From a virus: 28,073 bases of DNA. The stretch covers positions 1 through 28,073 of the IMG/VR virus record IMGVR_UViG_3300025276_000166; one strand, given 5' to 3'. The notes below the pieces were generated by a model. That model had not been told where the DNA came from, made no database searches, and worked only from the letters and a program-made list of their open reading frames with translations. Both the position numbers and the translations under genes were made by a program. Below, one piece after another: positions 1-28,073 of this stretch. The number at the start of each line of letters is the position of its first letter. The first letter of the stretch is position 1.

Positions 1-436
1 TATACAATTTATCAAGGTCGCTCAGCAAATAGACATACAAAACCTTTTAGGAACGGAGCTATATAAAAAAATCGGTGCAGATATTACTTCTGGTGCTGGT
101 GGAGGTGCTGGTTTATCTGGTAATTATCTAACTTTAGTTAATGATTATGTACAACCAACTTTAATATGGTTTGCTCAAATGAATTATATACCATTTGCAG
201 CATATCAAATAAAAAACGGAGGTGTATTTAAACACAGTAGTGAAACAGCCCAAAACGTTGACAAAAACGAAGTAGATTATTTAGTCTCTAAAGCTAGAGA
301 GTATGCAAATTACTATTCTACTAGAATGGTAGACTATTTGTCTTTTAATGATAATCTTTTTCCAGAGTATAATCAAAATAATAACGAGGATATTAGCCCA
401 GATACAGACACAACTTTTAACGGATGGGTTTTATGA
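1..436 (+). CDS. head-tail connector (adaptor) protein, 5'-truncated copy at contig start
   Basis: The window opens inside this gene: base 1 is the third base of codon 27 of the full-length gene found intact at the right end (start 27461). From there to the stop the protein is identical to that copy, although the DNA differs at 14 positions. It belongs to a connector-like family common in flavobacterial siphophages, encoded just downstream of the portal, and probably bridges portal and tail. An internal ATG at 179 is not a real start; it is simply a methionine within the gene. The truncation is a contig-end effect, not a broken gene. Confidence 0.85.
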   Translation, partial: IQFIKVAQQIDIQNLLGTELYKKIGADITSGAGGGAGLSGNYLTLVNDYVQPTLIWFAQMNYIPFAAYQIKNGGVFKHSSETAQNVDKNEVDYLVSKAREYANYYSTRMVDYLSFNDNLFPEYNQNNNEDISPDTDTTFNGWVL

Positions 437-533
437 AGTATAAGGTAAAAGAGACTAACCTTACTAAGCTTAAAAAGTATATAGACGAGTCTTTAAAAAA
501 AGAAACACTTGTAAAAGCTAAAGATGATAAATA
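1..533 (+). repeat. terminal direct repeat, left copy (matches 27541-28073)
   Basis: 533 bases with 14 differences from the right copy, all between 103 and 406 and all synonymous. The repeat marks overlap of the ends of a circular or permuted genome. Confidence 0.95.
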
Positions 534-534
534 A
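433..534 (+). CDS. 33-residue lysine-rich mini-protein
   Basis: A tiny ORF (MKYKVKETNLTKLKKYIDES...) whose ATG overlaps the stop of the connector gene in an ATGA junction, which suggests translational coupling. It is very lysine-rich and has no membrane segment or recognisable domain. The DNA is identical in both end copies, while the connector upstream carries 14 synonymous changes; it is short, so this is weak evidence that it is real. Function unknown. Its position between connector and fibre-like genes suggests a virion or assembly role, but this is only inferred from context. Confidence 0.5.
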   Translation: MKYKVKETNLTKLKKYIDESLKKETLVKAKDDK

Positions 535-970
535 TGTAATAAACGCTAAAAGCAGACAGTACACAGAGAGCGGTCTTACTGGCGAAAAAATGTCTGTAAC
601 TTGGAGGCATTATATTAGTGGGGTTAATACATATACGCTATATGACACTGGAGCGACTACAACGTTCCCTTTTGCTTATGGCGGTATACCAGTGCCACAC
701 GATGCTTATTTTACGTCTTTAAGTTTAGCGAGTATGCCTTATTCTAGTAGACAATTTCCTAATGGAAGTAGTGCAACTCTTAGCGTCTATGCTGATAATG
801 TTTTATTAGGCTCACAAACTCAAGCTTATGAAAACAATGTAAGAGAATATGTAAAATTTGACTTTGGGCGTAAATTATTAATAAACGCAAATCAAGTAAT
901 TACATTGAGATTACAAGTGAACGGTCAATGGTGGTATAGTACTACGACTTCAATAATAACACAAAGATAA
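524..970 (+). CDS. putative virion surface or fibre-associated protein (beta-rich)
   Basis: A 148-residue protein rich in Ser, Thr, Tyr, Asn and short alternating hydrophobic stretches, the composition of a beta-sandwich or fibre-associated protein. No family motif is recognised. The ATG at 524 overlaps the preceding mini-gene by 11 bases; Met23 (590) is an alternative start. Its stop overlaps the start of the fibre-like gene at 970 (TAATG), so the two are probably made together. Function is inferred only from composition and from its place between the connector and a fibre-type protein. Confidence 0.6.
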   Translation: MINNVINAKSRQYTESGLTGEKMSVTWRHYISGVNTYTLYDTGATTTFPFAYGGIPVPHDAYFTSLSLASMPYSSRQFPNGSSATLSVYADNVLLGSQTQAYENNVREYVKFDFGRKLLINANQVITLRLQVNGQWWYSTTTSIITQR

Positions 971-1908
971 TGGAAAATCCAATACTAGCATTAATACCAA
1001 GCGGCTATAGAGCACAAAAAGTTTACTCTGTTTTACCTAGTGATGGTAGTGGGGACTTTGCTTTTGATAGAAATGGTAAGGGTACAAGGGTTAACAAGGC
1101 TGGTCTTATAGAAACTATAGGGGCTTCTGTTGACGATTTAGCTCGTTTAGATTGGTTTAATAGTAATTGCCCTAACTTACTTATAGAGCCTTTAAGAACA
1201 AATAGGCAAGTAAGGTCAGAGGAGCTAGACAATGCTTCTTGGAGTAAGGTAAATACAACAGTATTAGCTAATCAAACAACAGCACCAACTGGAGAGTTAA
1301 CAGCCGATAAGTTATCAAGAACTTCTACAGCTGCTAATTATGTGGCTGGCATCTCAAGTAAATCTGCCTCAAGTCAATTAGATGTAGTTTCTTCTGTTTT
1401 TGTAAAACAAGGACAAGGAGACTTTATAGCGTTTAGAGCTCAAGGACAATACCCTAATAGAGTAGATGCAATATTTCAATTTAGCACTAAAACACTAACG
1501 ACAAGTTTAGGGGGTAGTAATTTTAGCGTTACAAGTTCACAAGTTCAAGACTATTCTAATGGCTGGTATAGGCTTTCTATTGTTTATAATACTGACACAA
1601 GAGCAACCTTAACGACACTATTAAGCCCAAGAGCTACAAGCGGTCAAATAGATGCTACAGACACTTCTACAACAGCTTTCGCTTATGTTTGGGGGGTACA
1701 GTTTGAAGAAGGTAGCACACTATCAAGTTATATCGAAACAGTTTCAGCAGCAACTACAAGACTTTCAGATGTTTGCAGCGTAACCACACCTACTGGAGTA
1801 ACTACGATTACAGAAACTTTCGCAGATAATACGACTAACGTAATTACTACTATACCAACTACGTACACAGTAAGTAATGGATTGATTAAAAAAATAATAA
1901 TGAACTAA
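970..1908 (+). CDS. putative head or tail fibre protein with carbohydrate-binding-like (LamG/ConA-type) domain
   Basis: A 312-residue protein. About residues 70-260 have the pattern of phage spike or fibre domains: a start like NLLIEPLRTNRQVRSEELDN, then DNASWSKVN, TGELTADKLS, YSNGWYRLSI, and a closing VWGVQFEEGSTLSSYIET. The W-x-V-Q-F/L-E-E-G-S-x-x-S-x-Y-I motif closes such jelly-roll domains in many phages. They bind glycans or decorate virions. The short C-terminal tail (TITETFADNTTNVITTIP) is Thr-rich. TAATG overlaps at both ends place it in the same translational chain as its neighbours. A host-recognition role is likely but not proven. Confidence 0.7.
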   Translation: MENPILALIPSGYRAQKVYSVLPSDGSGDFAFDRNGKGTRVNKAGLIETIGASVDDLARLDWFNSNCPNLLIEPLRTNRQVRSEELDNASWSKVNTTVLANQTTAPTGELTADKLSRTSTAANYVAGISSKSASSQLDVVSSVFVKQGQGDFIAFRAQGQYPNRVDAIFQFSTKTLTTSLGGSNFSVTSSQVQDYSNGWYRLSIVYNTDTRATLTTLLSPRATSGQIDATDTSTTAFAYVWGVQFEEGSTLSSYIETVSAATTRLSDVCSVTTPTGVTTITETFADNTTNVITTIPTTYTVSNGLIKKIIMN

Positions 1909-2270
1909 TGAAGATAGGAAAATACGAGTATAAAGACCAAAAAACTGCTGAAGCTAAAATAAAGGGTTTAGGCGTAGCAAAAGATAAAGAAGGTAACGAA
2001 TATCCAACGCATAAGCATAGTATCGTTAAACTAGGTAATATCGTTTTGAAGAGTGCAGAATACGACAAAGAAGGCAACGAAACTAAAGCACCAGTACTAA
2101 GTAGTAAGTATCACTTAGATGTAGCGTTTCAATTAGAAGACACTTATAGCAAAGACGGAAAACTAATCAAAGCAGACCACCCTTATGGTTGGAAGTCGGC
2201 TAATGTAGATTTGAATAGTAATGGAGTGCACGAATTTTATGGAGTTGACTATTTAACACATAAATTCTAA
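1908..2270 (+). CDS. conserved phage protein of unknown function, 120 aa
   Basis: A compact, charged protein containing HKHSIVKLGNIVLK followed by SSKYHLDVAFQLED and a C-terminal VHEFYGVDYL. Proteins of this pattern (a short HSIVxLG segment, then a KYHLDVxW/F segment) recur near the lysis genes of flavobacterial and other marine phages as hypothetical proteins. There is no signal peptide or membrane helix. It overlaps both neighbours by TAATG junctions, after the fibre-like gene and before the small genes that precede the endolysin. I do not assign a function. Confidence 0.7.
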   Translation: MKIGKYEYKDQKTAEAKIKGLGVAKDKEGNEYPTHKHSIVKLGNIVLKSAEYDKEGNETKAPVLSSKYHLDVAFQLEDTYSKDGKLIKADHPYGWKSANVDLNSNGVHEFYGVDYLTHKF

Positions 2271-2368
2271 TGGTTAGAGGATTAAGATATTTAGCTGATA
2301 AAATAGAAGCGTTTCATTTTTTATGTATAGTTAAATGGAATAAGTTTTTAGAGAGTATTAAATTATGA
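2270..2368 (+). CDS. 32-residue mini-protein in the lysis cassette
   Basis: A tiny ORF (MVRGLRYLADKIEAFHFLCI, continuing to ...FLESIKL) coupled to the upstream gene by a TAATG overlap and to the next by an ATGA-type overlap. It has an amphipathic, aromatic-rich centre that could touch membranes but no clear transmembrane span. The unbroken chain of overlapping start and stop codons on both sides is the main support. Function unknown; it may be a lysis accessory. Confidence 0.5.
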   Translation: MVRGLRYLADKIEAFHFLCIVKWNKFLESIKL

Positions 2369-2523
2369 ACATACAAGATTTGAAAATAGGCATATTAAAC
2401 GCTGTTACTTTAGGGGTCAGCTTTACGCACATAGAAAACAGCTTAAAGGTTATACTGTTGGTTTTATCTATAGGATATACAGCACAAAAGATATACGAAA
2501 CACATAAAAAAAAGAATGACTAA
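2365..2523 (+). CDS. small two-segment membrane protein, possible holin or holin accessory
   Basis: A 52-residue protein with two hydrophobic stretches (about residues 8-20 and 27-40, the latter KVILLVLSIGYTAQ) and a lysine-rich C-terminus (ETHKKKND). Small proteins like this are often found immediately before the endolysin in flavobacterial phages. The start overlaps the preceding stop, and the end overlaps the peptidase start by eight bases. A second, larger holin-like gene lies after the endolysin, so this may be a pinholin, antiholin or an unrelated membrane protein. Confidence 0.6.
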   Translation: MNIQDLKIGILNAVTLGVSFTHIENSLKVILLVLSIGYTAQKIYETHKKKND

Positions 2524-2884
2524 GAACTTTAGTATAGGTGAATTTAATTGTAAATGCGGCTGTGAAATGCCTAATGATGTTTTAGTTAATATTACTAAAC
2601 TAGCTAATCAATTACAGTTTGTTAGGGATAACTTAGCCAGACCTATAACTATAAACAGTGCTTATCGTTGTGTAAAACATAATAAGTCAATAGGGGGGTC
2701 TAAAAACTCTCAGCACATACTAGGCAAAGCAGCTGATATTGTAATAAGTGGGCTAGACCCTATTTTAGAAACATACGATTATTTAGATGACCTTATGCGT
2801 ACTGGTGAAATATTACAAGGAGGGCTTGGGATGTATAAAACATTTACCCATATAGACATAAGAAAAACTAAGGCACGTTGGTAA
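2516..2884 (+). CDS. endolysin, peptidase M15A family (D,D-carboxypeptidase/L-Ala-D-Glu type)
   Basis: A 122-residue zinc peptidase that should cut peptidoglycan cross-links or stem peptides at lysis. The M15A signature is complete: FxxxEFxCKCGC at residues 6-16, SAYRC at 48-52, SQHILGKAADI at 65-75 giving zinc ligands His67 and Asp74, and THIDIR at 111-116 with His112 as third ligand and Asp114 nearby. The length is that of a single catalytic domain with no separate cell-wall-binding domain and no signal peptide, so export depends on a holin. It sits between two membrane-protein genes and overlaps both. Confidence 0.92.
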   Translation: MTKNFSIGEFNCKCGCEMPNDVLVNITKLANQLQFVRDNLARPITINSAYRCVKHNKSIGGSKNSQHILGKAADIVISGLDPILETYDYLDDLMRTGEILQGGLGMYKTFTHIDIRKTKARW

Positions 2885-3279
2885 TGAAAAAGATACTTGA
2901 CTTTTTAGGTGGGAATGTAATAAAAGAAATAGGAGGTATAATAGACAACCTATTTACTACTGACGAAGAACGCTTAGAAGCTAAAAATAAGATATTTAAA
3001 GTAATACAAGAGAAAGAGCTTGAGCTGCAAAAAATGCAAACAGATATAATTATTGCTGAAGCAAAAGGAAACTGGTTACAAAGAAGCTGGAGACCTATTC
3101 TAATGCTTTCTTTTGGGTTTATAGTTATTTATGTTAAGTTCTTAGGTCCTTTGTTTGGGTTCACTATTCCACCTTTAGAAAATGAGTTCTGGAATTTACT
3201 ACAGTTAGGTATAGGCGGTTACGTTGTAGGGCGTTCTGCTGAAAAGATAGCTAAAAGTGTTACAATTAATAAAAACTAA
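2884..3279 (+). CDS. holin-like protein (Holin of 3TMs type)
   Basis: A 131-residue protein with an N-terminal hydrophobic amphipathic helix, a charged coiled segment (about residues 25-65, EERLEAKNKIFKVIQEKELE), then WLQRSWRPILMLSFGFIVIY, the W-x-x-R-x-W-R-P-x-L motif typical of the GTA/phage 3TM holin family, and two C-terminal membrane segments ending in GGYVVGRSAEKI. I use the ATG at 2884, which overlaps the endolysin stop as TAATG; a TTG six bases upstream is less likely. It would permeabilise the inner membrane so the M15 peptidase can reach peptidoglycan. Confidence 0.82.
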   Translation: MKKILDFLGGNVIKEIGGIIDNLFTTDEERLEAKNKIFKVIQEKELELQKMQTDIIIAEAKGNWLQRSWRPILMLSFGFIVIYVKFLGPLFGFTIPPLENEFWNLLQLGIGGYVVGRSAEKIAKSVTINKN

Positions 3280-3310
3280 CTTTTTTCTTTTTAATTCCAA
3301 ATAAAAGATA

Positions 3311-3318
3311 TAACTTTG
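3311..3318 (+). promoter_or_regulatory. weak Bacteroidota -7-like box before the NinG-like gene
   Basis: TAACTTTG matches the Bacteroidota -7 consensus TAnnTTTG. No TTTG is found 19-21 bases upstream, so only half of a promoter is present. It would give a leader of about 100 bases before the gene at 3425. Confidence 0.25.
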
Positions 3319-3350
3319 AATTTTTTGTTAAGCTAATTAATTGGCTAAAC

Positions 3351-3381
3351 GTTTTTATTGCCCTTAAAGGCATAAAAAAAC
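3351..3381 (+). terminator. imperfect inverted repeat between lysis and NinG genes, possible weak terminator
   Basis: TTGCC-CTTAAA-GGCA lies between a T-run (GTTTTTA) and an A-run (TAAAAAAAC). The core stem is only four base pairs, then two mismatches, then A-T pairs. The symmetry suits a weak bidirectional terminator, but the low stem stability makes this doubtful. Confidence 0.3.
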
Positions 3382-3424
3382 TAGTATCTAAATAAATAGA
3401 TAAGATATCTGAGAACTATTCAAA

Positions 3425-3826
3425 ATGGCTAAGAAAAAAACCTTAAAGTATTGGAAGACTAAAATTGATAAAGTATTTCACGAATATATAAGGCGTAGAG
3501 ATGCTGATAATAATACTGGCTTTTGTAATTGCATAAGCTGTAGTAAGCTCATACACTACACAGAAAGCGATGCGGGCCACTTTATATCACGTGGCAAATT
3601 ATCTACTCGCTATGACGCTAGAAACGTTTATGCTCAGTGTAGAAAATGCAATAGGTTTGAGTATGGTCGTCAATATGAATATTCTTTAGCTTTAGGTGAA
3701 CAACTATCAGAAGAACTACTTATTAAGTCAAGAGAAATATATAAGCTTTCTGACTGTGAATGGTTAGAAATATTTAATGACTATAATAAAAAACTTCAAG
3801 AACTAAAAAATACACAAAACTTTTAA
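3425..3826 (+). CDS. NinG-like recombination protein (lambda NinG/Rap family)
   Basis: A 133-residue protein with the NinG layout: a basic start (MAKKKTLKYWKTKIDKVF), then IRRRDADN, a Cys cluster C34-x-C36-x2-C39, the GHFISRGK segment (residues 51-58), and QCRKCN (72-77) as a second metal-binding pair. In lambda this family is a structure-specific nuclease acting on recombination intermediates. It stands alone, separated by 145 bases from the lysis genes and by 211 bases from the early genes, and is followed by a strong terminator. A general HNH-type nuclease is the only serious alternative. Confidence 0.85.
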   Translation: MAKKKTLKYWKTKIDKVFHEYIRRRDADNNTGFCNCISCSKLIHYTESDAGHFISRGKLSTRYDARNVYAQCRKCNRFEYGRQYEYSLALGEQLSEELLIKSREIYKLSDCEWLEIFNDYNKKLQELKNTQNF

Positions 3827-3842
3827 TTGTTAATAACTATCA

Positions 3843-3862
3843 AACACTATATAACACTATAA
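3843..3862 (+). repeat. two tandem 10-base repeats (AACACTATAT / AACACTATAA)
   Basis: Two direct repeats in phase with a helical turn lie in the AT-rich gap after the NinG-like gene, followed by a partial copy (CTATAAAT). They could be a protein-binding site such as an operator or iteron, or chance in AT-rich DNA. Confidence 0.35.
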
Positions 3863-3876
3863 CTATAAATAGGCTG

Positions 3877-3884
3877 TATATTTG
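3877..3884 (+). promoter_or_regulatory. -7-like box (TATATTTG) upstream of a terminator
   Basis: A perfect TAnnTTTG match without an obvious TTTG at the -33 position. If active it would make a short untranslated transcript ending at the terminator at 3934-3962. Confidence 0.3.
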
Positions 3885-3933
3885 CTAAAGAATTATCTTT
3901 GTTTTTTGTTTTGAGCTACTAACTAGCTTGATT

Positions 3934-3962
3934 AAACCCTTCTTAATTGAGGGGTTTTTTTG
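3934..3962 (+). terminator. rho-independent terminator separating late and early regions
   Basis: AAACCCTTC pairs with GAGGGGTTT (nine pairs, one G-T) around the loop TTAATT, followed by a run of T. It ends transcription coming from the lysis and NinG genes just before the early promoter element at 3962. Confidence 0.85.
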
Positions 3963-4001
3963 TTTATAATGTGTTTATATTTTTTTTATTAGATATTTTT
4001 A
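3962..4001 (+). promoter_or_regulatory. early promoter element P1
   Basis: The block GTTTATAATGTGTTTATAT (3962-3980) differs at two positions from the block at 7385 and 8979. The -7-like TATTTTTA lies 32 bases from the block start, exactly as in the other two copies. A better -7 match, TACATTTG, occurs at 4004-4011 but with a spacing ten bases longer. It probably drives the early genes from 4038. Confidence 0.55.
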
Positions 4002-4037
4002 TTTACATTTGTATTATTATTAAACAAAACAAAAACA

Positions 4038-4241
4038 ATGTATTTAACAGAAAGATTAAAACCAGAACACAAAGCAAAGCTTGAAAATCAAAACTTTCAT
4101 TTTCCTTTAGTAGTGGAAGAAGTATGGCACGAATTAGAAACAAAAACTAAAGTAAGTGAATTAACTTATGGAGTTGTAATGAGTTTACACACTTTGCTAA
4201 GCAATTATAGCAGCCCTTACGAACTATTTAACGAGCTATAA
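4038..4241 (+). CDS. first early protein, 67 aa, unknown function
   Basis: Small protein starting MYLTERLKPEHKAKLENQNF with predicted helical content (VVEEVWHELETKT) and no Cys, membrane or DNA-binding motif that I can name. It is the first gene behind the early promoter element and has the A/C-rich leader AAACAAAACAAAAACAATG, the same leader type seen before the ATPase, the 9040 gene and the 10301 gene. First early genes in phages often encode host-takeover factors, but nothing in the sequence shows that here. Confidence 0.65.
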   Translation: MYLTERLKPEHKAKLENQNFHFPLVVEEVWHELETKTKVSELTYGVVMSLHTLLSNYSSPYELFNEL

Positions 4242-4242
4242 G

Positions 4243-4377
4243 ATGACTTATTCAGAAGACGTAAACAGAGCAGCCTCAACCGATACAATAGACTTTTTAA
4301 ACGCTAGAATTAAAGCACTAGAAAAAAGAGTAGAATATTTAGAAGCACAAAACGAAATTAATAACTTAAATAAATAA
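4243..4377 (+). CDS. 44-residue coiled-coil mini-protein
   Basis: Begins one base after the previous stop. The second half (IDFLNARIKALEKRVEYLEA) has a clear heptad pattern, so a short coiled coil that could mediate dimerisation is likely. It is followed after two bases by the annealase-like gene. Function unknown. Confidence 0.55.
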   Translation: MTYSEDVNRAASTDTIDFLNARIKALEKRVEYLEAQNEINNLNK

Positions 4378-4379
4378 AA

Positions 4380-4766
4380 ATGAACAAAGACAAATTATTA
4401 GAAATGTATAATACTTACGAACTAAGTAAAGAAGATTTCTTTAAACACCAACACTACACAATTATAACACGTCAAGGAATTGACAAGATACAAGCTAAGG
4501 CAAAAATTCAAATCAATTATGAAGTAATAAGGTGCGAACCAAACTATGCAGTATTTAAAGCTATTGCAAGTAAAGGAGCAGCTAACATAGAAACGTTTGG
4601 GAGTGCCTTAAAAGGCGATACTTATAAAGACTCAACTACTAACTCTTTTTACATTGCAGAGATGGCGGAGAAACGAGCTATGAGCAGGGCGGTTTTAAAG
4701 CTTACAGGCTTTTACGAGCTTGGGGTTTTTGGAGAAGACGAATCAGAATCATTTAAAAGAAAATAG
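4380..4766 (+). CDS. putative single-strand annealing protein (ERF/Rad52-like)
   Basis: A 128-residue protein starting with KDKLLEMYNTYELSKEDFFK, then YTIITRQGIDKIQAKAKIQI, ETFGSALKGD and the motif YIAEMAEKRAMSRAVLKLTG. A small-residue-rich segment followed by AEKRAxxRAVLKL resembles the core of phage ERF/Rad52-like annealing proteins, and relatives are found beside SSB genes in flavobacterial phages. The adjacent SSB and zinc-ribbon genes fit a recombination or replication module. The protein is shorter than classical ERF (about 200 residues), so the assignment is moderate; a general replication accessory is the alternative. Confidence 0.55.
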   Translation: MNKDKLLEMYNTYELSKEDFFKHQHYTIITRQGIDKIQAKAKIQINYEVIRCEPNYAVFKAIASKGAANIETFGSALKGDTYKDSTTNSFYIAEMAEKRAMSRAVLKLTGFYELGVFGEDESESFKRK

Positions 4767-4865
4767 ATGTACGAAGAATCGGAGTGCTGCGGTGCAGATA
4801 GATGGTATTACACAGACCTTTGTAGTGAGTGTAAAGAAAATACAGAATTTAGAGAAGTAGAATAA
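4767..4865 (+). CDS. 32-residue zinc-ribbon-like mini-protein
   Basis: Starts directly after the stop of the annealase-like gene. Two Cys pairs (ESECCGADRW and LCSECKEN) could hold one zinc ion. Very small Cys-pair proteins of this kind are common in flavobacterial phages; another one is encoded at 8019. Function unknown. Confidence 0.55.
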   Translation: MYEESECCGADRWYYTDLCSECKENTEFREVE

Positions 4866-4891
4866 TAACAACAATTAAAAACAATTAAATT

Positions 4892-5194
4892 ATGAGTGCA
4901 TTAATCAATTTTAGTATCAATGTGGCAAAACTGCCAAAAGAAAAATTTATCGCTGGGAAAGACGGTGCGGTTTACGTTAATCTTACAATGTCAGTAAATG
5001 ACGATACAAGATACGGTAATAATACAGGCGTGTTTGTTAGCCAAACACAAGAAGAACGCGAGGCTAAGAAACAAAAGTCTTACTTAGGGAATGGTAAAGT
5101 AGTTTGGAACAACGGAACTATCGTAAACGCTGAGAAAGAAGAACAAGTTGAAGCTGTTACACAAGAAGCTGAGGTAAGCGATTTACCTTTCTAA
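4892..5194 (+). CDS. ssb: single-stranded DNA-binding protein (short, phage type)
   Basis: A 100-residue protein with a short OB-fold-like region (LINFSINVAKLPKEKFI, VYVNLTMSVNDD, aromatic- and Gly-containing turns) and an acidic, Glu-rich tail ending in SDLPF. The DLPF ending is the protein-interaction tip of bacterial SSB proteins. It is shorter than E. coli SSB and the oligomer core is diverged. It sits between an annealase-like gene and a RecA-type ATPase and is directly followed by a terminator. It would coat single-stranded phage DNA during replication and recombination. Confidence 0.75.
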   Translation: MSALINFSINVAKLPKEKFIAGKDGAVYVNLTMSVNDDTRYGNNTGVFVSQTQEEREAKKQKSYLGNGKVVWNNGTIVNAEKEEQVEAVTQEAEVSDLPF

Positions 5195-5197
5195 ATT

Positions 5198-5224
5198 AAA
5201 GGGGGCTTAATTGCCCCTTTTTTA
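5198..5224 (+). terminator. rho-independent terminator after ssb
   Basis: AAAGGGG pairs with CCCCTTT around GCTTAATTG (the C and G can also pair with one G bulged), followed by T residues. No clear promoter is seen before the next gene at 5249, so partial readthrough is likely. Confidence 0.75.
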
Positions 5225-5248
5225 TTACCTTTAAACAAAACAAAACAA

Positions 5249-6121
5249 ATGACAGAAGACAAGACAACAGAAAATATGTTAATGGAACTCATAGCTGAAG
5301 AGTGTACTATTGACACTTCTGAAATTATGGATTATCCACCGACAGCTTTAAGCTTAGGAGAAAGCACAATACAGTCTAAAGGAGGGGAGATTAAGTTCCC
5401 TATACCGATTGGTACTTATGGTAATTTTTCTTTTATACAAGCCCCACCTAAAAGCAAGAAGACTTTTTTTGTAAGTCTATTAGCTTCAGTGTATTTAAGT
5501 GGTGGTAATAACTTTGGAGGTAGGATTAAAGGACATAGGGAAGGTAGGTGTTTAATGCACTTTGATACAGAGCAAGGTCATTGGCACGCTCAGAGAGTGT
5601 TTAAGAGGGTGCAGGATATGAGTATCACAAAAGATGTAGGGTGCTATAAAACATTCGCTTTAAGAACTGTAGGGTATAAAGAAAGATTAAAATTTATAGA
5701 GTACTGTTTAGAACAAAACAAAGGAAAGAATGGTTTAGTTGTGATTGATGGTGTAGCAGACCTTGTAAGCGATGTAAATAATTTAGAAGAAAGTAACCTA
5801 TGCGTACAAAAGATAATGCAATTAAGTGCCAAATACGACTGCCATATTATTACAGTTATACATTCTAACTTTGGAAGCGACAAGCCTACAGGACACTTAG
5901 GAAGCTTCTTAGAGAAAAAAACAGAAACACAAATACAATTAGAATTAAATACAACCAATAAAGAATGGGTAACAGTAAGCTGTAAGAGAAGTAGGGGTTA
6001 TTCATTTGAAACGTTTAGCTTTAGTATAAATGAGTTTGGATTACCTTTTGTAATTACCGATTATGTATTTGACCCTTTAAAGCATTATGTACCCAGAACA
6101 CTAACTAAAACAACTTTATGA
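5249..6121 (+). CDS. RecA/RepA-like replicative ATPase (AAA_25 type)
   Basis: A 290-residue protein with a RecA-like NTPase core. The P-loop region, FIQAPPKSKKTFF (residues 62-74), departs from the canonical GxxxxGK[ST]: both glycines are replaced, but the final Lys-Thr is kept. Walker B is NGLVVIDGVADLV (161-173) with Asp167, and ITVIHSNFGS (201-210) is a sensor-like strand after it. Related proteins are plasmid RepA-type hexameric helicases and phage replication ATPases. It follows ssb and carries the same A/C-rich leader as other early genes (TTTAAACAAAACAAAACAA before ATG). I infer a replication or helicase-loading role; the degenerate P-loop leaves some doubt about hydrolysis. Confidence 0.75.
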   Translation: MTEDKTTENMLMELIAEECTIDTSEIMDYPPTALSLGESTIQSKGGEIKFPIPIGTYGNFSFIQAPPKSKKTFFVSLLASVYLSGGNNFGGRIKGHREGRCLMHFDTEQGHWHAQRVFKRVQDMSITKDVGCYKTFALRTVGYKERLKFIEYCLEQNKGKNGLVVIDGVADLVSDVNNLEESNLCVQKIMQLSAKYDCHIITVIHSNFGSDKPTGHLGSFLEKKTETQIQLELNTTNKEWVTVSCKRSRGYSFETFSFSINEFGLPFVITDYVFDPLKHYVPRTLTKTTL

Positions 6122-6609
6122 AAACCCTAGTAGAACTTGCATACGATAAAAAACAAACCTTTATTAATATTGTAAAAAGCTTTGGTTGTAATTCAAGTTA
6201 TGCAGAAGACATAGTGCAAGAGTTGTTTATACAAATTCATTTAGATGTAAAGAAAGGTTTAGACCTTTGGTATAATGATGATATAAACACCTACTATTGT
6301 TATAAGGTTCTTAGGGGAATTTATTTAAACACTCATAAAAAACAAGCTAGATTTTTAAAAACATATATAGAGGATATGGGTGAAATAAAACAAGCTGAAG
6401 ATTTAGGTATAGACGAAGTAGAATATGCTAAACAAAAAGACAGTATAGATGATATATTAAAAGAGATGTATTGGTACGATTCTAAGGTCTTTAGTTTAGT
6501 AGCTTCTGGTAAAAGTGTAGCATCACTAAGCAGAGACACTAAGATAAGTTATTACAGCTTATACAATACTTATAGAACAGCATTAAAAAATATAAAAGAG
6601 CAAATATGA
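6118..6609 (+). CDS. RNA polymerase sigma-factor-like protein (ECF-like, phage type)
   Basis: A 163-residue protein with two recognisable parts. Residues about 14-42 (IVKSFGCNSSYAEDIVQELF) match region 2 of sigma-70 family factors, with the AED-x-VQE-x-F motif that contacts core polymerase. Residues about 117-163 (YWYDSKVFSLVASGKSVASL, then SRDTKISYYSLYNTYRTA) match region 4, a helix-turn-helix for the -35-type element. An acidic linker separates them. The ATG overlaps the ATPase stop (ATGA). It may redirect host polymerase to the five late elements described below. Alternatively it could be only a DNA-binding remnant of a sigma factor. Confidence 0.75.
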   Translation: MKTLVELAYDKKQTFINIVKSFGCNSSYAEDIVQELFIQIHLDVKKGLDLWYNDDINTYYCYKVLRGIYLNTHKKQARFLKTYIEDMGEIKQAEDLGIDEVEYAKQKDSIDDILKEMYWYDSKVFSLVASGKSVASLSRDTKISYYSLYNTYRTALKNIKEQI

Positions 6610-6743
6610 GATTAGGAGATTTAGTATATTACATTACTTACTACACTGGTATAAGGTGGCTTTGGAAAAAGATTAACCCAAACTGTGAGTGTGACAAAAG
6701 ACGTGAAGAATGGAACGATATAGACTTAGACTTATGGAAATAG
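6606..6743 (+). CDS. 45-residue mini-protein with CxCDKRREEW motif
   Basis: MRLGDLVYYITYYTGIRWLW is followed by NPNCECDKRREEWND. The tGI-x-W ... C-x-C-x-KR-x-x-x-x-N layout is one I associate with tiny proteins repeatedly found in flavobacterial phages; their role is unknown. The ATG overlaps the stop of the sigma-like gene, and the 3' end overlaps the next gene by ten bases. The aromatic N-terminal half may associate with membrane. Confidence 0.6.
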   Translation: MRLGDLVYYITYYTGIRWLWKKINPNCECDKRREEWNDIDLDLWK

Positions 6744-6931
6744 AACACAGAGAAAAATGGAAGCGGTTTAAAGCTGACGTAAAAGGAAAGTTATCAAAAG
6801 AACAATATAAGCTCTTATGCCACCTGCATTCAGTCTACTATAAGCACAAGTATCACGAGCCCTGTAGTTGCAACCCTAAACGCTTAATACAATGGATTAA
6901 CGAAATAGATAAAATATATGCCAAAAATTAA
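6734..6931 (+). CDS. 65-residue protein with HxxxYxH...PCxCNP motif
   Basis: I use the ATG at 6734 (MEIEHREKWKRF...), which overlaps the previous gene by ten bases; an in-frame ATG at 6710 would overlap far more and adds residues that look like an out-of-frame shadow. The C-terminal half contains HLHSVYYKHKYHEPCSCNPK, a conserved small-protein motif of flavobacterial phages with a possible Cys/His metal site, then IQWINEIDKIY. Function unknown. Confidence 0.6.
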   Translation: MEIEHREKWKRFKADVKGKLSKEQYKLLCHLHSVYYKHKYHEPCSCNPKRLIQWINEIDKIYAKN

Positions 6932-7376
6932 AGACATACATAAGTTTGAACAGTCAGTAGTAACGCTATTGAATTTAGATGGCTGGACGTTAAACCATAC
7001 TGGAGAAGGTAGTGAAAGCTGGGACGCTGAGGGTAAAACACCCAAAGACCAAGACTGTATTATAGAAATGAAATTTAGGAATAAATACTATGAGACTAAG
7101 ATAATAGAAAAGGATAAGTTTGATAGATTAATAAACACTGGTAAGGTTGCTTTGTATTTTGTTAATGACCCCAAAGGAAATTATATGTTTTGGCTCAATA
7201 AGCTTAAAGACCTAGAAATTAAAAAAATGTATTGCCCAAGCACAACCCTTTGGAATAGCCGCAAGGTATCTAAGTCTTGTTATTTACTTAAAGAAAGCGA
7301 TGCAGCTATAATAAACATTAATGAAGAAGACACTGAGCTAGGTATCTGGGGTAGCTATTTTAAGGTAAAAGAATAA
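6918..7376 (+). CDS. PD-(D/E)XK nuclease-like protein
   Basis: A 152-residue protein. Residues 34-64 (ESWDAEGKTPKDQDCIIEMK, FRNKYYETKIIE) hold an acidic residue (D44 or D46) followed by E50-M-K52, the D...E-x-K core of PD-(D/E)XK nucleases on a predicted beta-hairpin. The rest (ALYFVNDPKGNYMFWLN) suits the second half of that fold. This family includes resolvases and degradation nucleases. It overlaps the upstream gene by 14 bases and ends just before early promoter P2. Substrate unknown; resolvase, host DNA degradation and recombination are all possible. Confidence 0.6.
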   Translation: MPKIKDIHKFEQSVVTLLNLDGWTLNHTGEGSESWDAEGKTPKDQDCIIEMKFRNKYYETKIIEKDKFDRLINTGKVALYFVNDPKGNYMFWLNKLKDLEIKKMYCPSTTLWNSRKVSKSCYLLKESDAAIININEEDTELGIWGSYFKVKE

Positions 7377-7384
7377 AATACTTT

Positions 7385-7424
7385 GTTTATAATTTGTTTA
7401 TAAGTATAATTTGTATTATGTTTG
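7385..7424 (+). promoter_or_regulatory. early promoter element P2
   Basis: GTTTATAATTTGTTTATAA (7385-7403) contains the -33 box TTTG at 7393-7396. After a 20-base spacer comes TATGTTTG (7417-7424), a perfect TAnnTTTG -7 box. The ATG of the next gene follows only four bases later (7429), so the transcript should be leaderless or nearly so. This is the best Bacteroidota housekeeping promoter in the window. Confidence 0.75.
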
Positions 7425-7428
7425 TAAA

Positions 7429-7569
7429 ATGAAAACACAACTAGACGATTTAAACCAAGAGTTAAAAGACATTGATAGGACGCTAAAAAAAGATGTGCCT
7501 TACGAGCTTAGGCTTAAGTTACTTAAAAGACAAGAAATAGTAAGAAGTATAATAATTAATATCCAATAA
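7429..7569 (+). CDS. 46-residue helical mini-protein
   Basis: MKTQLDDLNQELKDIDRTLK and LRLKLLKRQEIVRSIIINIQ give an almost fully helical, charged protein, probably a coiled coil. It is the first gene behind promoter P2, with almost no leader. Function unknown. Confidence 0.6.
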   Translation: MKTQLDDLNQELKDIDRTLKKDVPYELRLKLLKRQEIVRSIIINIQ

Positions 7570-7570
7570 A

Positions 7571-7750
7571 ATGAAAAAGACAAAAACAGGATTACACATT
7601 GACGTAAAAGGTAAACGTATTGAAGTCTATACTCAGAAGGAGTTAGAGAAGTTAGAAGCAGAAGCTAATGAAAGATTAGATTTTCTTGTAGTACTTGCTT
7701 TGGCTGGGTGCTTAATTACTGTTGGATTTATAATAGGCCTTACAGTATGA
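7571..7750 (+). CDS. 59-residue tail-anchored membrane protein
   Basis: A hydrophilic N-terminal half (TGLHIDVKGKRIEVYTQKEL and a Glu-rich helix) is followed by a C-terminal membrane span (about residues 38-58, FLVVLALAGCLITVGFIIGL), so the bulk should face the cytoplasm. It starts one base after the previous stop. It is expressed with early genes, so a role in the infected cell membrane (for example superinfection exclusion) is conceivable but not shown. Confidence 0.6.
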   Translation: MKKTKTGLHIDVKGKRIEVYTQKELEKLEAEANERLDFLVVLALAGCLITVGFIIGLTV

Positions 7751-8022
7751 CATTACTTCAAAGACAGTCTTACGTTCTTTGGTTTAATTTTATATCCGAT
7801 AGGGTTTTAAAGTGGTCTAATGCAAAGCCAAAAAACAAAGACCTTAAGCACTTTATACAAGGAGTTAGCGAGATAGGTCAGTATGTTAACCAGCTTAACA
7901 TAGAGAATAAGGTTTTAACTCAAAGAGTTAGTGCTGTAAGAGATAGCAAGAACCAAACTATCTTAGAGCTTAATAAACAAATAGAAGATTTACAAAACAA
8001 ATTAAAACAATACGATATATGA
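7747..8022 (+). CDS. 91-residue protein with C-terminal coiled coil
   Basis: I choose the ATG at 7747 (MTLLQRQSYVLWFNFISDRV), which overlaps the previous stop as ATGA; upstream in-frame codons fall in the membrane gene. The N-terminal part is aromatic and the C-terminal part (ILELNKQIEDLQNKLKQYD) is a clear coiled coil. Its stop overlaps the next start. Function unknown. Confidence 0.6.
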   Translation: MTLLQRQSYVLWFNFISDRVLKWSNAKPKNKDLKHFIQGVSEIGQYVNQLNIENKVLTQRVSAVRDSKNQTILELNKQIEDLQNKLKQYDI

Positions 8023-8141
8023 ATGAATGGGACGAATACATAGATTCACCAGATGCAGAAACAGAATGCCGAACTTGTGGCATAGAAACTAACGGAGATA
8101 CTTATTGTTCAAGGTCTTGTTATAACTACGATACAGAATGA
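8019..8141 (+). CDS. 40-residue zinc-ribbon-like mini-protein
   Basis: An acidic start (MNEWDEYIDSPDAETE) is followed by CRTCG and YCSRSC, two Cys pairs spaced as in a treble-clef zinc finger. ATGA overlaps link it to both the coiled-coil gene and the exonuclease, suggesting coupled translation. Function unknown. Confidence 0.6.
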   Translation: MNEWDEYIDSPDAETECRTCGIETNGDTYCSRSCYNYDTE

Positions 8142-8851
8142 TACTATTAGTAGATGCAGACAGTTTAATATTTGCAGCTTGTTATAAGAAACGAGAACAC
8201 AAAGATGGTGAGAGGTTTTATACAGACATAGAAGACGCTAAGTCTAAGTTTGATGAGCAGTTTATGAGCATTGTAAACAAGCTAGAAGATATGTACCCAG
8301 TTGAAAGGGTTATAACTTTCAGCGGTTCAAAGGGAAACTTTAGAAAGCTAATAACTCCAGTATATAAAGCAAATAGAAAGAACGCAGATTTACCACCATT
8401 ACTAAATGAAATGCACCAATTTGTAAAAGAAGAGTACGATAGTGTTTGGGGTTATGGTATAGAAACAGATGATATTGTTGCTAGGTATTGGTATGAACTT
8501 TCAAACGAAGTAGGTAGGGACAATGTTATGATAGTCAGTATTGATAAAGACTACAAACAATTTCCAGCCCTTATATACAATTACCATTATAAGCATAAAG
8601 TCATACTAGATATATCAGAAGAGGAAGCTATATATAATTTCTACGAGCAAATGATTATTGGGGATGGAGCTGATAATGTTCAATACTTTAAAGGTAAAGG
8701 GAAAGTCTTTGCTGGTAAATGGTTTAAGGGTTGTGAAACTAAGTACCAATATACTAGAAGAATGTACGAATTATTTAAACAAGAATATAAAGGTAAAGCA
8801 CGACAGAATTATGTTGAATGTTACCATTTATTGAAACTAAGAACAGAATGA
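8138..8851 (+). CDS. 5'-3' exonuclease / flap endonuclease
   Basis: A 237-residue FEN/T5-exonuclease-type protein. Metal-binding acidic residues are in place: Asp6 and Asp8 in LLVDADSL, E109-T-D111-D112 in GYGIETDDIVA, and D136 and D138 in VSIDKDYKQF. YKANRK (76-81) supplies the basic residues of the helical arch, and GDGADN (175-180) is the helix-hairpin-helix metal site. It probably removes RNA primers or 5' flaps during phage replication. No DNA polymerase is encoded, so host polymerase is presumably used. It is the largest gene of the P2 operon. Confidence 0.9.
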   Translation: MILLVDADSLIFAACYKKREHKDGERFYTDIEDAKSKFDEQFMSIVNKLEDMYPVERVITFSGSKGNFRKLITPVYKANRKNADLPPLLNEMHQFVKEEYDSVWGYGIETDDIVARYWYELSNEVGRDNVMIVSIDKDYKQFPALIYNYHYKHKVILDISEEEAIYNFYEQMIIGDGADNVQYFKGKGKVFAGKWFKGCETKYQYTRRMYELFKQEYKGKARQNYVECYHLLKLRTE

Positions 8852-8970
8852 TTAGATTTGTTTACGACCTAGACATAGTCTTAGAAGCAATAGAAAACCA
8901 AGACTACGATGACGCAGTTAAAATGATTAAAGATATAAAGGAAGATTTAAGAATTATAGCATTATTATAA
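8848..8970 (+). CDS. 40-residue acidic mini-protein
   Basis: MIRFVYDLDIVLEAIENQDY is followed by a helical, acidic stretch DDAVKMIKDIKEDLRII. It overlaps the exonuclease stop (ATGA) and is the last gene before promoter P3. No domain recognised. Confidence 0.55.
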   Translation: MIRFVYDLDIVLEAIENQDYDDAVKMIKDIKEDLRIIALL

Positions 8971-8978
8971 AAAAAAGT

Positions 8979-9018
8979 GTTTATAATTTGTTTATAACTA
9001 TAAAAGGTTTTATATTGC
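8979..9018 (+). promoter_or_regulatory. early promoter element P3, upstream of the modification operon
   Basis: The 19-base block at 8979-8997 is identical to that of P2 and includes TTTG (8987-8990). A 20-base spacer leads to TATATTGC (9011-9018), a two-mismatch version of TAnnTTTG. The leader before the ATG at 9040 is A/C-rich (AAAAAACAAAACAATG). Confidence 0.65.
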
Positions 9019-9039
9019 AGTATCTTAAAAAACAAAACA

Positions 9040-9210
9040 ATGAAATACAAAGCAAATTTAAAAGTGACAGGAAACAAAGTGTTTAGTTATAACACACACG
9101 TTGCAACCATTGAAGGCAATGACTTAATACAATTAGGTTATTGGAGCCAAACCACTCAGAAGCATATTAACCACGTAGCTGAAGAACTTGACTTAATATT
9201 AATAAATTAG
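9040..9210 (+). CDS. 56-residue protein with YWSxTTxKHINxVAxEL motif
   Basis: The C-terminal half, GYWSQTTQKHINHVAEELDL, matches a small conserved protein type found in many phages and plasmids of Bacteroidota and other bacteria, with no assigned function. The N-terminal part is beta-like. It is the first gene of the P3 operon that continues into the dioxygenase and glycosyltransferase genes. Confidence 0.65.
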   Translation: MKYKANLKVTGNKVFSYNTHVATIEGNDLIQLGYWSQTTQKHINHVAEELDLILIN

Positions 9211-9212
9211 AT

Positions 9213-9431
9213 ATGAAACTATTTGAAGACGAATGGGGCATTGATGAATCACCAATAGAAGACGTAGAAATTACAACTACATTATTATACTTTAGTAAGT
9301 CAGAGTTAAAAGAATTTAAAGCATTATGTAAAAAAGGTATAAAGATAGAGTTCCAAGAAGACTACCAGCAAAAGGGAAACCTAAGTGATTTACTTTTAAA
9401 GGTACTAAAACAAAGATATGAAAATAGATAA
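9213..9431 (+). CDS. 72-residue acidic protein, unknown function
   Basis: An acidic N-terminus (MKLFEDEWGIDESPIEDVEI) precedes FSKSELKEFKALCKKGIK and GNLSDLLLKVLKQRY, which look like short helices; a small DNA- or protein-binding role is possible. It starts two bases after the previous stop and overlaps the dioxygenase gene by 14 bases. Small genes of this form recur in flavobacterial phages. Confidence 0.6.
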   Translation: MKLFEDEWGIDESPIEDVEITTTLLYFSKSELKEFKALCKKGIKIEFQEDYQQKGNLSDLLLKVLKQRYENR

Positions 9432-10290
9432 AATAATAGTTAAAAGGGTTTTAGATAACGATAAAGCTGCAAAGCTAAAAACTAAGTTCCTTAATACAAG
9501 CCACTACAATACATTAATCACAAAGGATTGCGATGCCTTTGACAACTGTGGAAACCTATTGTTTAGGTTCAGGAAAAATGCAATACCAATAGACGTGCTC
9601 AAAAATGGCGTTGATGCCTTTAGGGGTTCTATAGAAGTGACTGAGGGTCGTGGCTCTGCAAGTGGGAGCAGCCATAAACGAATCAGGAAAGATGGTAGTG
9701 TAAGCAATATAACAGTAGGGAATAAAGTAGAGTCTGGGAATGTGGGTTTTATGGATAGCGGTGCTATGGTTAAATATTGCAGAACGACAGCATTTGCAAA
9801 GAACCACTTTGATAAGTTTAAACAAGGTATTCCGTTCGTTGAGTTTATTGATAAAAAATATGCTGAGTTATGCCCAGTTCATTACGCCAAACAAAAAGCG
9901 ATTGCAGATGGTACGAACAGGAACTATGTTATAGGGGATACTAGCTTTACAACGGTAACTGTTAATAAAAACTTCCGTACGGCTTGCCACCAAGATGCTG
10001 GCGACTTCCGAGAGGGGTTTGGAAACCTTATTGTGTATCGTGAAGGTAATTATGATGGAGGATACTTTGTGATGCCAGAGTTTGGGGTTGCTATTGATTT
10101 AGAAAATACTGACTTATTATTTGCAGACGTACACAAGTGGCACGCAAATACAGAGTTTACTAATTGCAGCGATGATTGGTTACGCATAAGTTTCGTTATG
10201 TACTATCGTGAAAATATGATTAAATGCAGTAGCCCAAGCGGTGAACTGCAAAAAGCTAAAATGGATAAAACTGGTTACTTAACATTATAA
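9418..10290 (+). CDS. TET/JBP-family 2-oxoglutarate/Fe(II) dioxygenase (DNA base hydroxylase)
   Basis: A 290-residue protein. The catalytic core spans about residues 165-270: TTVTVNKNFRTACHQDAGDF gives the iron ligands His191 and Asp193, GFGNLIVYREGNYDGGYFVM the central strands, LLFADVHKWHANTEF the distal histidine (His239 or His242), and DDWLRISFVMYYRENM the 2-oxoglutarate-binding Arg256. This F-R-x-A-C-H-x-D ... V-H-x-W-H-x-N ... R-x-S-x-V-x-Y-x-R-E-N pattern is diagnostic of TET/JBP enzymes, which oxidise the methyl group of 5-methylcytosine or thymine in DNA. The N-terminal 110 residues include a Gly/Ser-rich basic loop (GRGSASGSSHKRIRKDGS), perhaps DNA-binding. Downstream nuclease-like and glycosyltransferase genes complete a likely DNA hypermodification operon. 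No cytosine C5-methyltransferase is seen, so the target base is uncertain. Confidence 0.85.
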   Translation: MKIDKIIVKRVLDNDKAAKLKTKFLNTSHYNTLITKDCDAFDNCGNLLFRFRKNAIPIDVLKNGVDAFRGSIEVTEGRGSASGSSHKRIRKDGSVSNITVGNKVESGNVGFMDSGAMVKYCRTTAFAKNHFDKFKQGIPFVEFIDKKYAELCPVHYAKQKAIADGTNRNYVIGDTSFTTVTVNKNFRTACHQDAGDFREGFGNLIVYREGNYDGGYFVMPEFGVAIDLENTDLLFADVHKWHANTEFTNCSDDWLRISFVMYYRENMIKCSSPSGELQKAKMDKTGYLTL

Positions 10291-10300
10291 AACAAAAACA

Positions 10301-10756
10301 ATGGAAACAACTACAAAACAAAGCAAAGGATTGAAGTTTGAATCATTCATTATGGATTGGTTCGCAGAAAACCACAAGATTAACCTAAGCCATTATACAA
10401 CTTATGATGAGCAAATACACAAAGGGGAAAACAGGCAGGGAATAGAAATAAAGAACGACCAGATGTTTAAAAAAACTGGAAACCTATTTATAAGCGTAGA
10501 GCGTGACTATGGTTACAAGAAGCACCCAAGCGGGATATACAAAGACCAGAGCTGGCTTTATGTTATAGGTGATGTAGATTGCTTTTATATTTTTGCTGTA
10601 AAGCATTTAAAACAAGTTTACGAAGTTAATGATTTACCTTTGTTTAGCGGTTTTAAAACACCAAAGGGTGGTACAGAAAAAGGTTACTTATTAAGTAGGA
10701 AAAATGCTGATAAGTTTTGTATTCAAAAAGTAACAAGTCAAACAAAATTATTCTAA
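10301..10756 (+). CDS. PD-(D/E)XK-like nuclease domain protein in the modification operon
   Basis: A 151-residue protein. GENRQGIEIKNDQMFKKTGN (residues 42-61) carries E49-I-K51 with acidic partners before and after (Glu43, Glu67), and LFISVERDYG follows; this fits a PD-(D/E)XK restriction-type core. DQSWLYVIGDVDCFYIFAVK continues as the second beta layer. Relatives are scattered through phages as hypothetical proteins. It lies between the dioxygenase and the glycosyltransferase and overlaps the latter by one base, so it may read modified or unmodified DNA, for example degrading unmodified host DNA. That role is inference. It has the shared leader ATAAAACAAAAACAATG. Confidence 0.6.
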   Translation: METTTKQSKGLKFESFIMDWFAENHKINLSHYTTYDEQIHKGENRQGIEIKNDQMFKKTGNLFISVERDYGYKKHPSGIYKDQSWLYVIGDVDCFYIFAVKHLKQVYEVNDLPLFSGFKTPKGGTEKGYLLSRKNADKFCIQKVTSQTKLF

Positions 10757-11499
10757 TGGATTATATAATAACTTGCATAAGCCATAATCGGCACGAAAAC
10801 GTAAAAGACTTTTTTGAAAAAGCTGGAACGGAAGAAGTTGTTTTTTTTGTTAAAGACCAAACAGACATTGACAATTATAGATTGAATGGTGCTAAGGAAG
10901 TAATTGCTTCAGGGGGATTAATGGATAGCAGGAATGCAGCTCTAGATTATTGTTTTAATAATGGTAAAATATGCGTAGAGTTAAGTGATGACCTTGAATC
11001 AATAATGGTTAATGACTTTACTGGTAAAAGAACAAAGAAATATTGCACTGTAATTGAATCATTAAGTAATATAATGCCTAAATTTATTGAGTCAGATTAT
11101 TACCTAGCTGGGTTCCCGCCTACTAATAACCCATTCTTTGCCCTTAATAAATACGACTTGAATAAATTTATTGTTGGCGACTTCTTGATTATAAAGCCTA
11201 CAAGTATAAGGTTTGACAATAATTTAAAGCTAAAGGAAGATTATGATTTTTGTTTAAGTTTTATGAAATTAAAGGGTGGGTGCATACGTTATGCAGATTA
11301 TTTAATGTCATTTAAACACTACTCTAATAAAGGTGGGGCGGTTGATTATAGGACAGCAGAACTAGAGCAAAAGACCATAAAATACCTTACTCAGAAATGG
11401 GGTGATTGCATAAAGTTAAACACTAAACGGGAAAACGAAATACTATTAAATAAAAACAGTTATAAAATTTTAAATTCTAAACAAATAAATTTATTTTAA
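10756..11499 (+). CDS. putative TET-associated glycosyltransferase (DNA base glycosylation)
   Basis: A 247-residue GT-A-type protein. I take the ATG at 10756, overlapping the previous stop as TAATG; a TTG at 10717 lies inside the upstream gene. YIITCISHNR starts the nucleotide-binding strand; GGLMDSRNAALDY (residues 53-65) is the substrate-positioning helix; VELSDDLESI (74-83) holds the metal-binding Asp78-Asp79; and KEDYDFCLSF (160-169) a candidate acidic active-site pair. The SRNxxLDY-then-SDDL arrangement matches TET-associated glycosyltransferases, which add sugar to hydroxymethylated bases. Adjacency to the dioxygenase strongly supports this. The sugar is unknown. A glycosyltransferase acting on protein or cell surface is the alternative. 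Confidence 0.72.
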   Translation: MDYIITCISHNRHENVKDFFEKAGTEEVVFFVKDQTDIDNYRLNGAKEVIASGGLMDSRNAALDYCFNNGKICVELSDDLESIMVNDFTGKRTKKYCTVIESLSNIMPKFIESDYYLAGFPPTNNPFFALNKYDLNKFIVGDFLIIKPTSIRFDNNLKLKEDYDFCLSFMKLKGGCIRYADYLMSFKHYSNKGGAVDYRTAELEQKTIKYLTQKWGDCIKLNTKRENEILLNKNSYKILNSKQINLF

Positions 11500-11726
11500 T
11501 GAGATCAACCTATTTACATTACGAGAACGGTAAAGGCTATGACGTTATAGACTTTATAAAAGATTATGAGCTAAACTTTAACAGAGGTAATATTATTAAG
11601 TATATTTGCAGGAGTGGTAAAAAAGATGATGAGCTTAAAGACTTAGAAAAAGCAGCCGACTACTTAAGGCGAGAGATAGAATACTTAAGAGATCAGAAAG
11701 AACAATGGATAGAAAAAAATAAATAA
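11499..11726 (+). CDS. DUF3310 (SaV-like) protein
   Basis: A 75-residue protein with the DUF3310 signature: YDVIDFIKDYELNFNRGNII, KYICRSGKK and DLEKAADYLRREIEYL. This all-helical family is widespread in phages of Firmicutes, Proteobacteria and Bacteroidota, usually among nucleotide-metabolism or replication genes; its activity is not established. Here it is coupled to the glycosyltransferase by a one-base overlap, so it may be part of the same transcription unit rather than the same pathway. Confidence 0.85.
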   Translation: MRSTYLHYENGKGYDVIDFIKDYELNFNRGNIIKYICRSGKKDDELKDLEKAADYLRREIEYLRDQKEQWIEKNK

Positions 11727-11727
11727 T

Positions 11728-11898
11728 ATGAATAAAAAGAAACACACCCAAATTCAAAGAATACTAAGACTTGAAAATATAGTAACACAGCTATACGTAA
11801 AAGTAGAAGCTTTAAAAACTATAATAGATAAAGAACAAATAGATGACGAACAAATAGAATTAGAACACCAAGAAAAAGTAAGGGGAGTACAAAACTAA
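11728..11898 (+). CDS. 56-residue coiled-coil mini-protein
   Basis: Starts two bases after the DUF3310 stop. The protein (MNKKKHTQIQRILRLENIVT, then QLYVKVEALKTIIDKEQ) is a continuous charged helix with heptad spacing. Similar short coiled-coil proteins are typical of flavobacterial phage early regions. Function unknown. Confidence 0.55.
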   Translation: MNKKKHTQIQRILRLENIVTQLYVKVEALKTIIDKEQIDDEQIELEHQEKVRGVQN

Positions 11899-11909
11899 AA
11901 TAAAAACTT

Positions 11910-12044
11910 ATGTATATAAATATAGAACTAAAACCAACAGAAAAAAAAGACTACTATAAATTCGTTATCAATGGGCTTAAGCTAGGAGAATGGGAACGAA
12001 GCGAACTAAGACACTTAATAGAAGTAATAGACAACAAAATATAA
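11910..12044 (+). CDS. 44-residue mini-protein with INGLKLGEWERSELRHL motif
   Basis: MYINIELKPTEKKDYYKFVI precedes NGLKLGEWERSELRHLIEVI. The short motif G-L-K-x-G-x-W-x-R-x-E-L-R-x-L looks like a recurrent phage mini-protein that I have no name for. Its stop overlaps the ATG of the next gene (TAATG), which decides the start of that gene. Confidence 0.55.
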   Translation: MYINIELKPTEKKDYYKFVINGLKLGEWERSELRHLIEVIDNKI

Positions 12045-12571
12045 TGAAGTTAGAAACAATAAAACAAGCGGTAAATAATAAATTCAATTTAGACATTACC
12101 TTAGACACAAGACAAAGAAACTACACATACGCTAAGAAAGTATTTTGTAAACTTGCTTATGAATCTGGCAGCACCTTTAGGGAAGTAGGGGAAACAATTA
12201 AAAAAAGTCATTGCAATATACTACACCACGTTAATAGCGTAAACGTAATAAGCATAGAGGATAAAAAGAAACACGACGAAATTATAAAAGAGTTAGACTT
12301 AACCTTCTCAAGCCCCTTCTTTAATTTAGAACAAGCCAAAATAAAAAAAGAAATAAAGAAAAAAGAAACAAAAAAAACTATAAAAGAAATACAAGACGTT
12401 ATAGACGTTTTAAGTGGCTGGGATATAGAAACAGTAGCAGAGTTTAAACAAACACGCTTAGACCCCTTTAACGCATCATTAAAGCATAGGATAAAGCCTA
12501 AGACAATAAAAGAAGTAAAAGGAGCTATTCTAAACAAGAGATTAAATAACCCATTACTAAGCTATAGCTAA
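12044..12571 (+). CDS. DNA-binding protein with DnaA domain IV-like helix-turn-helix
   Basis: A 175-residue protein. I use the ATG at 12044, coupled to the previous stop; an in-frame ATG at 11990 would run through the 44-residue gene. Residues 1-70 (LETIKQAVNNKFNLDI, RQRNYTYAKKVFCKLAYESG, TFREVGETIKKSHCNILHHV) follow DnaA domain IV: an early Arg-rich helix, then a turn-and-helix with the S/D-H-x-x-I/V-x-H recognition segment. The rest is very lysine-rich, with a helix (IQDVIDVLSGWDIETVAEFK) and basic tail. The ATPase part of DnaA is absent. It could mark the phage origin or act as a late switch or repressor, being the last gene before the first late element. Confidence 0.6.
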   Translation: MKLETIKQAVNNKFNLDITLDTRQRNYTYAKKVFCKLAYESGSTFREVGETIKKSHCNILHHVNSVNVISIEDKKKHDEIIKELDLTFSSPFFNLEQAKIKKEIKKKETKKTIKEIQDVIDVLSGWDIETVAEFKQTRLDPFNASLKHRIKPKTIKEVKGAILNKRLNNPLLSYS

Positions 12572-12602
12572 AATAAATACAAAACGTTTATATATTAGTA
12601 AG
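12570..12602 (+). promoter_or_regulatory. late element L1 (before terminase small subunit)
   Basis: First of five 33-base elements: AAAATAAATA, seven bases, then TTTATATATTAGTAAG. It matches L2 at all but four positions. The start codon of the next gene is 26 bases beyond it. Probably a phage-specific late promoter. Confidence 0.6.
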
Positions 12603-12628
12603 TTCAGTTAACTAATTAAATACTGATT

Positions 12629-12901
12629 ATGGATAAGAGGGTAAACAATAAAGGTACAAAAGGAAACAAAGGTGGTAGACCACCAAAGGCAGACGAGATA
12701 AAACTAATTGAAAGATTAGACGCTATAATAGACAAAGATGAAGCACTAAGTAAACTAGGGGAGTTAGTAGCTAAAGCTGATATAAGAGCCTTACAGCTGT
12801 ATTTAAGCTATCGTTATGGCAAACCAAAGGAAAGTATAGACCTTAACTCATCGGAGGGCTTAAACATTAACTTTAGAGATTTAATTAAATTTGTAGATTA
12901 A
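12629..12901 (+). CDS. terS: terminase small subunit (putative)
   Basis: A 90-residue protein with a basic Gly/Asn/Lys-rich start (VNNKGTKGNKGGRPPKADEI), a helical middle (IERLDAIIDKDEALSKLGEL, AKADIRALQLYLSYRYGKP) and an acidic tail. The GGRPPK AT-hook-like motif followed by helices is common in terminase small subunits and in short DNA-binding proteins encoded just before large terminases. It is shorter than most TerS proteins, but its place directly before TerL and behind a late element supports the call. Confidence 0.75.
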   Translation: MDKRVNNKGTKGNKGGRPPKADEIKLIERLDAIIDKDEALSKLGELVAKADIRALQLYLSYRYGKPKESIDLNSSEGLNINFRDLIKFVD

Positions 12902-12904
12902 CCA

Positions 12905-14113
12905 TTGATTGAAGTAAAGAAAAAATACCTCCCTATTGTAAAAGAAGACAGTAGGTACTATATTGTAAGTGGTGGGCGTGGTTCTGGAAAGTCTTTTTCA
13001 GTAAACGCCCTTTTAGTAATGCTAACCTATGAAGCTGGGCATACAATACTATTTACACGTTATACGCTAACCTCAGCTTATATATCTATCATTCCAGAGT
13101 TTATAGACAAGCTCGAACAGTTTGGCTCTATACACGATTTTCACATAACCAAAGATGAGATACTAAATAAGAAGACTGGTAGTAAGATAATCTTTAGAGG
13201 GATAAAAACCTCAAGTGGAGACCAAACAGCTAACCTGAAATCTTTACAAGGGATTACAACGTGGGTAGTTGATGAAGCTGAAGAACTAACAGACGAGAAC
13301 AAGTTTGACACTATAGACTTATCAGTAAGGCAGCAAGGCAACCAAAACAGAGTTATACTAATATTAAACCCTACAACCAAAGAACACTTTATATATACTA
13401 GATTCTTTGAAGACAGAGGTGTTCAAGAGGGGAGCAATATAACCAAAGACAACACTACTTACATTCACACTACTTATATGGATAACATAGAGAACTTATC
13501 CAAAAGCTATATAGAGCAGATAGCACAAATGCGAGAGCGTAGACCAGAGAAGTATAAGCAACAGATGTTAGGGTCTTGGCTAAACAAAGCAGAAGGGGTT
13601 ATATTTGATAACTGGACTATAGGAGAATTTAAAAGAAGTAGTGTAAGTGTATGGGGTCAAGATTACGGATTCGCTGCTGATCCTTCTACATTGGTTGAGT
13701 GTAACATAGACACAAGCTCTAAAACAATATACTTAAAAGAATGTTTCTATTTACAAAGATTAACCACATCGCAAATAGCAGAGCTTAATTTAAAGCATTC
13801 TAAGGGGGGTTTAATAATAGGGGATAGTGCAGAGCCAAGACTACTAAGCGAGATAAAAGCAAAGGGATGTAACGTCAAACCAAGCATAAAAGGTCAAGGA
13901 AGTGTAACATACGGGATAAGCTTACTACAAGACTATGACTTGGTAGTAACTCCAGATTCTACTAACTTAATTAAAGAGCTTAACAACTATTGCTGGTTAG
14001 AGAAAAAGTCAAACACACCAGTAGATAAATGGAATCATATAATAGACGCTATTCGATACGCTGTAGGTTATCAATTACAAAACCCAAACAGAGGGAAGTA
14101 TATTGTATCATAG
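12905..14113 (+). CDS. terL: terminase large subunit (packaging ATPase and nuclease)
   Basis: A 402-residue packaging motor. Walker A is SGGRGSGKS (22-30), Walker B is WVVDEAEE (120-127) with catalytic Glu124, and ILNPT (153-157) is the coupling motif. The C-terminal RNase H-type nuclease has Asp253 (GQDYGFAADP), Asp307 (IIGDSAEP) and Asp381 (HIIDAIRYA). It resembles PBSX/XtmB-type terminases. The start is unusual: an in-frame TAA six bases upstream limits the choice to TTG at 12905 (or the following ATT), because the first ATG lies beyond the P-loop. The TTG follows the small-subunit stop by three bases, so translation may depend on coupling. Confidence 0.95.
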   Translation: MIEVKKKYLPIVKEDSRYYIVSGGRGSGKSFSVNALLVMLTYEAGHTILFTRYTLTSAYISIIPEFIDKLEQFGSIHDFHITKDEILNKKTGSKIIFRGIKTSSGDQTANLKSLQGITTWVVDEAEELTDENKFDTIDLSVRQQGNQNRVILILNPTTKEHFIYTRFFEDRGVQEGSNITKDNTTYIHTTYMDNIENLSKSYIEQIAQMRERRPEKYKQQMLGSWLNKAEGVIFDNWTIGEFKRSSVSVWGQDYGFAADPSTLVECNIDTSSKTIYLKECFYLQRLTTSQIAELNLKHSKGGLIIGDSAEPRLLSEIKAKGCNVKPSIKGQGSVTYGISLLQDYDLVVTPDSTNLIKELNNYCWLEKKSNTPVDKWNHIIDAIRYAVGYQLQNPNRGKYIVS

Positions 14114-14118
14114 CTACT

Positions 14119-14151
14119 AAAATAAATTAAAAAAGTTTATATATTAATAAG
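14119..14151 (+). promoter_or_regulatory. late element L2 (before tail assembly chaperone)
   Basis: AAAATAAATT, seven bases (AAAAAAG), then TTTATATATTAATAAG. The start codon at 14161 is ten bases beyond it. Near-identical to L1. Confidence 0.6.
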
Positions 14152-14160
14152 TAAAAGATT

Positions 14161-14817
14161 ATGAAAGTAAATTTAAGAATCCCTACAAGCCTAAACGAAA
14201 TAACTCTAGGACAGTATCAAGAGTTTGTTAAGTTAGAGCAAAAGCTAAAAGATAGTACAGAAGTTTCAATACAATTAAAGATGATTGAGATATTTTGTAG
14301 TGTTCCAGAGGTTGTAGTAAGAAATATGAAAGCGACAGACATAGCAGAGGTATGCGATATTATCAATACTATGTTTGACACAGACCACCCACACTTAAGT
14401 AAGTTTACTTTAAAGGGTGTAGACTATGGCTTTATTCCAGAGTTAGATAATATGAGCTTCGGGGAGTACATCGACCTAGACACTTTTATAGGAGATAATG
14501 ATAATTTACACAGAGCTTTAAATGTATTGTATAGACCTATAAAGCTTAACAAAGGAAGTCGGTATATTATAGAAGACTATGAGCCTAACATAAGCGATGA
14601 TGCTAAAGACTTTCCATTAGATGCTGTGCTTGGTGCTATTGTTTTTTTTTACACTTTAGGGAAGGACTTATCTATAGTTATGATGAACTCTTTGGACAAG
14701 AAGAACGAGAAGGATTTAGCACAGTATCTAATTTCACAACCAAATACGGATGGTTCAATTCACTCTATGCAGTCGCTAACGGAGATATTACAAAGTTTGA
14801 ATATATCACTAAATTAA
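14161..14817 (+). CDS. tail assembly chaperone, short (G-like) product
   Basis: A 218-residue cytoplasmic protein, mostly helical: LRIPTSLNEITLGQYQEFVK at the start, FCSVPEVVVRNMKATDI, a central GVDYGFIPELDNMSFGEYID, and IVFFYTLGKDLSIVMMNSLD before a short tail ending LNISLN. Proteins with this N-terminal pattern occupy the tail chaperone position in flavobacterial siphophages. The strongest support is the reading-frame arrangement: within codons 161-164 the frame crosses nine T, and the -1 frame then stays open for 84 codons without a start codon, as in the G/GT system of lambda. It is followed at once by tail completion genes. Confidence 0.75.
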   Translation: MKVNLRIPTSLNEITLGQYQEFVKLEQKLKDSTEVSIQLKMIEIFCSVPEVVVRNMKATDIAEVCDIINTMFDTDHPHLSKFTLKGVDYGFIPELDNMSFGEYIDLDTFIGDNDNLHRALNVLYRPIKLNKGSRYIIEDYEPNISDDAKDFPLDAVLGAIVFFYTLGKDLSIVMMNSLDKKNEKDLAQYLISQPNTDGSIHSMQSLTEILQSLNISLN

Positions 14818-14903
14818 ATGTACACGAGTGTTTAACGTTCTTAGAATACACAAAAGAAAAAAACCAAATAGAAGCATCGCAGATAAAAAATAAATTTAAA
14901 TAA
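14161..14903 (+). CDS. tail assembly chaperone, frameshifted (GT-like) product
   Basis: Predicted 247-residue fusion: residues 1-163 as in the short form, then a -1 slip in the T run and 84 residues read from 14649 to 14900 (starting LHFREGLIYSYDELFGQEER). The downstream part includes TKYGWFNSLYAVANGDITKF, EYITKLNVHECLTFLEYTKE and a basic helical end. This Y-G-W-x-x-x-x-Y-x-x-A-x-G-D-x-x-K-F module is itself a recurrent phage tail domain. No ATG, GTG or TTG occurs in that frame between its upstream stop (14604) and 14900, so it can only be made by frameshifting. A homopolymer sequencing error would instead mean a single 247-residue protein. Confidence 0.65.
14642..14650 (+). other. candidate -1 ribosomal slippery site (T9)
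   Basis: Nine T (codons GTT TTT TTT TAC) contain the heptamer T TTT TTT at 14643-14649 in the X XXY YYZ phase. After a -1 slip both tRNAs re-pair perfectly and the next codon is TTA. I see no strong downstream hairpin. Confidence 0.6.
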
Positions 14904-14904
14904 A

Positions 14905-15375
14905 ATGAGTAATACAGGCATAAGGGGATTCTACCAACTAACAGAAACTATTAAGACTCAGTTATTAGCAGACGTAAACGTAAACACTGTTACTACTGGG
15001 GATATATTCGACATAGACCTTTCTAAGCAAAGCATATTCCCTTTAAGTCATATTATAATAAACTCTATTACAACTCAAGAGCAAGTTTTAGTATTTAACA
15101 TTACTGTTATGGCTATGGATATTGTAGACGAGAGCAAAGAAAAAACAGAGGATATATTCAGAGGTAACAATAATGAGCAAGATGTATTAAACACTCAGTT
15201 AGCAGTATTAAATAAGTTAGTAATGATATTGCGTAAAGGAGATTTATATAGTGATAAGTTCCAGCTTCAAGGAGATGCTTCCTTGGAACCTTTCTATGAG
15301 CGGTTTGATAATCGCCTAGCTGGGTTTGCTGCTACTATGAATGTTTTAATTCACAACGATATAAGCATATGTTAG
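14905..15375 (+). CDS. tail terminator / tail completion-like protein
   Basis: A 156-residue protein (GIRGFYQLTETIKTQLLADV, FPLSHIIINSITTQEQVLVF, DVLNTQLAVLNKLVMILRKG, FDNRLAGFAATMNVLIHND). The mixed alpha-beta layout with a closing strand of the form LAGFAATMNVLI resembles tail terminator proteins, which cap the tail tube at the head side. The start is one base after the frameshifted chaperone stop, and its own stop overlaps the next gene by seven bases. Assignment rests on layout and position, not on a diagnostic motif. Confidence 0.65.
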   Translation: MSNTGIRGFYQLTETIKTQLLADVNVNTVTTGDIFDIDLSKQSIFPLSHIIINSITTQEQVLVFNITVMAMDIVDESKEKTEDIFRGNNNEQDVLNTQLAVLNKLVMILRKGDLYSDKFQLQGDASLEPFYERFDNRLAGFAATMNVLIHNDISIC

Positions 15376-15887
15376 CAGACAAATTCTTAAGAGATGAATT
15401 AAACAAGTTCGCTAAGTATGTTATACAGCAAAGTAGAAGCAACTTAACTAAGGGTAAAAAGAACTCTTCTAAGGAGCTTTATAATTCTTTAGGTTATGAC
15501 ATAAGCGAAGCTTCTGGTAAGACTTCCTTAGGGTTTGATATGGCAGATTATGGTAAGTTTCAAGACAGAGGGGTAAAAGGTACGGATTCAAATTATATAG
15601 AGAATAAAAACACTCCTTATTCTTATACGACTAAAATGCCACCAACTAAGGCTTTTGATAAATGGATAATTAGAAAGGGAATTGCACCAAGACAAGGCGG
15701 TAAGTTTACTTCAAGAGAAGGAATTAAGTTTGCTATAGCTCGGTCTATTTACAAGAAAGGAATTAAAGCGAGTATGTTTTTTACAAAGCCATTTGAAGCA
15801 GCCTTTAAAAGATTACCAGACGAACTAGTAGAGGCTTATTCAATAGGGTTAGAGAAACAAATACAAGTAAACATAAACAAGAAATGA
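15369..15887 (+). CDS. HK97 gp10-like head-tail joining / tail completion protein
   Basis: A 172-residue basic protein with the gp10-like features: LRDELNKFAKYVIQQSRSNL (helix), NSLGYDISEASGKTSLGFDM, then DYGKFQDRGVKGTDS, the Y-x-x-F-x-x-x-G-V-x-G-x-x-S segment typical of flavobacterial phages, and a C-terminal helix. It overlaps the tail terminator-like gene and then the next tail gene (ATGA at 15884). In siphophages this protein and the terminator usually sit next to each other at the head-tail interface. Confidence 0.75.
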   Translation: MLADKFLRDELNKFAKYVIQQSRSNLTKGKKNSSKELYNSLGYDISEASGKTSLGFDMADYGKFQDRGVKGTDSNYIENKNTPYSYTTKMPPTKAFDKWIIRKGIAPRQGGKFTSREGIKFAIARSIYKKGIKASMFFTKPFEAAFKRLPDELVEAYSIGLEKQIQVNINKK

Positions 15888-17014
15888 GCAAAATAAACAC
15901 AAGAAGTCCTTTTTACATAACAGTAGGAGCTTCTCCGGCAGTTACAAACTTAACTCAAGTAGATTTTGTAGTTAGAGTTTATACTGGAACTAAAACAACA
16001 GACCGAGATACTGGAGCAAAATTTACTTTATCATCTCAAGCTATAGCTAACGTGGTAACTATAGAAATTGGGGAGCTTGTAAGTGATTATATTTTAAGTA
16101 CGTTTAATGGTGCTTATGAATGTACTAACGTTTGGGTTGACATAGACAGCCAGAATTATCTACTAGGAGTTGCTCAAGGGTCCACTTCATTGACTCCTAA
16201 GTCTGGTTTTAATGGGTACGGATTCTTTGAAGATGGAGCTAACCCTCAGAGCCTACAGAGTTTATTACAGTCAAACACAACTATATTAAAGTTAGATGAT
16301 GCTCCAGTGAATTTAGCTGTAGACACTAGCATAACCACAAGCGTTGCGTTCTATGCTAATAACGAGCAAATTTATATTAAGACCATTGCAAGCTCTAACG
16401 AAAGTGATAATCAAATAGAATACGTTACAAACACAACAAACGGAGCTGATGATTTTGAGCAGAGGGTATTACTAGATGGAGGTACTTTTGAAGATAGTAT
16501 CTGCTTACAAGAATTTGCTGATGACTTTACAATATTCCCAGTTGATACAATTTACATAGATGGAACAAATGGCGTTGACGTAGTTAAAGTAGATAACATA
16601 CAAGAGTGTAAATACGAGCCTTATAAATTAACCTTTATTAATAAGTTTGGTGCACTGCAAGACATCTGGTTTTTTAAACGAACTAACGAAACTCTTACAA
16701 CTAAGACAGAAGACTTTAAAAGAAACATTGTAGTAAATGGCTCTTACGATACAAGCAGACACCAACAGAAAGTATTAACTAAAAACGGAAACGAAAAGCT
16801 CACATTAAATACTGGTTATTATCCAGAAAGCTACAATGATGTTTTTAAAGAGATGCAATTAAGTGAAGACTGTTGGATAGAAATAAACAACCAAACTTTA
16901 CCAATTACTGTAAGTGGTTCAAGTCTTAAGTACAAAACACAATTAAACGATAAGATAATAAATTACACAATAGACATAGAGTTTGCTTACGACACTATAA
17001 ACAACATACGCTAG
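15884..17014 (+). CDS. tail protein, distal-tail-like (putative)
   Basis: A 376-residue protein that starts INTRSPFYITVGASPAVTNL and continues through beta-rich segments: LTQVDFVVRVYTGT, IEIGELVSDYIL, YECTNVWVDIDSQNYLLGVA and, at the end, LKYKTQLNDKIINYTIDIEF. Proteins of this form lie just before the large tail-tip protein in flavobacterial siphophages. The usual member of that slot forms a ring at the tail end or baseplate. I cannot name a catalytic or binding motif. The next gene begins one base after its stop. Confidence 0.6.
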   Translation: MSKINTRSPFYITVGASPAVTNLTQVDFVVRVYTGTKTTDRDTGAKFTLSSQAIANVVTIEIGELVSDYILSTFNGAYECTNVWVDIDSQNYLLGVAQGSTSLTPKSGFNGYGFFEDGANPQSLQSLLQSNTTILKLDDAPVNLAVDTSITTSVAFYANNEQIYIKTIASSNESDNQIEYVTNTTNGADDFEQRVLLDGGTFEDSICLQEFADDFTIFPVDTIYIDGTNGVDVVKVDNIQECKYEPYKLTFINKFGALQDIWFFKRTNETLTTKTEDFKRNIVVNGSYDTSRHQQKVLTKNGNEKLTLNTGYYPESYNDVFKEMQLSEDCWIEINNQTLPITVSGSSLKYKTQLNDKIINYTIDIEFAYDTINNIR

Positions 17015-19597
17015 ATGCAAATATTAGAGCTTTACATAAAAGGATATAACAGACTGAACGGAACAGCTTCAACTTTAGCAACTAACAAGCTAATAGATAC
17101 AGGTTCGGCTTTTTTAACGTCTGTAAGTGTAGGGGATATAGTAACAAACCTAAGAACTTCAGCGGTTGCAACTATTGTTAGTGTTGATAATAACACGACA
17201 TTAACTTTAAGCGGTACAATCTTCACGCAAATAGGCGAAGAGTATAGGATTGAAAGCGAATACCTAAGGGCTGATTTGTTTAAAGACGAGAGCATAACAG
17301 TAACCGATAGCTTACTAAACATTAAAGACCTTAATAAAATATTTATACCATTTAGTCAACAGTTTACGCTACCAGCTTCAAAGCAAAATAACAAACTTTT
17401 TAGGCATTACGAAAATACAGACGTACAAAATAGTTTTGATGCTCGTTACAGACACGATGCAATTATAAAGCTAAACGGTATTGATTACAAAAAAGGTAAA
17501 ATACAATTCAAAAGCGTTGAGTTAAAAGATAATAAGGCATATTCATTTAAGGTTGTTTTCTTTGGAGATACTGTAGAACTTAAAGAAGTTTTAAATGAAG
17601 ATATGTTAAGCTCTTTACAAGGACTTGAAGAACTTGATTTTGAATACACTTATAACAATGTAAAAAATAAGTTTATAAATAATACTGGCGACATTAGCTT
17701 TCCTTTAATAACTCACTCAAAAAATATGCGTTTCACTAATAGCGGATATAGAGATAATATAACAGACACTGAACTTTCATTTACTGATATTAAACCAGCT
17801 ATAAGAGTTCAAAGAGTGATACAAGCTATTAACGACACCTACCCTCAGATTAATATAACTGGCTCACTTTTAAGTAACCCAAGATATTCAAACTTACACT
17901 TGTGGCTTCATAAAGAAGAGGGTTATATGAGTAACGCTATAGAGGGTGGTTCTCTTTTTATATTAAGCAACAGATTTAGAGGTCAGCAAACTGTTTTTTT
18001 TACAGCTCCAGACTGGACTTACAATGCTGGTTTAAGCCCTGACCCAGATTTAAGGGTTGCTTATTTTATTCCTGATGCGGATGGTACTGAAGCAGTCTCT
18101 ATAACTAGAAGTTTTAGGGTTACGCTAGAAGTTACATCTGGTACAGCTGTAAGTTATTCTATTATATTTAAAAGGTCTTCAGATAACGCTATTCTGGAAT
18201 CTTTTGAAAACTTAACAGGTAACCAAACAAAACAAACACGTTTTAGAAGTAGTCAGTTTGGTGGGGTAGGCTCTGAACTAGATTTTAAGGTAGAAATACA
18301 AGCAGAAAGCACTTTAGCAATAACTCAAAAACTAACTGTTGAAGAGGGCTTCTATTTCTTAGACTTTCAAGATAACGGTGCTAAATGTGTTTACAATGCA
18401 GCGTCAACTAGTGTAACAAACACTATAAACGTGGCTGAGCATATGCCTAAAATGAAGGTTATTGACTTTTTAAGCAATCTTTTTAAGATGTTCAATTTTG
18501 TAGTTTACAAAGAAGGCAATAATATGGTAGTCGATGACGCTTTGTATTTTGAGCAAACTGGTCTTAACTATGATATTACAAAGTATGTTGATATGGCTAA
18601 GTCTACAATGGAGCGATTATTTCAATATAAAAGTATGCTTTTTAAATTCAAAAGTAAAAAAAGCTTTTTAGTTCAATACTCTGATGAATTACAAAACAAT
18701 TCTTTTAGCGAAGAAATGTATGGCAATGATGAGTGGGACGGTGGTATATATAAAATAGAGGTTAACTTTGAGAAAATGATGTACGAACGCTTAAGTAATG
18801 AAGACAGCGACGCATTAACTACAATCGGTCAAGGTGCTATGTTAGATAGAAAGTTCCAGCCAACAATAGGACAGCCTTTACTTTTATATATAGAACAAAC
18901 TAACGCTTCTGGTACTTTTAATTTACTCAACGAAAGCGGAACACCGACAGCGATAAATAACTACAACAGACCTAGTAATTTAGGCGGTGATGTATATATA
19001 CCTGAAAATTTAATTTCTTTAAACTTTGGGATTGAAAACGATGAGTTTTTACAGACTGTAGGGGGAGATGGAAGGAATTTATTTAATGAGGGTTATTTAG
19101 ATTACGTTGATACTGTTTTTAATCCACAATCAAGACTTTTAAAAGTTAGTGCTTATTTGCCTTTAAGCTTAATTACTAAATATAAAATGAATGACACTTT
19201 TGTAATAAACAATAAACCTTATAGAATTAACTCTATTAAGACGAACCTATTAACTAATAAAACAAACTTAGAGCTTTACAATAAAGAACAATTTGTTAGT
19301 CAAATAGATAACGGACAAGTTGCATATCTTGGAAGGTTAGCGGCTGTTAATGTAGTAGCAAAGGGAACTACTTTTGTAACCTTAGGATGGGTTCCTTTAT
19401 CAGAATCAACAGTAACTGGCTATAGTATATATGTAAACAGAGGGTTTAAGCAGACTGTAGATGATGATATTTCAGGGCTTACACTTACTGGTTTAACTTC
19501 AAATACTAACTATCAAATAGGGGTTAGAGTTCAATACACAACTACAGATGGAATATATTATTCAAATGATACATTATTAAGCGTAAAAACAGACTAA
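17015..19597 (+). CDS. large tail-tip protein with C-terminal fibronectin type III domain
   Basis: The longest gene here (860 residues). The first half is beta-rich with LFKDESITVTDSLLNIKDLN and QQFTLPASKQNNKLFRHYEN; a middle section (KVIDFLSNLFKMFNFVVYKE) recalls tail-associated hub proteins. From about residue 776 a fibronectin type III domain is clear: VAKGTTFVTLGWVPLSESTV, TGYSIYVNRGF and LTGLTSNTNYQIGVRVQY. Such domains decorate virions and help adsorption. No lysozyme or peptidase motif is seen. It follows the distal-tail-like gene and precedes the tape measure, so a tail tip or baseplate hub is likely. Confidence 0.7.
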   Translation: MQILELYIKGYNRLNGTASTLATNKLIDTGSAFLTSVSVGDIVTNLRTSAVATIVSVDNNTTLTLSGTIFTQIGEEYRIESEYLRADLFKDESITVTDSLLNIKDLNKIFIPFSQQFTLPASKQNNKLFRHYENTDVQNSFDARYRHDAIIKLNGIDYKKGKIQFKSVELKDNKAYSFKVVFFGDTVELKEVLNEDMLSSLQGLEELDFEYTYNNVKNKFINNTGDISFPLITHSKNMRFTNSGYRDNITDTELSFTDIKPAIRVQRVIQAINDTYPQINITGSLLSNPRYSNLHLWLHKEEGYMSNAIEGGSLFILSNRFRGQQTVFFTAPDWTYNAGLSPDPDLRVAYFIPDADGTEAVSITRSFRVTLEVTSGTAVSYSIIFKRSSDNAILESFENLTGNQTKQTRFRSSQFGGVGSELDFKVEIQAESTLAITQKLTVEEGFYFLDFQDNGAKCVYNAASTSVTNTINVAEHMPKMKVIDFLSNLFKMFNFVVYKEGNNMVVDDALYFEQTGLNYDITKYVDMAKSTMERLFQYKSMLFKFKSKKSFLVQYSDELQNNSFSEEMYGNDEWDGGIYKIEVNFEKMMYERLSNEDSDALTTIGQGAMLDRKFQPTIGQPLLLYIEQTNASGTFNLLNESGTPTAINNYNRPSNLGGDVYIPENLISLNFGIENDEFLQTVGGDGRNLFNEGYLDYVDTVFNPQSRLLKVSAYLPLSLITKYKMNDTFVINNKPYRINSIKTNLLTNKTNLELYNKEQFVSQIDNGQVAYLGRLAAVNVVAKGTTFVTLGWVPLSESTVTGYSIYVNRGFKQTVDDDISGLTLTGLTSNTNYQIGVRVQYTTTDGIYYSNDTLLSVKTD

Positions 19598-19737
19598 TGA
19601 TAAAATTAATACTAGAGAGTTTAAAATACGCTAACGGAGAGACTGAGTCTATAAGAATAGCACAAGGTAAATATAAACTACCTACAACTTTAAAAGAGGG
19701 ATACAAAGCACTTAAACAAGAAATAAAATGGCAATAG
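19597..19737 (+). CDS. 46-residue mini-protein between tail tip and tape measure
   Basis: MIKLILESLKYANGETESIR, then IAQGKYKLPTTLKEGYKALK. The start overlaps the tail-tip stop (TAATG) and the end overlaps the tape measure start by ten bases. Small genes in this place are common but have no assigned role. It has no membrane segment. Confidence 0.55.
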   Translation: MIKLILESLKYANGETESIRIAQGKYKLPTTLKEGYKALKQEIKWQ

Positions 19738-21641
19738 AGAAAACAATTAATATTGATGTAAATTCTAAGAAAGCTACTAAAGATGTAGAGAGTCTAGAGA
19801 AAAGTGTTGAGGGTTTAAACTCTGCTTTAGATGAGACTAAGAAGTCTGAGGGTAATATTGAAGGAGTTGGAGAAGGTGCAAAGAAATCATCTAAAGGGGT
19901 TAAGTTCCTAAGCAAAGGGTTTAAAGGATTAGGGGTTGCTATTAAAGCAGCTGGTATTGGTTTAATTATATCCGCTCTTTATGGTTTAAAAGAAATATTT
20001 AGTCAAAACCAAAAGGTTGTAGATGTATTCTCAACAGCATTTGAAACGTTTTCTATTGTAGCTAATCAAGTAGTAACGGCGGTTATTAATGTTTATGAGG
20101 CTATTGCTAAAAGCTCTGAAAACTTTAACGGTCTAGGCGAGGTTTTAGGGAGTATTATTAAAATAGGTATAACTCCATTAAAGCTAGGTTTTTTTGCTAT
20201 TAAATTAGCTTTACAAACAGCTCAATTAGCTTGGGAGAATTCATTCTTTGGAGATAAAGATCCAGAAACAATAAAGCGATTAAATGCAGAAATAAAAGAA
20301 ACTTCTGTAAATATTGCAGAGGTTGCTAATGACGCTTTAGATGCTGGAAAAGATATAGCTGCAAATATAGGAGATGCTATTGGAGAGGTTGCTAATATTG
20401 GTAAAATAGCTGGGGAAGAACTTGGGAAGGTAAGTGTAAAAGCCGCTTTAGAAACAGCTAAAACAAACGTCCAATTAAAAAATAGTGCTGAAATTGCAGC
20501 CGCTCAACAATCAAGGCTAGTTGAACAATATGACAGGCAAGCTGAACAACTTAGACAAATTAGAGATGAAGAACGTAATACAGTAGCTGAACGTAAAGAA
20601 GCTAACGATAAGCTTTTAGAGGTTCTAGCAGAGCAAGAAACAGCAATGTTAAAACAAGCTGATTTACAAGTAGCTGCAGCACAAAACGAAGTAAATAAAA
20701 ACAATACTATAGAAGCTCAAGTTGCTTTAATAGATGCCTTAGCAAACAAAGAAGGGGTTTTAGCTCAAGTTGAAGGGTTAAGGTCTGAACAACTATCAAA
20801 CGACTTAGCACTTGAGAGAGAACAAATAGAGCTGACTAATTCTAAGTTAGAAAGTGAAAGCACATTATCAATAGAGCGTAAAAGATTTAACGCTGAACAG
20901 ATAGAAGATGAACTAGCAAGGCTAGAAGCATTAAAAGAAATTGATTTACTAGAAGCTGAACAAGAAACTATTAGACTTCAAGCTATTGTAGATAATGCAA
21001 ATGCAGAAACACAAGCTAAGATAGATGCTCAGATAGCTTTAGATGAGTTTTTAGAACAGTCTAGGCAAACTGGAATAACAAGAGAAACAGAAATCACAGA
21101 TGTTAAAGACAAAATTGCTGCCGAAAATTCAAAAAATGAAGTAAAATGGGCTGAATTAACACAAGAAGAAAAATTAAAAATAATTAGTAAAGGCTTTAGC
21201 GATTTGGCTTCAATTTTAGGGGAAGAAAGTGCTGCCGGTAAAGCGGCTGCGATAGCTGGCGCAACAATAGACACCTTTGCGAGTGCTACATCTTCTTATA
21301 ATTCTTTATCTGGTATTCCTGTAATAGGACCAGTTTTAGGGGCAGCTGCAGCTGGAGCTGCGATAGCTTCTGGGTTAGCGACAGTCAAAAAAATAGCTTC
21401 TACTAAAGTTCCCGGCGGTGGCGGTGGCGGTGGCGGTTCAGTACCATCAGCACCTTCAACACCTACAGCGCCATCATTACCCCCTAGCTTTAACATAGTT
21501 GGTGCTAGTGATACAAACCAACTAGCAGACGCAATCGGAGGTCAGTCTCAACAGCCAGTACAAGCTTTCGTTGTAGCTAATGATGTAACCACAGCACAAA
21601 GCTTACAGAACAATATTGTTGAAGGTGCTACAATAGAATAA
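19728..21641 (+). CDS. tape measure protein
   Basis: A 637-residue protein whose length should set the tail length. It begins MAIEKTINIDVNSKKATKDV with a helical segment, then a hydrophobic stretch (LGVAIKAAGIGLIISALYGL, about residues 69-88) and further hydrophobic helices (GITPLKLGFFAIKLALQTA). A long central coiled coil rich in Gln, Ala, Glu follows (AEQLRQIRDEERNTVAERKE). Near the end are an Ala/Gly hydrophobic stretch (VIGPVLGAAAAGAAIASGLA) and a run of eight Gly before a Pro/Ser linker. This is the classic tape-measure profile. It is short for a tape measure, so a short tail (roughly 0.1 micrometre or less) would be expected. Confidence 0.9.
   Translation: MAIEKTINIDVNSKKATKDVESLEKSVEGLNSALDETKKSEGNIEGVGEGAKKSSKGVKFLSKGFKGLGVAIKAAGIGLIISALYGLKEIFSQNQKVVDVFSTAFETFSIVANQVVTAVINVYEAIAKSSENFNGLGEVLGSIIKIGITPLKLGFFAIKLALQTAQLAWENSFFGDKDPETIKRLNAEIKETSVNIAEVANDALDAGKDIAANIGDAIGEVANIGKIAGEELGKVSVKAALETAKTNVQLKNSAEIAAAQQSRLVEQYDRQAEQLRQIRDEERNTVAERKEANDKLLEVLAEQETAMLKQADLQVAAAQNEVNKNNTIEAQVALIDALANKEGVLAQVEGLRSEQLSNDLALEREQIELTNSKLESESTLSIERKRFNAEQIEDELARLEALKEIDLLEAEQETIRLQAIVDNANAETQAKIDAQIALDEFLEQSRQTGITRETEITDVKDKIAAENSKNEVKWAELTQEEKLKIISKGFSDLASILGEESAAGKAAAIAGATIDTFASATSSYNSLSGIPVIGPVLGAAAAGAAIASGLATVKKIASTKVPGGGGGGGGSVPSAPSTPTAPSLPPSFNIVGASDTNQLADAIGGQSQQPVQAFVVANDVTTAQSLQNNIVEGATIE
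21414..21437 (+). repeat. (GGCGGT)4 simple repeat encoding eight glycines
   Basis: Four perfect GGCGGT units inside the tape measure gene. The block is strikingly G+C-rich against an AT-rich genome and could slip during replication. Confidence 0.85.
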
Positions 21642-21646
21642 AATAC

Positions 21647-21679
21647 AAAATAAATTAAAAACATTTATATAATAATATG
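21647..21679 (+). promoter_or_regulatory. late element L3 (before prohead protease)
   Basis: AAAATAAATT, seven bases (AAAAACA), then TTTATATAATAATATG. The last three bases are the start codon of the next gene. Confidence 0.55.
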
Positions 21680-22849
21680 CGGATAGTAGAACTAATTTTA
21701 GACGAAGACCAAGAAATAGGAATCGAAGCTATTAGCGTAGTGGAGAATCCAGCAATAGAAGAAGACTTTATAGCTCTCAAATCTCAAGAGTTTAAACTTG
21801 CAGAAGTAGACAAAGAGCGTAGAATACTAATGGGTGCTTTATTAATACCTAACAAGCCTATTTATAGACGTAACGGAGAAGATGAGTATTATATATACTT
21901 CTCAAAAGATACTGTCTTAAAAGCGTCTCAAATGTACTTAACACAAGGGAAGCAAAATAACTCTACATTAGAACACCAATACGCAATCGAAGGATTAAGC
22001 TTAGTTGAGTCTTGGCTAGTAGAAGATAAAGTACACGACAAGTCTGTAAAATACGGAATGGACTTACCTTTAGGTACTTGGGTCGGAAGCGTTAAAGTAA
22101 ACAACGATAAAATCTGGAACGAGTTTGTAAAGACTGGTAAAGTAAAGGGGTTCAGTATAGAAGGTATGTTCATTGACCGAATGGAACGCCCTAAAGAAGA
22201 GATTAAAGACGAACTAGCTAAGATAGAAGAAGCAGAAGCAGATTATTTATTAAGCCAAATAACAGCTATCATTAAAAACGATAAGCGAGTAAAGGGTGGT
22301 AAAAAAACAGTTTTAGAAAGCTACTCAGACTATCCTAGTGGTGTTAAGAATAACGCTAAAAGAGGTTTAAAACTTAACGACAAAGTAGATAATAAATGTG
22401 CTACTCAAGTTGGTAAAGTAAGAGCACAGCAATTAGCACAGGGAAAACCAATAAGCAAAGAAACTATAAAAAGAATGTTTAGCTATTTGTCAAGAGCTAA
22501 AGAGTATTATGACGAAGGAGATTCTAAGGCTTGTGGTACTATCTCTTATTTGCTATGGGGTGGTAAAGCTGGGTTAAGATGGGCTGGTAGTAAACTAAAA
22601 GAGTTAGAAAACTTAAGCCTTGCTTCTATGACAATAAACGAAGATTTTGCTATTATAGATGATAGACTTGCATACTCAACAGAAGAAAAAGCTAAAGAGA
22701 TGGCTTCTAACATAGGGTGCGAAGAAACACATACACACGATTACGAGGGTAAGACTTGGTATATGCCTTGTGAAAAGCACAGTGTAGAGATGTACGATAA
22801 GTGTCCAGAGGGTTACAAGAAGAAAGATGGTAAATGTATCAAAAACTAA
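21677..22849 (+). CDS. prohead protease (XkdF-like) with C-terminal accessory modules
   Basis: A 390-residue protein in three parts. Residues 1-170 are XkdF-like: ISVVENPAIEEDFIAL, MGALLIPNKPIYRR, STLEHQYAIEGLSLVESWLV with candidate catalytic His, and VKGFSIEGMFIDRM with candidate Ser, as in capsid maturation proteases. Residues about 212-315 form a second module (ESYSDYPSGVKNNAKRGLKL, GKPISKETIKRMFSYLSRAK, LLWGGKAGLRWAGSKL) found attached to phage head proteins. The end (ASNIGCEETHTHDYEGKTWY, MPCEKHS, KCPEGYKKKDGKCIKN) is a Cys-rich tag. It precedes scaffold and capsid genes, so it should cleave scaffold or capsid precursors during head assembly. Confidence 0.8.
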   Translation: MRIVELILDEDQEIGIEAISVVENPAIEEDFIALKSQEFKLAEVDKERRILMGALLIPNKPIYRRNGEDEYYIYFSKDTVLKASQMYLTQGKQNNSTLEHQYAIEGLSLVESWLVEDKVHDKSVKYGMDLPLGTWVGSVKVNNDKIWNEFVKTGKVKGFSIEGMFIDRMERPKEEIKDELAKIEEAEADYLLSQITAIIKNDKRVKGGKKTVLESYSDYPSGVKNNAKRGLKLNDKVDNKCATQVGKVRAQQLAQGKPISKETIKRMFSYLSRAKEYYDEGDSKACGTISYLLWGGKAGLRWAGSKLKELENLSLASMTINEDFAIIDDRLAYSTEEKAKEMASNIGCEETHTHDYEGKTWYMPCEKHSVEMYDKCPEGYKKKDGKCIKN

Positions 22850-22852
22850 TAA

Positions 22853-23002
22853 ATGATTAAAGACAAATCTAAAGAATTTATAACACCAAGTAAGACAAGC
22901 CCTAAGGGCGGCAGTAGAGGTGGTTGTTTATGTAAAGACAATACATATAAGACTAAATGCTGCGATGGAAGCTTAAGAGCTCAAGGAATTGGTAATACTT
23001 GA
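22853..23002 (+). CDS. 49-residue Cys-rich mini-protein (CLCKDNTYxxxCCDGSLxAQGIGN)
   Basis: Begins three bases after the protease stop. It ends with GGCLCKDNTYKTKCCDGSLR and AQGIGNT; this Cys-pair and G-S-L-x-A-Q-G-I-G pattern is a mini-protein I recognise from many flavobacterial phages and prophages, often next to head genes. Four Cys could bind a metal or form disulfides. Role unknown; context suggests the virion. Confidence 0.75.
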   Translation: MIKDKSKEFITPSKTSPKGGSRGGCLCKDNTYKTKCCDGSLRAQGIGNT

Positions 23003-23008
23003 AAATGC

Positions 23009-23041
23009 AAAATAAATTAAACTAAATTATATATAAGTATG
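23009..23041 (+). promoter_or_regulatory. late element L4 (before scaffold and capsid)
   Basis: AAAATAAATT, seven bases (AAACTAA), then ATTATATATAAGTATG. The final ATG is the scaffold start codon. Confidence 0.55.
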
Positions 23042-23644
23042 AAGTCAAACAATGTGATTGAAAAAATCAAAGACGTTCTTAACCTTAACGAAGATGTTAA
23101 GCTAGAACAACAAGCTTTAGAAAATGGAACTGTATTAGAAGCAGATTCATTTGAAGCAGATAACGAAGTATTTATCGTTACTGAAGACGAGCGTGTAGCT
23201 GTACCTGTTGGAGAGTATCAACTTGAAGACGGAAGAATCTTAGTAGTAGCTGAAGATGGGATTATCTCAGAGGTTAAAGAAGCTGGGGAAGAAGAAGAAG
23301 TAGTAGAAGAAGTAGAAGCCGAAGAAGAAAAAGAAGAAATGGCTTATGCAACTAAAGAAGAACTTGCTGAGGTTAAAGAAATGATTGAAGAAATCAAAGC
23401 AATGTTAGAGCCTAAAGAAGACTTAAGCTCTGAAGATTTAGGTAACCTTATTACTGAAGAACTTTCTAAGCACGAACTAAGCGAAGTACCACAAGAGGTA
23501 CAAGAAGAATTAAACCAACCAGCGGCTGAGCCTATTATGGCTAACCCAGAAGCTGATACAACAAACAAAACAAGTTTTAAGTTTGCACAAAACCGCAAAT
23601 CTTCAACTTTAGACAGAGTATTAAATAAAATCATTAACAACTAA
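23039..23644 (+). CDS. putative scaffolding protein
   Basis: A 201-residue, very acidic protein. An N-terminal segment (SNNVIEKIKDVLNLNEDVKL) leads into a small beta-rich part (VFIVTEDERVAVPVGEYQLE), then a Glu-rich coiled coil (EEEEVVEEVEAEEEKEEMAY, ELAEVKEMIEEIKAML), and a basic C-terminal end (KFAQNRKSSTLDRVLNKIIN). Acidic coiled coil plus a basic capsid-binding tail is the usual scaffold layout. It lies 11 bases before the major capsid gene and after the protease, which would degrade it during maturation. Confidence 0.75.
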   Translation: MKSNNVIEKIKDVLNLNEDVKLEQQALENGTVLEADSFEADNEVFIVTEDERVAVPVGEYQLEDGRILVVAEDGIISEVKEAGEEEEVVEEVEAEEEKEEMAYATKEELAEVKEMIEEIKAMLEPKEDLSSEDLGNLITEELSKHELSEVPQEVQEELNQPAAEPIMANPEADTTNKTSFKFAQNRKSSTLDRVLNKIINN

Positions 23645-23655
23645 AATTAAATAAA

Positions 23656-24588
23656 ATGCCAAATCCAACTATTACTGGTTCTTCATATGCTGGAGAATTT
23701 GCTGGGAAGTACTTAGGTGCTGCCCTATTATCCGCTTCAACATTAGACGCTGGAGCAATTACAATACTGCCTAACATCAAGTACAAGGCGGCTATGAAAG
23801 TAGGAACTTTTTCTAACTTAGTACGTTCTGCAGACTGTGACTTTGATGCAGCAACTTCTGGGCTTACTTTAACTGAAAAAGTATTAACACCTTCTGAATT
23901 ACAAGTAAACTTACAAATCTGTAAGAAAGAGCTCCACGCTGACTGGGAAGCTGCTCAAATGGGCTTTAGTGCTTTTGACGAATTGCCTCCTTTATTTTCT
24001 GACTATGTTATTTCAAGAGTAGCTGCTGAGGTTGCTAACGCTACTGAAGCATCTATCTGGAGCGGTGCTGCTGGAGAAGGTTCTTTTGATGGATTCTTAC
24101 AAGTGGCTTTAGCTGATGGTGATGTAAACGACATTACAGCCGAAACTATTACGTCTGCAAATGTTATCGCTCAAATGGGTGCTGTTGTAGATAGTGCTGT
24201 CGCTAACGCACCAGCTATCTTAGGAAAAGAAGATTTAACTCTTTATGTTTCTACAAATGTCGCACAAGCTTATATTAGAGCTTTAGGCGGATTTGCGGCA
24301 ACTATTGGTGGAGCTGGTACAGACAACAAAGGGACACAATGGTATAACGGTGGAGTTTTATCCTTTGAAGGTATTAACATATTTGTAGCAAAAGGATTCG
24401 GAAGCAACAAAATGCTTTTATCTCCTAAGTCAAATTTATTCTTTGGGACTGGTCTCTTAGATGACAGAAACGAAGTAAGAGTAATTGATATGTCAGAAAC
24501 TGATGGTTCTCAAAATGTACGCGTTGTGATGCGTTACACAGCTGGAGTTCAAATCGGAATTGGAAACGATATCGTTCTTTATTCTTAA
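23656..24588 (+). CDS. major capsid protein (HK97-fold, flavobacterial siphophage type)
   Basis: A 310-residue protein that should form the icosahedral shell. It has the features of capsid proteins from this group: an N-terminal arm (SSYAGEFAGKYLGAALLSAS), LPNIKYKAAMKVGTFSNLVR, LTPSELQVNLQICKKELHAD, a spine helix (VAAEVANATEASIWSGA) and a beta-rich P-domain (ENGINIFVAKGFG-like segment GINIFVAKGFGSNKMLLSPK, then VRVVMRYTAGVQIGIGNDIV at the end). It lies between scaffold and a strong terminator, consistent with high expression. There is no obvious long scaffold-like arm to be removed. Confidence 0.88.
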   Translation: MPNPTITGSSYAGEFAGKYLGAALLSASTLDAGAITILPNIKYKAAMKVGTFSNLVRSADCDFDAATSGLTLTEKVLTPSELQVNLQICKKELHADWEAAQMGFSAFDELPPLFSDYVISRVAAEVANATEASIWSGAAGEGSFDGFLQVALADGDVNDITAETITSANVIAQMGAVVDSAVANAPAILGKEDLTLYVSTNVAQAYIRALGGFAATIGGAGTDNKGTQWYNGGVLSFEGINIFVAKGFGSNKMLLSPKSNLFFGTGLLDDRNEVRVIDMSETDGSQNVRVVMRYTAGVQIGIGNDIVLYS

Positions 24589-24607
24589 TTACTAATTAAC
24601 TGATATT

Positions 24608-24638
24608 AAAGGGTGGGCTAATCTGCCTACCCTTTTTT
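24608..24638 (+). terminator. rho-independent terminator after the capsid gene
   Basis: AAAGGGTGGGC pairs with GCCTACCCTTT (11 pairs, one G-T) around TAATCT, followed by T residues. It limits transcription after the capsid gene; no element is seen before the next gene, so readthrough is needed. Confidence 0.88.
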
Positions 24639-24656
24639 ATTTAAAATCAAAAAAAT

Positions 24657-25196
24657 ATGGCTTGTGCAATAACAAAAGGTAGAGGGGTCGGATGTAAGAC
24701 CGCCTTTGCTGGAATTAAAAATATTTACATCTTAGACTTTGCTGCAGAGGTGGCAAATGCTACACCTTCAGCTGGAACTGTTGACTTAGCAGCTCTTTCT
24801 AGTTCTGACTTTTTTAAGTTTGAAGTTAAAGGAGGACAAACATCACTTGAAACTACTGTGGTTTCGAGTAGAGAAAACGGGACGACATACTATGAAAGTA
24901 CATTAAACGTTACTTTTCAAGTGTTAGACGTAGCAACTCAAGAAGAAATTAAACTTCTAAATAGAGGGCGTGCTCACTATGTAGCTGAACTATATCCTAA
25001 TGGTGCTGGAGTAACTAAGTTCCTGCTAATAGGTAAAGCTAACGGAGCAGAAATCACTGGGGGTACTATAGTATCTGGTGCTGCTGCTGGGGATTTACAA
25101 GGATTTACACTAACTGCTGTTGCGACTGAGGTAGACCCTCCGTTTTTTGCAACTGCTCCAGATGTAGCTTCAACAACTCCAATAGACCCAACTTAA
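24657..25196 (+). CDS. major tail tube protein (putative)
   Basis: A 179-residue protein (MACAITKGRGVGCKTAFAGI, KNIYILDFAAEVANATPSAG, then KFEVKGGQTSLETTVVSSRE, NGTTYYESTLNVTFQVLDV). The short Cys-containing start followed by G-G-x-K-x-I/V-Y-x-x-D-F and E-x-x-x-x-E-N-G-T-x-x-Y-E matches tail tube proteins of flavobacterial phages, where it builds the tube under the tape measure. It lies between two terminators, just after the capsid gene, so it may be made at a level different from its neighbours. Confidence 0.78.
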   Translation: MACAITKGRGVGCKTAFAGIKNIYILDFAAEVANATPSAGTVDLAALSSSDFFKFEVKGGQTSLETTVVSSRENGTTYYESTLNVTFQVLDVATQEEIKLLNRGRAHYVAELYPNGAGVTKFLLIGKANGAEITGGTIVSGAAAGDLQGFTLTAVATEVDPPFFATAPDVASTTPIDPT

Positions 25197-25218
25197 TATA
25201 TTATTTATATTTAAAATT

Positions 25219-25248
25219 AGCCTTTCCTTTTGGGGGGGCTTTTTTTTT
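25219..25248 (+). terminator. rho-independent terminator after the tail tube gene
   Basis: AGCCTTTCC pairs with GGGGGGGCT (nine pairs, three G-T) around TTTT, followed by eight to nine T. It lies just before late element L5. Confidence 0.72.
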
Positions 25249-25252
25249 ATAC

Positions 25253-25285
25253 AAAATAATTTAGTTTTGTTTATATATTAGTATG
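25253..25285 (+). promoter_or_regulatory. late element L5 (before portal operon)
   Basis: AAAATAATTT, seven bases (AGTTTTG), then TTTATATATTAGTATG. The last three bases are the start codon of the gene at 25283. The element immediately follows a terminator, as expected for a promoter that restarts transcription. Confidence 0.6.
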
Positions 25286-25633
25286 AAGTTAATAGCAACA
25301 AACGGAGATAAAACTTTTAAGGTAATACCTAGACAGTTTATTAATGGAGCGATTACTGTAATCCTTACAAGTGAAAGCACTGGAACGGTTATAACTAAAA
25401 CACCTACAGCTTCACTAGATGTAAATTATATGTCTTTTACTGTGGCTTTTGGCACTTTAACTGAAGCAGACTTTTACACGCTTGAAATTAAAAACGGAAC
25501 TGTTATAATATACAAGGATAGAGTGTTTTGTACTGACCAAACAGTAAACCAAGTAAACAACGATTACTACTCTGTAAACGATGGAGTTTATAATACAGAG
25601 GATAGTTTTGATAACGATTATATTATTATATGA
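25283..25633 (+). CDS. minor structural protein of unknown role, 116 aa
   Basis: A beta-rich protein: MKLIATNGDKTFKVIPRQFI, TVILTSESTGTVIT, YMSFTVAFGTLTEADFYTLE, then IIYKDRVFCTDQTVNQ and a Tyr/Asp/Asn-rich tail. Small proteins of this form recur next to tail tube and portal genes in flavobacterial phages. Its stop overlaps the portal start (ATGA), so it is produced with the portal. A virion decoration or neck role is plausible, not shown. Confidence 0.65.
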   Translation: MKLIATNGDKTFKVIPRQFINGAITVILTSESTGTVITKTPTASLDVNYMSFTVAFGTLTEADFYTLEIKNGTVIIYKDRVFCTDQTVNQVNNDYYSVNDGVYNTEDSFDNDYIII

Positions 25634-27459
25634 ATGATTTACGAATAGTTAACTTAAGTAGTTACACAAGCCCAGAGATTATTGAGAAGTCCAACAAGCA
25701 ATGGGTAGCTTATGGTAGTGATAATAATTTCTTTGCACACCTAATTTCTAATTATGAGAATAGTCCAACAAACAACGCTATTATAAACGCTATTAGCCAA
25801 CAAATATACGGACTTGGCTTAGATGCTTCAAATTCAAGTAGAAGACCAGAACAATACGCTAAAATGATTACAATGTTTCACAAAGACTGTGTGCAAAAAC
25901 TTTGTTTTGATTTAAAGCTTATGGGACAATGTGCTATGCAAGTAATTTACTCTAAGGACAGAAAGACTATTGCTAAAGTAGCTCATATTCCAGTAGAAAA
26001 CTTAAGAGCTGAGAAGTGTAATGAAAAGGGAGAAATAGAGGGATATTTTTATTCAGATGATTGGTCTAATGTAAAACCAAGAACAGAACTAAAGAGAATA
26101 CCAGCTTATGGTAGTAGTAAAGAAAACATAGAGATTATATATGTTAAGCCTTACAGAGCTGGATATAAGTATTACTCAAGTCCAGACTACACAGGGTGTT
26201 TACAATGGTGCGAAATAGAATCAGAGGTGTCAAACTTTCACTTAAATAACGTTCAAGGTAGTTTTAGTCCTAATACTCTTATCCAATTTAACAACGGAAC
26301 ACCAAACGCTGAAGAAAGACAAAACTTAGAAAACAGAATAGCTCAGAAATTCACAGGGACTGGAGGAAATAAGTTTATACTTGCGTTTAATGATAACCAA
26401 GACGCTGCAGCTACTGTTGAAACTTTACCTATTAGTGATGCTCATAATACTTACGAGTATGTAAGCTCACAAGCTACAGAAAAAATAATGGTAGGTCATA
26501 GAGTGGTATCTCCAATGCTTTACGGAATTAAGGACAGCACAGGGTTAGGAAACAACGCTGACGAGCTTAAAACAGCTTCTATATTAATGCAGAACTTAGT
26601 TATAGCACCATTTCAACACCTTTTAATTGATGCTTTTGATTCTATACTAGCTTATAATCAAATAAGCCTTAAGTTATACTTTAAAACCCTACAGCCTTTA
26701 CAATTTATAGACCTTAAAAACGTAGAAGACGAGGAAACAAAAGAAGAAGAAACGGGGGTTAAGTTATCAAAAGAATTACCAGACGAAATAGGAAGCGATA
26801 TTGCTGACGCTTTAATAGACTTAGGGCAAGACGAATCAGAGCTTTTAAGCGACTTTGAAGTAATAGATGAGCGAGAAGTAGACTATGAAGAAGAAGTAGG
26901 CTTAGATAGCGTTATATCAGACCTTAACAAACCTAAAGAAAAAAGCACTCTTTCTAAAATATGGAATTTTGTAAGTACTGGAGTAGCAAAAAAAACAAAA
27001 TCAAGTGAACAAGACGGTACAAGTAAACAAACAAAAGAAGAGGGTAAAGAGTTTTTAGTAAGATATGTTTATAATCCTGCAAGAACTAAATCCACTTCAA
27101 GACAGTTTTGTTCTAAAATGGTAAGTGCTAAAAAGGTTTATAGAAAAGAGGATATATTAGCAATGACTAAAAAAGCTGTAAATCCAGACTTTACTAAGAG
27201 TGGGGATAAATCTGGCAAATATTCCATCTGGCTATATAAAGGCGGTGCTCGCTGCTCCCATAGATGGTTTCGCAAGACTTATGTAAGAAAAATAGGTGGC
27301 AAAAGAATGGGCACAGAAATAAGCACTACAGAGGCAAGGTCAAGGGGTTTTAGACCTAAAGGAAGACCAAACGCTCAGAAAGTACCTGTAGCACCTAAAG
27401 ATATGAAGTATAAAGGTTATACTGCTGAATATTGGAACAAAATAGGATTTAAGAATTAA
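25630..27459 (+). CDS. portal protein with C-terminal aromatic/Cys domain
   Basis: A 609-residue protein. Residues about 1-360 are a portal core: WVAYGSDNNFFAHLISNYEN, SPTNNAIINAISQQIYGLGL, the wing and stem (ESEVSNFHLNNVQGSFSPNT, ENRIAQKFTGTGGNKFIL) and GHRVVSPMLYGIKDSTGLGN. A long acidic linker follows (ADALIDLGQDESELLSDFEV). The last 140 residues form an extra module: RYVYNPARTKSTSRQFCSKM, VYRKEDILAMTKKAVN, then KYSIWLYKGGARCSHRWFRK. The W-L-Y-K-G-G-x-x-C-x-H-x-W-x-R motif recurs in head proteins of flavobacterial phages. The portal forms the DNA channel and docks the terminase; the module may be a head morphogenesis domain. Confidence 0.88.
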   Translation: MNDLRIVNLSSYTSPEIIEKSNKQWVAYGSDNNFFAHLISNYENSPTNNAIINAISQQIYGLGLDASNSSRRPEQYAKMITMFHKDCVQKLCFDLKLMGQCAMQVIYSKDRKTIAKVAHIPVENLRAEKCNEKGEIEGYFYSDDWSNVKPRTELKRIPAYGSSKENIEIIYVKPYRAGYKYYSSPDYTGCLQWCEIESEVSNFHLNNVQGSFSPNTLIQFNNGTPNAEERQNLENRIAQKFTGTGGNKFILAFNDNQDAAATVETLPISDAHNTYEYVSSQATEKIMVGHRVVSPMLYGIKDSTGLGNNADELKTASILMQNLVIAPFQHLLIDAFDSILAYNQISLKLYFKTLQPLQFIDLKNVEDEETKEEETGVKLSKELPDEIGSDIADALIDLGQDESELLSDFEVIDEREVDYEEEVGLDSVISDLNKPKEKSTLSKIWNFVSTGVAKKTKSSEQDGTSKQTKEEGKEFLVRYVYNPARTKSTSRQFCSKMVSAKKVYRKEDILAMTKKAVNPDFTKSGDKSGKYSIWLYKGGARCSHRWFRKTYVRKIGGKRMGTEISTTEARSRGFRPKGRPNAQKVPVAPKDMKYKGYTAEYWNKIGFKN

Positions 27460-27460
27460 T

Positions 27461-27976
27461 ATGGCAACAGCATTATTTATAAGTAGAACAGACTTAGTTA
27501 AAAACTCTATTATTGATGGGAATGTAGATACGGATAAGTTTATACAATTTATCAAGGTCGCTCAGCAAATAGACATACAAAACCTTTTAGGAACGGAGCT
27601 ATATAAAAAAATCGGTGCAGATATTACTTCTGGTGCTGGTGGTGGTGCTGGTTTATCTGGTAATTATCTAACTTTAGTTAATGATTATGTGCAACCCACA
27701 TTAATATGGTTTGCTCAAATGAATTACATACCATTTGCAGCATATCAAATAAAAAACGGAGGAGTATTTAAACACAGTAGTGAAACAGCCCAAAACGTTG
27801 ACAAAAACGAAGTAGATTATTTAGTAAGTAAAGCTAGAGAGTATGCAAATTATTACTCAACTAGAATGGTAGACTATTTGTCTTTTAATGATAATCTTTT
27901 TCCAGAGTATAATCAAAATAATAACGAAGATATTAGCCCAGATACGGACACAACTTTTAACGGATGGGTTTTATGA
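27461..27976 (+). CDS. head-tail connector (adaptor) protein, full-length copy
   Basis: A 171-residue protein, one base after the portal stop: ALFISRTDLVKNSIIDGNVD, FIQFIKVAQQIDIQNLLGTE, LYKKIGADITSGAGGGAGLS, then LVNDYVQPTLIWFAQMNYIP and a helical end with NEVDYLVSKAREYANYYSTR. The N-terminal helical part with D-I-Q-N-L-L-G-T-x-L-Y matches connector proteins of flavobacterial phages that follow the portal. It probably sits at the portal base as a dodecameric ring. From codon 27 onward it recurs at bases 1-436 with an identical protein. Confidence 0.8.
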   Translation: MATALFISRTDLVKNSIIDGNVDTDKFIQFIKVAQQIDIQNLLGTELYKKIGADITSGAGGGAGLSGNYLTLVNDYVQPTLIWFAQMNYIPFAAYQIKNGGVFKHSSETAQNVDKNEVDYLVSKAREYANYYSTRMVDYLSFNDNLFPEYNQNNNEDISPDTDTTFNGWVL

Positions 27977-28073
27977 AGTATAAGGTAAAAGAGACTAACC
28001 TTACTAAGCTTAAAAAGTATATAGACGAGTCTTTAAAAAAAGAAACACTTGTAAAAGCTAAAGATGATAAATA
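27541..28073 (+). repeat. terminal direct repeat, right copy (matches 1-533)
   Basis: Right copy of the end overlap. Removing one copy gives a unit of 27540 bases. Confidence 0.95.
27973..28073 (+). CDS. 33-residue lysine-rich mini-protein, truncated by contig end
   Basis: Second copy of the gene at 433-534. The contig ends one base short of its stop codon, so the whole coding sequence is present and identical. Confidence 0.5.
   Translation, partial: MKYKVKETNLTKLKKYIDESLKKETLVKAKDDK

Follow-up and report, generated by a model that had tools for sequence, protein, structure and literature searches.

Whether a given restriction enzyme, CRISPR nuclease, or Type IV system can attack a phage depends on the modifications that its DNA carries. 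The pairing of a phage TET with a TET-associated glycosyltransferase (TAGT) is already known. As cited in PMC12730594, Burke et al. 2021 provide a precedent for a phage TET that acts on 5mC together with a C5-methyltransferase (C5-MTase) and glycosyltransferases. In phage T6, the base on which TAGT is believed to act already bears glucose, so that the enzyme would add a second sugar (PMC13390438). Phage M6 encodes a homologue of thymidylate synthase and is believed to build 5hmdU into its DNA as it replicates, and glucosylated 5hmdU was stated in 2019 to be unreported in phage genomes (PMC6449724). The kinase 5-HMUDK phosphorylates hmU, not hmC (PMC6457204). On the replication side, the T4 alpha-GT binds the sliding clamp gp45 (PMC13216743).

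Here we analyze a TET-TAGT cassette in the viral record IMGVR_UViG_3300025276_000166 (IMG/VR), the whole 28,073-nucleotide stretch of which is referred to below as the window. The genome is apparently complete, with 97.4% identity between its two 533-base ends (a terminal repeat), and AT-rich, with a GC content of 33.7%. It belongs to a small phage of about 27.5 kb whose host is probably a marine flavobacterium. One cultured relative is Nonlabens phage P12024L, whose TET shares 70% identity with that of the window and whose TAGT ends in QLEIF.

Cassette organization

The cassette genes lie on the plus strand in the order s72, TET, nuc, and TAGT, followed by a gene for a DUF3310 protein. The open reading frames were found where an earlier, sequence-only reading had placed them, and the operon is as compact as it had described: adjacent genes overlap or abut, with TAATG overlaps at positions 10754-10758 and 11497-11501. 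The small protein s72 (72 aa; 9213..9431, plus strand) overlaps the start of TET; it has 58 distinct complete members among the relatives, holds a conserved position upstream of TET, and was without a match in profile searches of Pfam and PHROG. At the other end, the DUF3310 gene (11499..11726, plus strand; PF11753, 52.5 bits) overlaps the TAGT stop codon through TAATG, is replaced or absent in many relatives, and is a downstream neighbor outside the predicted chemistry. The early promoter that the same reading had assigned to the cassette was not recovered: sigma-70-like sites showed no excess (17 observed, versus 16.3 ± 4.9 in shuffled sequences), and the Bacteroidetes-type consensus was absent upstream of the cassette and occurred at chance frequency over the whole window. 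A 17-mer at 8987-9003 recurs with one mismatch at 7393-7409, a weak lead only. A PADLOC run found nothing.

The TET/JBP dioxygenase

The 290-aa protein encoded at 9418..10290 (plus strand) is a TET/JBP 2OG-Fe(II) dioxygenase. It matches the curated Pfam model PF12851 (Tet_JBP) over residues 118-265 at 88 bits (E = 5e-25; gathering cutoff, 34.9 bits). A phmmer search of the PDB returned no matches. The AF2 model (pLDDT 93.5, pTM 0.89) adopts a confident TET/JBP fold, with TET2 as its best structural match (Z 21.1 over 259 residues), followed by CMD1, NgTET1, and CcTET; AlkB/FTO structures rank lower, at Z about 13-14. Since the TET fold fills the 290-aa protein, there is no room for a JBP1 J-binding domain.

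The sequence-only reading had listed H191-x-D193, a distal His at 239 or 242, and R256, and all five residues are invariant in an alignment with 48 relatives. Comparison with divergent phage TETs refined this set: the iron site H191-x-D193 (9988..9996, plus strand), H242 (10141..10143), and the 2-oxoglutarate-binding R256 (10183..10185), which aligns with the TET2 Arg in "TRISLVFY," remain invariant, while H239 varies. Because H242 also aligns with the TET2 distal His, we assign the distal iron ligand to H242, not H239. The enzyme is predicted to oxidize pyrimidines in DNA at the 5-methyl group, the likeliest reaction being the conversion of thymine to 5-hydroxymethyluracil.

The glycosyltransferase and its replacements

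The capping enzyme, TAGT, is a 247-aa protein encoded at 10756..11499 (plus strand) from an ATG at 10756, with a TTG at 10717 as an alternative start. Its identification as a TET-associated glycosyltransferase held up against PF20691, whose whole model (1-205) is covered at 34 bits, only modestly above the gathering cutoff of 27.5 bits. It also matches phrog_842 (beta-glucosyl-HMC-alpha-glucosyltransferase; E = 4e-16), and phmmer against the PDB gave no matches. R12, N60, D78, D79, D162, and G194 are invariant. Two sequence features had been proposed as diagnostic; the DD of "SDDL" (D78, D79) is indeed invariant in 15 divergent TAGTs, but the "SRNxxLDY" flank is typical only of the subclass to which the window TAGT belongs. 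Given the modest PF20691 score and the second-sugar role proposed for the T6 TAGT, the acceptor and the sugar assigned to the window enzyme are provisional.

Capping genes are exchanged gene-for-gene between close relatives. Among sister phages, the TETs can be as much as 99.7% identical and yet have a different partner: a 5-hmdU-kinase-like protein, alone or together with an amino acid:DNA transferase (ADDT), instead of a TAGT. Locus L087 has a TAGT where L097 has a kinase, with 98.6% identity between the TETs and 95.5% DNA identity up to the end of nuc; between L088 and L097, identity is 93.9% ahead of the swapped gene and 90.9% beyond it. The TETs of L106 and L107, which differ in having a TAGT versus ADDT plus kinase, are 99.65% identical. 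A TAGT of class 1 is exchanged for one of class 0 between L007 and L009, both close relatives of the window, and L122 and L125 form a further swapped pair. By parsimony, the TET tree requires no fewer than 15 changes from sugar-type to phospho/amino-type caps or back, and 18 among TAGT classes, 32 in all. That the gene for the cap is exchanged while the oxygenase stays almost the same suggests that selection favors diverse caps.

The kinase and ADDT were linked to M6 via PHROG and Pfam families. The kinase family matches phrog_800, as does M6 gp054 (PF18748, 5-hmdU DNA kinase), and the ADDT-like proteins behind window-type TETs are homologous to members of PF18724 (hhalign E = 7e-42), the ADDT family of M6 gp051. 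Direct phrog_800 scores were weak (17-26 bits) for the kinases nearest to the window, and hmmsearch with the kinase and ADDT profiles found no direct matches in the set of M6 proteins.

The nuclease-like gene and the C-terminal tails

Between TET and TAGT lies nuc (10301..10756, plus strand), which encodes a 151-aa protein with no Pfam family. The sequence-only reading had called this gene nuclease-like, and the AF2 model (pLDDT 78) resembles PD-(D/E)xK nucleases: the VIA-align list consists mostly of such enzymes (I-Ssp6803I, D212, RecU, PvuII, and DpnI). Foldseek returned no significant match for the model, so that VIA-align alone points to this fold. The candidate active site, E49-x-K51, is on a strand and invariant, as are E14, E37, and E43. 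Since nuc is missing from 25 of the 83 TAGT loci, it is optional and not integral to the chemistry.

Both nuc and TAGT end in peptides resembling that of bacterial clamp clients, QTKLF (10739..10753, plus strand) and QINLF (11482..11496, plus strand), which predicts docking on DnaN. The bacterial clamp-binding consensus is QL(S/D)LF (PMC9690074); both tails keep its Q, L, and F, differ at position 2, and stand at the extreme C terminus. An exact Qxx[LIM]F ending was found in 34 of 45 distinct nuc proteins, in 57 of 67 distinct TAGTs (0.1 expected from shuffles), and on the capping enzyme in 59 of 62 distinct s72-TET cassettes. By comparison, the ending occurs in only 7 of 1,387 unlabeled ORFs, 6 of which encode DNA methyltransferases, and in none of 121 TET proteins. 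Among the kinases, it is present in 13 of 14 from s72-type cassettes versus 0 of 26 from ParB-type cassettes. The Y-family polymerases of a flavobacterial (Winogradskyella) MAG contain QLKFAF, at the C terminus, and QLNLF; these are the only clamp-motif examples from that MAG, in which neither the Pol III alpha nor the 5'-3' exonuclease family was found. The sequence-only reading had left the base unnamed and had missed the interchangeable caps and the shared clamp motif, the two most informative facts.

Alternative explanations

Thymine is the likelier substrate, rather than cytosine, because the window genome has no match to C5-MTase (PF00145) and because near-identical TETs serve 5-hmdU-kinase-like and ADDT partners. 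An unlikely alternative is that a host or variable phage C5-MTase generates 5mC, which TET converts to 5hmC and TAGT glycosylates. Besides the Burke et al. 2021 precedent noted above, this pathway would draw on the C5-MTases present somewhere in the contigs of L002, L087, L091, L109, L118, L125, and L130; in L002, a close relative, a compact C5-MTase precedes TET by three genes. Methylophilales phage Melnitz-3 has an HhaI-type C5-MTase next to TET and near a kinase of the same family, so partnership with the kinase is by itself no proof of thymine. However, C5-MTases are sporadic (12 of 88 records) and unlinked to sugar caps, being about equally rare with sugar (7/50) and kinase (5/32) caps (hand tally; Fisher p 1.0), and both the 5-hmdU-kinase-like and ADDT-like identity of the swapped-in partners and the low GC content of the genome argue against a cytosine route. 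The methyltransferase gene neighboring the P12024L cassette was ruled out as a C5-MTase; it is of the N6/N4 type. Residues D196 and R264, at the positions of the base-contacting Asn and His of TET2, were considered as evidence for thymine and then dropped; Asp196 is shared with the C5-MTase-linked Melnitz TET and is hence nondiscriminating. It is very unlikely that TAGT acts on something other than the TET product, such as an existing cap that receives a second sugar or a non-DNA acceptor, in which case there would be no two-step pathway. The T6 TAGT has been assigned as a second-glucose transferase (PMC13390438), and three loci (L013, L083, and L104) have two TAGTs each, but the window cassette contains no other glycosyltransferase, TAGT is swapped one-for-one with kinase/ADDT behind the same TET, and its clamp tail is common to TAGTs and DNA methyltransferases.

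The role of nuc can also be read differently: instead of serving as a weapon against DNA that lacks the modification, it would be a free-standing endonuclease of the homing type, and intronless homing would drive the cap-gene swaps. The structure that it matches best is that of the homing endonuclease I-Ssp6803I (Z 7.1), although a Z of about 7 is too low to tell nuclease subfamilies apart. The gene also adjoins the slot where caps are swapped and comes and goes among relatives (10 changes on the tree; for example, L097 versus L111). We nevertheless find homing doubtful, as the L122/L125 swap occurs without nuc, the gene occurs nowhere but next to TET (43 of 43 distinct relatives), a restriction not expected of a generic homing gene, and its product has a clamp tail like those of the modification enzymes.

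Proposed pathway

Curated family models, a confident structure, and a strictly conserved cassette all support the core of the original prediction: a TET/JBP dioxygenase and a TAGT, separated by a nuclease-like gene, that are predicted to hydroxylate and then glycosylate bases in DNA. We think it slightly more probable than its negation that the cassette is a replication-coupled, postreplicative DNA capping system combining thymine oxidation, a sugar cap, and clamp docking. Judging from family and structure, TET would hydroxylate the thymine 5-methyl group in DNA to give 5-hydroxymethyluracil, and TAGT would then transfer a sugar from a nucleotide sugar to that hydroxyl, yielding a base-J-like glycosyl-5-hydroxymethyluracil that would block host restriction enzymes or other nucleases. 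The last five residues of the capping enzyme and of nuc would dock both on the host beta sliding clamp, and such docking would let them work just behind the replication fork. Most likely, nuc would cut DNA without the modification, from the host or a rival, as an optional part. In sister phages, other TAGT classes, the 5-hmdU-kinase-like protein, or ADDT plus kinase fill the same slot, as the alignments show, and the caps would be interchangeable because the clamp offers a common socket and the 5-hydroxymethyl substrate is the same.

We tentatively extend this capping model to a plug-in scheme, in which the clamp is the socket and Qxx[LI]F the plug, and sugar, phosphate, and amino-acid caps are exchanged behind a thymine-oxidizing TET, outpacing cap-specific defenses. 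In ParB-TET cassettes, whose kinases lack the tail, the phage ParB-like protein may replace the host clamp as the DNA-loading clamp. The shared tail would amount to a simple rule that couples unrelated DNA-modifying enzymes to replication and makes them interchangeable, and it could serve as a search signature for unknown phage DNA-modifying enzymes. If TET makes 5-hydroxymethyluracil in DNA, bacterial viruses would possess base-J-like chemistry, carried out by a few well-defined enzymes that could serve as tools. In its sugar-capped form, the scheme would give the first base-J-like DNA of any bacteriophage.

Comparison with known systems

The window shares with the cytosine hypermodification system of Burke et al. 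2021, to the extent that it is described in the citing account, a phage TET/JBP dioxygenase and a glycosyltransferase; it differs in having no C5-MTase, in its 5-hmdU-type swapped partners, and in the presence of nuc and the clamp tails. With the kinetoplastid base J pathway (JBP1/2 and JGT) it has in common the TET/JBP oxygenase fold and, by prediction, thymine hydroxylation followed by glycosylation, but its glycosyltransferase is a TAGT. The kinase and ADDT families of M6 occupy the cap slot in the sister phages of the window; unlike M6, the window genome yielded no thymidylate-synthase homologue, and 5hmU would therefore be made in DNA by TET.

Among the actinophage ParB-TET cassettes, TET is followed by ADDT and a 5-hmU kinase in Gordonia phage Wooper and by TAGT and a deacetylase in Mycobacterium phage Rich and Arthrobacter phage Altadena; Rhodococcus phage Tonitrus is likewise grouped with them (PMC11955845). 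Wooper and Altadena have a ParB-like protein upstream, unlike the window, and the cassettes of this group contain no nuc gene and, in the stretches checked, no C-terminal clamp motif. The T4 alpha-GT is a clamp-docked DNA glycosyltransferase, as predicted for the window TAGT, but the window differs in both enzyme family and clamp, and its docking element is a bacterial-type C-terminal peptide common to unrelated modification enzymes.

Identity and active site of the TET and TAGT proteins

The sequence-only reading had taken the products of the genes starting at 9418 and 10756 for a TET/JBP dioxygenase (TET, 290 aa) and a TET-associated glycosyltransferase (TAGT, 247 aa), and both assignments were borne out by profile searches: TET matched PF12851 at 88 bits (cut-off, 34.9) and TAGT matched PF20691 at 34 bits (cut-off, 27.5). 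A TET model built from an alignment of 48 sequences (pTM 0.89, pLDDT 93.5) agreed, showing a TET2-like fold; the closest solved structures were TET2 (Z 21.1), CMD1, NgTET1 and CcTET, with AlkB and FTO well below. The predicted HxD and Arg256 stood, H191, D193, H242 and R256 being invariant even when actinophage TETs were included. The distal His, which had been placed at either 239 or 242, can be assigned: in a profile alignment the TET2 distal His and Arg fall on H242 and R256, ruling out H239 as an iron ligand. All 15 aligned TAGTs retain the DD motif, as well as D162, an Asp further along the chain.

Genome context and relatives

The window is a virus record of 28,073 bases. Its positions 1-533 and 27541-28073 are 97.4% identical, so the genome is probably complete, at about 27.5 kb, and terminally overlapping. 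The repeat is inexact, and the record may therefore combine sequence from two strain variants of a genome that is circularly permuted or terminally redundant. The cassette comprises a 72-aa protein gene (s72, 9213-9431) that overlaps TET (9418-10290), a nuclease-like gene (nuc, 10301-10756), TAGT (10756-11499) and, downstream, a DUF3310 gene (11499-11726), with TAATG overlaps at the nuc/TAGT and TAGT/DUF3310 junctions. The terminase large subunit gene lies at 12905, and no tRNA genes were found in the window. s72, possibly a TET recruiter, is conserved; in other phage groups its place upstream of TET is taken by a ParB-like gene. The 17-mer TTTGTTTATAA(G/C)TATAA, a possible phage promoter element, occurs twice in intergenic DNA with one mismatch (7393-7409 and 8987-9003); at up to three mismatches, there are three matches versus 1.2 expected.

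Searching IMG/VR with TET and nuc returned more than 100 loci. This TET family is rare in bacterial genomes: a collection covering 84,980 species yielded seven loci, each from a metagenome-assembled genome. The nearest cultured-phage TET, from Nonlabens phage P12024L (70% identity), is followed by TAGT and an N6/N4 methyltransferase; from the host of this relative, we infer a flavobacterial host.

Exchange of the capping genes

We labelled the ORFs of 164 loci with profiles made in this analysis. The slot after TET(-nuc) holds one of several TAGT classes, a P-loop kinase, or a protein resembling amino acid:DNA transferases (ADDT) plus a kinase, and in near-identical pairs of loci these capping genes are replaced gene for gene. 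Loci L088 and L097 share 93.9% identity as far as the nuc end and 90.9% beyond the swapped gene. TAGT is exchanged for kinase between L087 and L097 (TETs 98.6% identical) and for ADDT plus kinase between L106 and L107 (TETs 99.65% identical; comparable on the upstream side only), and TAGT classes are exchanged between L122 and L125 and, among near relatives of the window, L007 (class 1) and L009 (class 0). A chimeric assembly could mimic any one swap; against this, the kinase state recurs in independent contigs (L089, L092, L093, L094, L097 and L103), as does ADDT plus kinase (L105, L107 and L110). On a TET tree of 118 rows, with SH-aLRT as its only branch support, the cap must have switched between sugar and phospho/amino types at least 15 times; the minimum is 18 changes within the TAGT classes and 32 for all caps taken together.

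Some cassettes carry two TAGTs and others a DXD sugar transferase (PF04488) with TAGT (L013:7503-9015, L104, L018:1367-2774, L086 and L101), which suggests di-sugar or mixed caps.

A shared C-terminal tail

A common C-terminal ending was first seen in the TAGT alignment. Among complete, distinct ORFs, whose counts are not independent events since members of one family are related, the exact terminal pattern Qxx[LIM]F was found in 57/67 TAGTs, 34/45 nuc proteins and 16/49 kinases, in none of 121 TETs, 35 ADDTs or 54 terminases, and in 7/1387 unlabelled ORFs, six of which are DNA methyltransferases of C5 or N6/N4 type. Shuffling the C termini predicts 0.1 TAGTs and 0.6 unlabelled ORFs with the pattern. 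Of the 62 cassettes that have s72 and TET and whose TAGT or kinase ORF is complete, 59 bear the tail on the capping enzyme, which in the remaining three ends in KQISLFQ, KHKQTLF and GQQSLFF; kinases carry it in 13/14 s72-type versus 0/26 ParB-type cassettes.

The tail resembles the bacterial clamp-binding pentapeptide QL(S/D)LF found at C termini (PMC9690074), and a flavobacterial metagenome-assembled genome encodes two Y-family polymerases with QLKFAF and QLNLF. Docking on a sliding clamp would have a parallel in T4 alpha-glucosyltransferase, which binds the clamp gp45 in vitro; its share of glucosylation did not depend mainly on that binding (PMC13216743). Recurrence of the tail on unrelated folds (TAGT classes 0, 1, 2, 3 and 8, a P-loop kinase, two methyltransferase kinds and a PD-(D/E)xK-like protein) speaks for convergent selection over descent.

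Compact C5-methyltransferase-like proteins (213-223 aa) ending in Qxx[LI]F occur at L002:1954-2595, L109:5767-6438, L110:1883-2536 and L130:2360-3025, and N6/N4 methyltransferases with the same tail in P12024L (L048:18039-18674) and at L120:9900-11093; such tails are possibly a general rule for phage DNA methyltransferases.

The predicted target base

Thymine appears a rather better bet than cytosine as the TET substrate. By hhalign, the ADDT-like proteins are homologues of PF18724 members (E 7e-42); searched alone, the ones closest to the window fall short of the Pfam model. M6 gp051 belongs to PF18724 and M6 gp054 to PF18748, the 5-hmdU DNA kinases. The kinases and M6 gp054 both match phrog_800, those nearest to the window weakly when taken alone, and 5-HMUDK phosphorylates hmU in DNA and not hmC (PMC6457204). 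The window has no C5-methyltransferase and no thymidylate-synthase homologue, the latter making pre-replicative 5hmdU unlikely. A C5-methyltransferase is present in 12/88 records and, by hand tally, about equally rare with sugar (7/50) and kinase (5/32) caps (Fisher p 1.0). The case for thymine is not conclusive, because Methylophilales phage Melnitz-3 combines a C5-methyltransferase, TET and a related kinase. In this cultured phage (L174:1457-5537) an HhaI-type C5-methyltransferase, TET, a 427-aa protein and the kinase follow one another, a candidate for a kinase pathway that acts on cytosine; in the annotation, genes 6 to 8 are hypothetical. A 2019 paper stated that glucosylated 5hmdU had not been reported in phage genomes (PMC6449724), and the open-licence literature searched, far from complete, yielded no later report.

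Two PHROG names are misleading. The family called "terminase small subunit" (phrog_800) includes the kinase M6 gp054, and the one called "queuine tRNA-ribosyltransferase" (phrog_6059) is matched by the TET domain; some records give actinophage TETs the latter name.

The middle gene

The 151-aa nuc protein matched no Pfam family, and its AF2 model (pLDDT 78) gave no significant Foldseek match. VIA-align returned mostly PD-(D/E)xK enzymes (I-Ssp6803I, D212, RecU, PvuII, DpnI, HhaI and others; Z up to 7.1), and conservation is complete at E49-x-K51 and at several acidic positions. TET adjoins nuc in all 43 distinct relatives with at least 700 bases upstream, which ties nuc to TET; nuc is absent from 25/83 TAGT loci. 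Our leading idea is a nuclease that would spare the phage's own, putatively modified DNA.

Comparison with known systems

In the literature we found neither an account of capping genes replaced one for one behind a single TET nor any mention of the TET-nuclease-TAGT order or the common clamp tail. Phage TET with TAGT is already known, TAGT being named after that link. The sequences establish the families, their conservation, the swaps and the tail statistics; the substrate, the sugar, docking, protection and the role of nuc are inferences. Sugar and ADDT/kinase caps also alternate after TET in actinophages (L172, L173 and L175: Gordonia Wooper, Arthrobacter Altadena and Mycobacterium Rich), in which the gene after TAGT bears the annotation glucosaminyl deacetylase, suggesting an aminosugar cap. 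Wooper has a ParB-TET-ADDT-kinase cassette, and Rich and Altadena have TET-TAGT-deacetylase cassettes.
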